From positions 434,001 to 498,000 of the forward strand of contig NZ_VCJO01000002.1 of NCBI RefSeq assembly GCF_009712475.1: a stretch of 64,000 nucleotides of DNA, written 5' to 3'. The notes beneath the pieces are model-generated. The model did no database searches. It saw nothing but the letters and a program-made list of their open reading frames with translations, and was not told the DNA's origin. This document shows, piece after piece, positions 1 to 64,000 of the stretch. Each line of letters begins with the position of its first letter. Within the stretch, counting starts at the first letter, position 1. The translations under genes and the position numbers were made by a program. Source of the stretch: Micromonospora sp. CP22 (GTDB taxonomy: Bacteria; Actinomycetota; Actinomycetes; Mycobacteriales; Micromonosporaceae).

Positions 1-224
1 TTCACGGCGAGCGCCACGCCGAAGGTGCCGCTGGTCGACTCCACGATCATCGTGTTGGGGCCGATCTCGCCGGAGGCGAGGGCCGCGTCGACGATGTGAT
101 GCGCGGGCAGCATCTTCATCAGCTTGAACGAGGCGCCCCAGAGCGAGCCGCCGAGCGGCACCACGGCCGGCATCAGATCCATGGCGACCGCGTCGACGCC
201 CGCTTCCGGAGGGACACATGTCAC
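1..224 (-). CDS. PLP-dependent cysteine-synthase-fold enzyme, N-terminal part (SbnA/diaminopropionate synthase-like)
   Basis: Only the first 74 or so codons are present; the gene runs off the left edge. The peptide contains SFKLMKMLPAHHIVDAA followed by VESTSGTFGVALA. This resembles the Schiff-base lysine region and the substrate-loop S-[ST]-S-G-[NT]-x-G motif of fold-type II PLP enzymes, as in O-acetylserine sulfhydrylases and SbnA-type 2,3-diaminopropionate precursor synthases. The Asn usual in SGN is Thr here. The start GTG (224-222) was chosen because GAGGAGG lies about 11 bases upstream; an in-frame GTG further upstream is possible. It is divergent from the methyltransferase at 347. A role in supplying cysteine or diaminopropionate to the NRPSs is inference. 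Confidence 0.7.
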   Translation of the reverse strand, partial: MTCVPPEAGVDAVAMDLMPAVVPLGGSLWGASFKLMKMLPAHHIVDAALASGEIGPNTMIVESTSGTFGVALAV

Positions 225-265
225 GGTGATCCCGCACCTCCTCGGTACTCGCGGCGCGTCGGGTC

Positions 266-311
266 TGTCGTGACCAGCACCATGACACACACCTGATGCG
301 CGGTCTAACGT
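266..311 (+). promoter_or_regulatory. Candidate operator/promoter in the divergent gap
   Basis: The gap between the PLP enzyme and the methyltransferase holds an imperfect inverted repeat, TGTCGTG-N8-CATGACA (266-287, 6 of 7 positions symmetric). Its right arm overlaps ATGACA (282-287), a 5/6 match to a -35 box. TAACGT (306-311), a weak TAnnnT -10, follows 18 bases downstream and would serve the gene starting at 347. This is pattern-based only. Confidence 0.3.
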
Positions 312-346
312 CTGGCTCAGCCAGCGCCGAGCGGAGGATTGCCGAC

Positions 347-1384
347 ATGGAACTCCCACGACATCGGGTCGATCTGCGTGCGATGGTCCGGCTCACCGAG
401 TTGGCCGACTACGTCGTGCCGTTCTGTCTGCGGGTGGCCTGCGACCTACGACTGGCGGACCACCTCGCCGACGGTCCCCGGAGTGTGGAGGAACTAGCCG
501 ACCTCACCGGCACTCGACCGGGCCCGTTGCTGCGCCTGCTCCGTACGCTGGCCAGCCGCGAGGTGTTCGCCGAGACCACGCCGACGGTCTTCGCCCTGAC
601 CGATCTCGCCCAGCCGTTGCGCAGTGACCACCCGCTCTCCCTCGCCGACGCCTACCCGCTGCTGAGCTGCGACGTGGCCGCCTGGGGGCGGTTGGACCAC
701 AGCGTGCGTACCGGCCAGGCCGCGTTCGACCTGGTGCACGGCACCGACTACTGGCAGTACATGGCGACGCATCCGGACGAGAGCCGCCGGTTCGACGCCT
801 CGCAGCGGGCCGCGACACGACTGGAACTGCGCAGCGTGCTGGGCGCGTACCCGTGGTCCGAGCTGAACACGGTGGTGGACCTGGGTGGTGGGGACGGCGG
901 GTTCCTGGCCGGCATCCTGGCTCGGTTCCGGCATCTCCGGGGCACCCTCTTCGACCTGCCGCACGTCGCGTCCGGCGCGGCGAAGGTGTTCGCCGACGCC
1001 GGAGTCTCCGACCGGGCCGAGGCGGTGGGCGGCAGCTTCCTCGAACCGGACGGCCAACCGGTGCCCGCCGGGGCCGACGCCTACCTGTTCAAGCGGGTGC
1101 TCTACCACTGGGACGACGAGAGCGCCACGGTCCTGCTGCGCAAGGCCCGCGCCGCGATGCGCCCGGACAGTCGGCTGCTCATCATCGAACCGGTGGTCGA
1201 TCCCGTCGTGCAGGGCGAGGCGTACGTCACCGGGCTGCGGTACGACATGTTGCTGCTGACCATGGCCGGTGGTGGCGCACGTGAGGTCTCCGCGATCGAG
1301 AACCTGGCGCGCGACGCGGATCTGCGACTGGTACGCACCATCGGCACCCTCACCCTGCCGATCCTGGAGATCTGCCCCGCGTGA
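347..1384 (+). CDS. SAM-dependent O-methyltransferase (acetylserotonin/hydroxyneurosporene MT family)
   Basis: 345 aa. An N-terminal winged-helix dimerisation region (LADYVVPFCLRVACDLRLADHL, then a recognisable LLRLLRTLASREVF helix) precedes a Rossmann SAM domain with motif VVDLGGGDGGFLAGIL. The DAYLFKRVLYHWDDE segment carries the usual catalytic His region of plant-type and polyketide O-methyltransferases. The start ATG at 347 has GGAGG 10 bases upstream, so it is preferred to in-frame codons further upstream. It is a close paralogue in architecture of the gene at 7784, sharing LADYV, AYPLL, D-Y-W and the LLRxxRxAMR region. It probably methylates a phenolic or enolic OH of the product; the substrate is unknown. 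Confidence 0.88.
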   Translation: MELPRHRVDLRAMVRLTELADYVVPFCLRVACDLRLADHLADGPRSVEELADLTGTRPGPLLRLLRTLASREVFAETTPTVFALTDLAQPLRSDHPLSLADAYPLLSCDVAAWGRLDHSVRTGQAAFDLVHGTDYWQYMATHPDESRRFDASQRAATRLELRSVLGAYPWSELNTVVDLGGGDGGFLAGILARFRHLRGTLFDLPHVASGAAKVFADAGVSDRAEAVGGSFLEPDGQPVPAGADAYLFKRVLYHWDDESATVLLRKARAAMRPDSRLLIIEPVVDPVVQGEAYVTGLRYDMLLLTMAGGGAREVSAIENLARDADLRLVRTIGTLTLPILEICPA

Positions 1385-1561
1385 CGGGGCGACTCGAACA
1401 TCGAAGGCGGGTACGTCCATGGTCGACGGTCAAGGTTGCTGTTAGGTATCTGTCGTTCGGTTCCTGTCCCACCGCCGGTTCAGAAGTTACGGTTCGTCCA
1501 CCCCTATCTCGGTTAATTGGATCGTCAGTCCAGCCGACCGAACCGGCTGGTCGTGAGCGGG
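1385..1561 (+). promoter_or_regulatory. Leader region of the SARP regulator
   Basis: This stretch between the methyltransferase and the SARP gene is noticeably richer in A+T than its surroundings, for example around 1430-1455 and 1495-1525, which fits a promoter. I see no clear -35/-10 pair and no heptameric SARP repeat that I would defend. TTG (1517), GTG (1553) and ATG (1562) are in frame here. Confidence 0.3.
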
Positions 1562-4027
1562 ATGGATAGCAGGTCGATGGCTCAGGTCGAGGACGTGCAC
1601 GACACCGCCGACGGTGCTGCCGGACCGGGGGCAGCGGTGGAGTTCCGCATCCTCGGGCCGCTGGAGGTGCGGGCCCGCGACGAAGGCATCGACCTGGGCG
1701 CGCCGCGTCAACGCACGGTGCTGGCCAGCCTGGTCCTACAGGCCAACCGGGTCGTGTCGTTCGGGCACCTCGTCGAGGCGATCTACGGCGACAACGCCCC
1801 GCCCACCTCACGCGTCCAGATCCAGATCTGCGTCTCCGCGCTACGCCGCCTGCTGGCCGGGCACGGCCACGCCGACGCCATCCAGACCTACCCGACCGGC
1901 TACCGGCTCCACGTCGAGGCGGGCGCCCTCGACCTGCACCAGTACGAGGCCCTGATCGCCGAGGCCCGTCAGGCCCGCGACGCCCGGCGGTTCGCCGAGG
2001 CGGAGCGCGGTTACCGCACCGCGTTGGGGAAATGGCGAGGGCCGGCCCTGCGGGACGTCGAGAGCGCCGCCATCCGGGCCATCGCGCACGGCCTGGACGA
2101 GCGCCGCCTGACGGCCATCGAGGAGTGCATCGAGGTGGACCTGAGCCTTGGTCGGCATCGGGAGGTGATTCCCGAGCTGACCGAGTTGGTCATCGCGCAC
2201 CCGCTACGGGAACGCCTGCGGGGGCTGCTGATGATCGCCCTGCACCGATCGGAGCGGCAGGCTGACGCGTTGGACGCCTACCGGGACGCCCGCCGCACCC
2301 TGATCGACGAGTTGGGGCTGGAGCCCGGCGACTGGCTGCGTCGGCTGGAGCACGGCATCCTGACCGGCGATCCGGCGCTGACCCTACCGTCCACACCCGT
2401 CTCGGTCGTGGCGAGCCAACCGGCGGAAGCAGAACCGGTGCCCCGCCAGCTGCCGACCGACATCAGCGACTTCACCGGCCGCGACGACGAGGTGCGGTTC
2501 ATCGAGGAACACCTGACCGGCGGTGACCCGGACCGGGTGGCGGTGCCGGTGGTGGTGCTCACCGGCGGTCCCGGCACGGGCAAGAGCACCCTCGCGGTGC
2601 ACGTCGCGCACCGGCTCCGCGACCGGTTCCCCGACGGCCAGCTCTTCGTGAACCTGCACGGACGCCGACCGGAGCGGGTGTCGGCGGGTGAGGCCCTGCA
2701 ACGGTTCCTGCGCGCCCTCGGGGTGCCGCCCGACGCCATCCCGGACGGCGTGGACGAGCGGGCCGAGGTGTTCCGCGACCGGCTCGCCCATCGACGGCTG
2801 CTCATCGTGCTCGACGACGCGGCCGGGGAGTCCCAGGTGCTGTCGCTCCTGCCCGGTGACTGCCGCTCGGCGGTGATCGTCACCAGCCGGTCTCCCCTCG
2901 CCGCTATTCCCGGGGCGACCACCGCCCCGGTGGGCCCGCTACCGCCCCGGGACGCGATCACCCTGCTGCGGCACATCGTGGGCTCGGATCGCGTCGACCG
3001 GGAGCCCGGCTACGTGCTCGACCTGGCCAGGCTCTGCGGTCACCTGCCACTCGCCCTGCGCGTCGCGGGTGCCCGCCTCGCGTCACGCCCCCACTGGTAC
3101 GTCGCGGACCTGGTGGACCGGCTGGCCGACGAACGACGCCGGCTCGACGAGTTGGCCCACGCGGGCATCTGTGTCCGAAGCAGCCTGACCTTCGCGTACG
3201 ACGCACTCTGCGACAACGCCCGCCGGCTCCTGCGGCTGCTGGTGCTGGTCGGCCGGTCGTGGGTGTCGCCCTGGGTCGGTGCCGCGGTCCTCGACGTGTC
3301 GCTGGAGCGCGCCCAGGACGTGCTGGACGAGCTGTCCGACGCGCAGTTGCTCGAAACGACGCAGGGGCCCGGCGGGTATCCCCGCTATCGCCTGCACGAA
3401 CTGGTGCGGGTGTTCGCCCGCGAACGGCTCGCCGCGGAGGAGCGCCCGGCTGACCGGCATGCCGCGCTGGAGCGCTATCTGGACGCCGTGTTGACCTTGC
3501 TGGCGGCGGTGGAGCGGTGCAACGAACGGACCGCGCGGCGACCCCGCTGCGGCCCACCCGTACGCCTGTTCTCCGACCAGACGGCCGACCGGATCGTGAC
3601 CCCGATCGAGCAGTGGTACGAGTTGGAGCACAGCATGGTCCTCGCGGCCGTACGCCAGGCCGCGCAGGCCGGTCTCGTCGGTACGAGCATCCAGTTGGCC
3701 GCCGCCGTGGTCCGCGCGACCGAGTCGCTGCCCTACGCGGGCCACGCCCGGGAGGCGCAACGGATCGCCCTCTCCGCCGCCCGACGGGTCGGTGACCAGT
3801 GCGGTGAGGCCGCCGCCCTGTACACCTCGGCCGCCCTGTCGACGGCGCAGCGGCGCACCGCCGACGCGGTCCGCGAACTGCTGCGCGCGATGGCGTTGTC
3901 CGGCGAAACCGATGACGCGCACGAACGCGCCGACGAGGTGAGCGAGCTGCGCCGGCTGCTCGCCCATCGCGAGGCCCTCGATCCGCCTGAGCCACCGTCT
4001 CCGGGGCGCAGGGCCGGCTCGGTGTGA
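1562..4027 (+). CDS. AfsR/SARP-family transcriptional activator with NB-ARC ATPase domain
   Basis: About 821 aa from ATG 1562. The conserved SARP domain begins at VEFRILGPLEV, where a GTG (1637) is an alternative start. Order: OmpR-like winged-helix DNA-binding domain, bacterial transcriptional activation (BTAD) helices, then an NB-ARC/STAND ATPase with Walker A GGPGTGKST (Lys about 341), Walker B-like RRLLIVLDDA and the GLPL-type motif CGHLPLALRVAG. The C-terminal region is helical but lacks the long TPR array of full-length AfsR. SARPs activate antibiotic promoters by binding direct repeats near -35. It is followed 4 bases later by the transthyretin-like gene and then the StrR-type regulator, so it is likely a cluster-situated activator. 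Confidence 0.9.
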   Translation: MDSRSMAQVEDVHDTADGAAGPGAAVEFRILGPLEVRARDEGIDLGAPRQRTVLASLVLQANRVVSFGHLVEAIYGDNAPPTSRVQIQICVSALRRLLAGHGHADAIQTYPTGYRLHVEAGALDLHQYEALIAEARQARDARRFAEAERGYRTALGKWRGPALRDVESAAIRAIAHGLDERRLTAIEECIEVDLSLGRHREVIPELTELVIAHPLRERLRGLLMIALHRSERQADALDAYRDARRTLIDELGLEPGDWLRRLEHGILTGDPALTLPSTPVSVVASQPAEAEPVPRQLPTDISDFTGRDDEVRFIEEHLTGGDPDRVAVPVVVLTGGPGTGKSTLAVHVAHRLRDRFPDGQLFVNLHGRRPERVSAGEALQRFLRALGVPPDAIPDGVDERAEVFRDRLAHRRLLIVLDDAAGESQVLSLLPGDCRSAVIVTSRSPLAAIPGATTAPVGPLPPRDAITLLRHIVGSDRVDREPGYVLDLARLCGHLPLALRVAGARLASRPHWYVADLVDRLADERRRLDELAHAGICVRSSLTFAYDALCDNARRLLRLLVLVGRSWVSPWVGAAVLDVSLERAQDVLDELSDAQLLETTQGPGGYPRYRLHELVRVFARERLAAEERPADRHAALERYLDAVLTLLAAVERCNERTARRPRCGPPVRLFSDQTADRIVTPIEQWYELEHSMVLAAVRQAAQAGLVGTSIQLAAAVVRATESLPYAGHAREAQRIALSAARRVGDQCGEAAALYTSAALSTAQRRTADAVRELLRAMALSGETDDAHERADEVSELRRLLAHREALDPPEPPSPGRRAGSV

Positions 4028-4031
4028 CGCC

Positions 4032-4364
4032 ATGGCCGTATCGGCACGGGCACTCGACGGCGTCCTCGGTCGGCCCGCCGCGGGACTACGGATCCGCTTC
4101 GAACGCGACGACGACGGCTGGCGACCGATCGCCTGGGATGAGACCGACAGCGACGGATTCGTCCGGCTCTGGCCGGCTGCCGGACCCCGGGCCGGCGCCT
4201 ACCGGCTGGTGCTCGACTGCGACCACTACTTCGTCGGGCTGGGGATGGTCGCCAGCTTTCCGGCCGTGATCGCCGTCTTCCGGGTGGCCGACGAGGTGGA
4301 GAGCTACCACCTGGAGGTCGTGCTGGCTCCGGCCGCGTACTCCGTACGCATCGCTGCTTATTGA
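4032..4364 (+). CDS. Transthyretin/5-hydroxyisourate hydrolase-like protein, catalytic motifs missing
   Basis: 110 aa. The overall pattern of the HIU hydrolase/transthyretin family is recognisable: ALDGVLGRPAAGLRIRFER at the N terminus, T-D-x-D-G-x-V, YRLVLDCDHYF, FPAVIAVFRVADEVESYHLEVVLAPAAYS. However, the N-terminal catalytic His of the SxHVLD motif is absent (the segment reads ARALD) and the C-terminal Y-R-G-S signature is replaced by YSVRIAAY. The central Arg and the His of YHL are retained. It is therefore probably not a purine-pathway hydrolase and may be a non-enzymatic or re-purposed transthyretin fold. It starts 4 bases after the SARP stop and is probably cotranscribed. Confidence 0.65.
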   Translation: MAVSARALDGVLGRPAAGLRIRFERDDDGWRPIAWDETDSDGFVRLWPAAGPRAGAYRLVLDCDHYFVGLGMVASFPAVIAVFRVADEVESYHLEVVLAPAAYSVRIAAY

Positions 4365-4372
4365 TGTGGCAG

Positions 4373-4393
4373 TTATCGATAGCACGACGATAA
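4373..4393 (+). promoter_or_regulatory. Inverted repeat directly upstream of the StrR-like gene
   Basis: TTATCG-N9-CGATAA is a perfect 6-base inverted repeat in an unusually A+T-rich patch, ending at the base before the GTG at 4394. It could be an operator or part of a promoter. Its position also raises the possibility that translation starts further downstream. Confidence 0.4.
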
Positions 4394-5482
4394 GTGACCA
4401 ATGTTGGACGGTCGCAGGCTCGGCTGAGGGTGCACAAAGGCCAGAGCGAAAGCGAGCCAGACGTGATCACTTCTGTTGACGCATCGAGCCGACCGACCGA
4501 CCGCCCGACCATGGTTCCCATCTCCGCACTGGTTCTGGGCGACTCCCCCCGGCTCGCCGGGGAGGACCCAGGCCACATCCAGACGCTTGCCGAGGCGGGC
4601 ACCGAGTTGCCGCCGATCCTCGTCCATCGGGAGACCATGCGGGTCGTCGACGGCCAGCACCGCGTACAGGTGGCACGGCTCAACGGGCAACAGCACATCG
4701 CCGTCGTCTTCTTCACCGGCGAGGCCCGCGAAGCGTTCGTACGGGCGGTCGAGGCCAACACCTCCCACGGCCTGCCGCTCACCCTCGAAGACCGGCGCGA
4801 GGCGGCCCGGCGGATCATCGCCCTGTTCCCGGAGTGGTCGGACCGGGCGGTCGCCGAGGTGACCCGGCTGGGACCACGGACGGTCGCCACGATCCGCAGT
4901 TCGACTGACTCGATTGCGCAGTCGAACATGCGGATCGGGCGCGACGGCCGGACCCGACCGCTGGAGCCGGCGCAGGGGCGACTGCGGGCCGCCGAGGTGA
5001 TCGCCCGCCGACCGGAGGCGTCGTTGCGCGACATCGCCAGCGCAGCCGGGGTGTCGGTGAGCACCGCCCGGGACGTACGGCTCCGCATCAGCTCCGGGGA
5101 GAACCCGCTGCCGGCGAGCATGCGACCCGCGGACGACGACTCGGCGACGGACCGGGCCGGCCAGTCGACACGGCGGCGAGGCAACCGACCACGGGCGACG
5201 GCCTTCGCCCACCCCCGACCCACCTCGATCGTGATGGACGTGCTGCGCAAGGACCCGTCGCTGCGCTACACCGACGCCGGCCGGTTCATCCTGCGCTGGC
5301 TCGACTCGCACGTGGTGGACACACCGGACTGGAATCGGATCGTCACGCACATCCCGCCACACTGCGGGTACACGATCGCCGAACTGGCGGTCGGCTGCGC
5401 CCAGGCGTGGCAGCAGCTGGCCGAGGAGTTGCAGGCCATCATCGACGACACCGAGCCGGCGTCACACGACGTGGCCAGCTGA
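4394..5482 (+). CDS. StrR-type (ParB-like) pathway-specific transcriptional activator
   Basis: 362 aa. The N-terminal ParB/Srx-like domain reads MVPISALVLGDSPRLAGED, then HIQTLAEAGTELPPILVHR, MRVVDGQHRVQVARLNG and FVRAVEANTSHGLPLTLEDRREAARRII. This matches the StrR/Bbr/Tei15* family of antibiotic activators almost motif for motif. A helix-turn-helix follows (SLRDIASAAGVSVSTARDVRLRI). StrR proteins bind GTTCGActG-N11-CagTcGAAC sites, and a perfect copy lies within this gene (4899-4927). GTG 4394 gives an N-terminal leader similar in length to StrR; GTG 4463 and ATG 4511 are alternatives. The gene converges on, and overlaps by 21 bases, the condensation-domain gene on the other strand. Confidence 0.9.
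   Translation: MTNVGRSQARLRVHKGQSESEPDVITSVDASSRPTDRPTMVPISALVLGDSPRLAGEDPGHIQTLAEAGTELPPILVHRETMRVVDGQHRVQVARLNGQQHIAVVFFTGEAREAFVRAVEANTSHGLPLTLEDRREAARRIIALFPEWSDRAVAEVTRLGPRTVATIRSSTDSIAQSNMRIGRDGRTRPLEPAQGRLRAAEVIARRPEASLRDIASAAGVSVSTARDVRLRISSGENPLPASMRPADDDSATDRAGQSTRRRGNRPRATAFAHPRPTSIVMDVLRKDPSLRYTDAGRFILRWLDSHVVDTPDWNRIVTHIPPHCGYTIAELAVGCAQAWQQLAEELQAIIDDTEPASHDVAS
4899..4927 (+). promoter_or_regulatory. Perfect StrR-family operator inside the StrR-like gene
   Basis: The sequence is GTTCGACTG-N11-CAGTCGAAC, two perfectly symmetric 9-base arms with an 11-base spacer. This is the exact consensus architecture known for StrR-family binding sites. It lies in the coding sequence about 505 bases after the GTG start, around the codons of the RSSTDSIAQSN segment. 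An intragenic site of this kind is also known for strR of the streptomycin cluster (recalled, not checked), so autoregulation is plausible. Confidence 0.8.
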
Positions 5483-6784
5483 CCGACCGGCGAGATCGAC
5501 GACCCGCCGCGAGGGATCGACGGCCCCGTCGCCGACGATCCGCACGTATCCCGCGAGGAACTCGGCGGCGGTGTCGTCGGTCATCCGGTCGTCGGCCCGG
5601 AACAGCACGGCGCGTGGCTCGGCACCGATCGGCACCACGGTCTGCTCCAGCGGGAACCGGCTGCCCAACTGCACCGGAAGCTCAAGCTCGAACGTCACAT
5701 CGCGGACGGTCGCGGCACGGGCGAGATCGGCCATCACGTTGAAGACCACGTCGTCCGGACGTCCCGGCCCGGTCGGGGCGGCACCGGCCGGCAGCATCTG
5801 CACCGGCAGGTCCTGGTTGACCAGCGCGCCGACGGCGGTGCGGTGGGCGGCACGCACCAGGTCCAGGAAGCTCGCCGCCGGGTCCACCAACGTCCGCAGC
5901 AGCACCATGTTGGCGATCAGCCCCACCGTCTCGCGGACCTCCGGCCGCGACCGGTTGGCGTACATCGAGGCCACGCAGACGTCGGTCTGACCGGTGTGCC
6001 GGTGGAGGTTGGTGTAGAACGCGGCCAGCAGGACCACGAAGGGCGTGGTGCCGATCCGGGCGGCCAACTCCCGCACCGCCGGCAGGACCCCGGCCGGGAA
6101 GCCGGCCTCGGCCACCGCCGGCCCACCGGGACGCGCTCCGGTGGGCCGACCCAGTGACGGCAACTGCCCGCCGGCCAACCGGTCACGCCAGTAGCTCCGC
6201 TGACGGTCCAACTCGGGTCCGCGCAGCCGGTCGTGCTGCCACTGGGCGAAGTGCGCGTAGGACCAGCTGTCGCCGGTCGGGGCGCCCGGATCGCCGTAGC
6301 AGGTGGCCAGGTCGGCCAGCAGCACCCCGGTCGAGTACGCGTCGGTCACCAGATGGTGCAGGTTGAGGCAGAGCGCGTGGTGGTCGGTGGCCAGCCGCCA
6401 CACCGTCGCCCTGGTCGGCCACTGGTCGACCGGGACCGGCCGGGCCAGTTCCTCGACCGTCTCCTGAGCCAGCGTCCGACTCGGGTCGGCGGTCGCCGAC
6501 AGGTCCCGAACCTCGAACGGCATCGGCCGGGGTGGGTGGATCACCTGGGACAGCCGGGCACCCCGGCCCTGGAAGGTGGTCCGCAGCGAGGCGTGCCGAC
6601 GCGCCACCTCGTCGAGCGCGGCCCGTAGCCGGTCGAGATCGACCGGACCACTGATGCGACACAGCAGCGGGCAACTCAGTGCCCCGAAGTCGGAACGGTA
6701 GTGCTGGATCATCCACAGCAGACGTTGGGACACCGATGCCGGTGCCGTCACGCTGTCGGGGCCGGGAGCGAGGATGGGTGTCAT
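5462..6784 (-). CDS. Free-standing NRPS condensation (C) domain protein
   Basis: 440 aa, a single C domain with no A or carrier domain. Motifs: SVSQRLLWMIQHYR (C1), RRHASLRTTF (C2), LNLHHLVTDAYSTGVLL with the catalytic HHxxxD (C3), SYAHFAQWQ (C4), VCVASMYANRSRPEVRETVGLIANMVLLRT (C5) and QDLPVQMLP (C6). ATG 6784 puts the start 16 residues before the conserved core; the frame stays open 27 codons further upstream. It is closely similar in sequence and length to the stand-alone C protein at 41274, so the pair arose by duplication. Such proteins condense or esterify a carrier-bound acyl unit with a partner in trans; the partners here are unknown. Confidence 0.9.
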   Translation of the reverse strand: MTPILAPGPDSVTAPASVSQRLLWMIQHYRSDFGALSCPLLCRISGPVDLDRLRAALDEVARRHASLRTTFQGRGARLSQVIHPPRPMPFEVRDLSATADPSRTLAQETVEELARPVPVDQWPTRATVWRLATDHHALCLNLHHLVTDAYSTGVLLADLATCYGDPGAPTGDSWSYAHFAQWQHDRLRGPELDRQRSYWRDRLAGGQLPSLGRPTGARPGGPAVAEAGFPAGVLPAVRELAARIGTTPFVVLLAAFYTNLHRHTGQTDVCVASMYANRSRPEVRETVGLIANMVLLRTLVDPAASFLDLVRAAHRTAVGALVNQDLPVQMLPAGAAPTGPGRPDDVVFNVMADLARAATVRDVTFELELPVQLGSRFPLEQTVVPIGAEPRAVLFRADDRMTDDTAAEFLAGYVRIVGDGAVDPSRRVVDLAGRSAGHVV

Positions 6785-6830
6785 CCCACACCCGTACCCT
6801 GCCGGCCCCGCCTCCGCTAGCGTCGCCAGG

Positions 6831-7787
6831 GTGTCCAGGCATTCTGTCTCGTCATCCATCGACACACATCTTGACTGGAACTACGCCGACCACCTCGGGT
6901 CGACCTTCCGCACGCTGTACGAACGGGGCATCCGGGCGCAGTGGAGCGCCGACGACGTCGACTGGAGCCTGACCGTGCCGTACGGGTCGCCGCTGCCCGA
7001 CGACTCGGCCTTCGCGATGTCGGCGTTCCGCGCCTCACCGCTGGCCGATCGGGGCCGACCGATGTGGGACGCCTTCCGGTGGGAGCTGCAGGTGTGGATG
7101 GTCAGCCAGTTCCTGCACGGCGAGCAGGCGGCGATGGTGGTCGCCGGGCGGCTGGTCGGCAGCCTCCCCGACCTCGACAGCAAACTGTGCGCCGCGAGTC
7201 AGGCGATCGACGAGGCTCGGCACCTCGACGTCTTCTCCCGCTACCTGCGGGAGAAGGTGGACAACTCCTACCCGGTCTCACCGCCGCTGCGGGACCTGCT
7301 CGACGACGTACTCACCGAGTCGCGCTGGGATGTCACCGCACTCGGCATGCAGATCATGGTCGAGGCGGTCGCGATGGCCGCGTTCCGGCTGGCCGAGTCG
7401 ACGTTCCACGACGAACTCATCAAGGATCTGACCCGTCGAGTCGGCCGTGACGAGGCCCGCCACGTCTCCTTCGGCGTGCTCTCGTTGGAAGGGCTCTATC
7501 AGCAACTCACCAGCGCCGAGCGGGCCGAACGGGAGGAACTGGTGCTGGACGCCGCCGAACTCATCCGGCGTCGGTTCCTGCTCGTCGACGTCTGGGAGCG
7601 GCTGGAGGTCGACCCTCGGGACGGTGCCGAGTTCGCCGCCACCGACCCGTTGATGGTCCGCTATCGACAGGCCATCTTCTCCCGGGTGTGCCGGGCGCTG
7701 CGGCAGGTCGACCTGCTCACCGACCGGGTCGTCCGAGGTCTGGAAGGGCTCGACCTGCTGCCGCCGCCCGGGGCGGTGACCCGGTGA
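6831..7787 (+). CDS. Ferritin-like diiron protein (R2/N-oxygenase-type oxidase candidate)
   Basis: 318 aa from GTG 6831; an in-frame start at 6774 would overlap the divergent C-domain gene. The four-helix ferritin-like core has a complete set of diiron ligands: Glu98 in FLHGEQAAM, Glu128 and His131 in AIDEARHLDVF, Glu178 in MIMVEAVAMAAF-like sequence, Glu208 and His211 in GRDEARHVSFG. That E/ExxH/E/ExxH pattern is shared by ribonucleotide-reductase-R2-like oxidases, AurF-type N-oxygenases and CADD-like proteins. The family therefore predicts O2 activation, but not whether the product is a hydroxylated, N-oxidised or desaturated metabolite. Its stop overlaps the next start (GTGA), so it is coupled to the methyltransferase. 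Confidence 0.8.
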   Translation: MSRHSVSSSIDTHLDWNYADHLGSTFRTLYERGIRAQWSADDVDWSLTVPYGSPLPDDSAFAMSAFRASPLADRGRPMWDAFRWELQVWMVSQFLHGEQAAMVVAGRLVGSLPDLDSKLCAASQAIDEARHLDVFSRYLREKVDNSYPVSPPLRDLLDDVLTESRWDVTALGMQIMVEAVAMAAFRLAESTFHDELIKDLTRRVGRDEARHVSFGVLSLEGLYQQLTSAERAEREELVLDAAELIRRRFLLVDVWERLEVDPRDGAEFAATDPLMVRYRQAIFSRVCRALRQVDLLTDRVVRGLEGLDLLPPPGAVTR

Positions 7788-8821
7788 GCGCCGACCGGAT
7801 CCCCCTGGACCTGCCCGCCGTGGCGAAGCTCGCCGACCTGGCCGACTACGTGACTCCCCTGGCGCTGCGGGCGGTCGCCGAACTCGGCGTCGCCGACCAC
7901 TTGGCTGACGGACCGCTGCCGGTCGACCAGCTCGCCGAGCGGCTCGGCGTGCACGCGCCGACGCTGCTGCGGACCCTGCGGGCACTGGCCGCGCGGGGCG
8001 TCTTCACCGAGGTCGAGCCGGAGACGTTCGGGCTCACCCCGTTGGCCCGCCCGCTGCGCGCCGAGCACCCGCTGTCGCTGCGCGACGCCTATCCGCTGCT
8101 GCCGGCGGACCTGCGGGCGTGGGCCTTCTTCGCGGAGACGCTGCGCACCGGTGAGCCCGGCTTTCCGCTCGCCCACGGCGTCGACTACTGGAGCTACCTC
8201 GCGGCCGAGCCGGAGCAGAGCGCGCGGACCGACCGCTGGATGCAGAGCGTCAACCGGCTGCACCTGCGCACCGTCCTGCCGGCCTACCCGTTCGCCCGGT
8301 TCGGCACCGTCGTCGACGTCGGTGGTGGCACCGGCGCGTTCCTCGCCGGACTGCTGGCCCGGAACCCGGCGATGCGCGGTGTCCTGGTCGACCTGCCACA
8401 CGTCGTCGAGGCCGCCCCGGACGTGCTGGCCGCAGCCGACGTGGCCGACCGCTGCCGGATCGTTCCCGGCAGCTTCTTCGACCCGCTCCCGGTCGGGGCC
8501 GACGGCTACCTGCTCAAGACCGTGCTGCCCGGCTTCGACGACGAGGACACCGTGTCGATCCTGCGCCGGGTCCGCACCGCGATGCGCGACGACTCACTGC
8601 TGATCCTGATCGAGGCGGTGCTGCCCCCCGGCGACGTGTTCGACGTCGCCAAACTCTTCGACGTGCACACCCTGGTGCTGACGGGCGGATCCCACCGGTC
8701 GCCCGAGCACATGGAGCGGTTACTCGTCGAGGCCGGACTACGTCTGCTGCGGGTGATACCGACCGCGACCCTGTCCGTCCTGGAGGTGTCGCCGGCCGAC
8801 CCCGGGGTCAGCCGGTCCTGA
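7784..8821 (+). CDS. SAM-dependent O-methyltransferase, second copy
   Basis: 345 aa, the same length and layout as the methyltransferase at 347. N-terminal dimerisation/winged helix (KLADLADYVTPLALRAVAELGVADHL), SAM motif VVDVGGGTGAFLAGLLARN and LLKTVLPGFDDEDTVSILRR in the catalytic region. The catalytic-His position that reads YHWDDE in the first copy reads GFDDED here, so the usual general-base His is missing. This may mean a different acceptor or an accessory role. Starts at GTG 7784, overlapping the previous stop. A rare TTA leucine codon occurs at 8720-8722, a possible point of bldA-type control. Its 3' end overlaps the convergent P450 by 14 bases. Confidence 0.85.
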   Translation: MSADRIPLDLPAVAKLADLADYVTPLALRAVAELGVADHLADGPLPVDQLAERLGVHAPTLLRTLRALAARGVFTEVEPETFGLTPLARPLRAEHPLSLRDAYPLLPADLRAWAFFAETLRTGEPGFPLAHGVDYWSYLAAEPEQSARTDRWMQSVNRLHLRTVLPAYPFARFGTVVDVGGGTGAFLAGLLARNPAMRGVLVDLPHVVEAAPDVLAAADVADRCRIVPGSFFDPLPVGADGYLLKTVLPGFDDEDTVSILRRVRTAMRDDSLLILIEAVLPPGDVFDVAKLFDVHTLVLTGGSHRSPEHMERLLVEAGLRLLRVIPTATLSVLEVSPADPGVSRS

Positions 8822-10004
8822 CCCGCAACGGCAGCCGCGCGTAGCCCCGGAACGGGCTGCCCGGCTCACGTGCCGCCGCACCGGACGGCCGCAACAACTC
8901 GCCTCGGCGCGCCAGCCAGCCGAGGACCGCGGTGGCTTCCTCCCGCGCGAGGTACGCGCCGAGACACAGGTGGGCGCCACCGCCGAAGGCCACGTGCGGG
9001 TTCGGTCGGCGGGCGATGTCGAGCCGTCCCGGGTCGGCGAAGACCGCCTCGTCGTGGTTGGCGCTGCCGAGCATCAGCACCAGCACCCGCCCCGGACGGA
9101 TGATCCGTCCGCCGAGTTCGATCGGCTCCCGGACGAACCGGGCGACGCCCTGGATCGGGCTGTCGTAGCGGAGGAACTCCTCGACCGCGGTCGGGACCAG
9201 CGTCGGATCCTGGTGCAGCTGCCGCTGCCGGGAATCGTCGCCCGCCAACGCGGCCAGCCCCGTCGCGATCAGGTGGACCGTCGTCTCGAAGCCGGCGAAG
9301 AACGAGAACACCGCGTTGTCGACTACTTCTTCGTGGGTCAACGCGTCGCCCTGGTCCTCGGCCGCCAACAGCTGGGACAGCAGATCGCCGTCGGGGTCGG
9401 CACGGCGGCCCGCCAGTCGGTCGGCCACGTAGCCCCGCAGCCAGGTGGCGGCGCTGTCGGCCCGGGGCCCGGCCTCCTGCGGCACGATCTGGTTGAAGGC
9501 GCGGCCCAGGTCGGTGGCGCGCTGCCGCAGCTCGTCGCCGGCCGCGACGGGCAGGTCCAGCAGGCGGCAGATGACCCGCACCGGCAGCGGGTAGGCCACC
9601 TCGGCCACCCCGTCGAACTCGCCCCGCGCCCAGGCCGCGCTGAGCAGTTCGTCGGCCAGCGCGGCGATGTCGGCCCGCATCCTGCGGACCACGGCCGGGG
9701 TCAGCGCCTTGCCGACCAGCCGGCGCAGCCGGGTGTGCGCGGGAGGGTCGCGGTAGAGCAGGATCCGCCGCAGCAGTTGGGTGGCCGCGCCACCGCCACC
9801 GGAGATCCGGTGGTAGTCGGCGGGGAACTCGCTGCCCAGCCGGGGATCGCGAAGCAGCGCGGTCACGTCGGCGTGGCGGGTCACCCCCCAGACACCCGGT
9901 CCGAAGCGGCACAGCGGCCCGGCCGCGCGCAGTTCGGCGTACGTCGGATAGGGGTCGTCGAGGATCTCCAGGGGATCGACCTTGGGTGGCAGGTTGGTCG
10001 GCAT
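8808..10004 (-). CDS. Cytochrome P450
   Basis: 398 aa, a soluble bacterial class P450. Start region PLEILDDPYPTYAELRAAGP; I-helix oxygen-binding motif FFAGFETTVHL; K-helix EEFLRYDSP (ExxR); heme loop VAFGGGAHLCLGAYLA with axial Cys347. The I-helix reads A-G-F-E-T-T instead of the common A-G-H-E-T-T, a feature shared with the P450 at 44104; the two also share DNAVF and the downstream RYD[SA]PIQ segment, so they are paralogues. It is divergent from NRPS-1 and likely oxidises the peptide or a carrier-bound amino acid; the substrate is unknown. Confidence 0.92.
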   Translation of the reverse strand: MPTNLPPKVDPLEILDDPYPTYAELRAAGPLCRFGPGVWGVTRHADVTALLRDPRLGSEFPADYHRISGGGGAATQLLRRILLYRDPPAHTRLRRLVGKALTPAVVRRMRADIAALADELLSAAWARGEFDGVAEVAYPLPVRVICRLLDLPVAAGDELRQRATDLGRAFNQIVPQEAGPRADSAATWLRGYVADRLAGRRADPDGDLLSQLLAAEDQGDALTHEEVVDNAVFSFFAGFETTVHLIATGLAALAGDDSRQRQLHQDPTLVPTAVEEFLRYDSPIQGVARFVREPIELGGRIIRPGRVLVLMLGSANHDEAVFADPGRLDIARRPNPHVAFGGGAHLCLGAYLAREEATAVLGWLARRGELLRPSGAAAREPGSPFRGYARLPLRVRTG

Positions 10005-10139
10005 CGGCCCAGTCTCAGCGGACAGTCCATCCCGGCCAAGTGATGCTCTCCGTGGACCGCCGCCGTGTGGTCGATCCGCTCGACGGCACCCACCCCCTTT
10101 GATTAGCTAGCGCCCGTTCCGGTCATGCTGGGAGGCGCG
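10005..10139 (+). promoter_or_regulatory. Divergent intergenic region between P450 and NRPS-1
   Basis: About 135 bases separate the two divergent starts, so promoters in both directions are expected here. The only A+T-rich patch is around 10096-10110 (TTTGATTAGCTAG). No StrR-type inverted repeat was found. GGAGG at 10131-10135 is the probable ribosome binding site of NRPS-1. Confidence 0.35.
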
Positions 10140-13100
10140 GTGCAGAATCCCACCGACGCGAGCGCAATGACCCTCGCGGACGTCCGGCGCGATGTCGCCG
10201 ACTTGCTCGGCTGCTCGCCGACACAGCTCGACGACGACAGCGATCTGCTGCATCTGGGGCTGGACTCGATCAGCGTGATGCGGCTGGCGGCAGGTTGGCA
10301 GGCTGCCGGGGTGCCGATCACCTACGGCGACCTGTTCCAGTGGCGCACTGTCCGGCAGTGGTGGGACCTGATGTCCGCGCTGCCCGGAACCGCCCCGCAG
10401 ACCGCGCCACCACCGGTCGAGCCGGTCGACGCCACCGCCGCGTTCCCGCTCGCCACCATGCAACACGCCTACTGGGTCGGCCGCTCCGACGGCGTACCGC
10501 TGGGCGGGGTCGGTGCCCACTTCTGCAACGAGTTCGACGGCGCGGGCGTCGACCCCGACCGGCTGGAGGAGGCGGTCCGCGCGCTGATCCGTCGCCATCC
10601 GATGCTGCGGGCCACCTTCGCGGACGCCCAGCAGCGGGTGCTGCCCGACTCCGACTGGAAGCTGACCGTCCACGACCTGCGCGACCTGCCGCCGCAGCAG
10701 CGCGACGAGACGCTGCTGCGGGTACGCGACCACATGTCCCACCGCCGGATGCGGGTGGAGGTGGGCGAGGTGTTCGACGTGCAGCTCTCGCTGCTGCCCG
10801 ACGGCCGCACCCGGGTCCACGTGCAGATCGAGATGCTGGTCGCCGACGCCCACAGCTTCCGGGTGCTCCTGGCCGACCTGGCCGCTCTCTACCTGGGCCG
10901 CGACGACCTGGCCCCGATCGGTCTGTCGTACGCCGAGTACCTGGCCTCGACCAGCGCCGAACAACCCCCGGCTGAGGACGTGGCCTACTGGCGTGGGCGG
11001 CAGGACACCCTGCCCGGCCCGCCGCAGCTACCACTGGCGGCCCCACCCGCCGCCGTCCACGGCCACCGCGTCGGCCGCCGGCACCGCAGTCTCGACCCGG
11101 CCACGGCGACGGCGGTACGCGAGACCGCGCACCGACACGGACTCACCCCGGCGGTCGCCTTCCTCAACGCCTTCGCCGACGTGCTCGCCGCGTTCAGCGC
11201 GGACGACCGGTTCGTGCTCGGCCTGCCGCGCTACGACCGCCGCCCGGTGCACCCGGACATCGGCGCGGTCGTCGGTGACTTCACCAACCTCGTCCTCCTC
11301 GAGGTGGACGTGGCCGTGGCGGAGACGTTCGCCGGTCGGGCCACCGCCCTCCAGGACCAACTGCGCCGCGACCTGTCCCACGGCGGCGTCAGCGGTGTCG
11401 AGGTGCTCCGCCAGCTGGCCCGGACCCGTGGCACCGAGGCGGTCGGTGCGCCCGTGGTGTTCACCAGCGCGCTCAGCCTCGGCGACCTCTTCGCGCCCGA
11501 GGTCCGCCACTGTTTCGGCACGCCGGGCTGGACGACATCGCAGACACCCCAGGTCTGGCTCGACTTCCAGGTCACCGAGCGCGAGGGTGGCCTGCTGCTG
11601 AACTGGGACGTGGTCGAGGAGCTGTTCCCATCCGGCCTGGTCGACGCGATGTTCGACGCCTACGAACGACTGGTCGACCGGCTCGTCACCGAGCAGGACT
11701 GGGACCGACCGCTGCCGGTGACGCTCGACCCGGCGGTGGTCGCCCGCCGGGCGGCGGTCAACGACACCGACGCCCCGGTGCGGCGACGGCGGCTGCCCGA
11801 CGACTTCTTCACGTACGCCGAACGGCAACCCGACCGGGTGGCGCTCTGCGGCAGCGGCGGCCGATGGCACTACGGCGAATTGGCCCGGCGGGCCGACGCC
11901 CTGGCCGCGACGCTCACCGGTCGCGGCCTACGCGACGGCGACCGGGTGGCCGTCACCCTGCCGAAGGGCTTCTGGCAGGTGGCGGCGGTGCTCGCCGTGC
12001 TGCGGGCCGGCGGGGTGTACGTGCCGGTCGGACCGGACCAGCCGGCTCCGCGCCGGGCCGCCATCCTGGCTCGGGCGGGCGTACGGCTGACGATCACCGC
12101 CGACACCGACACCGAACCGGTGGTCGAGACGATCGCCCCGGCCGAGCCGAGCGCCGATGCCCCGGTGCCGCCATCCACCGACCCGGTGGCGTACGTGTTG
12201 TTCACCTCCGGATCGACCGGCGAACCCAAGGGCGTCGAGGTCGGTCACGCCGCCGCCCTCAACACCATCGACGACCTGACCCGCCGGTTCGCCATCGGGC
12301 CGGACGACCGGCTGATCTCCGTGTCGGCCCTCGACTTCGACCTGTCCGTGTTCGACATCTTCGGGGCGCTCGGCACCGGGGCGTCCCTCGCCGTCGTCGA
12401 CGAGCAGGAGCGGCGCGACGTCACGGCCTGGTGGCGGCTCGTCACCACCTGGCAGGTCACCGTCTGGCAGTCCGTGCCGCTGCTGCTCGACACGTTCCTG
12501 ACCACCGCCGCCGAACAGGGCGAACCGGTGCCGCTGCGGCTGGCCCTGGTCGGTGGGGACTGGGTGAGCCCCGCCCTGTCGACACGGCTCGCCCGGGTCG
12601 CGGCGGCGGCACGCCTCGTCGCGCTGGGCGGCACCACCGAGACCGCGATCCACTCCACGATCCAGGAGGTCCCACCCGTACCGCCGGCGCACTGGTCGGC
12701 GGTGCCCTACGGGCGACCGCTGGCCAACCAACGGCTACGGGTGGTCGACCGACGGGGTGCCGACCGCCCCGACTGGGTTCCGGGAGAGCTGTGGATCGGC
12801 GGCGCGTCGGTGGCGCACGGATACCGTGCCGACCCCGCCCTGACCGCCGATCGTTTCGTCGACCGGGACGGTCTGCGCTGGTACCGCACCGGTGACCTGG
12901 CCCGCTGGTGGCCGGACGGCACGGTGGAGTTCCTCGGCCGCGCCGACCACCAGATCAAACTTCGTGGCCACCGCATCGAGCCCGGCGAGATCGAAGCCGT
13001 GCTGCGGGCCTGCCCGGCCGTTGCCGACGCCGTCGTGGTGGCTGTCAGCACGGCGGCGCAGAAACGGTTGGCGGCGGCGGTGGTGCCGGCCGCCGACGAT

Positions 13101-16100
13101 CCACGGACGGTGGACCCGCAGGCGCTGCAGGAATGGGTCCGGGACCGGCTGCCGAGCGTCATGACGCCCCAGTCGTTCACCGTGCTCGCCGAGTTGCCCT
13201 CGTCCGCCAACGGCAAGCTCGACCGTCGCCGGATCACCGACCTGCTCGCCTCCGCCCCGGTACGCCCGGCTCACCGCGACCCGGTGGGCGCGCGGGAGGA
13301 GCGGCTGGCGCAACTGTGGGCCGAGTTGATCGGGCTCGACGTCGTCGGCCGCGATGACAGCTTCTTCGCGATCGGCGGTGACAGCCTGGTCGCCACCCGG
13401 ATGCTGGCCCGGTTGGCCGCCGACGGCTTCGGCGGTGCCGAACTGAGCCGCCTGTACGCCACACCGGTGCTCGCGGAATTCGCCGCCGGCCTCTCCGACC
13501 TACCGGCCGGTCACTGCGAGGTGGCCCCGGTGGTGCCCGATCCGGCGCACCGCCACGACCCGTTCCCCGCCACCGACGTGCAACGGGCCTACTGGTTGGG
13601 CCGCCGTGACGACTTCGCGCTCGGCGGGGTCGGCTCGCACTGGTACTGGGAGTTCGACGGCAAGGGTGTCGACATCGGACGGTTGGAGGCGGCCATCGGT
13701 CGGCTCGTCGAACGGCACGACATGTTGCGGGCGATCTTCGACGAGGACGGGCGGCAACGCGTACTGGCCCGGGTGCCGGCCTTCCGGATCGGCGTCACCT
13801 GGGCCGACGCCGACGCCGTCACCCGGATGCGGGGCACGCTCTCCGAGCGGGTTCCCGACCCGCACCGGTGGCCGCTGCTTGAGGTCCGCGCAGTGTGTTA
13901 CGGCGGCGATCGCACGGCCATCGGGTTCAGCTTCGACTACATCGTGCTGGACGCGCTGAGCATCGTGCGGTTCTTCGCCGAACTGTCGGCGCTCTACCGC
14001 GACCCGACCGCCGAACTCCCACCGGTCGACATCACCTTCCGCGACTACGTCACCCAGGCCGCCCCGGCCCCGCAGGTACGCGCCGCCGCCGAAGCCTGGT
14101 GGCACGAGCGGATGGCCGAGCTACCCCCGCCACCGGCGCTGCCGCTGGCCCGCGATCCGGACACCGTGCGACGACCCCGGTTCCGTCGGCGGGAGGCGCG
14201 GCTGACCCCCGGGCAGTGGCAGGCCCTGCGGGACCGGGCCCGGCAGGCCGGGGTCACCCCCGCCGGGGTGTTGCTGGCCGCGTACGCAGAGGTGCTCGGA
14301 CGCTGGTCGGGCAGTACCGAACTCACCCTCAACGTCACCATGTTCAACCGGCGGGACGTGCACCCACACGTCGACCGGGTCCTCGGCGACTTCACGTCGC
14401 TGGCCCTCGTACCGGCTCGGCTCGCACCCGGCACGGCGTGGACGGCGACGGTCCGCCAGGTGCAGCAGGCGATGTGGGAGAGCGTCGAGCACGGCGCGGT
14501 GTCGGCTCTGTGGGTGCTGCGCGAGCGGCAACGCCGGGACCGCGACGCCGGTTCGACCATGCCGGTGGTGTTCACCAGCGCCCTCGGCGTGGCGGACGAG
14601 CTGACCGAGCTGCGGTTCCCGTTCGGCGAGTTGGTGCACGGTCTGTCCCAGACCCCGCAGGTGTGGCTCGACAACCAGGTGATGGAGCGCGACGGCGGGC
14701 TCGTGTTGACCTGGGACGGGGTGGACGAGCTGTTCCCCGAGGGGCTGCTCGATGATGCCTTCGACGCCTATCGCCAACTGCTGGAGTGGCTCGCCGACGC
14801 GTCGTGGGAGCAGCCCGCACCCGACCTCCTACCGGCGGCGCAGCGACGGGTCCGCGACGCGATCAACGACACCGTCGGCCCGCTACCCGAGGGCAGCCTG
14901 CTCGACGGGTTCCTCGCCCAGGCGGCCCGTCGGCCGCACGCGCCGGCCCTGGCCTGGGGCACCGACGACGGCGGTCTGAGCTACGGCGACCTGGCCGACT
15001 CGGTGTTGCGGGTCGCCCGCCTACTGCGCGACGCCGCAGTGGTGACCGGTGACCGGGTGGCGGTGAGCCTGCCCCGTGGACCTGCTCAGGTGGTGGCCGT
15101 TTTGGGGGTACTGGCCGCCGGTGCGAGCTACCTTCCGCTCGGCGTCGACCAGCCCGCCGACCGCCGGGACCGGATCCTGCGCGCCGCAGGCGTTCGGCTG
15201 GTCATCGGGTTGCCCGGCGCGACCGAGGTCGTCCCGGTGGTCACCCTCGACCTGGCGGCCGACCCGCTGCCCGCCGCCGTGCCGGTCGCACCGGACGCGC
15301 TGGCGTACACCATCTTCACCTCGGGCTCGACCGGCACGCCGAAGGGCGTGGACATCACCCACCGGGCCGCGTTGAACACCATCGCCGACATCAACCGCCG
15401 GTTCGCGGTCGGTCCCGACGACCGGGTGCTCGCGGTGTCCGCCCTCGACTTCGACCTGTCGGTCTACGACCTGTTCGGCGTCCTCGGCGCGGGCGGCACG
15501 GTGGTGCTGGTGGCCGAGGAGGAGCGGCAGGAACCCCGACGGTGGGCGGCGCTGGTCGCGGCCAGAGGAGTGACCGTCTGGAACTCCGCGCCAGCCCTGC
15601 TGGACATGCTGTTGACCGCAGCCGACCCCGGTGAGTTGCGGACCCTGCGGCTGGGCCTGGCGTCCGGTGACTGGATCTCCCTGGACCTGCCGGGCCGGTT
15701 CGTCGCCGCAGCCGCGTCCGGGGCTCGGTTCGTCTCGCTCGGCGGTGCCACCGAGGCGGCGATCTGGTCGAACCTCCACGAGGTCAGCACCGTCGAGGAC
15801 GGCTGGCGTTCGATCCCGTACGGCAGGCCGCTGCGCAACCAACGGTTCCGGGTGGTGGATCCGCGTGGCCTCGACTGCCCCGACTGGGTGGCCGGCGAGC
15901 TGCACATCGGTGGGGTCGGCCTGGCGCTCGGCTATCGCGGTGCACCGGAGCTGACCGCGGCGTCCTTCGTCGACGGTCCGGGCGGTCGCTGGTATCGCAC
16001 CGGCGACCTGGGCCGCTACTGGCCGGACGGCACGCTCGAACTACTCGGCCGGACCGATCTCCAGGTGAAGATCGGCGGCTACCGGGTGGAGTTGGGCGAG

Positions 16101-16646
16101 GTCGAGGCGATGACGGTACGGCAGCCGTCAGTCACCGGCGCGGTGGCGCTCGCGGTGCCGGCCGCGCGGGGCCGTCGGCTCGTCCTGGCCGTGCAGGTGG
16201 AGCCGGGTCACCACGCACAGCCCGACGAGATCCGTCGTCAGCTCGCCGCGCGACTGCCCGCGTACATGGTTCCGGAGCTGATCGTGACGGTGGACCGCTT
16301 CCCGGTCACCGCGAACGGCAAGGTCGATCGGGGCCGCGTGGCCCGGCTCTTCGACGCGCCGTCGACCGACGGTGACGAGCCACCCGACGGTCCGGCGGAG
16401 AACCTGCTGGCTGCGGCGTGGACCCGGCTGCTGGACATCCCGTGCGTCGGCCGCCGACACAACTTCCTCGAACTCGGTGGTGACAGCCTGCTGGCCACCC
16501 GGCTGGTCGATCTGCTGCGCCGCGAACACGGCGTCGAGCTGACGCTACGCGATGTGCTGGCCGCGCCGACGCTGGCGGAGATGGCGGCCGTCGTGGACCA
16601 GCAGTCGAGGCTGACCAGCGGACCGGTGGACGAGGGGGTGCTGTGA
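10140..16646 (+). CDS. NRPS-1: ArCP-Cy-A-PCP-Cy-A-PCP (azoline-forming, PchE/HMWP2-like)
   Basis: 2168 aa from GTG 10140 (GGAGG 4 bases upstream; ATG 10125 has no such site). Order: aryl-type carrier (HLGLDSI, Ser43), heterocyclisation domain Cy1 (E231-xxxx-D236-xx-S239 instead of D-xxxx-D-xx-S), adenylation A1 (TSGSTG about 689), PCP (IGGDSL, Ser1082), Cy2 (canonical D1266/D1271/S1274), A2 (TSGSTG about 1727), PCP (LGGDSL, Ser2116). My manual reading of the A-domain pocket gives D-L-F-Q-L-G-L-I-H for A1, Thr-like, and D-L-Y-N-L-S-L-I-W for A2, the classical cysteine code. It should therefore load an aryl acid, add a Thr-like residue and then cysteine, and cyclise both. It overlaps NRPS-2 by 4 bases. 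There is no epimerase domain. Confidence 0.93.
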   Translation: MQNPTDASAMTLADVRRDVADLLGCSPTQLDDDSDLLHLGLDSISVMRLAAGWQAAGVPITYGDLFQWRTVRQWWDLMSALPGTAPQTAPPPVEPVDATAAFPLATMQHAYWVGRSDGVPLGGVGAHFCNEFDGAGVDPDRLEEAVRALIRRHPMLRATFADAQQRVLPDSDWKLTVHDLRDLPPQQRDETLLRVRDHMSHRRMRVEVGEVFDVQLSLLPDGRTRVHVQIEMLVADAHSFRVLLADLAALYLGRDDLAPIGLSYAEYLASTSAEQPPAEDVAYWRGRQDTLPGPPQLPLAAPPAAVHGHRVGRRHRSLDPATATAVRETAHRHGLTPAVAFLNAFADVLAAFSADDRFVLGLPRYDRRPVHPDIGAVVGDFTNLVLLEVDVAVAETFAGRATALQDQLRRDLSHGGVSGVEVLRQLARTRGTEAVGAPVVFTSALSLGDLFAPEVRHCFGTPGWTTSQTPQVWLDFQVTEREGGLLLNWDVVEELFPSGLVDAMFDAYERLVDRLVTEQDWDRPLPVTLDPAVVARRAAVNDTDAPVRRRRLPDDFFTYAERQPDRVALCGSGGRWHYGELARRADALAATLTGRGLRDGDRVAVTLPKGFWQVAAVLAVLRAGGVYVPVGPDQPAPRRAAILARAGVRLTITADTDTEPVVETIAPAEPSADAPVPPSTDPVAYVLFTSGSTGEPKGVEVGHAAALNTIDDLTRRFAIGPDDRLISVSALDFDLSVFDIFGALGTGASLAVVDEQERRDVTAWWRLVTTWQVTVWQSVPLLLDTFLTTAAEQGEPVPLRLALVGGDWVSPALSTRLARVAAAARLVALGGTTETAIHSTIQEVPPVPPAHWSAVPYGRPLANQRLRVVDRRGADRPDWVPGELWIGGASVAHGYRADPALTADRFVDRDGLRWYRTGDLARWWPDGTVEFLGRADHQIKLRGHRIEPGEIEAVLRACPAVADAVVVAVSTAAQKRLAAAVVPAADDPRTVDPQALQEWVRDRLPSVMTPQSFTVLAELPSSANGKLDRRRITDLLASAPVRPAHRDPVGAREERLAQLWAELIGLDVVGRDDSFFAIGGDSLVATRMLARLAADGFGGAELSRLYATPVLAEFAAGLSDLPAGHCEVAPVVPDPAHRHDPFPATDVQRAYWLGRRDDFALGGVGSHWYWEFDGKGVDIGRLEAAIGRLVERHDMLRAIFDEDGRQRVLARVPAFRIGVTWADADAVTRMRGTLSERVPDPHRWPLLEVRAVCYGGDRTAIGFSFDYIVLDALSIVRFFAELSALYRDPTAELPPVDITFRDYVTQAAPAPQVRAAAEAWWHERMAELPPPPALPLARDPDTVRRPRFRRREARLTPGQWQALRDRARQAGVTPAGVLLAAYAEVLGRWSGSTELTLNVTMFNRRDVHPHVDRVLGDFTSLALVPARLAPGTAWTATVRQVQQAMWESVEHGAVSALWVLRERQRRDRDAGSTMPVVFTSALGVADELTELRFPFGELVHGLSQTPQVWLDNQVMERDGGLVLTWDGVDELFPEGLLDDAFDAYRQLLEWLADASWEQPAPDLLPAAQRRVRDAINDTVGPLPEGSLLDGFLAQAARRPHAPALAWGTDDGGLSYGDLADSVLRVARLLRDAAVVTGDRVAVSLPRGPAQVVAVLGVLAAGASYLPLGVDQPADRRDRILRAAGVRLVIGLPGATEVVPVVTLDLAADPLPAAVPVAPDALAYTIFTSGSTGTPKGVDITHRAALNTIADINRRFAVGPDDRVLAVSALDFDLSVYDLFGVLGAGGTVVLVAEEERQEPRRWAALVAARGVTVWNSAPALLDMLLTAADPGELRTLRLGLASGDWISLDLPGRFVAAAASGARFVSLGGATEAAIWSNLHEVSTVEDGWRSIPYGRPLRNQRFRVVDPRGLDCPDWVAGELHIGGVGLALGYRGAPELTAASFVDGPGGRWYRTGDLGRYWPDGTLELLGRTDLQVKIGGYRVELGEVEAMTVRQPSVTGAVALAVPAARGRRLVLAVQVEPGHHAQPDEIRRQLAARLPAYMVPELIVTVDRFPVTANGKVDRGRVARLFDAPSTDGDEPPDGPAENLLAAAWTRLLDIPCVGRRHNFLELGGDSLLATRLVDLLRREHGVELTLRDVLAAPTLAEMAAVVDQQSRLTSGPVDEGVL

Positions 16647-19600
16647 ACACTACGGCGGCGCGGCTGGTGCGATCCTTGGCCGAGCAGGGCGTACGGCTCT
16701 GGGTCGACGACGGGCAGCTACGGTTCCGGGCACCACAGGGTGTACTCGACGACAACGCGCGTGACGCGGTCCGGGCCGTACGCGAGGAGATCATCGCGTA
16801 CCTGGAGCAGGGCACCCCCGAGGTCGTGGCCGACCCGGACGCCCGACACGAGCCGTTCCCGGTCACCGACGTCCAGTCGGCCTACCTGCTCGGCCGGACC
16901 GGCACGTTCGCCTACGGCGGGGTGGCCTGCCACGGCTACGGCGAGCTGACCTACCCGGGTGTCGACGAGGCACGCATGGTCCGCGCCTGGCAGGAGGTCG
17001 TACGCCGGCACGACATGCTCCGCGCCGTCGTCGACCTGGCCGGCACCCAGCGGGTGCTGCCCGATCCGCCACCGCTACCGGTCACCGTCTGCGATCTGCG
17101 CGGCAAGCCGGTCGAGGAGTACCAGGCCGCCGTGCGGCGCAACCGCGCCGAACTGGACCACCGGGTAGCCGATCCGACCCGGTGGCCGCTGGTGGAGGTA
17201 CGCCTCACCCTGCACGACGAGACCGCGGTCGTGCATGCCTCGATCGACTTCCTGGTCGCCGACTTCGTCAGTGTGCAGGTGATCCTCGACGAGGTACACC
17301 GGCTCTACCTGGAGCCCGACGCGGAGCTGCCCCGGCTGGAGCTGACCTTCCGCGACTATCTGGCGGCCGAACGTCGCTGGCGGGAGGCGCACCACGAGGC
17401 GGCCCGCCGCTACTGGCTCGACCGGCTGCCCGACCTGCCTCCGGCACCGGCGTTGCCCGTGCTCCCGTCGCCTCCCGAGCCCCGGTTCCGGCGGCGGGCC
17501 GCCGTCGTGTCGCCGGAGAACTGGGACCGGCTGCGTGACCAGGCACGCCGCCACGGGGTGAGCGCGTCCACCGCGGTGCTCACCGCGTACCAGGAGGTCA
17601 TCGCGGCGTGGAGCGGTAATCCCGCCTTCACCATCAACGTCACCCTGCTCAACCGGCTGCCCCTGCATCCGCAGGTGTCGCAACTCGTCGGCGACTTCAC
17701 CTCGGTCTCACTGCTGGCCCGCGACGGCACCGGGGCCACCTTCGCCGACCGTGCCCGCGAGACGCAGCTACGGCTGTGGCAGGACATCGACCACCGCGCG
17801 TTCAGCGGCGTCGAGGTGATGCGTGAGATCACCCGACGCAGCGGTGCCGGGGCCGCCATCTTCCCGATCGTGTTCACCAGCGCGATCGGGCTGGACACGC
17901 CCACCCCGGTGGACGCGCCGACCCTCGGCCACGGCATCAGTCAGACCCCGCAGGTCTGGATCGACTGCCAGAACATCGAGCGCGACGGCGGGCTCTCCAC
18001 CACCTGGGACGCCCGCGAGGGAGTGCTTCCCGACGCCCTGCTCGACGACGCCTTCGCCGCCTACGAGGACCTGTTGGCCCGGCTCGCCGACGGTTCGGCC
18101 TGGTCGGCCGCGTACCCGGTCGGGCTGCCGGAAGCCCAGGCCCGGCGCCGGGCCACGGTCAACGACACGGCCGGGCCGGTGCCCGCCGGTCTGTTGCACG
18201 ACGGCGTCGTCGCGCAGGCCACCCGGCACCCCGACCGACCGGCCGTGATCGACGCCGACCGCACCATGAGCTACGGCGAGTTGCTGGTGCACGCCAACGG
18301 TGTCGCCGACGCGCTGCTCAAGACCGGCTGCCGCCCGGGTGAGCTGGTCGGCATCACCCTCGACCGCAGCTGTCACCAGCTCGTCGCCGTGCTGGGAACG
18401 CTGCTGGCCGGCGCGGTGTACGTGCCCGTCGACCCGGCCCATCCGCCCCGTCGCCGGGCCGAGATCATCGAACGCGCCGGCATCCGGCTCGTTCTCACCG
18501 ACCCCGGGTACGCGACCGGCCCGGGGACGACCTCGATCGTCGTGGCCACCTGTCCGCCCGCCGCCCGGCCGCCGGAGATCCCGCCCGTGGACCCCGACGG
18601 GCTCGCCTACGTCATCCACACCTCCGGCTCGACCGGCGTGCCCAAGGGCGTCATGATCAGCCATCGGGCCGCCCTCAACACCGTCGCCGACGTCAACGTC
18701 CGCTTCGATGTCGGACCCGACGACCGGATCCTCGGCCTCTCCCAGCTCGGTTTCGACCTGTCGGTCTACGACATGTTCGGCCCGCTCAGCCATGGTGGCT
18801 GCCTGGTCGTGCCGGCCACCGACCGGCGCAACGATCCGTCGCACCTCGCCGCGCTGGTCGTGGCCCACGGCGTGACGATCTGGAACTCCGTCCCGGCCCA
18901 GATGCAGCTGCTCGTCGACTACCTGACCGCGACGCCCACCCCCGGTCTCGACGCCCTCCGGCTGGTGCTGCTCTCCGGCGACTGGATCCCGGTGCCGCTG
19001 CCGGACGCGGTCCGTCGGCACCTACCGGCGGCCCGCGTGGTGAGCCTCGGCGGCGCCACCGAGGCGGCGATCTGGTCGATCTTCCACCCGATCGACCAGG
19101 TGGACCCGGACTGGCCGAGCATCCCCTACGGGCGGCCGTTGACCAACCAGTCGTTCCACGTCCTCGACCAGGCCATGCGCCCCCGTCCCGATCTCGTGGT
19201 GGGCGAACTCTTCATCGGCGGCGTCGGCCTGGCCGACGGGTATCTCGGCGACGCCGACCGCACCGCCGAACGTTTCCCGATCCACCCGGAGACCGGGCAG
19301 CGGCTCTACCGCACCGGCGACCTGGGCAGGTACCTACCGAACGGCGACATCGAGTTCCTCGGCCGCGAGGACCACCAGGTCAAGATCCGTGGGTACCGGA
19401 TCGAACCGGCCGAGGTGGACGCCGCGCTGGTCACCCATCCAGCCGTCGGCCGCGCCGTGACGATCGCCGTCGGCGAACCACCCCTCGGGCGTCGGCTGGT
19501 GTCCTTCGTCGAACCGGCCCACCAACCGGGCCGCCCGCCGACCGACCGTGCCGCCGCCGAGGCACCGGTCGCCGCCAGCGCCCGCGACGCCGGTGCCGAG

Positions 19601-21829
19601 GCGCTGCCCGGGGTGGACCTCGGGGCGTACCGCCGGTTCACCTCGGCGCTCGACCGGGCGGCGCTGCCCGGGATGGTGCTGGCACTGCGGCGGCTCGGGC
19701 TGTTCGGGGCCCCGGACGCGGTGCACACACCCGACGAGATCGCCGCGGTGGCCGGCCCCCGACGCCGTCTGGTCCGTCGCTGGCTACGGGCGCTCACCGC
19801 CGAGGGCTACCTCGCGTCCACCGGCACCGGCCTACGGCTCGACCGGCCGGTCGAGCAGTCCGATGTGGACGCCGCCTGGCAGGAGGTCGATCGGCTCACC
19901 GCCCCGGAGGACGCCAGCCTGGTCGGCTACTTCCGGGCCAGCCTGGACCGGCTGCCGGACCTGCTCCTCGACCACGCCGGAGCACGTGACCTGCTCTTCC
20001 CGGAGGGGTCGATCGACATCTCCCGCAGGCTCTACGAGGACGCGCCGTTCAACAGGTGGGCCAATGCCGCCGCAGCCGGTGCGGTACGCCGTATCGCGGC
20101 GGACCGGCCGACCGGCTCGCCGCTGCGGGTGCTGGAGGTTGGTGCCGGTGCCGGCGGCACCACGGCGGCGATCCTCGCCGCCCTCGACGGGATCGAGGTC
20201 GACTACCTGTGCACCGACCTGTCCCCGTTCTTCCTCGCGCACAGCCGGGAACGGTTCGCCGAACAAGCCGGGATGCGCTGGGCCACCCTCGACCTCAACC
20301 TCCCGGCCCGCGACCAGGGGCTGTCGCCCAACACCTTCGACCTCGTCATCGCCGGTGACGTCCTGCACGCGTGCACCGACGTGGACCGCACCCTGCGCAG
20401 CCTGGCCGAGCTGGTCGTACCCGGCGGCTGGCTGGTGGCGCTGGAGATGACCCGCGACCACTACCAGATCATGACCTCGCTCGAACTCCTGCTCTCCCCC
20501 GACAGGGCGGCCGGCGAGTTCACCGACGTACGCGCCGACACCGGCGACACCTTCCTCGATCCGGCGACGTGGCTCGGCGTACTGGCGGGAGCCGGTGGCA
20601 CGAGCACGGTCAGTCTGCCCGACGGCGACGAACCCGCCGGCACCCTCGGCATGGGACTGTTCGCCACGCGGTTCAAGGAGAACCGGGCCGCCGTCACCCC
20701 CGACGAGTTGACCGCGCACCTGGCCGAGCGGCTTCCGGCCTACCTGCTGCCGTCCGCGTTCCAGGTGCTCGACACGCTGCCGCTGACCGACAACGCAAAG
20801 ATCGACCGGGCGGCGCTGCGAGACCTGGCACCGAGACCCGCCATTGAGGGCGCGCAGACCGACACCACCGGGATCTCCGCCGCCGCACCCGGCAGCGACC
20901 TGGAACGCCGGCTCGCCGCCATCTGGGCCACCGCGCTCGGGCTCTCCACCGTCGAGCCGACCGCGAACCTGTTCGCGCTCGGCGGTGACTCCCTCATCTC
21001 GGCCCGGATCGCCAGTCAGGTGCAGGCCGAGATTCCGGAAGCCGAAGGTCTCTACTTCGACGAGTTGCTGCGCGAACTGCTGGAGCATCCGACCGTACGG
21101 GAACTGGCCCGGTGGATCGGCGCCGACCGGACCGTCTCGACCGCCCCGGCGGCCGGTGACGAACCGGTGACCGGTGAGGGCTCCCCGGTGGTGCCGTTGC
21201 GGAGCCGGACGGACGACGGTCCGACGCTGACCGTGGTGCACGACTGTGCCGGCTCCCTGGCCCTGTGGCAGACCTTCGCGGCAGCCGCCGACGGGGCGTT
21301 CGTGCAGGGTGTGGACGCCTCGACGGTGCGTGCCCTCGGCACCGGCCTCGACCTGGACCGCCTCGCCGCCGAGCTGGCCCGAGCGGTCAGCGCCGCCGAC
21401 CCGGGACCGGTACGGCTGGTCGGTTACGGGTACACGGCGCTGCTGGCCATGGAGATCGGCCGGGCGCTGGCCGACAGCGGCGTCGTGGTCGACCAGCTGG
21501 TGATCGTCGGCGGCCGCCCCGCCCACGGGTCGCTGGATCCGGAGGCGATGCGGGCCGAGTTCGTCGAGGAGACCGGCCGGGAACCGTCGCCCGACGAGCT
21601 GTCCACCTTCACCGCGCTGCACACCGTCCTCGCCGCCCACCGACCCACCCTCTACGCCGGGGACGTCACGCTCGTCCGCCCGGTCGACGACGAGGACACC
21701 GACGAGTTCTGGGCGGACCTGTGTCTCGACCCCGCGCAGGTCGTCACGGTGGCGTCGCCCCGCCATCGCCTCCCGGCCGCGCCGGAGACCCTCGCGGCGG
21801 CCCTGTCCGACGGCGGGACGCGAACGTGA
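16643..21829 (+). CDS. NRPS-2: docking-Cy-A(Cys)-MT-PCP-TE-like
   Basis: 1728 aa. It begins with a TubC-type docking domain (EQGVRLWVDDGQLRFRAP). Then a heterocyclisation domain with canonical D202-xxxx-D207-xx-S210, and an adenylation domain (TSGSTG about 660) whose pocket reads D-L-Y-N-L-S-L-I-W, cysteine. A SAM methyltransferase is inserted between A8 and A10 (about 995-1350; LEVGAGAGGTT from 1165), as in PchF-like proteins. A10 Lys1386 (NAKIDR), PCP Ser1450 (LGGDSL) and a C-terminal thioesterase-like domain follow. The TE nucleophile elbow reads G-Y-G1596-Y-T instead of G-x-S-x-G, so it has no catalytic Ser. The domain is predicted to add a methylated thiazoline but not to hydrolyse the chain itself. 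Its stop overlaps the next GTG start. Confidence 0.92.
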   Translation: MNTTAARLVRSLAEQGVRLWVDDGQLRFRAPQGVLDDNARDAVRAVREEIIAYLEQGTPEVVADPDARHEPFPVTDVQSAYLLGRTGTFAYGGVACHGYGELTYPGVDEARMVRAWQEVVRRHDMLRAVVDLAGTQRVLPDPPPLPVTVCDLRGKPVEEYQAAVRRNRAELDHRVADPTRWPLVEVRLTLHDETAVVHASIDFLVADFVSVQVILDEVHRLYLEPDAELPRLELTFRDYLAAERRWREAHHEAARRYWLDRLPDLPPAPALPVLPSPPEPRFRRRAAVVSPENWDRLRDQARRHGVSASTAVLTAYQEVIAAWSGNPAFTINVTLLNRLPLHPQVSQLVGDFTSVSLLARDGTGATFADRARETQLRLWQDIDHRAFSGVEVMREITRRSGAGAAIFPIVFTSAIGLDTPTPVDAPTLGHGISQTPQVWIDCQNIERDGGLSTTWDAREGVLPDALLDDAFAAYEDLLARLADGSAWSAAYPVGLPEAQARRRATVNDTAGPVPAGLLHDGVVAQATRHPDRPAVIDADRTMSYGELLVHANGVADALLKTGCRPGELVGITLDRSCHQLVAVLGTLLAGAVYVPVDPAHPPRRRAEIIERAGIRLVLTDPGYATGPGTTSIVVATCPPAARPPEIPPVDPDGLAYVIHTSGSTGVPKGVMISHRAALNTVADVNVRFDVGPDDRILGLSQLGFDLSVYDMFGPLSHGGCLVVPATDRRNDPSHLAALVVAHGVTIWNSVPAQMQLLVDYLTATPTPGLDALRLVLLSGDWIPVPLPDAVRRHLPAARVVSLGGATEAAIWSIFHPIDQVDPDWPSIPYGRPLTNQSFHVLDQAMRPRPDLVVGELFIGGVGLADGYLGDADRTAERFPIHPETGQRLYRTGDLGRYLPNGDIEFLGREDHQVKIRGYRIEPAEVDAALVTHPAVGRAVTIAVGEPPLGRRLVSFVEPAHQPGRPPTDRAAAEAPVAASARDAGAEALPGVDLGAYRRFTSALDRAALPGMVLALRRLGLFGAPDAVHTPDEIAAVAGPRRRLVRRWLRALTAEGYLASTGTGLRLDRPVEQSDVDAAWQEVDRLTAPEDASLVGYFRASLDRLPDLLLDHAGARDLLFPEGSIDISRRLYEDAPFNRWANAAAAGAVRRIAADRPTGSPLRVLEVGAGAGGTTAAILAALDGIEVDYLCTDLSPFFLAHSRERFAEQAGMRWATLDLNLPARDQGLSPNTFDLVIAGDVLHACTDVDRTLRSLAELVVPGGWLVALEMTRDHYQIMTSLELLLSPDRAAGEFTDVRADTGDTFLDPATWLGVLAGAGGTSTVSLPDGDEPAGTLGMGLFATRFKENRAAVTPDELTAHLAERLPAYLLPSAFQVLDTLPLTDNAKIDRAALRDLAPRPAIEGAQTDTTGISAAAPGSDLERRLAAIWATALGLSTVEPTANLFALGGDSLISARIASQVQAEIPEAEGLYFDELLRELLEHPTVRELARWIGADRTVSTAPAAGDEPVTGEGSPVVPLRSRTDDGPTLTVVHDCAGSLALWQTFAAAADGAFVQGVDASTVRALGTGLDLDRLAAELARAVSAADPGPVRLVGYGYTALLAMEIGRALADSGVVVDQLVIVGGRPAHGSLDPEAMRAEFVEETGREPSPDELSTFTALHTVLAAHRPTLYAGDVTLVRPVDDEDTDEFWADLCLDPAQVVTVASPRHRLPAAPETLAAALSDGGTRT

Positions 21830-22911
21830 TCGGCGGCCGGCGCACCACCCCGGACGGCGGTGTCATCGCCGTCGTCGGCGCCTCGGGGGCGGTCGGCCGT
21901 GCCACCGCTCGTCACCTGGCCGCCAGCGGCGGCGGACCACTGCGCCTGGGTGCACGTCGACCGGCGGAGAACGGCACCCCGGTGACCCGGCTCGACGTCG
22001 ACGACACGGCAGCCCTGCACGACTTCTGCTCCGGTGCCGCCGTGGTCGCCAACTGCGCCGGGCCGTCGACGGTGGTCGGCGACCGGGTCGCCCGGGTCGC
22101 GCTCGCGGTCGGCGCGCACTACGTCGACCCGGCCGGCGACGACCGGCTGGCCGACCTGATCACGCCCCTGACCGCCGGCACTGACCGGTGCGCCGTGCTC
22201 TCCGCCGGCATGATGCCCGGACTCAGTGGTGTCCTGCCGCGCTACCTGATCGCCACCACGCCGACGCCGGTACACCGGCTGACCGGCCACGTGGGCGGCC
22301 GGGACCACTTCAGCCCGGCCGGTGCCGCCGACTACCTGCGGGCCGAGGAGTTCGGCACCGCGCACGTCGAGTGGCACGCCGGTCGCCTGGTGCCGTCGGC
22401 ACCCACCGGCCGGGCGGTCACCGTGCCGTTCTTCCCCGAACCCGTGCTGTCGATGCCCTTCCTCAGCACCGAGGCCGCCCGCATCGCCGCCGCCGCCGGA
22501 CTGACCGAGGTGCGCTGGCACTCGGCCTTCGTCGACGGTCAGGTGGCGGCACTGCTGCGCGGAGCCGCGTCACCCGAGCGCCCCACCGGCGAGGCGCTGC
22601 GTCGGGCCGCCCGGCTCGACCTGTTCGGCCGCACTCCGTACCAGGTGATCGTGGTCGAGGTCGGCGGGGCGGACGGGTCGGCACGGTCGGTGGCGCTGTG
22701 GGGGCGGGGGGCGAGCGAGCTGACCGGAGCGATGGTCGCCCACTGCGCCATCCTGCTGCGTGACGAGGGCGGGCCGCCCGGCACCCACCACGCCGCCGAT
22801 CTGCTCGATCCGGTCACCACCGTCACCGCGCTCCGACAGGCCGACGCGGTCACCCGGATCGTCGAGGTCGACAGCACCGACGGTCTCCACTGGCGGGAGG
22901 GAACATTGTGA
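21826..22911 (+). CDS. Saccharopine dehydrogenase-like NAD(P)-binding protein
   Basis: 361 aa from GTG 21826, overlapping the NRPS-2 stop (GTGA). The N-terminal Rossmann motif is VIAVVGASGAVGRATARHLA, followed by VVANCAGPSTVVGDRVARVALAVGAHYVDPAGD, the typical layout of saccharopine dehydrogenase NADP-binding family proteins (trans-acting enoyl reductase-like). It sits between the thiazoline assembly line and the thiazolinyl imine reductase, with 4-base overlaps on both sides, so it very probably acts on the same chain. A reductive role on an azoline or thioester-bound intermediate is inference. Confidence 0.78.
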   Translation: MIGGRRTTPDGGVIAVVGASGAVGRATARHLAASGGGPLRLGARRPAENGTPVTRLDVDDTAALHDFCSGAAVVANCAGPSTVVGDRVARVALAVGAHYVDPAGDDRLADLITPLTAGTDRCAVLSAGMMPGLSGVLPRYLIATTPTPVHRLTGHVGGRDHFSPAGAADYLRAEEFGTAHVEWHAGRLVPSAPTGRAVTVPFFPEPVLSMPFLSTEAARIAAAAGLTEVRWHSAFVDGQVAALLRGAASPERPTGEALRRAARLDLFGRTPYQVIVVEVGGADGSARSVALWGRGASELTGAMVAHCAILLRDEGGPPGTHHAADLLDPVTTVTALRQADAVTRIVEVDSTDGLHWREGTL

Positions 22912-24038
22912 CCGGTGACAGTCGTACCCCCGTGGTCGTGGCCGGCACCCGGTTCGGGCAGGTCTACCTGGAGGCGTTCCGGGCCACCGACGCGCCGATC
23001 AGGCTGGCCGGCGTGCTGGCCCGGGGCAGTGAGCGGTCCCAGGCGTGCGCCGCGCGCTACGGTGTCCCGCTCTACCGCGACCCCGACGAGCTGCCCGACG
23101 ACGTCCGCATCGCCTGCGTGGTGATCCGGGGCGGGCTGCTGGGCGGCCCCGGCACCGAACTCGCCAACCGGCTCATGGCGCGCGGAGTGCACGTCCTACA
23201 GGAACACCCGCTGCACCATGACGAGTTGGCCGACTGCCTGCGGACCGCCCGGCGACACGGGGTCATCTACCGGCTCAACCCGTTCTACCGGCACATGCCC
23301 CCGGTCCGGCGGTTCGTCGGCGCGGTCCGCGAACTGCTCCGGCGGCAGCGCCCCCGCTACGTCGACGCGGCCTGCGGTTTCCAACTCGCCTACTCGCTGT
23401 TCGACATCCTCGGGCTGGCCCTGTCCGGCCTACGCCCCTGGTCCTTCGACCCACCAGCGGTGCCCGGGGCGTCGGTCCGGCCCGATCGGACGCCACCGTT
23501 CCGCACGCTGGAGGGGGTGCTCGCCGGCGTACCCACGACGATCCGCATTCAGAACGAGCTGGATCCCGCCGATCCGGACAACTACGCCCACCTGCTGCAC
23601 CGGGTCACCATCGGCACCGACGCGGGCAACCTCACGCTCGTCGGCACCCACGGCCCGGTCGTCTGGTCAGCCCGGCCGGTCTTCCCCCGTACCGTGGCCG
23701 ACCCGGGCGCGTCCGCCCACTTCGACCAGGCGGTCGACGTCCGGGCCGCACCCAGCACGGTCGTGCTCGGACCGGACACCTCGGCCTCCTACGAGGAACT
23801 GTTCGCCACCATGTGGCCGGCCGGTGTCGCCGCCGCCGTCGACCAGCTGCGACGCGACATCCCCGGTGGTCCGGCCCGGGCCGACGGTCAGTACCAACTC
23901 ACCCTGTGCCAGCTCTGGCAGGACGTCAGCGCGCTGCTCGGGCCGCCGGAACTGATCACCGGTGGTGAGCTGGACCCGCTGGGCGCGGCCGACGTCGCCG
24001 CGCTGGCGCAGGCCGGGAAGGCCGCAGCCGGTGAGTAA
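22908..24038 (+). CDS. Thiazolinyl imine (imide) reductase, PchG/Irp3/YbtU family
   Basis: 376 aa. The start of the fold reads PVVVAGTRFGQVYLEAF, then LAGVLARGSERSQACAARYGVPLY and VLQEHPLHHDEL. This is the Gfo/Idh/MocA-type pattern specific to PchG and Irp3, which reduce a carrier-bound thiazoline to a thiazolidine with NADPH in pyochelin and yersiniabactin biosynthesis. It overlaps its upstream neighbour (TTGTGA) and precedes a type II thioesterase, the same neighbourhood as in siderophore clusters. At least one azoline of the product is therefore probably reduced. Confidence 0.88.
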   Translation: MTGDSRTPVVVAGTRFGQVYLEAFRATDAPIRLAGVLARGSERSQACAARYGVPLYRDPDELPDDVRIACVVIRGGLLGGPGTELANRLMARGVHVLQEHPLHHDELADCLRTARRHGVIYRLNPFYRHMPPVRRFVGAVRELLRRQRPRYVDAACGFQLAYSLFDILGLALSGLRPWSFDPPAVPGASVRPDRTPPFRTLEGVLAGVPTTIRIQNELDPADPDNYAHLLHRVTIGTDAGNLTLVGTHGPVVWSARPVFPRTVADPGASAHFDQAVDVRAAPSTVVLGPDTSASYEELFATMWPAGVAAAVDQLRRDIPGGPARADGQYQLTLCQLWQDVSALLGPPELITGGELDPLGAADVAALAQAGKAAAGE

Positions 24039-24783
24039 CCTCGTCGACCAGTGGTTGCGGTGCTTCCACCCCCGCCCCACCGCCCGGGTACGCCTGGTCT
24101 GCCTGCCACACGCCAGCGGGAACGCGCTGTTCTACCGCGACTGGGGTGCCCTGCTGCCCGACGGTGTCGAGACCTGGGCAGTGCAATACCCGGGCCGGTT
24201 GGATCGCCTGTCGGAGCCCTGCGTCACCGACATGGACGAGTTGGCCGACCGGGTGACCGAGGCCCTGATGCCGCTGACCCGGAACACGGGCGTGGCGCTG
24301 TTCGGGCACAGCATGGGTGCCGCGGTCGCCTACGAGGTGACCCGCCGCCTGGAGCACCGGCGTGGCCTCGCCGTACGGCACCTGTTCGTCTCCGCTCACC
24401 CGTCGCCCGCCCGGCACCATGGCGGCGATCTGCACCTGGGCTCCGACGACGCGCTCTGGGACGAGCTGCGCCGACAGGACGCCACCAGCGCGGAAACCCT
24501 GGACCATCCCCAGCTGCGGTCCCTGATCATGCCGGCGCTGCGCGGCGACTACCAGTTGATCGAAGCCTGGCGGCCGGCGCCCGCTCCCCCGCTGTCCTGC
24601 CCGGTCACCGCCCTCGGCGGGCACGACGACCCGGATGTCGATCCGGCCGATCTGGCGGACTGGGCGCGCTTCACCACCGGCCGGTACCGGCAGCTGGTGC
24701 GGCCGGGCGGCCACTTCTATCTCGTCGACGAACTCGACGCCGTGGTCTCGGCGCTCGAACTCGGGCTCGGCGTCAGCGGCTGA
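24031..24783 (+). CDS. Type II (editing) thioesterase
   Basis: 250 aa from GTG 24031, overlapping the reductase stop by 8 bases. Alpha/beta-hydrolase with the oxyanion region LVCLPHASGNALFYRDW, nucleophile elbow ALFGHSMGAAVAYEV (GHSMG), acid region TALGGHDDPDVD and terminal His in RPGGHFYLVDEL. Typical GrsT/RifR-type proteins remove misprimed acyl groups from carrier domains. It closes the thiazoline operon. Because the TE domain of NRPS-2 lacks its Ser, this protein might also release product. The 3' end overlaps the convergent ligase gene by 67 bases. Confidence 0.9.
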   Translation: MSNLVDQWLRCFHPRPTARVRLVCLPHASGNALFYRDWGALLPDGVETWAVQYPGRLDRLSEPCVTDMDELADRVTEALMPLTRNTGVALFGHSMGAAVAYEVTRRLEHRRGLAVRHLFVSAHPSPARHHGGDLHLGSDDALWDELRRQDATSAETLDHPQLRSLIMPALRGDYQLIEAWRPAPAPPLSCPVTALGGHDDPDVDPADLADWARFTTGRYRQLVRPGGHFYLVDELDAVVSALELGLGVSG

Positions 24784-26309
24784 ACCGGGCCCAACCGGTC
24801 GTCGAGGAACGCCTCCCACATCGCCCTTCGACGCGGCTTCCCGCTGGTGGTGCGGGCGATGCCTCCGGCGGTGGCGGTCACCCCCACCAGGTCTGCGCCG
24901 ACGAACCGGCCGGTCAGCGCCGCGGCGGACCGCTGCCACCAGCCGGGCTGCGGACGTTCCAGCACGACGACCACGGTCGGTCGGCCGCCCCGGCTACCGG
25001 CCAGCACGGCCACCCGCCCCAGCGGAATGTCACCGTCGGCGGCGATCGCGGTCTCCACGTCGGCGGCGAAGACGAAACGGCCGTGGACCTTCACCCCGTC
25101 GCCGAGCCGACCGACCAGGAACAGCTCCCCGTCGAGGAGGAAACCGGCGTCGCCGGTGTGGACCGGGTTCGACCCGACGCCGGTACCACCGACCACGATC
25201 TCGCCGACCCGTCCCGGTGCCACCGGCTGCCCGGCAGCGTCGCGTACCGACACGGTGACCCCGGCCAGCGGCGTGCCGCACCCCACCACCTCACCATCGG
25301 AGGGCGAGGTCACCGCGCGCCAGGGCGCGCCCGACGGCACCCCGGTGACCGCCAGGGTCGCCTCCGCCAGGCCGTACGCCGGTCGCAGCGCGGTCGGGCG
25401 CAGACCGAACGGTCCGAGCAACTCCGCGAACCGGCGCAGGGTGGCCGGCGGGATCCGTTCCGCGCCCACGATGACCGAGCGCCAGGCGCCGAAGTCGAGG
25501 CCGACGAGGCTCTCCGGGCCTACCCGTCGGGTCACGTAGTCGAGGCCGAACGCCGGCATCGCGGTCAGCCGGGCCCCGTGCCGCCCGAAACACTCCAGGT
25601 AGCGCAGTGGATGGCGGAGGAACTCGACGGTCGGCATCGACCACAGGTCACCACCGACCGTCACCGGCAGCAGCAGGCATCCGACCAGCCCCATGTCGTG
25701 GTGCACGGGCAGCCATGACGCGGTCGGATCGGCCGGTGTCATGCCCAGCCAGCGGGCGATCGCGCCGAGGTTGGCGGTCAACGAGCCGGTGGCGACCCGT
25801 ACGCCAAGGGCGGGACCGGTGGTGCCCGAGGTGAACTGGACGATCGCCACGTCCGGCAGCGGCCGACCCGGCTCGCGATCGGCGTCGGGGGCCGCGCCGA
25901 GGAGCGCGTCCACCGGGGCGGCGTCGACGCCCCGCACGGCCGCCAGTTCACCCGCGCGGACGGCGGCCTCGTCGTGCACCACCAGGATCGGCGTCGACCA
26001 GCCGAGCATCCGGTCGACGTGCGCGTCGTAGCGGTCGGCGCTGGCGAAGGCCGCAGGCGGCGGTAGCGGGGCCGGTGTCGCCCCGGCGAGCAGCGCGCCG
26101 AAGAACATGGCGACGAACCGTGGGCCGCCCGCCAGCCCGAGCGCCACCACGTCACCGGGACGCACTCCGGCGGCGACCAGTGCACCGGCCGACCGGCGGG
26201 TCAGCGCGGCGAGGGCGTCGTAGGGCCACTCGTCCCACCCCTCGGCGGTCGCGAACCGCACCCACCCGCCGGGGCGGGGGCGTCGCGTCCAGGCCAGCAA
26301 GTCGATGTC
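24717..26309 (-). CDS. Fatty-acyl-AMP ligase (FAAL-like)
   Basis: 530 aa from GTG 26309, which has GAGGTGGGG upstream; the frame is open to 26354. Signature segments: VQFTSGTTGPALGV (A3), WLPVHHDMGLVGCLL, the FAAL-type H-D-M-G-L sequence, AYGLAEATLAVTG (A5) and the C-terminal RTTSGKPRRR (A10 Lys). FAALs adenylate acyl acids and pass them to a carrier protein. It is convergent with the type II TE and divergent from the ferredoxin at 26391. It probably primes an acyl chain for one of the discrete carriers (30713, 42605 or 58454). Confidence 0.85.
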   Translation of the reverse strand, partial: DIDLLAWTRRPRPGGWVRFATAEGWDEWPYDALAALTRRSAGALVAAGVRPGDVVALGLAGGPRFVAMFFGALLAGATPAPLPPPAAFASADRYDAHVDRMLGWSTPILVVHDEAAVRAGELAAVRGVDAAPVDALLGAAPDADREPGRPLPDVAIVQFTSGTTGPALGVRVATGSLTANLGAIARWLGMTPADPTASWLPVHHDMGLVGCLLLPVTVGGDLWSMPTVEFLRHPLRYLECFGRHGARLTAMPAFGLDYVTRRVGPESLVGLDFGAWRSVIVGAERIPPATLRRFAELLGPFGLRPTALRPAYGLAEATLAVTGVPSGAPWRAVTSPSDGEVVGCGTPLAGVTVSVRDAAGQPVAPGRVGEIVVGGTGVGSNPVHTGDAGFLLDGELFLVGRLGDGVKVHGRFVFAADVETAIAADGDIPLGRVAVLAGSRGGRPTVVVVLERPQPGWWQRSAAALTGRFVGADLVGVTATAGGIARTTSGKPRRRAMWEAFLDDRLGPVQPLTPSPSSSAETTASSSSTR

Positions 26310-26390
26310 CACAGCCCGCCCCACCTCGGTGTACGCCTCCACTGTCGAGCACACTAGGCGGCCCCGGAGGGCGCGGGTAGCGTGCGGAGA

Positions 26391-26585
26391 ATGCGGGTTC
26401 GGGTAGACACCGATCAGTGCGACAGCACCGGTCTGTGCGCGCAGATCGCACCGGAGATCTTCGCCCTCGACGCCGACGACGTCCTCGTCGTACGGACACC
26501 GACGCTTGACCCACCGCAGCTACCGGCAGCGGAGGAGGCCGTGCGGGCGTGCCCGAAGCTGGCGATCGAACTGGTGGAGCGGTGA
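26391..26585 (+). CDS. [3Fe-4S]-type ferredoxin, P450 partner
   Basis: 64 aa. MRVRVDTDQCDSTGLCAQIAPEIFALD and AVRACPKLAIEL give the C-x5-C...C-P pattern of small actinobacterial 3Fe-4S ferredoxins that feed electrons to P450s. Start ATG 26391 has GGAGA immediately upstream; GTG 26382 is also in frame. It overlaps the thiolase start (GTGA). Three P450 genes in the window are plausible clients. Confidence 0.88.
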   Translation: MRVRVDTDQCDSTGLCAQIAPEIFALDADDVLVVRTPTLDPPQLPAAEEAVRACPKLAIELVER

Positions 26586-27745
26586 CGTCGGTCAGCGGCC
26601 GTGAGCCGGTGATCGTCGCCGCCGCCCGCACCCCGATCGGTCGTCGGGACGGCTGGCTGTCCGGCCTCAAGGCGGTCGAGCTGCTGCGGATCGTGCAGCG
26701 CGAGGTCCTCGACCGGGCCGGTGTCCAGCCGGACGAGGTCGACCAGGTCGTCGGTGGCTGTGTGACACAGATCGGCGAGCAGAGCCTCAACGTCACCCGC
26801 AACGCCTGGCTGAGCACCGGTTTCAGCCCGGCGGTCGGGTGCACCACTGTGGACGTGTCGTGCGGTTCCGCGCAGCAGGCCAACCATCTCGTCGCGGCTC
26901 TGATCGCGGCGGGTGCGATCGACGTCGGCATCGCCTGCGGGGTGGAGTCGATGAGCCGGGTGCCGATCGGCAGCAACCTGCACCTCGGGCCCGGCCACTA
27001 CAAGACCCGCGACTATCCCTGGGACGACCCACCGCACGCGCAGTTCGGCGGGGCCGAACGTATCGCGCGGCGGCAGGGGCTGAGCCGGGCCGAACTCGAC
27101 GCGTACGGAGTGCGGTCGCAGGAACGAGCCGCCGCCGCGTGGGACGCCGGTCGGTTCGACGCCGAGCTGGTCGCCGTCGACGCTCCGACCGCCGACGGCA
27201 CCCGCCGCGTCGACCGTGACGAGGGGCTGCGGGCCACCACCCCGGCCGGGCTGGCAGCGCTGCGCCCGGTCGTCGACGACGGGCTGCACACCGCCGGCAC
27301 CATCTCCCAGCTCTCCGACGGCGCGGCGGCGATCCTGTGGATGTCGGCGGAGCGGGCCCGCGCGTACGGCCTGACCCCTCGGGCGCGGTTGGCGCAGCAG
27401 GTGGTGACCGGCGCCGACCCCTACTTCCTCCTCGACGGACCGGTGGCCGCCACCACCAGGCTGCTCGACCGGGCCGGTGCCCGGCCGGACGACATCGACC
27501 TGTTCGAGGTGAACGAGGCGTTCTCCGCCGTGGTGCTCAACTGGCTGTCCGCCTTCCCCGTCGATCCGGGGCGGGTCAACGTCAACGGCGGTGCCATCGC
27601 GCTCGGTCATCCCCTCGGGGCCAGCGGCACCCGCCTGCTGGTCACCGCGCTGCACGAGCTGGAACGCCGGGACGCCGCCACGGCCCTGGTGACGATGTGC
27701 TGCGGTGGCTCCCTCGGCACCGCGAGCCTGCTCGAACGGGTCTGA
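26582..27745 (+). CDS. Thiolase family protein (acetyl-CoA acetyltransferase-like)
   Basis: 387 aa. N-terminal AARTPIGRRDGWL, nucleophile region VDVSCGSAQQANHL (Cys), NVNGGAIALGHPLGASGTR (His) and CCGGSLGTASLLE (second Cys) are all in place, so it should be catalytically competent. Thiolases either form or cleave beta-ketoacyl-CoA thioesters. Together with the CoA transferase starting 3 bases after its stop, it could supply or shorten a CoA-bound precursor. Confidence 0.9.
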   Translation: MTSVSGREPVIVAAARTPIGRRDGWLSGLKAVELLRIVQREVLDRAGVQPDEVDQVVGGCVTQIGEQSLNVTRNAWLSTGFSPAVGCTTVDVSCGSAQQANHLVAALIAAGAIDVGIACGVESMSRVPIGSNLHLGPGHYKTRDYPWDDPPHAQFGGAERIARRQGLSRAELDAYGVRSQERAAAAWDAGRFDAELVAVDAPTADGTRRVDRDEGLRATTPAGLAALRPVVDDGLHTAGTISQLSDGAAAILWMSAERARAYGLTPRARLAQQVVTGADPYFLLDGPVAATTRLLDRAGARPDDIDLFEVNEAFSAVVLNWLSAFPVDPGRVNVNGGAIALGHPLGASGTRLLVTALHELERRDAATALVTMCCGGSLGTASLLERV

Positions 27746-27747
27746 CG

Positions 27748-28932
27748 ATGGACCGCGAGCAGTTCTTCCGTGACGCCCGCGACGACCTCGACGGGCCGCT
27801 GCACGGCGTCCGGGTCCTCGACGTGACGAAGGTCTGGTCCGGGCCGCTGGCCACCTGTGTGCTGGCCGATCTCGGTGCCGACGTCGTACGGGTCGAGCTG
27901 CCCGGTGGCCGCGACGGTGAGGTGCCACCCGCGATCCCGGGCACCGGCCTGTCCTGGTTCCGCGAGAGCGTCAACCGCAACAAGCGCAGCGTCGGCGCGG
28001 ACCTGCGGACCGACGAGGGCCGACGCACCCTGCTCTCCCTGGTACGCGTGGCCGACGTGCTGGTCGAGAACTACCGTCCCGGCGTGCTGGAGGGGTGGGG
28101 CGTCGGCTATGCGCAGTGCCGGGCTGTCCGACCGGAGCTGGTCTACGTCTCGGTGTCCGGCTGGGGTCAGTACGGTCCCGGCATCGACCGGTCGGCCTAC
28201 GACCCGGTGGTGCAGGCCGACGGCGGGTGGATGGCGCTCAACGGACCGCCTGACGGGCAGCCGGTACGCGCCCCGACGTTCCTCGCCGACGAGTTGGCCG
28301 GGCTGCACGCCGCCATCGCGGCGCTCGGTGCGCTGGCACACCGGTGGCGTACCGGCGAGGGTCAGCACGTCGACGTCGCCATGCTCGACTCGCTGCTGTT
28401 CAGCAGCAGCGGCCTGCTGTCGCTGGCGGCGGCCGGTGCCCCACCGCAGCGGATGGGCAACCAGACCGACTTCGTGGTGCCGGCCAACGTCTACCACTGC
28501 CGCGACGGCGACATCTACCTCGCCGTATCGCTCAACCGTCACTGGCGGCGGCTGGCCGAGCTGATGGGCCGCCCGGAGCTGGCCCGCGATCCGGCGTTCG
28601 CCACCAACCGGGACCGCCTGGCCAACCGGAGCCTGGTCAACGCGATCGTGGCGGGCTGGTGCGCGACGGTGACCGTGTCGGCGGCGGTGGCCGCGCTCAC
28701 CGAGGCCGGCCTGGCCGTGTCGCAGGTGCGAAAGCTGCGCCAGGTCGCCGACGACCCGCAGGTACGGGCCCGGCAGATGTTGCAGCGGACCCGGCTGCAC
28801 AACGGCACCGAGGCCGAGCTGACCGGCCCGGCCGCCAAGTTCTCCCGCACTCCCACCCGGATCCGCCGGGCCGCCCCGGCGGCCGGCGCGGACACGGCCG
28901 AGGTGCTCGAGGAGTGGGCCGCCGACGCCTGA
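27748..28932 (+). CDS. Class III CoA-transferase (CaiB/BaiF family)
   Basis: 394 aa. LHGVRVLDVTKVWSGPLATCVLADLGADVVRVE, LVENYRPGVLEGWG and SGWGQYGPGIDRSAYDPVVQADGGWM are hallmark segments of the family; the Asp of the YDPVVQA segment is the candidate catalytic residue. These enzymes move CoA between carboxylic acids. It is in one operon with ferredoxin and thiolase. A 118-base gap to the reductase follows (28933-29050). That gap holds a short GCCCGA-GCTG-TCGGGC hairpin (29000-29015) and a GGGAGG ribosome binding site. Confidence 0.9.
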   Translation: MDREQFFRDARDDLDGPLHGVRVLDVTKVWSGPLATCVLADLGADVVRVELPGGRDGEVPPAIPGTGLSWFRESVNRNKRSVGADLRTDEGRRTLLSLVRVADVLVENYRPGVLEGWGVGYAQCRAVRPELVYVSVSGWGQYGPGIDRSAYDPVVQADGGWMALNGPPDGQPVRAPTFLADELAGLHAAIAALGALAHRWRTGEGQHVDVAMLDSLLFSSSGLLSLAAAGAPPQRMGNQTDFVVPANVYHCRDGDIYLAVSLNRHWRRLAELMGRPELARDPAFATNRDRLANRSLVNAIVAGWCATVTVSAAVAALTEAGLAVSQVRKLRQVADDPQVRARQMLQRTRLHNGTEAELTGPAAKFSRTPTRIRRAAPAAGADTAEVLEEWAADA

Positions 28933-29050
28933 GTGGCGTGTGGTCTCCGCTGCTCGAACGCGTTGCCACCGGCGGATTTCCTGGGCGATGGTGCACCCAG
29001 CCCGAGCTGTCGGGCAGCACCCCCAGCACCCTGCCCCGTCGGGAGGCGAG

Positions 29051-29788
29051 ATGACTCGGCGCGTCGCGCTCGTGACCGGTGCCTCACGAGGAATCGGCCG
29101 GGCCGTCGCGCTCGACCTGGCCCGGCGCGGCTACGCGGTCGCCGGTTGTCACGCCCGGGAGAGCGACGAGGCGGACCGGACCGCGATCGACCTCAAGGCG
29201 CTCGGCGTGCCGGCGATGATGCGGGTCTGCGACGTGGCTGACCCCGACGCGGTCGACGACCTGATCACCGCGGTGGAGAAGGAACTCGGCGGCCTCGACG
29301 CGGTCGTCAACAACGCCGGGATCACCCGCGACGCCCCGCTGGTGCTCTCCTCCTCGGCGGACTGGGACGCGACGATCGCGACCAACCTCACCGGCACCCG
29401 CAACGTGTGTCGGGGGGCCGCGTTCCGGTTCATGAAGCGGCGGGCCGGTGCGATCGTGAACATGTCGTCCGTCGCCGGTGTCACCGGCAACAACGGCCAG
29501 ACCGCGTACGCCGCCACCAAGGCCGGCGTCATCGGGCTCAGTCGGTCGCTGGCCAAGGAGGTCGGCGCCTACGGGGTACGGGTGAACGTGGTCGCCCCCG
29601 GCTTCATCGAGACCGACATGACCGCAGGGCTGAGCGGCCGGCTGCGCGACGACGCCCTGCGCCGGGTGCCGCTGCGCCGATTCGGTGCCGCCGAGGACGT
29701 CGCTCCGCTGGTCTCGTTCCTGCTCTCCGAGGACGCCGGCTACATCACCGGCCAGGTCTTCCGGGTGGACGGAGGTATCGCGCTGTGA
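29051..29788 (+). CDS. 3-oxoacyl-ACP reductase (FabG-type SDR)
   Basis: 245 aa. Cofactor motif VTGASRGIGRA, NNAG at about residue 85-95, catalytic Ser in NMSSVAGV, YAATK with the Tyr and Lys, and the FabG tail YITGQVFRVDGG. GGGAGG lies just upstream of ATG 29051. Its stop overlaps the dehydratase start (GTGA). Presumed ketoreductase of the type II PKS-like set. Confidence 0.93.
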   Translation: MTRRVALVTGASRGIGRAVALDLARRGYAVAGCHARESDEADRTAIDLKALGVPAMMRVCDVADPDAVDDLITAVEKELGGLDAVVNNAGITRDAPLVLSSSADWDATIATNLTGTRNVCRGAAFRFMKRRAGAIVNMSSVAGVTGNNGQTAYAATKAGVIGLSRSLAKEVGAYGVRVNVVAPGFIETDMTAGLSGRLRDDALRRVPLRRFGAAEDVAPLVSFLLSEDAGYITGQVFRVDGGIAL

Positions 29789-30675
29789 CGATCCAGATTC
29801 CGACGGCCGCGCCACTGGCGGCGTACGACAGGTGGTGGCCGAGTGCCACGACCGGACCGCTGGTCCTGCACGCCCGCAAGGTGGTCGAGGCCACCGAGCC
29901 GTCGCTGCGCGGCCACTTTCCCCGCTTCCCGATCTACCCGGGCGTCTTCGTGCTGGAGACGCTCAGCCAGCTGATCCGTGCCGGGCTGCCGGGTGGGACG
30001 GCACGGGTGTGCCGGGTTTCGTCCCTGCGGCTGATCGCGCCGCTGCTGGTCGGTGACGAACTGTCGATCGAGGCGACCGCCCGACCGCAGGAGGGGTCCA
30101 CCTGGGAGGTGTCGGCGACCGGCACCCGACGGGACGGAAGTGTCTGCGCGACGATGCGGGTCACCTGCACCACCGCCGGCGGGTCGGCACCGGCTGGCGA
30201 CGGCGTGCTGGAGCACTCCCAGATCCGCGCCCTGCTGCCGCAACGCTTTCCGATGCTGCTGGTCGACCGGGTGCTGGAGTTGCGGGCGGGTGAGTCCATC
30301 ACCACCACCAAGGCGATCACCGCGAACGAGCCCTGCTACGCCGATCTGCCGGACGACGCCGCGCCGTCGTGCTTCGCGTACCCGGTGTCGCTGCTGGTTG
30401 AGTCGCTCGGGCAGAGCGCCGCGCTGCTGTGGCAGCACAGCGAGTCGTCGGCCGAGAAGCGCGGACCACGCCGCCACCTGCTGTTCCTGACCGCCCGGGG
30501 CTACGAGGTGTCGGGCGAGGCATACCCCGGCGACGTGGTCCGCCACGTGGTGCGGCTGGACCAGGTGGTCGCCGACACCGGGTTCTGCCACGGCGAGAGC
30601 TGGGTTGGCGACCGCCGGATCGCCCGGGTCGAAACCCTGATGGCGGCGCAGCGGCCGGACGAGCAGCTGCGCTGA
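29785..30675 (+). CDS. Double-hotdog 3-hydroxyacyl-ACP dehydratase (FabZ-like fusion)
   Basis: 296 aa made of two FabZ-like halves. The N-terminal half has RGHFPRFPIYPGVFVLETLSQ with both the catalytic His and the Glu. The C-terminal half begins with LLPQRFPMLLVDRVLEL, typical of FabZ. It keeps the Glu (LVESLGQ), but the His-containing GHFP loop is replaced by DDAAPSCFAYP, so only one active site looks complete. Direct coupling to the reductase upstream and an ACP 37 bases downstream points to a KR-DH-ACP unit making a polyene or alpha,beta-unsaturated acyl chain. Confidence 0.85.
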   Translation: MTIQIPTAAPLAAYDRWWPSATTGPLVLHARKVVEATEPSLRGHFPRFPIYPGVFVLETLSQLIRAGLPGGTARVCRVSSLRLIAPLLVGDELSIEATARPQEGSTWEVSATGTRRDGSVCATMRVTCTTAGGSAPAGDGVLEHSQIRALLPQRFPMLLVDRVLELRAGESITTTKAITANEPCYADLPDDAAPSCFAYPVSLLVESLGQSAALLWQHSESSAEKRGPRRHLLFLTARGYEVSGEAYPGDVVRHVVRLDQVVADTGFCHGESWVGDRRIARVETLMAAQRPDEQLR

Positions 30676-30712
30676 GCAACCCCCTGCACCCAACGAGCAG
30701 AGAGGTACGCCC

Positions 30713-30985
30713 ATGAGCAACACCGACGAGGCCGGCGACCCGCGCGAGCGGCTGGAGGAGCTGCGCGGCATCATCGCCGAGGTCCTGGAGATCGAGCCCG
30801 AGGAGCTGACTGACGACAGCGACTTCATGGAGGACCACGACGCCGACTCGCTGCGCGCCATCGAGATCCTCGCCCGGCTGGACAAGCGGTACCACGTCGA
30901 GATCCCCCAGTCGGAGCTTCCCGAGCTGACCAATCTCAAGGCCGTCTACGAGAGCCTCAGCCGGCACGCGGGCTGGCGGGACTGA
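30713..30985 (+). CDS. Acyl carrier protein
   Basis: 90 aa. Four-helix ACP sequence with the phosphopantetheine site HDADSLRAIEIL (Ser in D-S-L). The ribosome binding site GAGAGG lies about 7 bases upstream of ATG 30713. Located between the dehydratase and two ketosynthase pairs, so it is the natural carrier for that set. Confidence 0.93.
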   Translation: MSNTDEAGDPRERLEELRGIIAEVLEIEPEELTDDSDFMEDHDADSLRAIEILARLDKRYHVEIPQSELPELTNLKAVYESLSRHAGWRD

Positions 30986-30990
30986 CTTCC

Positions 30991-32205
30991 GTGCGCGTCG
31001 CGGTCACCGGGCTCGGCCCGGTCTCCAGCATCGGGATCGGCCCGGCCGAGTTCGCCGCCGGGCTGCGTGCCGGCCGGTCCGGCATCTCGGAGATCACCAG
31101 CTTCGACGCCAGCGGATTCCCGCGCCGTCGGGCCGGTGAGGTTCGCGGGTTCGACCCGCACCGCTCGTTGCGGCGGCTGAAGCCGGAGCACTGGGGGCGG
31201 TCGAGCCAGTTCGCGGCGGCCGCCGCCCGGCTCGCGGCCCAGGACGCCGGGCTCGACCTGGACCGGCTGCCCGGCGGTCCGGAACGGGCGCACGCCGTGA
31301 TCGGTACGACCAGCGGCGAGTCGGTGGCGGTGGAGGCGTTCACCGCCGCTCGTGTCGCCGATGGTGACGGCTTCGCGGGCATCGACCCGGACCTGGTGGC
31401 CCAGCTTCCGGCCGGGCGGCTGGCGCACGGGGTCAGCGAGGAGCTGGGGCTGGCCGGGGAGTCGGTGACGCTCGCCACCGCCTGCTCGGCCAGCAACTAC
31501 GCCCTCGGGTACGGCTTCGACCTGCTCGTCAGCGGCGAGGCGGACGTGGTCTTCGCCGGTGGCGCGGACTCGGTCTGCCGTTGGGCGCACGCCGGTTTCT
31601 TCCGGCTCGGTGCGCTGGCGGCGCAGGACTGCGCACCGTTCGACCGCGATCGCGACGGCATCCTCACCGCCGAGGGCGGGGCTGTGCTGGTGTTGGAGAC
31701 CTTCGAGCACGCGCGGGCCCGGGGCGCGCGGATCTACGCCGAGCTGCTCGGACACGGGCTCAACTGCGACGCCAAGCATCCGGTGGCTCCGGAGTGGACC
31801 AGCATCGCCCGCTGCATCCGCATCGCCCACCAGAACGCCGGTGTCGGCCCGGCCGACGTCGACTACGTCTGCGCCCACGGCACCGGCACCCCGGCCAACG
31901 ACGCGGTCGAGGCGAAAGCCCTGGTCGAGGTCTTCGGCGCGGCCCTGCCACCGGTCAGCTCGATCAAATCCCTGATCGGGCACACGATGGGTGCCGCGTC
32001 CGGCTTCGGGGCGATCGCCAGTGTGCTCGCCATCGACCAGGGGTTCCTGCCACCGACGGTGAACTGGTCGAATCCCGATCCGGAACTCGCCGGAGTCGAC
32101 CCGGTGCCCAACGTGGCCCGACCGGCGACGGTCCGGGTGGCGCAGAACAACGGCTTCGCCTTCGGCGGCAACAACTCGATCGTCATCTTCGGAGCGGTCC
32201 GGTGA
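30991..32205 (+). CDS. Beta-ketoacyl-ACP synthase (KAS II/FabF-like), active
   Basis: 404 aa from GTG 30991. Active-site Cys165 (TACSASN), His296 (HGTGT), Lys326 (SIKSLIGH) and His331 are all present, as in FabF and type II PKS KS-alpha subunits. Its stop overlaps the start of a degenerate ketosynthase-like protein, the usual KS-alpha/CLF arrangement of type II PKSs. Confidence 0.92.
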   Translation: MRVAVTGLGPVSSIGIGPAEFAAGLRAGRSGISEITSFDASGFPRRRAGEVRGFDPHRSLRRLKPEHWGRSSQFAAAAARLAAQDAGLDLDRLPGGPERAHAVIGTTSGESVAVEAFTAARVADGDGFAGIDPDLVAQLPAGRLAHGVSEELGLAGESVTLATACSASNYALGYGFDLLVSGEADVVFAGGADSVCRWAHAGFFRLGALAAQDCAPFDRDRDGILTAEGGAVLVLETFEHARARGARIYAELLGHGLNCDAKHPVAPEWTSIARCIRIAHQNAGVGPADVDYVCAHGTGTPANDAVEAKALVEVFGAALPPVSSIKSLIGHTMGAASGFGAIASVLAIDQGFLPPTVNWSNPDPELAGVDPVPNVARPATVRVAQNNGFAFGGNNSIVIFGAVR

Positions 32206-33224
32206 CCGCGCTGCGGGTACGCGGACTCGGCGTACTGCTGCCGTCGGTGACCGCCCCCGACGACCCGTCGTTCCCGGACCGGCCGGTGCACGCGGTGGAC
32301 GGCTTCGACGTGCGGGAACGCCTCGGCCGTCGCGGCACCAGCTTCTTCGACCGGACCACCGCCCTCGCCGTCGCCGCCTGCGCCGACGCCCTGCGCGACG
32401 CTGGCGTCGACGCCGGTGCGCAGCAACCGCAGGACCGGATCGGGGTGGTACTCGCGACCACGCTGGGCAGCTTCCGTTCGACCAGTGACTTCACCCGGGA
32501 GACCCTGGTGCAGGAACGGCCGTACCTGGTCAACCCGATGCTCTTCCCCAACACGGTGATGAACTGTGCGGCCGGGCAGTCCGCGATCCGGCTCGGTCTG
32601 CGCGGGGTGAACGCCACCGTGGCCGGCGGACCGGTGGCGTTCCTGCACGCGCTGCGCTACGCCGCCGATGTCCTCGCCCGGGGCTACGCCGACCTGATGG
32701 TGGTCGGCGCGGCCGAGGAGCTGTCGCCGCACCGGGTGTGGTCGCAGGTGCTGACCCGGGGCGGCGGTGGCGCGGCCTGCGGCGAGTCGGCCGCCGCGTT
32801 CGTGGTCGGCCGCGACGACGACGGCTCGACCGGCGGGACCGGGACGCGGATCCTGGCCGCCGCGGCCGGGTACGGCCCGGACGGTCGCCGGGCCGAGGCG
32901 TTGTCCGGTTGTGTGCGTCGGGCCCTCGACCGGGCCGGTGTCGCCGCGACCGAGGTCGACCTGGTCGTCACCGCCGAGACCGGCCCGGACGATCACGGTC
33001 AGTTCGAGGCGGCCACCCGGGCGCTCGGACACCGCCCCCGGCACCGGCAGGTCACCGCCGCGTTCGGCGACTGCGACGCCGCGACGCCTGCGGTCGGTCT
33101 GGCTCAGCTGATCCTCAACCGGCGGGCCCGTCCCGAAAAGCCCGGCACCACCGCCCTGCTCGTCGCCGAGGGCCTCGACGGTGCTGCGGCGGCGGCGCTG
33201 GTGAGGAGCCCGCAGTGCCGGTGA
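32202..33224 (+). CDS. Degenerate ketosynthase-like protein (chain-length-factor candidate)
   Basis: 340 aa from GTG 32202. Thiolase-fold segments are visible: LFPNTVMNCAAGQSAIRLGLRG and FLHALRYAADVLARGYADLMVVGAAEE. The nucleophile Cys position reads VAGGPVAF (Gly), and no HGTGT or GHT motif exists (VTAETGPDDHGQ takes their place). It therefore cannot condense by the normal mechanism. By position and loss of Cys it resembles the KS-beta/CLF subunits that pair with a KS-alpha in type II PKS and aryl-polyene systems. Confidence 0.8.
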   Translation: MTALRVRGLGVLLPSVTAPDDPSFPDRPVHAVDGFDVRERLGRRGTSFFDRTTALAVAACADALRDAGVDAGAQQPQDRIGVVLATTLGSFRSTSDFTRETLVQERPYLVNPMLFPNTVMNCAAGQSAIRLGLRGVNATVAGGPVAFLHALRYAADVLARGYADLMVVGAAEELSPHRVWSQVLTRGGGGAACGESAAAFVVGRDDDGSTGGTGTRILAAAAGYGPDGRRAEALSGCVRRALDRAGVAATEVDLVVTAETGPDDHGQFEAATRALGHRPRHRQVTAAFGDCDAATPAVGLAQLILNRRARPEKPGTTALLVAEGLDGAAAAALVRSPQCR

Positions 33225-34330
33225 TCGCGGCGACCACCCAGCTGACCTGCTTCGGCGACGGCTCACGGACCTGGGCCGCGTTGACCGACGGCCGCTGCGG
33301 TGCCCGCCCTTTCGACGCCGCCACGGCGGCCCGGCTCAACGTCGGGGCCACCTATCCGATCGCCGGCCGGGCAGACCGGGGACGGGCGGCCGACTGGCTC
33401 GCCACGGTGCTGCGGGCAGCCGCCGCCGAGGCGGGTGTCGACGCCCGTCGGGAACGGGTCGTGGTGGTGGTCGGCACCGGCCTGCGGCAGTTGGCCGACG
33501 TCGAACGCTGGGCGCTGGACGACACCCCGTGCCCGGTCGACCAGCTCCACTTCGGGTCGGCGGTCCGGGCCGCGCTGCCCGGCGTGAGGGAGGTGGTGAC
33601 CCTCGCCAACGCGTGCAGCGCGGGTGGGCACGCGCTGGCCCTGGCCCAGGACCTGGTCGAGGCCGGTGAGGCCGACGTGGCGGTCGCCGCCGCCGCGGAC
33701 ACCGCCACGCTGTCGATGCAGGCGATGATCGGCAAGGTGGCCGACCGGCCCACCGCACGGGTACGTCCCTTCGACCGCGACCGCACCGGGGTGCTGCTCG
33801 GTGACGGCGCCGCCGCCGTGGTGGTGACCCCCGTCGAACGCCCGGGTCCGCGCCTGGCCCACCTGCTGGCCACCGGGTTGTCCTGCGACGCGGTGCACGA
33901 GACCGCGCCCGACGTCGGCGGGATGACCCGGGCGATGCGCGACGCGTTGCTGCGGGCCGACCGGGAAGCCCGCGACGTCCGGGTCGTGGTGGCGCACGGC
34001 ACCGGCACCGCGCTCAACGACCCGACCGAGTGCCAGGCGATCCGCGAGGTGATCCACGCGGACCAGGGTGATCCGTGGGTGACCGCGCTCAAGGGCGCGA
34101 TCGGCCACACCTCCGGGGCCGCCGCGCTGTGCGGGGTCGACATCGCCGTACGCGGGCTGCGGCTCGGTGCGGTGCCGCCGGTGGTCGGGCTGGGCAACCC
34201 GCTGGCCGAGGCGGACGGCGTACGGCTGGTCCGGGACCACCCGGTCGCGGTGCCCGGCTCGCTCACCCAGATCAACTCGTTCGGCTTCGGCGGGGTCAAC
34301 GCCGTGACGCTGCTGGAGCCGGCATGCTGA
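33215..34330 (+). CDS. Beta-ketoacyl synthase, second active copy
   Basis: 371 aa from GTG 33215 (GAGGAG 7 bases upstream). Active-site Cys134 (NACSAGGHAL), His261 (HGTGT), Lys293 and His298 (KGAIGHTSGA) are complete. The N terminus is shorter than FabF. It overlaps both neighbours (10 bases upstream, 7 downstream). It forms a second KS plus inactive-KS pair with the gene at 34324. Confidence 0.9.
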   Translation: MPVIAATTQLTCFGDGSRTWAALTDGRCGARPFDAATAARLNVGATYPIAGRADRGRAADWLATVLRAAAAEAGVDARRERVVVVVGTGLRQLADVERWALDDTPCPVDQLHFGSAVRAALPGVREVVTLANACSAGGHALALAQDLVEAGEADVAVAAAADTATLSMQAMIGKVADRPTARVRPFDRDRTGVLLGDGAAAVVVTPVERPGPRLAHLLATGLSCDAVHETAPDVGGMTRAMRDALLRADREARDVRVVVAHGTGTALNDPTECQAIREVIHADQGDPWVTALKGAIGHTSGAAALCGVDIAVRGLRLGAVPPVVGLGNPLAEADGVRLVRDHPVAVPGSLTQINSFGFGGVNAVTLLEPAC

Positions 34331-35103
34331 CCGCGACGTTGGCGCTGCGCGGGTGGGGCATACACCTGCCGGAGAGCGACCCGTCCGCCTGCCGGCCCGA
34401 CGCCGCCGCCGAGCTGCTGGGCCGCAAGGGCCTGCTCGGCCGGGACGACGCGACCCGGCTGGCGCTCTGCGCGGTGCACCGCGCGCTCGGGCTGGAGGCC
34501 GGCGTACGGCCCGGTGGCGACGCACGGACCGATGTCGCGGTGGTGGCGTGCGGCAACCTCGGCAACGTCGACACCGTCGCCGACCTGGCCCGGACCGCGA
34601 CGACCGACGGCGTCCGGGCGGTCAGCCCGCTCGCCGCCCCGAACGCGTCGAGCAACGTGATCGCCAGTGTGGTCGCGATCTGGTTCCGGTTCGCCGGCCC
34701 CAACCTCATGGTCTGCTCGGGTGCCGCCGCGAGCTATGACGCGTTGGCGACCGCCGCGCTGCTGCTGCGCGCCGGGCGCGCCCGCCGGGTGGTCGTGGTG
34801 GGTGCCGAGGCGGCGACCGGCACGGCGACGGCCCTGTACGGGCAGTCCCTCACCAGCGGTGCGGCGTGCGTGATCGTCGAGTCCGCCCCGGACGGGGTGC
34901 GGGTGCGGCTCAACGGCAGCGTTCCCGCGCCGGTCACGGTGGCGTCGTGGGGCGACTGCTACGGCGCCCAGGGGTTGGTCGGCGTCGCACTCGCGGCCGA
35001 CCGCGTCCGCGCCACCGGGGGCCCGGTCGAGGTGTCCTGCGGTGGCGGGACCGACGGCTACCGGTCGCTGACCGTGTCCTCCGGATCGGTGGGTGCCCGG
35101 TGA
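34324..35103 (+). CDS. Truncated ketosynthase-like protein lacking active-site Cys
   Basis: 259 aa. Recognisable KS N-terminal half: AVSPLAAPNASSNVIASVV, then GPNLMVCSGAAASYDALATAALLLRAGRARRVVVVGAEA. Aligned with PNLxVxTACSSS, the Cys position is Ala and a Cys sits three residues earlier. The C-terminal half with HGTGT and GHT is missing, although the gene is open and closely packed (ATG overlaps the previous stop, stop overlaps the next GTG). It is probably a non-catalytic partner of the KS at 33215. Confidence 0.72.
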   Translation: MLTATLALRGWGIHLPESDPSACRPDAAAELLGRKGLLGRDDATRLALCAVHRALGLEAGVRPGGDARTDVAVVACGNLGNVDTVADLARTATTDGVRAVSPLAAPNASSNVIASVVAIWFRFAGPNLMVCSGAAASYDALATAALLLRAGRARRVVVVGAEAATGTATALYGQSLTSGAACVIVESAPDGVRVRLNGSVPAPVTVASWGDCYGAQGLVGVALAADRVRATGGPVEVSCGGGTDGYRSLTVSSGSVGAR

Positions 35104-35882
35104 GCGCGGCGGCGAACGGCCCTCGGTGGCTGGCGGACGGCCCGCCCGATGCGCCCCTCGCGGTGCTCGCGCACGGGCTGGAGGACTCCTGGCGTACCTG
35201 GCTGCCGCTGGCCGACGTCCTCGGGCAGCGGTGGCGGGTGGCCGCACTCGACCTGCCGTGGCGGCCGGGCACCGACTACCGGTGGCGGCACCGGCCGGCT
35301 GCCGACGCGCTCGCCGACGCGGTCGACGGGCTCGGCGCGGAGATCGATCTGCTGGTCGCCCACTCCTACGGTGCGAACGCCACGTTGCACCTGTTGTGCC
35401 GGGACGCGCTGCCGGCCCGACAGGTGGCGCTGATCTGCCCGCTCTACCGCCCTCCCGGCCGTCCGGTGACGTGGGCGCTGTTCGACCGCGCACGGGCCGC
35501 ATTCGAACGGCACATCCACGAGTCGCTGCGCAGCCGCCAGGGCGAGCGTCTGGCCCGTACGCCGGACGACGTGCTGGCGACGATGACCCGCAAGGCGATC
35601 GACCGGGCCGGACCGGCCGGCTTCCTCGCGGTCTTCGAGCAGTACGTCACCAGTGCCGCGCTGCCGCTGGACCGGGTCCGCCCGCCGGTGCTGGTGCTCG
35701 GCGGCGGTGACGACCCGACCCTCAGCCCGGCGGCGGCCGGTGCCCTCGCCCGGGCGCTGCCCGACGCCCGACTCGTCGTCGACGACCGCTACGACCACTT
35801 CTGCCACCTGCGGCACCCGGCCGAGGTCGCGGCCCGGCTGTGCCGTTTCGCCGCACGCCCGGAATTCGAGGAGGTCCCGTGA
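35100..35882 (+). CDS. Alpha/beta-hydrolase
   Basis: 260 aa. APLAVLAHGLEDSWRTWLPLADVL (oxyanion region), LLVAHSYGANATLHL with the nucleophile Ser in H-S-Y-G, LVLGGGDDPTLS (acid) and DRYDHFCHLRHP (His). The elbow has Ala in place of the first Gly of GxSxG. Within the ketosynthase operon, it might hydrolyse or transfer the acyl chain; the substrate is not evident. Confidence 0.85.
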   Translation: MSAAANGPRWLADGPPDAPLAVLAHGLEDSWRTWLPLADVLGQRWRVAALDLPWRPGTDYRWRHRPAADALADAVDGLGAEIDLLVAHSYGANATLHLLCRDALPARQVALICPLYRPPGRPVTWALFDRARAAFERHIHESLRSRQGERLARTPDDVLATMTRKAIDRAGPAGFLAVFEQYVTSAALPLDRVRPPVLVLGGGDDPTLSPAAAGALARALPDARLVVDDRYDHFCHLRHPAEVAARLCRFAARPEFEEVP

Positions 35883-36793
35883 CCCCGACCGTCGTGGCGG
35901 GCCGCCCCCGCTTCGAAGGGGCCAACATCCGCACCTGGATCGGCTTCAAACACTTCATGTACCTGGTCGAGGAGGCCGTGTTGCAGTGGCTGCGCGACCA
36001 CGGCCACCCACCCGGGCAGCTGTTCCACCGGCACGGGCTGGGCGTGGAGATCGTCGACTGCTCGGTGCAGCTACCCGCCGTACTCGACATCGACGACGAG
36101 GTGGACGCACAGGTGGATCGGGGGCGCGGCGACCGGCTCGACGTCACGCTCCGGGTCCGCCGCGACGGTCGGGACGTGACGGTGGCCCGCGCCTCGGTGC
36201 GACTGGCCCTGGTACGCGAGCGCACGGCCGAGGAGTCGACACCGGTAGCCCCCGACCTCGCCCCGTGGGTGGTCGACGACCTGGGCGGTGCGGCCGACGC
36301 ACCCGGGTCACGCCCCTACGACCCTCGGCGGCCGGTGCGTGACCAACTCGTCGACCCCGACTCACCGGCCCTGTACTGGCCCTGGCGGGCCCGCTACTTC
36401 TACTGCCACTACTCCGACCGGGTGCAGCACTCGGCCTACGTACGCTGCGTCGAGGCGGCCGTGGACCGGCTGTTGGAGGCGCGCGGCATCTCGGTGGGCC
36501 GGCTGCTGGCCGAACGTGCCTGGATTCCGGTGGTGTCGCGGGCCCGGGTGCGGATCCACCAGGCCGCGCACATGGAGGAGACGGTGCACACCGTCGTCGA
36601 CGTCGACTCGGTGCTGCGCGAGCAGTTGTTCGAGGTCCGGCTCACCTGCCACGTGGTGCGCGACGATCGGCTGTTGACGGTGGCCGAGGGCCGGGTGCTG
36701 CACGGTTACGCGATCAGCCGGGGCGACCGGGCCGGCGAGGTCGCCCGGCTGGGACCGGACATCGTCGCCACGCTCACCGGGAGTGCGCGATGA
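35879..36793 (+). CDS. Double-hotdog (4HBT-like) thioesterase or dehydratase
   Basis: 304 aa. Two hotdog halves: N-terminal FEGANIRTWIGFKHFMYLVEEAVLQWLR and C-terminal RARYFYCHYSDRVQHSAYVRCVEAAVDRLLEARG. The latter has the pattern of 4-hydroxybenzoyl-CoA thioesterase/acyl-ACP thioesterase proteins. Start GTG 35879 overlaps the hydrolase stop. Presumed to act on the carrier-bound acyl chain. Confidence 0.72.
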   Translation: MTPTVVAGRPRFEGANIRTWIGFKHFMYLVEEAVLQWLRDHGHPPGQLFHRHGLGVEIVDCSVQLPAVLDIDDEVDAQVDRGRGDRLDVTLRVRRDGRDVTVARASVRLALVRERTAEESTPVAPDLAPWVVDDLGGAADAPGSRPYDPRRPVRDQLVDPDSPALYWPWRARYFYCHYSDRVQHSAYVRCVEAAVDRLLEARGISVGRLLAERAWIPVVSRARVRIHQAAHMEETVHTVVDVDSVLREQLFEVRLTCHVVRDDRLLTVAEGRVLHGYAISRGDRAGEVARLGPDIVATLTGSAR

Positions 36794-37453
36794 CCCGACG
36801 GGCCCGGTTGTACTTCTCCTTCCGCAGCCCCTACAGCTGGCTGACCGTGCGACGGCTGCGGGCCGCCGTGCCGGACGCGTTCGACGCGCTCGACTGGCTG
36901 CCCTACTGGGACCCTGACGGTACGACCGCCGGGCTGCTCGCCGAACGCGGCGTCGACCTGCACTACGGCCAGATGAGCCGGTCCAAGCACCGGTACATCC
37001 TGCTGGACACCAAGCGGCTGGCCACCGCCGACGGCGCTGCCATGGCCTGGCCGGTCGACGTCGATCCGTGGTGGGAGCCGGCGCACCTGGCCTGGCTGTG
37101 GGCCCGCCGGTCCGGCCGCGCCGAACCGTTCTACGACGCCGTCACGGCCGCCCGCTGGGAGCGCGGGGAGAACATCTCCGACCCGGCGGTGGTGGCCGCC
37201 TGCGCCGCTCAGGCCGGACTCGACCCGGACGTCGCGGCGGCCTGCGCCGACGACCCAGAGCTGCGCGCGGAGGGCGTGGAGTGCCTGTCGCACGCCTACC
37301 ACGACGACGTGTTCGGGGTGCCCTACCTGAAGCTGGGACACCACCGGTTCTGGGGCTACGACCGGCTCGACGCGTTCCTCGCGACCTGGCCGCGACCGAC
37401 CGAGCCCCCGAGCCCACCGCCGGTGACCACGGCGTACGACGCGGACACGGCGG

Positions 37454-37467
<14 letters not shown>
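36790..37467 (+). CDS. DsbA-fold oxidoreductase/2-hydroxychromene-2-carboxylate isomerase-like
   Basis: 225 aa. LYFSFRSPYSWLTVRRL, with the S-P-Y-S signature, and FGVPYLKLGHHRFWGYDRLDAFL near the C terminus match the HCCA isomerase branch of the DsbA family. These use glutathione-like thiols and lack the CxxC of true disulfide oxidases; none is present here. In this operon it could catalyse double-bond isomerisation of an unsaturated chain, which is inference. Confidence 0.8.
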
Positions 37468-38209
<742 letters not shown>

Positions 38210-38219
38210 TGGGGGTGAC

Positions 38220-39737
38220 ATGGCGGAGCTGTTGATCGACCTCGCGTCACGTTCGCCAGCCGAGACGGCGCTGGTCGACGAGCGCGGCTCGACCACCTGG
38301 CGGGAGCTCAACGACCGGGTCAACGGGTGGATCACCGAGTTGCGCGGGCACCGGGTGGCAGCCGGTGACGCGGTGGCCGTGATGGCCGGCAACCGCCGGG
38401 AGACCTTCGAGGTGGTGCTGGCCGGGCTGCACCTCGGGGCGACCGTGGTGCCGGTCAACTGGCACCTCACCGCCGCCGAGGTGGCCCACATCCTGACCGA
38501 CGCCGCGTGTCGTCTGCTGGTCGTCGACGCACCCCGCGCCGCCGTGGCCGCCGACGCGGTGGCCCGTTGCGACGGCCCGCGCCCGCTCGTGATCGACGAC
38601 CGGACGCCCACCCCGGACACCACCGAGCCGGACGGCCAGCGGTGCGGCGCCCTGCTGCTCTACACCTCCGGCAGCACCGGCCGACCCCGGGGGGTGGCCA
38701 ATCGACTCTTCGTCGCCGACGCCCCGTTCTCCCGCGTGGGCCGCCTGGGTGACTACGCCGCGCGGACGCTGCGGCTCCCGGCGGGGGGACGGACGCTCGT
38801 CGTCGCCCCCTGGTATCACTCCGCGCAACTCTTCTTCGCGCTGCTGCCCCTGCTGCGCGGCAGCACCCTGGTGATCGAGGAGCGGTTCGACCCGGTCCGC
38901 ACGCTGTCCACCATGACCCGACACCGGGTCACCACGGCACATCTGGTGCCCACCCACTTCGTCCGGATGCTGGCGCTCGACCCGGCGGTACGCGACGAAC
39001 TCACCCCCCGGGACCTGCGGCTGGTCTGGCACGGCGGCGGCCCCTGCCCGGTCGAGGTGAAGGACCGGATGATCAGGTGGTGGGGTCCGGTGCTGCTGGA
39101 GTACTACGGCGCCACCGAGTCGGGGGCGCTCACCGTCATCGACTCGGTCGAGGCCGGCCAGCGGCCGGGCAGCGTCGGCCGGGCGCTGCCCCCGCACGAG
39201 ATCGTCATCCTGGACCCGGCCGGACGCCCACTACCGGCCGGGCAGACCGGCACCGTCTACGCGCGACGGATCGGCGGGAGCGGGTTCCACTACCACAACG
39301 CCCCGGCCGAGACCGCCGCCGCGCATCGCGCCCCCGACCTGTTCACCGTCGGGGAGATCGGTCACCTCGACGGCGACGGATACCTCTACCTGACCGGACG
39401 TGCCCGCGACGTGGTGGTCACCGGCGGGGTCAACGTGCACGCCGCCGAGGTCGAGGCGGTGCTGCTGCGTCATCCGGAGGTCCGGGACGCGGCCGTCGTC
39501 GGGGTGCCCGACGACGAGTACGGCGAGCGGGTGGTCGCGGTGGTGGTGGCCGCCGAGCCGGACCACGCCGACGAGTTGCCGAAACGCCTCGACCGGCACA
39601 CCCGGAAGACGTTGGCCGGATTCAAGGTGCCGCGGGCGTACCGGCTGGTCGACGCGCTGCCCCGCGACGACACCGGCAAGCTCCGCAAACAACTCGTCCG
39701 GCGGATGCTGGCCGACCTGCCGGGCGGTGGCTCATGA
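38220..39737 (+). CDS. ANL-family acyl-CoA synthetase/acyl-AMP ligase
   Basis: 505 aa. LLYTSGSTGRPRGV (A3), YYGATESGALT (A5), FTVGEIGHLDGDGYLYLTGRARDVVVTGGVNVHAAEVEAVLLRHP (A7-A8) and DDTGKLRKQLVRR with the A10 Lys. The sequence is of the acyl-CoA synthetase type rather than NRPS A domains. ATG 38220 follows the aldolase stop by 10 bases. It probably activates a free acyl or aryl acid for the same pathway. Confidence 0.88.
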   Translation: MAELLIDLASRSPAETALVDERGSTTWRELNDRVNGWITELRGHRVAAGDAVAVMAGNRRETFEVVLAGLHLGATVVPVNWHLTAAEVAHILTDAACRLLVVDAPRAAVAADAVARCDGPRPLVIDDRTPTPDTTEPDGQRCGALLLYTSGSTGRPRGVANRLFVADAPFSRVGRLGDYAARTLRLPAGGRTLVVAPWYHSAQLFFALLPLLRGSTLVIEERFDPVRTLSTMTRHRVTTAHLVPTHFVRMLALDPAVRDELTPRDLRLVWHGGGPCPVEVKDRMIRWWGPVLLEYYGATESGALTVIDSVEAGQRPGSVGRALPPHEIVILDPAGRPLPAGQTGTVYARRIGGSGFHYHNAPAETAAAHRAPDLFTVGEIGHLDGDGYLYLTGRARDVVVTGGVNVHAAEVEAVLLRHPEVRDAAVVGVPDDEYGERVVAVVVAAEPDHADELPKRLDRHTRKTLAGFKVPRAYRLVDALPRDDTGKLRKQLVRRMLADLPGGGS

Positions 39738-40984
39738 ACGTCAGCCTGCCCACAGCCGACATCGCGCACCCCGCCACCTACGCGCGGGGGGTTCCGCACG
39801 ACGAGTTCGCCCGACGCCGACGCGAGGAGCCGGTCGGTTGGGTCACCGAACCGACTCTCGTCCGCCGCTCGACCGCCGGGTCGACGGTGCAGCGGGGCAC
39901 TGGCTTCTGGGCCGTCACGACCCACGCGGAGATCGTCGACGTCTGTCGGCGGCGGGACGAGTTCTCGTCCAGTCGCCGGGGCGCGTTCCTGGTCGACCCG
40001 CGTACCAAGGCCGACCTGGAACGGGCCCGGCAACTCCTGGTCAACATGGACGCCCCGCAGCACACCTGGATCCGCCGGGCGATCTCCCCCGCGTTCACCC
40101 CACGATCGGTCCAGCGGTTGGCGGCGGACGTGGGCGGGCACGCCCGGTCGACCGTGGCACGGGCGATGGCAGGCGACGACATCGACCTGGTCCGCGACCT
40201 CGCCGCCGAACTGCCGCTGCTGGTGCTCGCCGACCTGCTGGGCCTGCCACCGGCCGACCGGGGGCTGCTGCTGCGCTGGAGCAACCACCTGGTGGGTTTC
40301 GACGACCCCGAGTTCGGCGGTGGCGACATCGAGGCGTACCGGCAGGCGCTGGGCGAGGCACTGGCCTATGCCGCAGCACTGGTCCGCGACCGTCGGCGGC
40401 GGCCCCGGGAGGACCTCGTCTCGGCGTTGGTGGCGGCCGAGGTCGAGGGACGCCGACTCACCGACGCCCAGCTCTGCCAGATCTGGCTGTTGCTGATCGT
40501 CGCCGGTAACGAGACGACCCGGCACCTGATCTCCGGTTCGCTGGCCCTGCTGATCGACGAGCGCGTCGACGCGTCCGGACCGGGTGCCGTCGAGGAGTTG
40601 CTGCGCCTGGTCAGCCCGATCACCCAGTTCCGCCGGACGGCGACCCGCGACACCACACTGGCCGGTACCCGGATCGCCGAGGGCGACAAGGTGGTCCTCT
40701 ACTTCACCTCGGCGAACCGGGACGAGCGGGTGTTCGCCGACCCGCACCGGTTCCGGCCGGACCGCCCCGACAACCCGCACCTGGCCTTCGGCATCGGCCC
40801 ACACTTCTGCCTCGGCGCCCATCTGGCCCGACTGGAACTCGCCGAGTTGCTGACCGCCATCCGTCCCTACCTGCCCCGGCTGCGACTCGCCGGCCCGGTG
40901 GTCCGGTTGCAGTCGAACTTCGTCAACGGGATCAAGACGATGCCGGCCGCGCTGGAGCCCGCGCCCAGGTCGACCGGCAGATGA
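39734..40984 (+). CDS. Cytochrome P450 (CYP124/125/142-like)
   Basis: 416 aa. HAEIVDVCRRRDEFSS, NMDAPQHTWIRRAISPAFTPR, I-helix LLIVAGNETTRHLISG, ExxR in EELLRLVSPI and heme loop FGIGPHFCLGAHLAR (Cys359). These motifs, especially the NMDxPxHxxxR and AGNETTR segments, are shared with lipid- or steroid-oxidising actinobacterial P450s. Starts inside the ligase stop (ATGA) and precedes MbtH. Confidence 0.9.
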   Translation: MNVSLPTADIAHPATYARGVPHDEFARRRREEPVGWVTEPTLVRRSTAGSTVQRGTGFWAVTTHAEIVDVCRRRDEFSSSRRGAFLVDPRTKADLERARQLLVNMDAPQHTWIRRAISPAFTPRSVQRLAADVGGHARSTVARAMAGDDIDLVRDLAAELPLLVLADLLGLPPADRGLLLRWSNHLVGFDDPEFGGGDIEAYRQALGEALAYAAALVRDRRRRPREDLVSALVAAEVEGRRLTDAQLCQIWLLLIVAGNETTRHLISGSLALLIDERVDASGPGAVEELLRLVSPITQFRRTATRDTTLAGTRIAEGDKVVLYFTSANRDERVFADPHRFRPDRPDNPHLAFGIGPHFCLGAHLARLELAELLTAIRPYLPRLRLAGPVVRLQSNFVNGIKTMPAALEPAPRSTGR

Positions 40985-40998
40985 AAGGAGCGCCCATC

Positions 40999-41214
40999 AT
41001 GGAGGAGAGCGAGCGGTACCGGTTCGCCGTCGTGCACAACGACGAGGACCAGTACTCGATCTGGCCCGACGACCAGGAGCTGCCCCCTGGCTGGCAGCGG
41101 GAGGGCACGGCCGGTTCACGGCAGCAGTGCCTCGACCACATCGCCGGGATCTGGACGGACATGACGCCGCGCAGCCTCCGTGCGGCGCTCGCCCGCGACG
41201 CCGCGGACCGCTGA
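40999..41214 (+). CDS. mbtH: MbtH-like protein
   Basis: 71 aa. VVHNDEDQYSIWPD, LPPGWQREGTAGSRQQCLDHI and WTDMTPRSLR are the full MbtH signature. ATG 40999 has AAAGGAG 9 bases upstream and is preferred to the ATG at 40981. MbtH proteins bind and activate NRPS adenylation domains; only one copy is seen for four apparently functional A domains. Confidence 0.95.
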   Translation: MEESERYRFAVVHNDEDQYSIWPDDQELPPGWQREGTAGSRQQCLDHIAGIWTDMTPRSLRAALARDAADR

Positions 41215-41273
41215 GATGGTGTACGGCCTTCTCAGCGGTGCGTATCCGACCGACGCCGACCTACGCTCCGGCC

Positions 41274-42605
41274 ATGCGTGAATCGCCGGCCTCGGTGGGC
41301 CAACGACTGCTCTGGTTGATGGACCACTACCAGGGCGGCCGGCGGAGCCTCACGCAGCAGGTGTTGCTGCGGCGCGACACGGTGGACGTCGGTCGGCTCC
41401 GCGAGGCGTTGACCCTGCTCGGCGACCGCCACGAAGCACTGCGGACGAGACTGGTCGAGCGTCGCCGCCAGTTGATGCAGCAGGTCTGCCCGAACCGTGA
41501 GCCGGACCTCGACGTCGTCGACCTGACCGGCGTACGCGACCCGGTCGACGCCCTGCGCGACGCGCTCGCCACCGACCTGCGTCAGCGAGTGCCCGTCGAG
41601 CAGTGGCCGACCCGCACCACGCTCTACCGCCTGCCCGACCGGGCCGTCGTCTGCCTGAGCATGCACCACCTGATCACCGATCACTCGTCGAACGGCCTGG
41701 TGTTGCGCGACCTGCGCACGATCTACGAAGCCCTCGCGGAGGCCACACCGCCCGATCTACCCGAGGTCACCTGGCAGTACGCCACCTGGGCGCAGTGGCA
41801 GCGGGAACGGCTGGCCGGGGAGAGCCGCCGTCGGCTCGACACGTTCTGGCGGGACACCCTCGACGGAGCCAGCCTGCCGATGCTGCCGGTCCGGAACCCG
41901 GAGCCGGTCGACTCCGGTTCGGCCCGCGTACGTTTGGCCGAGCCGGTGGTCCGGTCCCTGCGCGCCCTCGCGCGGACCCACCGGACCAGCATGTTCGCCG
42001 TCCTGCTGGCGGTCTTCTACACCCTGCTGCACCAGCGCACCGGCCAGGCGGACCTGACCGTGACCTCGCTCTTCGCGAACCGGGCCCGCTCCGAGGTGGC
42101 CAACACCCTGGGTTTCTTCGTCAACCAGGTGGCACTGCGCAGCCAGGTCGACAGCGGCGAGCCGTTCACCGCGCTGGTGCGGCGGGTCCGGGGCGCCACC
42201 ATCCGCGCCCTGCCGCACCAGGACCTGCCGTTCCACATGCTGCCGCCGGGCATCGTGCAGTCCCCCAGCGGCCGGGCCGACCAGGTGGTCTTCCAGATGC
42301 TCGACCCCGGCACGACCCGTGGTGACATGCGCGGTGACCACCTGGCCGACCTGGAGCCGCAGACCCGCAACACCCGCTTCGACCTCGAACTGCTCGTGGT
42401 GCCGATCGGCGACTCGCTGGTCGTCCAGCTCCGGTACACCGACCGGCTCTTCGACGACACGACCGCGCGGGCCTTCGTCCGCGACTTCGGGTACCTCGCG
42501 GATCGGTTCGGACGGCAGCCCGACGACCCGGTCGGCGACGCGGTCAGCCAACTCGCCCGCACCGAGGCAGCACGACCATCCCCCACCCTGACCGAGGAGC
42601 AGTGA
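41274..42605 (+). CDS. Free-standing NRPS condensation (C) domain protein, second copy
   Basis: 443 aa. SVGQRLLWLMDHYQGG (C1), DRHEALRTRL (C2), LSMHHLITDHSSNGLVL with HHxxxD (C3), TWQYATWAQWQ (C4), VTSLFANRARSEVANTLGFFVNQVALRS (C5) and HQDLPFHMLPP (C6). It shares distinctive segments such as V-[ED]-QWPTR-[AT]-T with the C protein at 5462 and is its paralogue. Its stop overlaps the ATG of a discrete carrier protein, so that carrier is the likely in-trans partner. Confidence 0.9.
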   Translation: MRESPASVGQRLLWLMDHYQGGRRSLTQQVLLRRDTVDVGRLREALTLLGDRHEALRTRLVERRRQLMQQVCPNREPDLDVVDLTGVRDPVDALRDALATDLRQRVPVEQWPTRTTLYRLPDRAVVCLSMHHLITDHSSNGLVLRDLRTIYEALAEATPPDLPEVTWQYATWAQWQRERLAGESRRRLDTFWRDTLDGASLPMLPVRNPEPVDSGSARVRLAEPVVRSLRALARTHRTSMFAVLLAVFYTLLHQRTGQADLTVTSLFANRARSEVANTLGFFVNQVALRSQVDSGEPFTALVRRVRGATIRALPHQDLPFHMLPPGIVQSPSGRADQVVFQMLDPGTTRGDMRGDHLADLEPQTRNTRFDLELLVVPIGDSLVVQLRYTDRLFDDTTARAFVRDFGYLADRFGRQPDDPVGDAVSQLARTEAARPSPTLTEEQ

Positions 42606-42895
42606 TGAGCCAACCGACCGTGACGGCCGACCAGATCACGGCGATCGTGCGTGATCTCGCCCCCGCGCCCAACGACGACCTCGGACCCGATACCCGGCTC
42701 GTCGAGGATCTCGGATACCACTCGCTGGCATTGCTCGAACTGGCCTTCGCCCTGGAGGACGAGTTCGACCTGGAGCCGATCGACGAGCAGACCGCCCGGC
42801 GGATCACCACCGTCGGCCTGGTCGTCGAGACCGTGCTGGAGCGGATCGCGGAGCGGGACGGCGCACCCTCGGCTCCGGTGACGGACCGGGCCTGA
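42605..42895 (+). CDS. Discrete acyl/peptidyl carrier protein
   Basis: 96 aa. VEDLGYHSLALLELAFALEDEF contains the phosphopantetheine Ser (Y-H-S-L). ATG 42605 overlaps the preceding stop and has GAGGAG 4-10 bases upstream; GTG 42602 is an alternative. Its coupling to the free C domain and to the flavoprotein at 42902 suggests that a carrier-bound residue is oxidised and then condensed in trans. Confidence 0.9.
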   Translation: MSQPTVTADQITAIVRDLAPAPNDDLGPDTRLVEDLGYHSLALLELAFALEDEFDLEPIDEQTARRITTVGLVVETVLERIAERDGAPSAPVTDRA

Positions 42896-42901
42896 TCCAC
42901 C

Positions 42902-44044
42902 GTGCGGACCGATGCCCTCGACCGCGTCGACGCGGTGGTCGGCGCGCTCACCGCCGGTGCCGACGAGGCCGAACGTAGCGCCCAGCTGCCGGCCGACACG
43001 GTGACCGCCCTGCGCACGGCGGGGCTGTTCCGGATGGTCGTGCCGGCCCGGTACGGGGGCGACGAGTTGCCCGTCAGCGAGGTGCTGCCGGTGCTCGCCG
43101 CCCTTTCCCGTACCGACCCGTCGGTCGGCTGGGTGGTCGGCCAGGTGGCGCTGTCGCAGCTCATCATCGGTTGTGGCGGTCCGGAGACAGCCGCCGAGGT
43201 CTACGCCGACGGACCCGACGTGGTGGCGGCCGGCGCGGTGGCGATCAAGGGACGGGCCGCGTCGACTGCGGACGGATGGCAGGTTAGCGGTCGCTGGCCC
43301 TTCGTCTCCGGATGTCGGCACGCGTCCTGGTTCTATCTCAACTGCGCCGTGCAGGACGGCAGGAGCCTGGCCCGTGGGCCGGACGGCGAGGTGTCGAGCC
43401 GGATGGTCGTGCTGCCCGCGTCCGCTGTCACGATCGAGCCCTCCTGGCAGGCGCTCGGCCTGCGCGGCACCGGCAGCCACGACGTCACGGTCACCCGGGC
43501 GCTCTGCCCGGACCACCGCGGCTTCACCGGGTCGCGGACCGACCCGGGGGCGGAGGTGGTCGCGGACCGGGTCGCCACGTCCAGTCTGATCATCGCCGCC
43601 GTCGCCCTGGGTATCGCCGAGGGTGCCACCACAGAGCTGATCGAGCTGGTCATGTCCGGGAAGCGACCGGCGTTGAGCCGGGTGCCGCTGTCCCGGTCGC
43701 CGCAGCTCCAGGACCAGCTCGGCGAGGCGGACGTGCGCTGTCGGGCGGCCCGGACGGTCCTGCTCGACGCCGCACGGGCGGCCGAGCAACAGATCGAGGC
43801 GTCACCCGCACGTCGCCGGGCACGCACCCGGGCCACCGCCGCACATCTCATCGCCGAGGCGACCGCGGTCGTCGACACGGCCTACCGGCTCGCCGGTGGC
43901 ACCGCCGTCTACGACTCGTGCCCGCTACAGCGCCGCTTCCGCGACATGCGGACCGCCGCTCAACACTTCGTGGCCGGCCGCCAGTCCTTCGCCGCGCTCG
44001 GGGCGTCGCTGGTCGGTGAGACACCGGACGACGGCGGCCGATGA
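42902..44044 (+). CDS. Acyl-CoA-dehydrogenase-fold flavoprotein (group D monooxygenase or dehydrogenase)
   Basis: 380 aa. FRMVVPARYGGDELPVSEVLPVLAALSRTDPSVGWVVGQVA, GWQVSGRWPFVSGCRHASWFY, LGLRGTGSHDVTV and YRLAGGTAVYDSCPLQRRFRDMRTAAQHF are typical of the ACAD-like flavin-dependent monooxygenases (DszC/IacA/KijD3-like) and of acyl-thioester dehydrogenases in NRPS clusters. I could not fix the catalytic base from sequence alone, so the reaction (hydroxylation, N-oxidation or desaturation) is open. It begins 6 bases after the carrier protein. Confidence 0.82.
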   Translation: MRTDALDRVDAVVGALTAGADEAERSAQLPADTVTALRTAGLFRMVVPARYGGDELPVSEVLPVLAALSRTDPSVGWVVGQVALSQLIIGCGGPETAAEVYADGPDVVAAGAVAIKGRAASTADGWQVSGRWPFVSGCRHASWFYLNCAVQDGRSLARGPDGEVSSRMVVLPASAVTIEPSWQALGLRGTGSHDVTVTRALCPDHRGFTGSRTDPGAEVVADRVATSSLIIAAVALGIAEGATTELIELVMSGKRPALSRVPLSRSPQLQDQLGEADVRCRAARTVLLDAARAAEQQIEASPARRRARTRATAAHLIAEATAVVDTAYRLAGGTAVYDSCPLQRRFRDMRTAAQHFVAGRQSFAALGASLVGETPDDGGR

Positions 44045-44103
44045 GGCGGCCTGATCCTCCGGCGCGGGTCGGCCGCGATCAGGGAACTCAACTGGAGGTC
44101 ACG

Positions 44104-45327
44104 GTGCCCGTCACCGCAGCCAGATTCGACGCGCTGGATCCGGCGCTGCTCGTCGATCCGTACCCGACCTATGCCCGCCTGCGCGAACAGGCCGCCGTGT
44201 GCCGGGGCGGCCCGGCCACCTGGGTGGTGCCCCGATGGGCGGAGGTGGCCGAGCTGCTGCGCGATCCCCGGCTCGGGCACGGTTTCGCCGCCACCGGTGA
44301 GTCGAACCTGCTGCGGCTGGCCTACTCGGTCGCCGGTGGCCGGGCGGACACCGCGCTCACCCGGATCGTGCCCCGGCTGCCCGGCAAGGACCACGTGCGA
44401 GTTCGCCGGTTGATGGCCCAGGCCCTCAACCCGGCCGCCGTACGCGCCATCGCCGCGGACGTCGGCACGTGGATGGACCGGTTCCTCGACGACGCCGTAC
44501 AGCGCGGCGGATTCGACGCGATGACCGACCTGGCCCTACCGCTGCAAACCGCCGTCGCGTGTGAGCTGCTCAGCGCACCGGCTGCCGACCGGCCCGACAT
44601 CGTCCGCCGGGCCATCGACGTCGGCCGGGCGTTCATCCTCATCCCGTACGTCGCCGAAGGTGGGATCGCCGCGCAGCACGAGGCGATCGGCTGGTTGCGC
44701 GACTACGTGGCCGAGCTGGTCGCCGCCCGACGCCGCGTGCCCGGTGACGACCTGATCTCCCGTCTCACCCGGGTACGCCACCAGGGCACCGTGCTCTCCG
44801 ACGACGAGATCGTCGACAACGCGGTGTTCCTGCTCTTCGCCGGTTTCGAGACCACGATCCACCTGGTTGCCGGAGGCTGCGCCGCTCTGGCCGGGCATCC
44901 CGACGCCTGGAGGCAGCTCAGTGGTCGGCCGCAGCTGGCGGCCAACGCGGTCGAGGAACTGCTGCGCTACGACGCGCCGATCCAGTGGGTCGCCCGTCTC
45001 ACGTCGGCGCCGGTGCAGATCGCCGACCGGACGATCCGTAAGGACCGTGCGGTGTTGCTGCTGCTCGCCTCGGCCAACCGCGATCCACGGCGCTTCGCCG
45101 ACCCCGACCGGCTCGACCTGACCCGCCACCCCAACCCGCACGTCAGCTTCGGCGGGGGCCCGCACACCTGCCTCGGTACGGTGCTGGCGCGGGCTCTGGG
45201 CACGGTGGTGTTCGAGCGGCTGGCCTCCCGCGTCGACTCGCTCGAACCCGCCGGCGAGGCGGTACTCCGCCCCCACTTCAACCTGCGTGGACACCACCAG
45301 GTCCCGCTGGCGGTGACGTCTCGGTAG
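44104..45327 (+). CDS. Cytochrome P450, paralogue of the one at 8808
   Basis: 407 aa from GTG 44104 (GGAGG 8 bases upstream). ATG 44041, overlapping the previous stop, is an alternative adding 21 residues. DPYPTYARLREQA, I-helix LFAGFETTIHLVAGG, ExxR in EELLRYDAPIQWVARL and heme loop VSFGGGPHTCLGTVLAR (Cys356). The A-G-F-E-T-T helix and the RYDxPIQ region are nearly the same as in the P450 at 8808, indicating a duplication in the cluster. Confidence 0.9.
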   Translation: MPVTAARFDALDPALLVDPYPTYARLREQAAVCRGGPATWVVPRWAEVAELLRDPRLGHGFAATGESNLLRLAYSVAGGRADTALTRIVPRLPGKDHVRVRRLMAQALNPAAVRAIAADVGTWMDRFLDDAVQRGGFDAMTDLALPLQTAVACELLSAPAADRPDIVRRAIDVGRAFILIPYVAEGGIAAQHEAIGWLRDYVAELVAARRRVPGDDLISRLTRVRHQGTVLSDDEIVDNAVFLLFAGFETTIHLVAGGCAALAGHPDAWRQLSGRPQLAANAVEELLRYDAPIQWVARLTSAPVQIADRTIRKDRAVLLLLASANRDPRRFADPDRLDLTRHPNPHVSFGGGPHTCLGTVLARALGTVVFERLASRVDSLEPAGEAVLRPHFNLRGHHQVPLAVTSR

Positions 45328-45357
45328 GAGCGTGTGTGCCCTGCTCTACACGCGCTC
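45328..45357. terminator. Bidirectional hairpin terminator between convergent genes
   Basis: GAGCGTGTGT - 10-base loop - ACACGCGCTC forms a 10-base-pair stem with a single G-U wobble. It starts at the base after the P450 stop and ends within the aldehyde dehydrogenase stop codon. There is no U-tract, as is common for actinomycete terminators. Confidence 0.65.
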
Positions 45358-46825
45358 AGCGGCCGAACCAGACGGCCTTCGGACGCCGGAACTCCTCGAC
45401 ACCGGCCCGGCCGCCGAGTCGGCCGTACCCGCTGTGCCCGGTCCCCCCGAACGGCGTCGCGGGGGACAGCCCGGAGAAGCCGTTGACCCACACCGCCCCC
45501 GCGTCCAACGCCCGGACCAGGCGGTGCGCCCGACGCAGGTCGGTGGTGTGCAGGTAGGCCGCCAACCCGTAGCGGGTGCCGTTGGCCACGGCCACCGCGT
45601 CGTCCTCGGTGGAGAATCGGGAGAAGGCCAGCACCGGCCCCAGGACCTCCTCCTGCACCAGCTCGGCGGCCGGTTCGACGCCGGAGAAGACGGTGGGAGC
45701 CACGAAGTACCCGTCAGCCAGGTCGCCGCCGAGCCGCTCGCCCCCGATGACCAACTTGCCCACGGCGGCGTCCCGGCGGGCCCGGTCGATGACCTCGGTG
45801 CAGTGGTCGACGGCCGCCTGGGACACCAGCGGGCCGAGCACCGTGCCCGGCCGCTGCGGGTCGCCGACCACCAGCTTCGACAGCCGGCTCAGGACCAGGT
45901 CGAGCACCCGGTCGTAGACGGAGTCCTCGACCAGGATCCGGCTGGCCCGCGCACAGGCCTGCCCGTTGAGGATCACCGCACCGGACAGGGCCTGCCGGGC
46001 CGCCGCCCGAAGGTCGGCGTCGGCGAAGATCAGGTGGGCGGAGCTGCCACCGAGTTCGAGACTGGCCGGGGTGAGCCGCTCGGCGGCGGCGGTCAGGATC
46101 CGGCGGGCGGTCGGGACACCGCCGGTCAGGTGGATCTTGTCGACCCCGGCGGTACGCACCAGCGCCTCGCCCCCGACGGCGTCGGAGGTGACCACGTTGA
46201 CCAGGCCGGTCGGTAGGCCCGCCCGCCGGCAGTGCTCACCGATCCGCACCGCGGTGAACGGTGCCAACTCGGACGGCTTCACCACCACCGCGTTACCGGC
46301 CGCCAGCACCGGCCCGAGCACCTGCCCGAGCATGGCCACCGCGCCGTTGTAGGGCAGCAGGGCGGCCACCACACCGTACGGCTCGTCGAGGGTGTGGCTC
46401 CAGCCGTGACCGACCGCCCCGGCCACCACCTCGCCGCCGGACTTGTCGATCCAGCCCGCGTTGTAGCGCAGGAAGTCGGCGGCCACCTGGGGCGTGGCGG
46501 CGGCGAACTGACGGGGCAGGCCGATCTCCAGGACCTGCAACTCGGTGAGCGTCTCGGCGTCTTCGATGATCAGGTCGGCCAGTCGCAGCAGCGCGTCGCG
46601 TCGACCGGCGGGCGGCATCGCCCACCAACGGGGCAGGGCGGAACGGGCGGCGGCGACCGCCGCCGACATCTCGGCCGCCCCGCCGCCGACCACCTCGACG
46701 GTGGGTCGACCGGTCGCGGCGTAGTGATGACGGTAGATGCCGCCGGTCGCCGACGGGACGTGGTCCCCGCCGATCAGGACGGCGCTCGTGGGGATGCGGT
46801 CGAGCGGTGGATCGAGAACGGCCAC
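45356..46825 (-). CDS. Aldehyde dehydrogenase (NAD(P)+-dependent)
   Basis: 489 aa from GTG 46825. PYNGAVAMLGQVLGPVLAAGNAVVVKPSE (cofactor region), ASLELGGSSAHLIFADADL with the general-base Glu, LNGQACARASRILV with the nucleophilic Cys and EEVLGPVLAFSRF. All catalytic elements are intact. The N-terminal extension open to 46945 has no family similarity. It may oxidise an aldehyde formed by the pathway. Confidence 0.92.
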   Translation of the reverse strand: MAVLDPPLDRIPTSAVLIGGDHVPSATGGIYRHHYAATGRPTVEVVGGGAAEMSAAVAAARSALPRWWAMPPAGRRDALLRLADLIIEDAETLTELQVLEIGLPRQFAAATPQVAADFLRYNAGWIDKSGGEVVAGAVGHGWSHTLDEPYGVVAALLPYNGAVAMLGQVLGPVLAAGNAVVVKPSELAPFTAVRIGEHCRRAGLPTGLVNVVTSDAVGGEALVRTAGVDKIHLTGGVPTARRILTAAAERLTPASLELGGSSAHLIFADADLRAAARQALSGAVILNGQACARASRILVEDSVYDRVLDLVLSRLSKLVVGDPQRPGTVLGPLVSQAAVDHCTEVIDRARRDAAVGKLVIGGERLGGDLADGYFVAPTVFSGVEPAAELVQEEVLGPVLAFSRFSTEDDAVAVANGTRYGLAAYLHTTDLRRAHRLVRALDAGAVWVNGFSGLSPATPFGGTGHSGYGRLGGRAGVEEFRRPKAVWFGR

Positions 46826-46947
46826 AGCCCGGATGCTAATCGTCGTCCCTGCCCAGTGCGGTTGCGCGCAGCTCGCACACCGGTGTCCTAGACGGGCGTC
46901 GACCGTAGACTTCGCTCGATCTTCGGCCCGACGAGGGGACAACACGC
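46826..46947 (+). promoter_or_regulatory. Divergent promoter region, aldehyde dehydrogenase/flavin monooxygenase
   Basis: 122 bases between two divergent starts. Candidate -10-like hexamers TAGACG (46889) and TAGACT (46906) are present without well-spaced -35 boxes. A GAGGGG ribosome binding site precedes ATG 46948. No StrR-type site was found. Confidence 0.3.
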
Positions 46948-48303
46948 ATGCATCTCGCCGTGTTCACCCAGTGCTCGCCCGCACCGCAGTTCAAGGGCAT
47001 GTGGCGGGATCCGCAGGACCGCACCGCAGAGGGTTACAAGAGCCTGTCCCACTGGACCGCGCTCGCCCGACGGCTTGAGGACGCCCGCGTCGACACGCTG
47101 TTCTTCGCCGACGTCTTCGGCCTCTACGACGTCTACCAGGGGTCGTGGGCGGCGGCCGTCCGGCACGGTGTGCAGGTCCCGATGATCGATCCGACGCTGT
47201 TGCTGCCCGCGATGGCCGCGGTCACCCGGCACCTGGGCTTCGCGGTCACCTACTCCACCACCTATCACCAGCCCTACCAGGCAGCCCGACTGTTCTCCTC
47301 GCTCGACCACCTGACCGACGGCCGGGTCGGCTGGAACATGGTCACCTCCTATCTGCGGTCGGCGGCCGAGAACGGGATGGGCGAGTTCCTCGACCACGAC
47401 GTCCGTTACGACCGCGCTGACGAGTACGTGGAGGTCGTGCGGGCGCTGTGGGAGGAAAGCTGGGAGGACGACGCGGTCGTCCGCGACGCGGCCAACGACA
47501 CCTTCACCGACCCGGACCGGGTGCACGAGATCGGCCACGCCGGGAAGTGGTTCTCCGTCCGGGGCCCACACCAGTGCGAGCCGTCACCACAGCGGACACC
47601 ACTGCTGTTCCAGGCGGGCGCGTCACCCCGGGGCATCGAGTTCGCGGCCCGCCACGCGGAGGTCGTCTTCCTCACCCTGGCCGATCCGGAGACCGGGGCG
47701 AAGAAGGTCGCCGAGCTGCGGCAGGCGGCGAGCCGGGCGGGCCGCGATCCCCGGTCGATCAAAGCGTTGCAGGGCTCGATGACGATGGTCGGCGCCGATC
47801 GGGAGCAGGCCCGCGCCCGGGCCAAGCTCTACTCCCAGTTGTGGAGCGGCGAGGGACAGCTGGCCAAGTGGTGCGGCTGGATGGACTTCGACATCGCCGC
47901 GTATCCCGACGACGCCCCGGTCAGCGACATCCGTGGTCAGGCCAGCCACTCCTTCCTCGACTTCCTGCGTCGGCTGAGCCCCGACCGGGAGTGGACCGTC
48001 GGCGACATCCGCTACATCGCCTCCCGGCCCCGCCGGGCCCGCCGTGACGCGCCGATGATGCTGTTCGGCACGGCCGAGGAGGTGGCCGACCGGATGGAGC
48101 AGTGGCTCGAAATCGCCGACGTCGACGGATTCAACCTGGTGCCCTGCCCACCCTCGGTCGCGATCGACGACATCTGCGACCTGCTGGTGCCGGAGTTGCA
48201 GCGCCGAGGGCTGTTCCGTACCGCCTACGACCCGGCCGAGAGCACCCAGCGGGAACGCTACTTCGGTGCCGGGGTCCGCCACTATCCGAAGGGTGTGCGA
48301 TGA
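46948..48303 (+). CDS. LLM-class flavin-dependent monooxygenase (NtaA/SnaA/DszA family)
   Basis: 451 aa. The N-terminal segment SLSHWTALARRLEDARVDTLFFADVFGLYDVYQGS and VTSYLRSAAENGMGEFLDHDVRYDRADEYVEVVRALW are typical of the class II, FMNH2-using monooxygenases NtaA, SnaA and DszA. QAGASPRGIEFAARHAEVVF is the FMN-phosphate region. Such enzymes need a reduced-flavin supplier; an NADPH:FMN reductase is encoded at 56749. Its stop overlaps the ATG of NRPS-3. Confidence 0.9.
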   Translation: MHLAVFTQCSPAPQFKGMWRDPQDRTAEGYKSLSHWTALARRLEDARVDTLFFADVFGLYDVYQGSWAAAVRHGVQVPMIDPTLLLPAMAAVTRHLGFAVTYSTTYHQPYQAARLFSSLDHLTDGRVGWNMVTSYLRSAAENGMGEFLDHDVRYDRADEYVEVVRALWEESWEDDAVVRDAANDTFTDPDRVHEIGHAGKWFSVRGPHQCEPSPQRTPLLFQAGASPRGIEFAARHAEVVFLTLADPETGAKKVAELRQAASRAGRDPRSIKALQGSMTMVGADREQARARAKLYSQLWSGEGQLAKWCGWMDFDIAAYPDDAPVSDIRGQASHSFLDFLRRLSPDREWTVGDIRYIASRPRRARRDAPMMLFGTAEEVADRMEQWLEIADVDGFNLVPCPPSVAIDDICDLLVPELQRRGLFRTAYDPAESTQRERYFGAGVRHYPKGVR

Positions 48304-51300
48304 CGCGGAAACCGCCGCTGCTACCGGCCGACCCGGCGCCGGAGAGCGCCCCGCTGGCGTACTCGCAGGAAGGGCTCTGGTTCCTCCAGCAGCTCGACGC
48401 GGCCAACACCGCCTACACCGTCCCGCTGTCGTTGCGGCTGGCCCCCGAGGTCACCAGGACGAGCTTCGAGGCGGCTCTCACCGCACTGGTGGACCGGCAC
48501 GACGCGCTGCGGCTACGGTTCCAGGCCGACGGCAGCGACGCGCCGACCCTCCGCGTCGGCCCCGGCTACCTGCCGGAGGTGCGCTGGCACGAGACGGTCG
48601 ACGACGACCGGTGGCACGAGCTGGTCGCCGAGGTCATGCGGGAACCCTTCGACCTGACCAGCGGTCGCCTCGTACGCGGAGTCGGCGCACCCGCACCCGG
48701 CGGTGGACACCGGGTGTGCCTGGCCATCCCGCACATCGTCGCCGACGGCTGGTCGGTACGGCTCATCTCACGTGACCTCGCCGCGCTGCACTCCGGGACG
48801 GAACTGCCCCGGCTACCGGTGACCTTCGCCGACTTCGCCACCTGGCAGCGCGGTTGGCTGCGGGGCGAGGCGCTCGACGCCGAGGTGGCCTACTGGCGGG
48901 ACGAACTCGCCACCTCGACCCCGCTGGTGCTGCCTACCGACTTCACGCCGGGGCCGATGACCACCGCGACCGCGGCCGTGGCCACCATGATGTTGCCCGC
49001 CGAGGTCACCGCCGACCTGCTCGCCGTGGCCCGATCGGCCCGCGCGACCGGGTTCGTCGCCACCACCGCGTTGGTCGCCGCGCTGCTGGCCCGTTGGACG
49101 TCCGAGCGTGACCTGCTGCTGGGCACCGCGACCGCCGGGCGCACCATGGCCGCCCTCACCGACGTGGTGGGCAACTTCGTCAACACCGTCGCGCTGCGGG
49201 TCGACCTGACCGACGACCCGTCGTTCCGGGAACTGCTGGGGCGGGTCCGCACCAAGGTCCTCCAGGCGATGCGACACGCGGACGCCCCGTTCCACCATGT
49301 CGTCGCCGACCTCGCGCCCCGACGCGACCTGCACCGACAGCCCGTGTTCAACGTGGTGATCGCGCATCAGGAGTTCACCGGCGCGGCGGCCGACGACGAC
49401 GGGGCGATCCGGCTCGAACCTCAGGAGACGGCCGCCGTCGTGGCCAGTCACTTCGACCTCGACGCGGAGACCGCCGTGGTCGACGGTCAGCTCTCCTGCC
49501 TGCTCATCTATCGGGCCGACCTGTTCGCCGCGCCGACCATCGAACGGCTCCGCGACCACCTGGTGGCGTTGGCCCGGCAGGTGGCCCGGGAGCCGGACAC
49601 GCCCCTGTTCGACCTGCCGCTGACCGGTGACCTGGCCGCCGGACTGCCCGCCGAGCCGCCACCCGCCCCGGAGGTCACGCTGCTCGCGGCCATCGCCGAG
49701 CACGCGCGGCACCGCCCCGACACCGAGGCGGTGGCCACCGACTCCGGCGCGTTGACCTACGCCGAACTCGTGCACGCGGCGGAGGGGAAGGCCGCCGGGC
49801 TGCGGCAGGCGGGCGTCGGTCGAGGCGACGTCGTGGCGGTGTCCGGACCGCTCCGTCCCGAGGCGATCGTCGACGCGCTCGCCGTCCTACGCTGCGGCGC
49901 GGCCTACACGCTCGTCGACCCGGGCGATCCGCCGGTCCCCGGCGTCACGCACCACGCCGACACGGTGGCGGCTCTCGACGCCGACCCCGGCGAGGACTGG
50001 CCGACGCCGCTGGACGTGGCGGTCCTCCAGGTCACCCCGGACGGCCCGGTGCTGGTCGACCACGGCAATCTCGCGGCCGTGTCGGCCGGCGTCGAGTTGG
50101 GACCGGACGAGCCGGTGCTGCTCCTCGACGGGTTCCCGCTCGCCTTCTGGGCCGTCCTGCGGGCCGGTGGGACCTGTTTGCTGGCCGACAGCGGCGACGT
50201 GGTGGGCGAGGTGTCCCGGCACGCGCCGTCGACCCTGCTGCTGACCGCCGAGCAACTGGCCGACGTCATCGACGCCGACCCCGACGCGTTGGATCCGGTC
50301 GACACCGTCGTCGTCGCCGGTGACCCGGTGGCGCTCGCCGAGCTGCCGGTGCCCCAGCCGGTACGGCGTACCCACAGCCGCGCCGAGACGACCGGGATCG
50401 CGACCGCGTGCACCGCCCCGGCGGGTGAGCCTCGGATCATCGGTACGCCGGTCGACGGCGCGACCGCCCACGTGCTGGACGAGCGGATGCGCCCGGTGCC
50501 GCCGGGCATGGTGGGACGCCTCTACCTCGGAGGGTCGGGCGTCACCGTCGGGTACCACGGGCAGCCCGCCCGCACGGCCGAGCGGTACCGACCCGACCCG
50601 TTCGGACCGCCGGGTGGGCGCCTGTTCGACACCGGCGATCGGGCGTTCGTCGACACCGACGGCAACCTGCGCTGGTTCGACCGCCGCGACCGCCGAGTGA
50701 CCGTCGGCGGTGTCCCGGTCGACCTCGCCGAGGTGGAACGGGTACTGACCGACGACCCACGGGTGCGCCGGGCGGCGGTGGTCAGCCACCGCTCCGGTGG
50801 GCGCACCCGGCTCGCCGCGTTCGTCGACACCGCGCCCGAACAGCTCACCGGCGTGTTGGCCGGTGCCGCCCGCGCGGTCGGTGGCGCGGCACTGCCCGAG
50901 CACGCCGAGGTCGCACCGGACCTGCCCGCCGAGCCGGATCACGCCGCGCTGCTGGCCCGCCTGCGTCGGGCCGAGGCCGCGCCCGACCCGGAGCGGGTCG
51001 CCGGCTACGAACGCCTGGTCGGCGAGGTGTGGCGGAAGGTGCTCGGCATCGACGACTTCACCGTCACCGACAGCTTCTTCGACGTCGGTGGTCACTCCCT
51101 GCTGGCGCTGCCGGTGCTGCGCGGGGTCCAGGACGCCACCGGCATCACCCTGCCGCTGGCGTCGCTCTTCGACTTCCCCACCGTGCGTGACCTGGCCCGC
51201 CATCTGGCCGACCGGGACGACGGGCCGTCGCCGCTGCGTCGACCGGACGCGGACCGGCACGCGCCAGCACCGCTGACCCACGGGCAGGAGGCGCTCTGGA

Positions 51301-54300
51301 TCCTCGACCAGCTGGGCGAGGCACAGCACGCGTTCAACGTGCCGATCAGCGTCCGGCTGGCCGCCGACGCCGACCGTGACCGGGTGGAGCAGGCCGTGGC
51401 GACGCTGATCCGCCGCCACGAGGCCCTGCGTACCCGTTACGAGGCGGGCCCGGACGGCACTCCACACCAGGTGGTGATCGCCCCGTACCCACCCGCTCTG
51501 GCCTGGCACGACCTGCGTGACCTGACCGACGACGCGGCGCGGCGGCGTACCTCCGAGCTGTTCTCCGCCGTCTACACCGAGCCCTTCGACCTGGCCGGCG
51601 GGAGGGTGCTGCGCGGCATCGTGGTCCGCGACCGGACCGCCTGCACGGTGTTGCTGGCCTGCCACCACATCGCGGTCGACGCCTGGTCCCGGGCGGTGCT
51701 GACCCGCGAGCTGCGGGCGGCGTACCGGGACGAGACCCTGCCCGAACCGGCGGCGCAGATGGCCGACGTCGCGCACTGGCAGCGTCGCCAACTGACCGGC
51801 GAGGTGCTCGACCAGAAGCTGCGGTACTGGCAGGAGCGGTTGGCCGGTGCCCCACCACTGGAACTGCCGACCAGCCCCCGCAGGACCTCCGGAAGCCCCT
51901 CGACCGACGCGGGAATGGTGACGGCCCGGTGGGATCCGGAGGTCACCGCCGGTCTGCTCCGGCTGGCCGCCAGCGAACAGGTCACCCCGTACGCGGCCGT
52001 CGCCAGCCTCCTCGCGGCCTGCCTGGCCCCCTACACCACCAGCGGTGACGTGGTCTTCGGGTCGAGCCTGACCGGCCGGCTGCTGGCCGAGATGGCCGAC
52101 CTGGTCGGTCTGCTCACCAACACCGTGATGCTGCGGGCCGACGCGACCGACGACCCGTCGTTCCGCACGCTGCTGCGCCGGATGCGCACCGAGACGATGA
52201 CCGCCCAGCAGCATCAGGACACCCCCTACGAGCTGGTCGTCCCGACGATGGGTGGGCAGTCCGACGGCGGACGCAACCCGCTGTCCGACGTGCTGCTGGT
52301 GCACACCGCTCACTCCGGCGACGAGTTGGCGGCGGCCCTCGACCGACCTGGCGACGAGCCACCGATGGCGGTGGGGCCGCGCTTCGGCGTGGAGGTGCAC
52401 ACCACACTGCTCGACGACACGCTCGCGCTCGTCGTCATCTTCCGGTCGGCCAGCTACGACACCGCCGACATGCGGGCCCTGCTCGACCGGATGAACGCCC
52501 TCGCCGTCGCGGTCGTCGAGCAGCCCGACCGGGCCCTGTCCGACGTCCGCCCGGTGGAGCGGCCCGAACCACGGCTGGCCGCCGGGCCGGTCGAACCGGT
52601 CCCGTTCCACTCGCCCGTCGCCATGATCGATGACCAGGCGGCCCGGCATCCCGACGCGGTGGCGGTGGTCGACGAGACCGGTTGCCTCTCGTACGCCGAG
52701 TTGGTCACGCGGGCCAACCGCTACGCCCGACATCTACGTGAGACGGGGATCCGTCGGGGCGACGTGGTCGCCGTGTGCCGACGACGCGACGTCCACCGGG
52801 TCGTCGTACTGCTGGGCATCCTCAAGGCCGGTGCCGCCTACCTTCCGTTGGACCCCACCCACCCGCCGCGCCGCATCCACCATGCGCTCCAGCAGGCCCG
52901 CCCGGCGCTCCTGGTCGCCGACGACCTGGGTTCGCTGCTGGCCACCGACGAGGTGCCGGTGCGCGACTACCAACCCGACGACCCGGCCGTCGCCGGTCAA
53001 CCGCCGACGCCACCCGAGGTCGAGCTGGGCCCGGACGACCTGGCCAACGTCCTGTTCACCTCCGGTTCGACGGGTACGCCGAAGGGGGTGGCCGTACCGC
53101 ACGGCGCTCTCGCCAACTTCTTCCACGGTGCCCGGCACTGGCTCGCCCTGGCACCGGGTGACCGGATGCTCCAGCTCGCCCCGCACACCTTCGACGTGGC
53201 CACTCTCGAACTGCTGGCGCCGTTGTGCGCGGGCGCGGCCACCATCAGCGCGCCGGTCGACGTGCTCGCCGATGATCTCGCCACGCTGGTGCACCGTTAC
53301 CAGGTGACCGTCGTCTTCCTCGTCCCGCCGCTGCTGGACCTGGCCATCGACCGGGGCGTGGCCAGGTTGGCCCCGCTGCGCCGGATCGTCTCCGGCGGCG
53401 ACGTGATCGCCACGTCGAGCTTCAACACCCTGCACTGCGGTGAGCCACCACGGCGTCTCATGCCCGTCTACGGTCCGACCGAGACCGCGGTGATCGCCTC
53501 CGTCCTCACCGGGGACGACCTCGACGACGGGGAGATGACCGGGCCGGTGCCGATCGGTCGACCGGTCGCCAACGTGCACTGGTACGTCATGGACTCCCGG
53601 ATGCGGCCGGTCCCCCGGGGCACACGCGGCGAGATCTACATCGGCGGCGCGGGGGTCACGCGTGGCTACCTGGGCCGACCGGACCTGACCGCCGACCGGT
53701 TCCTGCCCGACCCGTTCGGTCCCCCCGGCTCCCGGATGTACCGCACCGGCGACCTCGGGCGGCAACGTCCGGACGGGGTGATGGAGTTCGGCGGCCGGGC
53801 GGACACCCAGGTGAAGATCCGGGGGTACCGGATCGAGTTGGAGGAGATCGAGCACGCGATGCGGTCGCACCCGCAGGTGCGGTTCGCCGCCGCGAAGGTG
53901 CACCGCGCGGAGACCGGCCCGGTCCTCGTCGGCTACTTCGTGCCGGAGGACGACAGCACCACCACCGATCCGGAGGAGATCCGCCGCCACCTCGCCGACC
54001 TGCTGCCGCCGTACGCGGTGCCGGCGGTCGTGGAGACGGTGCCGACCCTCCCGCTGTCGATCCACGGCAAGCTCGACCGGGACGCCCTGCCGGAGCCCCG
54101 GATCGAGGCGGCCCCGGACTCCGGCTCACCCCGTACCTCGTTGGAGGGTGAGGTCACGAAGGTCTGGTCGGCGGTGCTGGGCCGGCAGGTCGGGGTGCAC
54201 GACGACTTCTTCGCCGCTGGCGGACACTCGCTGCTCGTGGTGCACGCCACCGATCGGCTCCGCGCCGACCTGGGCTGGGACGTGCCGCTGCGGCTGCTCT

Positions 54301-55106
54301 TCGACCACCCGTCGGTGGCCCGGTACGCCGCCGCGCTGGAGCGGCTGCGGCAGGACGGCGAGCGGCCGACCGGTGTCGTCCATCGGCGACAGTGGCGCAG
54401 CCAACTGCTGGGCACCCTCCGGCGGGTCGACCTGTACGTGCCGCCGGGCTATTCGCCAGCTGCCGGAGACACCCTGCTGGTCGCCCCGGACGGGTCGGAT
54501 TTCGTCGACGTGATGCGGGCGCCGGGCGTCCTCGACGACCTCGCCCACGCCGGGCGGATACCACCGACTCCGGCGCTGTTCGTCTCCCACCCCGACTGGT
54601 CGACACGCCAGGCCGAACTGTCGGAGGGGGTCGCCTTCGTCGACGCGCTGATGGCCGAGGCGGTGCCGCTGGCCTGTGAGTGGCTCGGGCTCGACCCAGA
54701 TCGGGTACGGGTCGTCGCAGCCGGTGCCAGCCTCGGTGCCGTCGCCGCCGTCACCGCGGCCGTGCGGCACCCACGGATGGTCGACGGCGTGCTGGCCCTG
54801 TCCGGTCCGCTGTGGTGGTCGCCAGCCGGTGAGGAGCCCGGCTGGCTGCTGCGTCGAAGCGACGCCGCCCCGGGCACCCGGTTCCACGTGTACGCGGCCG
54901 AGGGTGACGATCCGCGTATCCGCGCCTGGAGCGTACAGCTGGCCGACGCGCTGACCGCCGCCGGCAATCCGGTCCGTCATGTGGCCGGTCCAGGCGGGCA
55001 CACGTTCGCCACCTGGCAGGACCACCTACCGGAGGCGCTGGGCTGGGTCCTGTCGGCATCGGCCCGGCAACCGATCGAGGAGGTGCGCGGTGCTGGACGG
55101 CTGTGA
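48300..55106 (+). CDS. NRPS-3: C-A(degenerate)-PCP-C-A-PCP-esterase
   Basis: 2268 aa. C1 (PHIVADGWS, catalytic His145); A1-like region about 455-895 with almost all core motifs lost; intact PCP (GGHSLL, Ser933); C2 (HHIAVDAWS, His1122-1123, Asp1127); A2 (TSGSTG near 1587, YGPTETA, TGDLGR, NGK-like IHGKLDR); PCP (GGHSLL, Ser1977); and a C-terminal esterase domain. The latter resembles enterochelin esterase/Fes (VAAGASLGAVAA with Ser2144, GGHTFATW with His2234), not a normal TE. My reading of the A2 pocket is D-V-L-F-I-S-V-V-I, which I cannot assign. A1 lacks TSGSTG, YGPTE and the A10 Lys, so its PCP must be charged in trans. It overlaps the aryl ligase by 17 bases. Confidence 0.9.
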   Translation: MTRKPPLLPADPAPESAPLAYSQEGLWFLQQLDAANTAYTVPLSLRLAPEVTRTSFEAALTALVDRHDALRLRFQADGSDAPTLRVGPGYLPEVRWHETVDDDRWHELVAEVMREPFDLTSGRLVRGVGAPAPGGGHRVCLAIPHIVADGWSVRLISRDLAALHSGTELPRLPVTFADFATWQRGWLRGEALDAEVAYWRDELATSTPLVLPTDFTPGPMTTATAAVATMMLPAEVTADLLAVARSARATGFVATTALVAALLARWTSERDLLLGTATAGRTMAALTDVVGNFVNTVALRVDLTDDPSFRELLGRVRTKVLQAMRHADAPFHHVVADLAPRRDLHRQPVFNVVIAHQEFTGAAADDDGAIRLEPQETAAVVASHFDLDAETAVVDGQLSCLLIYRADLFAAPTIERLRDHLVALARQVAREPDTPLFDLPLTGDLAAGLPAEPPPAPEVTLLAAIAEHARHRPDTEAVATDSGALTYAELVHAAEGKAAGLRQAGVGRGDVVAVSGPLRPEAIVDALAVLRCGAAYTLVDPGDPPVPGVTHHADTVAALDADPGEDWPTPLDVAVLQVTPDGPVLVDHGNLAAVSAGVELGPDEPVLLLDGFPLAFWAVLRAGGTCLLADSGDVVGEVSRHAPSTLLLTAEQLADVIDADPDALDPVDTVVVAGDPVALAELPVPQPVRRTHSRAETTGIATACTAPAGEPRIIGTPVDGATAHVLDERMRPVPPGMVGRLYLGGSGVTVGYHGQPARTAERYRPDPFGPPGGRLFDTGDRAFVDTDGNLRWFDRRDRRVTVGGVPVDLAEVERVLTDDPRVRRAAVVSHRSGGRTRLAAFVDTAPEQLTGVLAGAARAVGGAALPEHAEVAPDLPAEPDHAALLARLRRAEAAPDPERVAGYERLVGEVWRKVLGIDDFTVTDSFFDVGGHSLLALPVLRGVQDATGITLPLASLFDFPTVRDLARHLADRDDGPSPLRRPDADRHAPAPLTHGQEALWILDQLGEAQHAFNVPISVRLAADADRDRVEQAVATLIRRHEALRTRYEAGPDGTPHQVVIAPYPPALAWHDLRDLTDDAARRRTSELFSAVYTEPFDLAGGRVLRGIVVRDRTACTVLLACHHIAVDAWSRAVLTRELRAAYRDETLPEPAAQMADVAHWQRRQLTGEVLDQKLRYWQERLAGAPPLELPTSPRRTSGSPSTDAGMVTARWDPEVTAGLLRLAASEQVTPYAAVASLLAACLAPYTTSGDVVFGSSLTGRLLAEMADLVGLLTNTVMLRADATDDPSFRTLLRRMRTETMTAQQHQDTPYELVVPTMGGQSDGGRNPLSDVLLVHTAHSGDELAAALDRPGDEPPMAVGPRFGVEVHTTLLDDTLALVVIFRSASYDTADMRALLDRMNALAVAVVEQPDRALSDVRPVERPEPRLAAGPVEPVPFHSPVAMIDDQAARHPDAVAVVDETGCLSYAELVTRANRYARHLRETGIRRGDVVAVCRRRDVHRVVVLLGILKAGAAYLPLDPTHPPRRIHHALQQARPALLVADDLGSLLATDEVPVRDYQPDDPAVAGQPPTPPEVELGPDDLANVLFTSGSTGTPKGVAVPHGALANFFHGARHWLALAPGDRMLQLAPHTFDVATLELLAPLCAGAATISAPVDVLADDLATLVHRYQVTVVFLVPPLLDLAIDRGVARLAPLRRIVSGGDVIATSSFNTLHCGEPPRRLMPVYGPTETAVIASVLTGDDLDDGEMTGPVPIGRPVANVHWYVMDSRMRPVPRGTRGEIYIGGAGVTRGYLGRPDLTADRFLPDPFGPPGSRMYRTGDLGRQRPDGVMEFGGRADTQVKIRGYRIELEEIEHAMRSHPQVRFAAAKVHRAETGPVLVGYFVPEDDSTTTDPEEIRRHLADLLPPYAVPAVVETVPTLPLSIHGKLDRDALPEPRIEAAPDSGSPRTSLEGEVTKVWSAVLGRQVGVHDDFFAAGGHSLLVVHATDRLRADLGWDVPLRLLFDHPSVARYAAALERLRQDGERPTGVVHRRQWRSQLLGTLRRVDLYVPPGYSPAAGDTLLVAPDGSDFVDVMRAPGVLDDLAHAGRIPPTPALFVSHPDWSTRQAELSEGVAFVDALMAEAVPLACEWLGLDPDRVRVVAAGASLGAVAAVTAAVRHPRMVDGVLALSGPLWWSPAGEEPGWLLRRSDAAPGTRFHVYAAEGDDPRIRAWSVQLADALTAAGNPVRHVAGPGGHTFATWQDHLPEALGWVLSASARQPIEEVRGAGRL

Positions 55107-56691
55107 GCCGTGGCCACCGGAGGCGGTCGAACGCTACCGCCGGTCGGGTTACTGGCGTGACGCGACGCTCGCCGATCTGCTCCGGGAGGTGGCCACCACC
55201 GACGGGGACCGGGTGGCGCTGGTCTGCGGATCTCGGACGGTCAGCTACGCCCACCTGGATGCCTGGGCCGACCGCCTGGCGGGTGGTCTGCACCGTCTCG
55301 GCATCCGGCGCGGCGACCGGATCGTGGTGCAGCTGCCCAACGTCCCGGAGTTCGCGGCGGTCTCCGTCGCCGCGTTCCGGCTCGGTGCCCTTCCGGTGTT
55401 CGCGCTGCCGGCCCACCGCCGCAGTGAGATCGCGTACCTCTGCGCACACACCGACGCCGTCGCCTACCTGACCTCGGGCACGGTGGCCGGCTTCGACCAT
55501 CGGCGGCTCGCCGCCGAGGTGCGCAAGGAGGTGCCGTCGCTGCGTCACATCCTCATCGCCGACGACGACGCCGGGGAGTTCACCCCGCTGTCCGCCGTGG
55601 ACGGCCCGCCGGTGCGGGTCGACGTCGACCCGGCCGAGGTGGCCTTCTTCCTGCTCTCCGGGGGCACCACGGGCACGCCGAAGCTGATCCCGCGTACCCA
55701 TCGGGACTACGACTTCCAGATCCGGGCGACGGCGGCCGAGATGGGTTTCGACGCCGACGGCGTCTACCTGGCCGCCCTGCCGGTGAGTCACAATGCCGCG
55801 CTCGGCTGTCCTGGCCTGCTCGGCGCGCTCCGGGTGGGCGGACGGGCCGTGCTGGCGTCGAGTCCCAGCCCGGACGAGGTGTTCCCGCTGGTCGCCCGGG
55901 AGCAGGTCACCCTGACCACCCTCATGCCCGCGTACCTGCCGCTCTGGTCCGACCTGGCCGGTGTCTTCGGCGCCGACCTGTCGGCGGTGACCATCGAGGT
56001 CGGCGGTGCGCCACTGGCACCGGCCGTCGCCCAGCGGGCCGAGGCGGCGCTCGGCTGCACGATCACCCGGTGGTTCGGCATGGCCGAGGGGCTGCTGGTC
56101 TTCACCCGGCGCGAGGACCCGCTGGAGGTCCGTACGAGCACCGAGGGCCTTCCCCTGTCCGCTGCCGACGAGATCCTCGTGGTCGACGACGAGGACCGCC
56201 CGGTGTCACCGGGCGCGAGCGGCGAGTTGCTCGCCCGGGGGCCGACCGTGCTGCGCGGCTATTACCGGGCCGCCGACTACAACGCCCGCGCCTTCACCGC
56301 CGACGGGTACCTGCGCACCGGTGACCGGGTACGCCTCGACGCCGACGGCCGGCTGGTGGTGCTCGGCCGCATCAAGGACGTCGTCAATCGGGGCGGTGAG
56401 AAGGTGCCACCCGAGGAGGTCGAGGAACACCTGCTCACCCACGATCAGGTGCGGGAGGTGGCGGTCATCGGGATCGCCGACGCGGTGTTGGGCGAGAAGA
56501 CCTGCGCGGCCGTGGTGGCCGCCGGTGAACCGCCGACGCTCGCGGCGCTACGCGACTGGCTCACCGGACGCGGAGTCGCCGACTACAAGCTGCCCGACCG
56601 CCTGGTCGTCGTCGGAGGGTTGCCACGTACCGGAGTTGGCAAGATCGACAAGGCCGCCCTGGTCGCCATGGTCACCGAGGCGAGGGCCTGA
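55090..56691 (+). CDS. Salicylate/2,3-dihydroxybenzoate-type aryl-AMP ligase (EntE/DhbE/PchD family)
   Basis: 533 aa from GTG 55090, which has GAGGAGG upstream. WPPEAVERYRRSGYWRDATLADLL, LLSGGTTGTPKLIPRTHRDYDF, LPVSHNAALGCPG, FGMAEGLLVFTR and NRGGEKVPPEEVEEHLL follow DhbE closely, with the same residue numbering. Asn235 for carboxylate/ortho-OH contact is conserved. Position 240 is Cys, as in salicylate-specific enzymes (Ser in DHB enzymes), and position 236 is Ala where Tyr/Phe is usual. It should adenylate a salicylate-like acid and load the N-terminal aryl carrier of NRPS-1 or the carrier at 58454. Confidence 0.9.
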   Translation: MLDGCEPWPPEAVERYRRSGYWRDATLADLLREVATTDGDRVALVCGSRTVSYAHLDAWADRLAGGLHRLGIRRGDRIVVQLPNVPEFAAVSVAAFRLGALPVFALPAHRRSEIAYLCAHTDAVAYLTSGTVAGFDHRRLAAEVRKEVPSLRHILIADDDAGEFTPLSAVDGPPVRVDVDPAEVAFFLLSGGTTGTPKLIPRTHRDYDFQIRATAAEMGFDADGVYLAALPVSHNAALGCPGLLGALRVGGRAVLASSPSPDEVFPLVAREQVTLTTLMPAYLPLWSDLAGVFGADLSAVTIEVGGAPLAPAVAQRAEAALGCTITRWFGMAEGLLVFTRREDPLEVRTSTEGLPLSAADEILVVDDEDRPVSPGASGELLARGPTVLRGYYRAADYNARAFTADGYLRTGDRVRLDADGRLVVLGRIKDVVNRGGEKVPPEEVEEHLLTHDQVREVAVIGIADAVLGEKTCAAVVAAGEPPTLAALRDWLTGRGVADYKLPDRLVVVGGLPRTGVGKIDKAALVAMVTEARA

Positions 56692-56748
56692 CCAGTCGGA
56701 CCGGGCGGGGCGTCGCCGCACAGATCGCGCCGGGGCTCACCGCCCCCG

Positions 56749-57354
56749 TCAACGGGCCCCGGCGAGCAGGGCGGACAACGTCGGCAGGTTCTCCGACAGC
56801 CACCGGTCCAGGTGGCTGTCGAACCGCTCGAAGTCACGCTCCAGCACGGACAGACCCCGGGTCGGCACCCGCGCCCCCAGTTCGACGAGCAGGGCCCGCA
56901 GGTGCAGGTCGACGGCGAAACGGTGCTCGGCGCTGGCGGCCGTCATCATCCCGACCGCTACCGTGCCGGTCAGCCCGGCCCTCGGCAGCAGGTCGAGGAA
57001 GTGCTTGAGGACACCGGAGTAGCTGCCCTTGAGCGTGGGACTGGCGACGACCAGCAGCTGCGCGGCCTGGGTACGGGCGAGCGCCCGGGTGACCGGGTCG
57101 GCGGCGACCGGATCGACCCCGGGCACGTGGAGGCCGAGCGCGGGCAGCAGGTCGGACAGGTCGATCACGTCGCACTGGGCCATTGGGTCGCCGTTCGACG
57201 GCTCCAGCCCGGCACGGATCGCGGCGGCGAACGCCAGCGCGATGCCACGGGTCCGGGACCCGGGCCGGGCGCTGCCCACCACCACCCCCACCCGGGGCGG
57301 GGACGCCACCACGGTGGACGCCGCCGGGCTCACCGTGGCGCGGACCGCCGTCAT
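56749..57354 (-). CDS. NADPH-dependent FMN reductase
   Basis: 201 aa. PRVGVVVGSARPGSRTRGIA (phosphate-binding loop) and VVASPTLKGSYSGVLKHFLDLLPR are hallmark segments of the flavodoxin-like FMN reductases (SsuE/MsuE type). ATG 57354 overlaps the stop of the flavin monooxygenase at 57351, as in ssuE-ssuD pairs. It likely supplies FMNH2 to the two LLM-class enzymes of the window. Confidence 0.9.
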   Translation of the reverse strand: MTAVRATVSPAASTVVASPPRVGVVVGSARPGSRTRGIALAFAAAIRAGLEPSNGDPMAQCDVIDLSDLLPALGLHVPGVDPVAADPVTRALARTQAAQLLVVASPTLKGSYSGVLKHFLDLLPRAGLTGTVAVGMMTAASAEHRFAVDLHLRALLVELGARVPTRGLSVLERDFERFDSHLDRWLSENLPTLSALLAGAR

Positions 57355-58454
57355 CGCGCCGGCTCCATCTCGGTCACCAGGCCACGCGCCCGCAGACGGG
57401 GCAGGACTCCCTCGCCGAACCGGTAGACCTCTTCGAGGTGCGGCTGACCGGACAGGATCAGATGGTCGACGCCCAACGCGTGCAGCTCGGCGATGCGGTC
57501 GGCCACCTCGTCGTGGCTGCCGACCAGCGCCGCTCCCGCCCCCGGCCGGACCAGGCCGTAACCCGCCCAGATGTTGGGGTGCGAGGTCAGCCCCACCGCG
57601 CTCTGCGCCAACGCGGTCATCCGGCGCTGCCCCACCGACTCGGAGCGCCGGAACCGGGCCTGCGCCTCGGCGATCCGGCTCGGCTCCATGCCGTCGAGCA
57701 ACTCCTGTGCGACCTGCCATGCCTCGTCGGCGGTGTCCCGGGCGATGACGTGGTAGCGGGTGCCGAAGGCCAGCGTCCGGCCGTGCTCCTCGGCGAGCCG
57801 CCGGGCCGCGCCGATCAGCTCGGCCAGGCCGGTGGGTGACTCCCCCCAGGCCAGGTAGACGTCGGCGTGGCGGGCGGCCACCGCCTGCGCGGCCGGCGAC
57901 GAACCGCCCACGAAGATGGGGGTACGCAGCGGGTACGGACGCGTCAACCGGCCACGCTCGACCTGGTAGTGCTCGCCCCGGAAGTCGAACTCACGCCCGG
58001 CCCACGCCTGGTCGAGGACCTGGAGCAGCTCGGCCGTACGCGCGTAGCGCTCGTCGTGCGGCAACGCGTCACCGTAGCGGCGCTGCTCGTCGTGGTCCCC
58101 GCCGGTCACCACGTTGAACAGCAGCCGCCCGCCGCTGATCCGTTGCAGGGTGGCGGCCATCTGCGCGACCAGCGGCGGCGCGATCAGCCCGGTGCGCAGC
58201 GCCAGCATGAACCGCAACCGGGTCGTCTGCGTGGCCAACGCGGCGCTGACCAGCCAGGGGTCCTCGCAGAACATGCCGAACGGCACCAGCGCCCCGGTGA
58301 AGCCCAACCCGTCGGCGGCCAGCGCCACCTGGGTCAGGTAGGCCAGGTCCGGGTCGCGTCGCGGCGGGCGGGCCAGCGGCTCACCGGAGGCCGACTTGGC
58401 CACGTCACGACCATCGCCGTGGGCCGGGATGAACCAGTACAGCGCGAGACTCAT
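57351..58454 (-). CDS. LLM-class flavin monooxygenase (SsuD/alkanesulfonate monooxygenase-like)
   Basis: 367 aa from ATG 58454. LALYWFIPAHGDGRD, LGFTGALVPFGMFCEDPWLVSAAL, ISGGRLLFNVVTGGDHDEQRRYGD, YPLRTPIFVGGSSPAAQAVAARHADVYLAWGE are signature SsuD segments. Lies between the FMN reductase and a carrier protein, coupled to both by 1-4 base overlaps, so oxidation of a carrier-tethered substrate, possibly at sulfur, is plausible. Confidence 0.9.
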   Translation of the reverse strand: MSLALYWFIPAHGDGRDVAKSASGEPLARPPRRDPDLAYLTQVALAADGLGFTGALVPFGMFCEDPWLVSAALATQTTRLRFMLALRTGLIAPPLVAQMAATLQRISGGRLLFNVVTGGDHDEQRRYGDALPHDERYARTAELLQVLDQAWAGREFDFRGEHYQVERGRLTRPYPLRTPIFVGGSSPAAQAVAARHADVYLAWGESPTGLAELIGAARRLAEEHGRTLAFGTRYHVIARDTADEAWQVAQELLDGMEPSRIAEAQARFRRSESVGQRRMTALAQSAVGLTSHPNIWAGYGLVRPGAGAALVGSHDEVADRIAELHALGVDHLILSGQPHLEEVYRFGEGVLPRLRARGLVTEMEPAR

Positions 58455-58726
58455 CACGGCGTCCCGGCAGCCGCTCCGAGCTCTTCCCGGATCAGCCGGC
58501 ACAGGCCGCGGGCGGTCGGCTCGTCGAACAGCTCGGGCAGCGGCAGTTCCACGCCGTAGCGCTGGTACGCGTCGGCAGCCATCCGCACCAGGTGCAGGCT
58601 GGTGGCGTCGTGGTCGAAGAAGTCCTCGTCGGGCGCGACGCTCGGCACGCCCAACACGGGGGACACGATCTCGGCGGCGACCTGGTCGACGGTCACCGCT
58701 TCCGGCTGGGACGACGATTCGCTCAC
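58454..58726 (-). CDS. Discrete aryl/peptidyl carrier protein
   Basis: 90 aa from GTG 58726 (overlaps the thioesterase stop). FFDHDATSLHLVRMAADAYQRYGVELPLPELFDEPTARGL is carrier-protein sequence with the phosphopantetheine Ser in T-S-L. The motif D-A-T-S-L is unusual against the common G-G-[HD]-S-L. Being coupled to a flavin monooxygenase and a type II TE, it is probably a station for on-carrier tailoring. Confidence 0.85.
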   Translation of the reverse strand: MSESSSQPEAVTVDQVAAEIVSPVLGVPSVAPDEDFFDHDATSLHLVRMAADAYQRYGVELPLPELFDEPTARGLCRLIREELGAAAGTP

Positions 58727-59481
58727 GTCAACTCCGATGCGATAGCGGCGTACACCGCCGCGGCGGATTCGGTCAGGAAGAAATGGCCTCCGGGGAAAAA
58801 CCGCACCTGCGACGGCGCGCTCGTGTAGTCCGCCCAACCGGCGAGGTCGGCCGGGTCGACGTGCGGATCCGACTCGCCACCGAACACGGTGACCGGCCAC
58901 GGCAGCAGCGCCCCGGCTCGGAACCGGTACGACTCCGTCATCGCCGCGTCGGCCCGCAACGCGGGCACCACCAGACTGAGCAGTTGCGGGTTGTCGATGA
59001 CCTCCATGGCGGTGCCGTTGAGCGCGGCGATCTCCGCCACCAGCTCGTCCTCGGGCAGATCCGCCACCGGACGGCCGAGGGAGCGACGTCGCGGGTGTGG
59101 ACAGCCCGACACGACCAGCCGCAGATCAGGCCCGTCGGCCGCGACCCGACCGGCCAGCACCCGCATCACCTCGTACGCGAGCAACCCGCCGCTGCTGTGC
59201 CCGAAGAACACCGCCGGCAGGTCGAGGTAGGGTCGCACGACCTGGGCGACCGCCCGGGCCAGCGGCTCGATCCGGGTGAACGGCCGATCCCGGAGCCGGT
59301 CCTCACGTCCCGGCAGTTGGAGCGCCACGACCTCGACGTGGTCGGGCAGGGCGGCCGGCCAGTCCCGGTAGGCGGAGGCACCGGCACCGGCGTACGGCAG
59401 GCAGAACAGCCGGTGGGTGGGTGCGGCCCGCCGGGCCCGACGCAGGTAGGGCGACTCGGCGGTGAACTGGACGACCGACAT
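58723..59481 (-). CDS. Type II thioesterase, second copy
   Basis: 252 aa. HRLFCLPYAGAGASAYRDWP (oxyanion), AVFFGHSSGGLLAYEV (GHSSGG), VTVFGGESDPHVDP (acid) and FFPGGHFFLTE (His). A GGGGGG stretch about 6 bases before ATG 59481 may act as ribosome binding site. It differs from the copy at 24031 and is cotranscribed with the discrete carrier. Confidence 0.9.
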   Translation of the reverse strand: MSVVQFTAESPYLRRARRAAPTHRLFCLPYAGAGASAYRDWPAALPDHVEVVALQLPGREDRLRDRPFTRIEPLARAVAQVVRPYLDLPAVFFGHSSGGLLAYEVMRVLAGRVAADGPDLRLVVSGCPHPRRRSLGRPVADLPEDELVAEIAALNGTAMEVIDNPQLLSLVVPALRADAAMTESYRFRAGALLPWPVTVFGGESDPHVDPADLAGWADYTSAPSQVRFFPGGHFFLTESAAAVYAAIASELT

Positions 59482-59493
59482 GCCGACCCCCCG

Positions 59494-59889
59494 TCACCTG
59501 GACTGCGGGCCGTCGACGCGCCGGGCCAGGCTCTTCGGTGCGACCAGGGTGTAGGAGATCCGGATCCACTCGGACATCTCCTGCCAGCGCTTCTCGTCGT
59601 CCTCGTCGGCGCGGACGCTGACCTGGACCCAGCCGTGCCGACCGAGGCCGTAGCGCATCGGCACCACGGACTCGTCGCTCGCGACCACCGCCTCCGCCTC
59701 GTCGCGGGGCAGCTTCACACAGATCGTGGTGCCCGGCGGTGACACGAAGACGAAGACCTTGCCGCGTACCCGGAAGGTGGGCTCGCCGCCCCAGCCCTCG
59801 ACGACCACGCACTCGGACTCCGGCAGCTCGGCCGCGATCTCGGCGAACCGCCGCAGGTTCTGGGAGGGATTGGGCACGGGGAGGGTCAC
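59494..59889 (-). CDS. MmcQ/YjbR-like protein
   Basis: 131 aa. Small protein with VVEGWGGEPTFRVRGKVFVFVSPPGTTICVKLPRDEAEAVV and HGWVQVSVRADEDDEKRWQEMSEWIRISY, typical of the YjbR/MmcQ family (CyaY-like DNA-binding-protein fold). The family is widespread in actinomycetes and has no established role in biosynthesis; MmcQ lies in the mitomycin cluster. It may be incidental. Confidence 0.75.
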   Translation of the reverse strand: MTLPVPNPSQNLRRFAEIAAELPESECVVVEGWGGEPTFRVRGKVFVFVSPPGTTICVKLPRDEAEAVVASDESVVPMRYGLGRHGWVQVSVRADEDDEKRWQEMSEWIRISYTLVAPKSLARRVDGPQSR

Positions 59890-59920
59890 GTCGGCACCTC
59901 AAGTCGTCTCGCCGCCCTGG

Positions 59921-60901
59921 TCACTCGGTATCGAAGCAGATCACCGGTGATGACACCACTGTCGTCGGTCGGCAATCGGCGACGTCCAGCGGTTCGCCCC
60001 AGGCACACAGCACGTCCCGCCGACCTCGGTAGGCACGCCGACCATGCGCGGTCAGGATGTTGTCGAGCACGAGCACGTCACCGGCGGCCAGCGACACCTC
60101 GACGGCGACCTCGGCGTAGGCGGCCTCGATGCCGGTGACCTCGGTGGCGGTCAGTGGCGACCCGTCACCGGCCTGCGTGTTGAACGCCAGGTCGTCCCCG
60201 AACGCCTGGCGCATCACCTGCCGCTCGACCGGGTCGAGTCCCCACTCGTTGAGGAACCCCGCGTGGTTGAACCAGCACGGCTCTCCGGTCTCCGGGTGAT
60301 GTACCACGGCGGCCCGTCGCCGTACGGTCCGCAGGGTCGTCCCGTCGAGCCAGCGATGGTCGACGAGTTCGCGGCGCAGCGCCTCGGCCAGGTCCGCCCG
60401 GGTGTCGACGCCGAACGCCTCCCGCCAGCCGACCCCGATCCGTTCCCGGAACGTACGCGCCAACAGCCAGCCCTGCGTACGCAGGCGGTCCCGGACCTCG
60501 GCCGGGACCCGGTCGAGCACCCGGCGGGCGTCGGCGAGCACGACCTGCCCGCCGGAGTCGGCCGGACGACGGCAGGCCACCAGCGCCACCCGGGGGATCC
60601 TGAGCCGGTAGCTCTGCTCGTGCTGCGGGCACAGTTCCCGGTCGGCGGGCCACTGGAAGTCGCCGTGCACGTCGTGTCCGTGGGCGGGGCGGGGCGCGAA
60701 CGGCTCGTGCGATCCCACGGCGACGTCGACCAGCGCCGCCCGGATCCCGGCCACGTCGGCGGCGTCCCGCACCGACAGTCCGCGCAGCAACACCGCCCCG
60801 GTGGTGTGCAGCAGCGTCCGCAGTTCACCGCGTCGGTGCCGTACCCACTCCACGTCGCCCGCGCCCGGCGGGACATCGACGGTGACGGGTCGGTTGGTCA
60901 T
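59921..60901 (-). CDS. TauD/TfdA-type Fe(II)/2-oxoglutarate oxygenase (SyrP-like)
   Basis: 326 aa from ATG 60901. RLRIPRVALVACRRPADSGGQVVLADARRVLDRVP, HHPETGEPCWFNHAGFLNEWGLDPVER, GDVLVLDNILTAHGRRAYRG are typical of SyrP-like hydroxylases that act on carrier-bound amino acids. The distal His (T-A-H-G-R) is present. The proximal metal motif, H-N-E-M-S-Y in SyrP-like enzymes, reads Q-H-E-Q-S-Y here, so the first His appears shifted or lost. It is divergent from the methyltransferase at 60981. If active, it may hydroxylate a residue at Cbeta. Confidence 0.85.
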   Translation of the reverse strand: MTNRPVTVDVPPGAGDVEWVRHRRGELRTLLHTTGAVLLRGLSVRDAADVAGIRAALVDVAVGSHEPFAPRPAHGHDVHGDFQWPADRELCPQHEQSYRLRIPRVALVACRRPADSGGQVVLADARRVLDRVPAEVRDRLRTQGWLLARTFRERIGVGWREAFGVDTRADLAEALRRELVDHRWLDGTTLRTVRRRAAVVHHPETGEPCWFNHAGFLNEWGLDPVERQVMRQAFGDDLAFNTQAGDGSPLTATEVTGIEAAYAEVAVEVSLAAGDVLVLDNILTAHGRRAYRGRRDVLCAWGEPLDVADCRPTTVVSSPVICFDTE

Positions 60902-60980
60902 CGTCCACCTCGCTACCCTGGTCGTATCGACGGCGCTGGTGCACGGTGGACACCCTAGTCCGGGAATCCGTGAGGCCGTG

Positions 60981-62069
60981 ATGACGCAACCCGATCCCCG
61001 CACCCTGGCGTTCTCGCTACGACTGTTCCGCACGATGCTCGCCACCCAGGAGATGTTCACCGTCTACCTCGGTGTCCGGCTGGGGCTCTACGACGCCCTG
61101 CGCGACGGTGATCCCCGCACTCCGGCAGAGCTGGCCGAGGCCGCCGAGGTCGACCCCCGCTACGCCCGGGAATGGCTGGAGCAGCAGGCCACGGCGGGCA
61201 TCCTGGTCGCCGTCACGGCTCCCGGTGACGCCGACCCCGACCGGCGGCGCTACGCGCTACCGGCCACCCACGCCACGGTGCTGACCGAATCCGACGATCC
61301 GGCGTCCATGGCGGCGCTGGCCGTGCTCCCCGTCGGCGGTATCGCCATGGCGCTCCCGCACCTGCTGGACGCCTACCGCACCGGTGGCCGGGTCGCCGAC
61401 GAGGTCTTCGGCGACGACTGGCTGCACGGCCACTCCGGCGCCAACCGCGCGCTCTACCGGCATCAGCTCGCCGGCTGGATCGAGACCTACCTGCCCGACC
61501 TGCACGCGCGGCTCTGCGAGCCGGGCCGGCGGGTGGCGGACGTGGCCTGCGGGGTCGGCTGGTCGAGCATCGCCCTCGCCCGCGCCTATCCGGGGCTGAG
61601 CGTGACGGGGATCGACATCAGCGCCAGCGCGATCGCCCTGGCCACCGGAAACGCCGCCCGAGCGGGGCTGGCCGACCGGGTCGGCTTCACCGTCGGGGAC
61701 GCCGCAGCCCAGCACGGCACGAAGGGGTACGACCTGGTCTGCCTCTTCGACGCGCTGCACGAGTTGACCGACCCGGTCGGCGTGCTGGCCGCCTGTCGTG
61801 AGTTGTGTGCCGCCGACGGCACGATGCTGGTGATGGACGCGAAGGTGGCACCGGCCTTCACCGCGCCCGGCGACGACGTGGAGCAGTTCCAGTACGCGAC
61901 GAGTGTGCTGCACTGCCTGCCGGCGGCGCGGTCGGTCGAGGGCGGTGGTCACGGCACGGTGCTGCGCCCGGACGACGTACGCGCGATGGCCGCCCGGGCC
62001 GGCTACGCCGCCACCGTGGTCGTGCCGGTCCCGGACCGCTTCCACCGCCTCTACCGGTTGATGGCCTGA
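60981..62069 (+). CDS. SAM-dependent methyltransferase (class I)
   Basis: 362 aa from ATG 60981. A helical N-terminal domain with FTVYLGVRLGLYDALRDGDPRTPAELAEAAEVDPRYAREWLEQ precedes a SAM domain: VADVACGVGWSSIALARAYPGLSVTGIDIS and LVCLFDALHELTDPVGVL. The family is found in actinobacteria, often with unknown substrates. It ends 4 bases before the convergent VOC gene. Confidence 0.85.
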   Translation: MTQPDPRTLAFSLRLFRTMLATQEMFTVYLGVRLGLYDALRDGDPRTPAELAEAAEVDPRYAREWLEQQATAGILVAVTAPGDADPDRRRYALPATHATVLTESDDPASMAALAVLPVGGIAMALPHLLDAYRTGGRVADEVFGDDWLHGHSGANRALYRHQLAGWIETYLPDLHARLCEPGRRVADVACGVGWSSIALARAYPGLSVTGIDISASAIALATGNAARAGLADRVGFTVGDAAAQHGTKGYDLVCLFDALHELTDPVGVLAACRELCAADGTMLVMDAKVAPAFTAPGDDVEQFQYATSVLHCLPAARSVEGGGHGTVLRPDDVRAMAARAGYAATVVVPVPDRFHRLYRLMA

Positions 62070-62073
62070 GCCG

Positions 62074-62463
62074 TCAGACCTTCCACGGGTCGTAGGAGCC
62101 GAACCCCCACACGTATCCCTCGATGTCGGCGCACGAGTAGGCCCGACCGCCGTGCGGCTGGTCGGTCGGCTCGTCGACGATGCGGGCACCGGCGGCGACG
62201 GCCCGCGCCGCGTGCGCGTCGACGTCGTCGACGATCACGTAGACGCCGCCCGGCCGGTTCTGGTCGGCGTCCAGGGGTGCCGCGTCGTCACCGACAGAGT
62301 CGATCATCAGCATGCCGGGGCCGTAGGTCAGTTCGGCGTGCGCCACCTTCCTCGGCCCCGCGTCGATCACCAGGCGGCGTTCGAATCCGAACGCCTCCAC
62401 CAGCCAGTCGATCGCCTTCGGCGCGTCGTGGTAGGCCAGGACGTGGATGACTGTCGAGGACAT
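62074..62463 (-). CDS. VOC/glyoxalase-like protein (PhnB type)
   Basis: 129 aa. VLAYHDAPKAIDWLVEAFGFERRLVID, VYVIVDDVDAHAARAVAAGARIVDEPTDQPHGGRAYSCADIEGYVWGFGSYDP shows the two beta-alpha-beta-beta-beta halves of a single-chain VOC protein. GGAGAAGAG precedes ATG 62463. A role in resistance, binding or isomerisation is possible, and it may not belong to the cluster. Confidence 0.85.
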   Translation of the reverse strand: MSSTVIHVLAYHDAPKAIDWLVEAFGFERRLVIDAGPRKVAHAELTYGPGMLMIDSVGDDAAPLDADQNRPGGVYVIVDDVDAHAARAVAAGARIVDEPTDQPHGGRAYSCADIEGYVWGFGSYDPWKV

Positions 62464-62507
62464 TCTCTTCTCCTTTGGTTTCGCCGCGCCGTTGGTTTCG
62501 CCGCGAC

Positions 62508-63293
62508 TCAGCGGCGGAGCAACCGCGCCGTCCGGCGACCGGCCACGCCGACCGCCACCAGCGCGAGCACGAGCAGGTAGCCGATGCTGATTACGGTGTT
62601 CCACCCCGGCGTGCCGACGGTGACGCCACGCAGAAGTTCGATGCCGTGATAGAGCGGGGTGCAGGCCACCAGGGCCTCCAGCACCGCCGGGTAGGTGCTC
62701 ACCGGCACGTACGCGCCGGAGAAGAGCAACAGCGCGATCTGGGCCAGCGTCACGTAGTCGAAGTGCTGCCAACTCTTCATGTAGGTGGCCAGGGCGAGCC
62801 CGACCGCGCCGAAGGTCACTCCCACCAGCACCGCGGCCGGCAGCGCCACCAGGGCCCGCAGCGGTGTGGTCACCCCGAGGGCGGTCATCACCACCAGGAA
62901 CGCCGTGCTGTAGAGGGTGCCCCGGATGGTCGCCCAGCCCAGCTCACCCCAGGCGACCTCCACCGGCCGCAGCGGGGTGTTGAGTGCCGCCTCGTAGAGC
63001 CGGGCGTACTTGGCCTTGGTGAAGAAGTTCGTGGTGGCCTCGGCGACGGCGCCGTTCATCGCCGAGGCGGCAAGCATCGCCGGGGCGATGAACGTCAGGT
63101 AGGAGACCGAACGGTCACCGAGCGGCACGGTCGACACGAGGGAGCCGACACCCCACCCGAGTGCGACGAAGTAGAGCAGCGGCTCGACGAACGCCGAGGC
63201 GACCAGGAGCCAGTAGCCCTTCTTGGTGTGCAGCACCCGGACGTTGCGTCCGGTCACCGCGGCGGATCGAGCCAGGATCGCGGTCGACAGCAT
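62508..63293 (-). CDS. ABC-2 type transporter permease
   Basis: 261 aa with about six hydrophobic segments (for example YWLLVASAFVEPLLYFVALGWGVG, LVALPAAVLVGVTFGAVGLAL, VISIGYLLVLALVAVGVAG). KKGYWLLVASAFVEPLLYF and TPLYHGIELLRGVTVG are typical of DrrB-like drug or polyketide exporters. ATG 63293 overlaps the stop of the second permease (TGATG). An export or self-resistance role is inferred from position. Confidence 0.88.
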   Translation of the reverse strand: MLSTAILARSAAVTGRNVRVLHTKKGYWLLVASAFVEPLLYFVALGWGVGSLVSTVPLGDRSVSYLTFIAPAMLAASAMNGAVAEATTNFFTKAKYARLYEAALNTPLRPVEVAWGELGWATIRGTLYSTAFLVVMTALGVTTPLRALVALPAAVLVGVTFGAVGLALATYMKSWQHFDYVTLAQIALLLFSGAYVPVSTYPAVLEALVACTPLYHGIELLRGVTVGTPGWNTVISIGYLLVLALVAVGVAGRRTARLLRR

Positions 63294-64000
63294 CACGCCC
63301 CCAGACGTTCGGCGAACTGACGCCGGGCCAGCAGCAGGCCGCCGACCGCCCAGATCAGCAGGTAGCCCACGTGCGCCGGCACCGGCCAGGCGGTCTCGGT
63401 GGCCGCGGTCGCGGCCCGTGCCAGCTCGACTCCGTGCCACAACGGCGTTGCGAAGATCAACGGCTGCAACACCCCGGGTATCTCGGAGACCGGGAAGAAG
63501 ATCCCCGCGAACAGCATCATGGGCAGCAACACGAACCGGTTGACCATGGCCATCACCCCGGGGTCCTCGGCGGTGGCGGAGAACGCGCACATCGGGGCCG
63601 CCGTCGCCAGACCGACCAGGAGGCCGACCAGCGGGGCCAGCAACGCGCCCCACGACGAGACCGTGCCGAACACGACCATCACCACGAGGAAGGACACCGT
63701 CGCCACGAGCACCCGCAGCGCGGCGTACGCCAGATGACCCACCACCAGGTCGGACGGTCCGGGCGGGGCCGCCGCGATGACGTGGTACATCCGCTGCCAC
63801 CGGAAGTTGTTCATCACCGGGGTGGCCGAGTCCATCATGGCCACCTGCATCGCCGTGTGGGCCAGCAGACCGGGCGCGACGAACTCGGCGTACGGCACTC
63901 CGAGCACCGGAGTACGGTCGACGTACTCGCCGAGGACCACGCCGAGACCCAGCAGGAAGAGCACCGGGGTGAGGAACGAGCTGGCCAACGTGCCGCGCCA
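63293..64000 (-). CDS. ABC-2 type transporter permease, C-terminal part
   Basis: Continues beyond the right edge; the frame stays open to base 64000 (WRGTLASSFLTPVLFLLGLGVVLG). It is a paralogue of the downstream permease with the same ending ATPLWHGVELARAATAATE. Its N terminus and the expected ATPase gene would lie further right. The pair probably forms a heterodimeric export channel. Confidence 0.85.
   Translation of the reverse strand, partial: WRGTLASSFLTPVLFLLGLGVVLGEYVDRTPVLGVPYAEFVAPGLLAHTAMQVAMMDSATPVMNNFRWQRMYHVIAAAPPGPSDLVVGHLAYAALRVLVATVSFLVVMVVFGTVSSWGALLAPLVGLLVGLATAAPMCAFSATAEDPGVMAMVNRFVLLPMMLFAGIFFPVSEIPGVLQPLIFATPLWHGVELARAATAATETAWPVPAHVGYLLIWAVGGLLLARRQFAERLGA

Follow-up and report, generated by a model that had tools for sequence, protein, structure and literature searches.

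StrR-like proteins are encoded in many antibiotic clusters and are described as activators (excerpts of PMC10886168). The consensus GTTCGActG(N)11CagTcGAAc has been published for StrR (excerpts of PMC8306873), and the identical sequence is called a 'well-established' StrR target (excerpts of PMC8406272). Among the relatives, the genes for Bbr and AoStrR1 each have a binding site of their own product upstream, and AoStrR1 was suggested to exert positive feedback (excerpts of PMC7852140); CmlR counters silencing by Lsr2, an effect that the authors credit to recruitment of RNA polymerase (excerpts of PMC8406272). Outside the family, C.Kpn2I forms an elongation roadblock at a site within its own coding region, a mode of regulation that according to its authors may be widespread among C.Kpn2I-like proteins (excerpts of PMC6237814), and VirB is a clamp that enters DNA at its site and moves along it by sliding (excerpts of PMC10770331).

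The window, the whole stretch of DNA that was analyzed, comprises 64,000 nucleotides from Micromonospora sp. CP22 (C22:434001-498000). A StrR-like open reading frame (4394-5482), located in a biosynthetic cluster, encloses the 29-base palindrome GTTCGACTG-ACTCGATTGCG-CAGTCGAAC at 4899-4927, which has an N11 spacer and 0 mismatches in both 9-base arms. A perfect StrR-type site, identical to the consensus half-sites of the family, had been claimed here by the first-pass annotation; the site proved exact in either arm, and the same consensus stands in print (excerpts of PMC8306873 and PMC8406272). The features of the regulator gene and its site are as follows, in window positions.

4463..5482, plus strand: StrR-like regulator gene, 339 aa from GTG 4463, with a predicted ParB-CTPase-like N-terminal fold followed by a helix-turn-helix region
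4899..4927, no strand assigned: putative intragenic StrR-type operator, both arms perfect; part of the homologues have a palindrome at the corresponding codons
4899..4907, plus strand: left arm GTTCGACTG; arm pairs 2/28, 3/27, 5/25 and 6/24 co-vary across 80 genes
4919..4927, plus strand: right arm CAGTCGAAC; same co-variation test as for the left arm
4898..4927, plus strand: linker codons AGT TCG ACT GAC TCG ATT GCG CAG TCG AAC, encoding SSTDSIAQSN, with three rare codons (AGT, ACT and ATT)

The database copy of the regulator (P0001, 323 aa) begins at ATG 4511. Homologues suggest GTG 4463, and this start was preferred because Met is missing from P0002 and P0003 where ATG 4511 would place it. 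An N-terminal ParB-like domain with a ParB-CTPase fold was predicted by the structure model, and the GxxR motif, named in PMC12704722 as the P motif of that fold, was invariant at G48 and R51 in 38/38 alignment rows. In the 339-aa form, residues 177-216 matched HTH_23 (E 0.00025, under the curated cut-off), as did 32 of the 38 rows at E 0.01, and the model of the 323-aa form places helices at 153-166, 172-179 and 183-194. Comparison of the regulator sequence with solved structures gave no match, and no family was assigned from NCBIfam. One homologue (P0098) carries a LuxR-type GerE domain (precomputed PF00196) together with the peptide ST...PQSN at the place of the site.

The predicted fold allows the palindrome to be read as a parS-like loading site, at which a ParB-fold regulator would load as a nucleotide-dependent clamp, slide to nearby promoters and displace silencers such as Lsr2. 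This reading, drawn by analogy with described clamps, is improbable: the Pfam ParB_N profile was matched by 1/38 rows and not by the query, StrR has 0 occurrences in the main text of PMC12704722, and CmlR is reported to act through RNA polymerase recruitment (excerpts of PMC8406272). The same low probability is given to its general form, in which StrR-like regulators would be ParB-fold clamps, many of them with a parS-like site in their own gene, in the linker between the two DNA-binding parts, and the clamp would spread over the cluster and lift silencing. If it were true, gene, protein and loading site would move between genomes as one unit. Among the papers listed in a literature search that covered few subscription journals, none was, judged by title and start of abstract, on nucleotide binding by StrR-like proteins.

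Chance accounts poorly for the palindrome. Two places in the window matched the motif at 3 mismatches or fewer, against a mean of 0.04 in shuffled sequences (n = 100), none of which had two. Given the peptide SSTDSIAQSN and the codon use of the cluster, the probability that both arms are perfect was P = 4.9e-5; the rare codons AGT, ACT and ATT account for 3.8%, 1.3% and 3.1% of the codons in their respective families in 21 open reading frames of the window. On the 0.04 expected matches and this P value chance was rejected. The linker whose codons hold the site (residues 131-140, mean pLDDT 69 in the predicted structure) is variable at the protein level in the alignment of homologues.

Recurrence of the palindrome was scored in the best 80 of at least 573 loci by similarity to the family alignment, picked without regard to the site, with the invariant arginine after the linker as anchor (R in 81/81, query plus 80 loci). 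At this anchor 20/81 genes had at least 8/9 complementary arm pairs, whereas 500 rounds of synonymous-codon shuffling averaged 0.30 such genes and never gave more than 3; the near sister L016 is one of the 80 loci, and without it the figure is 19/80. No other offset from -330 to +449 exceeded 4/81 genes with at least 8/9 pairs. By mean pairing, however, the anchor (4.68) is surpassed by offset +35 (5.23). An intragenic site, counted by a fixed rule (at least 8/9 pairs plus at least 12/18 StrR-consensus letters, or at least 15/18 letters), was found in 26/80 loci and was absent from 54/80, a rule that would under-count members with the glycopeptide-type consensus; the reversed-sequence control gave 3 sites in all 80 loci taken together. 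The first-pass annotation had raised the absence of the site from orthologues that keep the protein as a point against an operator, and here the result was divided: the sister genome keeps both site and protein, and homologues occur both with the site (26/80, L016 being one of the 26) and without it (54/80).

A second set was taken from plasmid records and consisted of 19 genes from 84 matches (40 listed); H30 and additional S. zaomyceticus and S. clavuligerus copies were left aside. The same rule gave an intragenic site in 10/19, and 6/19 had at least 8/9 pairs, where 1000 shuffles averaged 0.136 genes and never exceeded 2. Since six of the ten site-bearing members (L118, L121, L122, L124, L127 and L128) share one kind of neighborhood, with GMC oxidoreductase, DUF5987, AraC-type and P450 genes, the ten sites are not ten independent cases. 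The site-bearing gene of one of these, S. globisporus C-1027 (L128), is annotated as a streptomycin biosynthesis operon regulator. Two near-copies (L125 and L129) lack the site, and the match from Nonomuraea gerenzanensis (L114) had none by the rule. A further 9 genes scored at the anchor gave 2/9 with a site (L104 and L105) and seven without (L010, L011, L012, L103, L106, L107 and L108); outside these nine stand L109-L111, which had no anchor, two weak matches (L013 and L014), and L015, which was covered at the level of its translated linker. As for second homologues inside the loci, the one in L064 has a site and the one in L078 has none, and those in L056 and L068 gave no anchor.

Two single cases may be added. 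In a Streptosporangiaceae MAG, neighboring StrR-like genes (L064:2929-3885 and L064:6001-6906) each carry their own 9/9 palindrome at the same codon place. In S. clavuligerus, a StrR-like gene that may be a fusion, being about twice the usual length (L119:2441-4270, 589 aa counted from where the match starts), has kept the palindrome.

A constraint on the protein is the rival that these counts bear on most directly: the peptide S-T...Q-S-N would happen to be encoded as a palindrome, either by chance or because the protein needs those residues. The peptide pattern itself does recur among homologues, but shuffles that preserve the protein yielded 0.30 of 81 against 20 observed and 0.136 of 19 against 6, the single-gene P value is as given above and the linker is variable in the protein. 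Protein constraint as the sole cause was rejected by the codon shuffles in both gene sets, and chance or protein constraint, already disfavored, is left as a very improbable explanation. The position of the operator inside the regulator gene is thus supported as no accident, because the palindrome recurs at the same codon place beyond the expectation from codon use.

The two arms also vary together. Across the loci, 51.4% of arm pairs were complementary at register 0, against 21.8-36.5% at 12 slid registers, and complementarity at pairs 2/28, 3/27, 5/25 and 6/24 lay above all 2000 permutations. The remaining five of the nine pairs did not exceed the permutations; three of them are nearly fixed, which accounts for part of this. 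Pair 5/25 was counted as G-C in 21 genes, A-T in 15, G-T in 6 and A-C in 6 (Fisher P 0.0011); in the reading frame, a change of this pair is silent in the left serine codon but alters the residue encoded by the right one. The inner pairs of the first set were complementary in 62/130 cells against 48.0 expected, with a maximum of 60 in 300 shuffles, and pooling the sites points to a longer dyad, GTTCRACYG-CGGA-NNN-TCCG-CAGTYGAAC; the pool (38/101) drops L016, adds only L104 and L105, and serves for a consensus and not as a rate.

Another rival is an mRNA hairpin in the regulator transcript, and the inverted repeat does permit a 9-bp stem with an 11-base loop. The deviating arm pairs, however, were of the A-C type in 16 cases, the G-T type in 3 and other types in 7, a pattern opposite to the one that a stem in sense RNA would tolerate, although 12/16 of the A-C deviations fall at one pair and these counts bear on sense RNA, with antisense RNA still compatible. 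An identical arm pair also stands upstream of an ABC-transporter gene, between open reading frames, the arms match a published protein-binding consensus (excerpts of PMC8306873 and PMC8406272), and no match to the palindrome was found in Rfam. The hairpin was rejected on the types of deviation and the lack of an Rfam match, and we regard it as highly improbable. Taken from the sequence, the palindrome is very probably a real operator acting at the DNA level.

On a tree built without the linker, the presence of the site requires 20 changes, of which the starred branches force at least 6. The site label was hardly clustered (shuffled mean 22.9, 60/500 as low), and 33/78 inner branches were open; accordingly, either gain and loss of the site are frequent or the resolution of the tree is poor. 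Sites upstream of the gene were found in 9/80 loci, 0/9 with an intragenic one and some of the nine with a second site farther off, and 45/80 loci had neither an intragenic nor an upstream site. Intragenic and upstream sites were mutually exclusive (0/80 with both, P 0.023, with kinship ignored); this would fit alternative positions for self-control, a pattern that can be called suggestive only. In five loci without an intragenic site (L030, L033, L037, L060 and L091) a similar palindrome lies about 20-750 bp past the stop codon, as if it had moved.

The surroundings of the regulator gene contain the following features.

1517..4027, plus strand: SARP-type regulator with BTAD and NB-ARC domains, upstream of the StrR-like gene and co-directional
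4032..4364, plus strand: small open reading frame between the two regulators, weakly like hydroxyisourate hydrolase, under the curated cut-off
5462..6865, minus strand: convergent condensation-domain gene, whose end overlaps the 3' end of the regulator gene, leaving no co-directional gene directly behind the site
35480..35508, no strand assigned: look-alike with 16/18 consensus letters inside an alpha/beta-hydrolase open reading frame, judged to be chance

The window holds, at 10125-56691, an NRPS cluster with type II PKS-like genes (ketosynthase-like genes, carrier protein, FabA-like and DsbA-like), a thiazolinyl imine reductase-like gene and luciferase-like monooxygenases. This combination recalls the cinnamoyl-lipid peptides.

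A scan of the whole genome (5.85 Mb) found five places at 3 mismatches or fewer, against one for the reversed pattern. Two sites were perfect: the one at 4899-4927 and one at C22:499050-499078 (L007:9050-9078), 1,050 bp past the right edge of the window. The second perfect site stands between chosen open reading frames; 44 bp downstream of it begins a gene for an ABC-transporter ATPase (L007:8070-9005, minus strand), which is followed by ABC-2 permease reading frames. The ATPase is like DrrA and NodI, under their cut-offs. TTGACC lies 7 bases past this operator and is kept in the sister genome (G031), in which both perfect sites are kept about 60 kb apart. The first-pass annotation had recognized no other full site in the window and placed the remaining targets outside it. 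The genome scan it had proposed brought out one such candidate target, the site before the ABC-transporter gene, and within the window no second perfect site was found; its statement has to be qualified for the look-alike at 35480-35508, which lies inside another gene with 2 mismatches. In the sister genome this look-alike has only 14/18 consensus letters (counted by eye) and is therefore probably chance; it was rejected as a target for this weakening. Besides the two perfect sites, no place in the 85-kb region other than that at 35480 had at least 15/18 consensus letters, and no sites were found before the biosynthetic genes. The SARP-type regulator at 1517-4027 may, we infer, serve those genes.

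A promoter at the site, reading downstream, had also been proposed. In this cluster it is unlikely, because the next gene (5462-6865) is convergent and overlaps the end of the regulator gene, so that a sense promoter at the site has no gene directly behind it to serve; nor did promoter-like hexamers flank the site, which is a weak test. The proposal was rejected on the convergent, overlapping gene and the hexamer scan. Across loci, such hexamers stood beside 1/27 intragenic sites and 5/30 others in a weak scan, in which the ABC-transporter site scored 0 despite its TTGACC.

Activation from a distance is a related possibility, in which the intragenic palindrome would be a remote upstream activating site and the bound regulator would switch on a promoter that lies close to its own gene or behind it, such as that of the strB1-type gene behind a StrR gene. 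One locus of the plasmid set (L112) has this arrangement: a StrR-like gene is followed by an inosamine-phosphate amidinotransferase (strB1-type) gene, and the intragenic palindrome, with 9/9 pairs, is the only site by the rule in 5.9 kb and lies 708 bp before the start of the amidinotransferase gene. Family-wide there is room for remote activation, the next gene being co-directional in 17/26 site-bearing loci; it lies on the opposite strand in 9/26, however, is convergent and overlapping here, and promoter-like hexamers were absent at 26/27 intragenic sites (weak scan). Overall this explanation is unlikely.

The preferred reading is an intragenic operator for self-binding that likely acts as a transcription brake, and as a whole it has about an even chance of being right. 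The regulator would bind the palindrome inside its own gene as feedback; once bound, it would probably stop RNA polymerase during elongation, in the manner of the C.Kpn2I roadblock, and so damp its own transcription. The same regulator would activate the ABC-transporter/exporter gene from the promoter-proximal perfect site and limit itself from the intragenic one; we infer that it binds both perfect sites, with opposite effects. These parts differ in strength. Autoregulation through the intragenic site, one of the two possibilities raised in the first-pass annotation, is the simplest reading of the sequence data and is reasonably probable; the roadblock, proposed by analogy, is tentative and somewhat doubtful, and negative feedback by such a roadblock would be the least certain step of the explanation. 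Against the explanation stand the 54/80 homologues without the site and the 45/80 without any intragenic or upstream one, as well as the activator role described for the family and the upstream self-binding of Bbr and AoStrR1.

A recurrent intragenic operator would mean feedback that is borne by the gene itself and survives promoter swaps and heterologous expression; it could be removed by synonymous recoding with the protein unchanged. The observation bears on three points of the family, namely self-control of the genes, the role of the ParB-like domain and the working of one regulator in foreign clusters. Among the papers listed in the literature search, which covered few subscription journals, none was, by title and start of abstract, on an intragenic StrR-family site. 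A 1995 paper on StrR may describe a site within strR. Terms for the site gave no hit in PMC10135024.

Compared with described systems, the locus is closest to the StrR-family regulators (StrR, CmlR, Bbr, Dbv4 and AoStrR1) and their operators: its site follows the StrR consensus, by which the CmlR site was also located (excerpts of PMC8306873 and PMC8406272); glycopeptide members of the family have another consensus, GTCCAaN17TtGGAC (excerpts of PMC7852140). It shares with StrR the layout of an N-terminal ParB-like part and a central HTH (excerpts of PMC10886168), and the biosynthetic-cluster location holds here too. In two studies, StrR-family sites were sought in intergenic or promoter regions (excerpts of PMC8406272 and PMC7852140), whereas the present one lies inside the regulator's own coding sequence. 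The regulator model is like VirB and the ParB/Noc/KorB clamps in its predicted ParB-type N-terminal fold and in its GxxR motif; it differs in having another site and a further HTH region after the ParB-like part, and nucleotide binding would be assigned to it only by analogy. With C.Kpn2I the locus has in common an operator-like site within the regulator's own coding region (excerpts of PMC6237814), binding being predicted here. The difference is that C.Kpn2I is a restriction-modification controller, whereas the present regulator is of an activator family and its roadblock is predicted only. C.Kpn2I is not known to be related to StrR. Judged from sequence comparison, the locus thus appears to combine known operators and regulators with an unusual yet recurrent place for the operator that is constrained at the DNA level.
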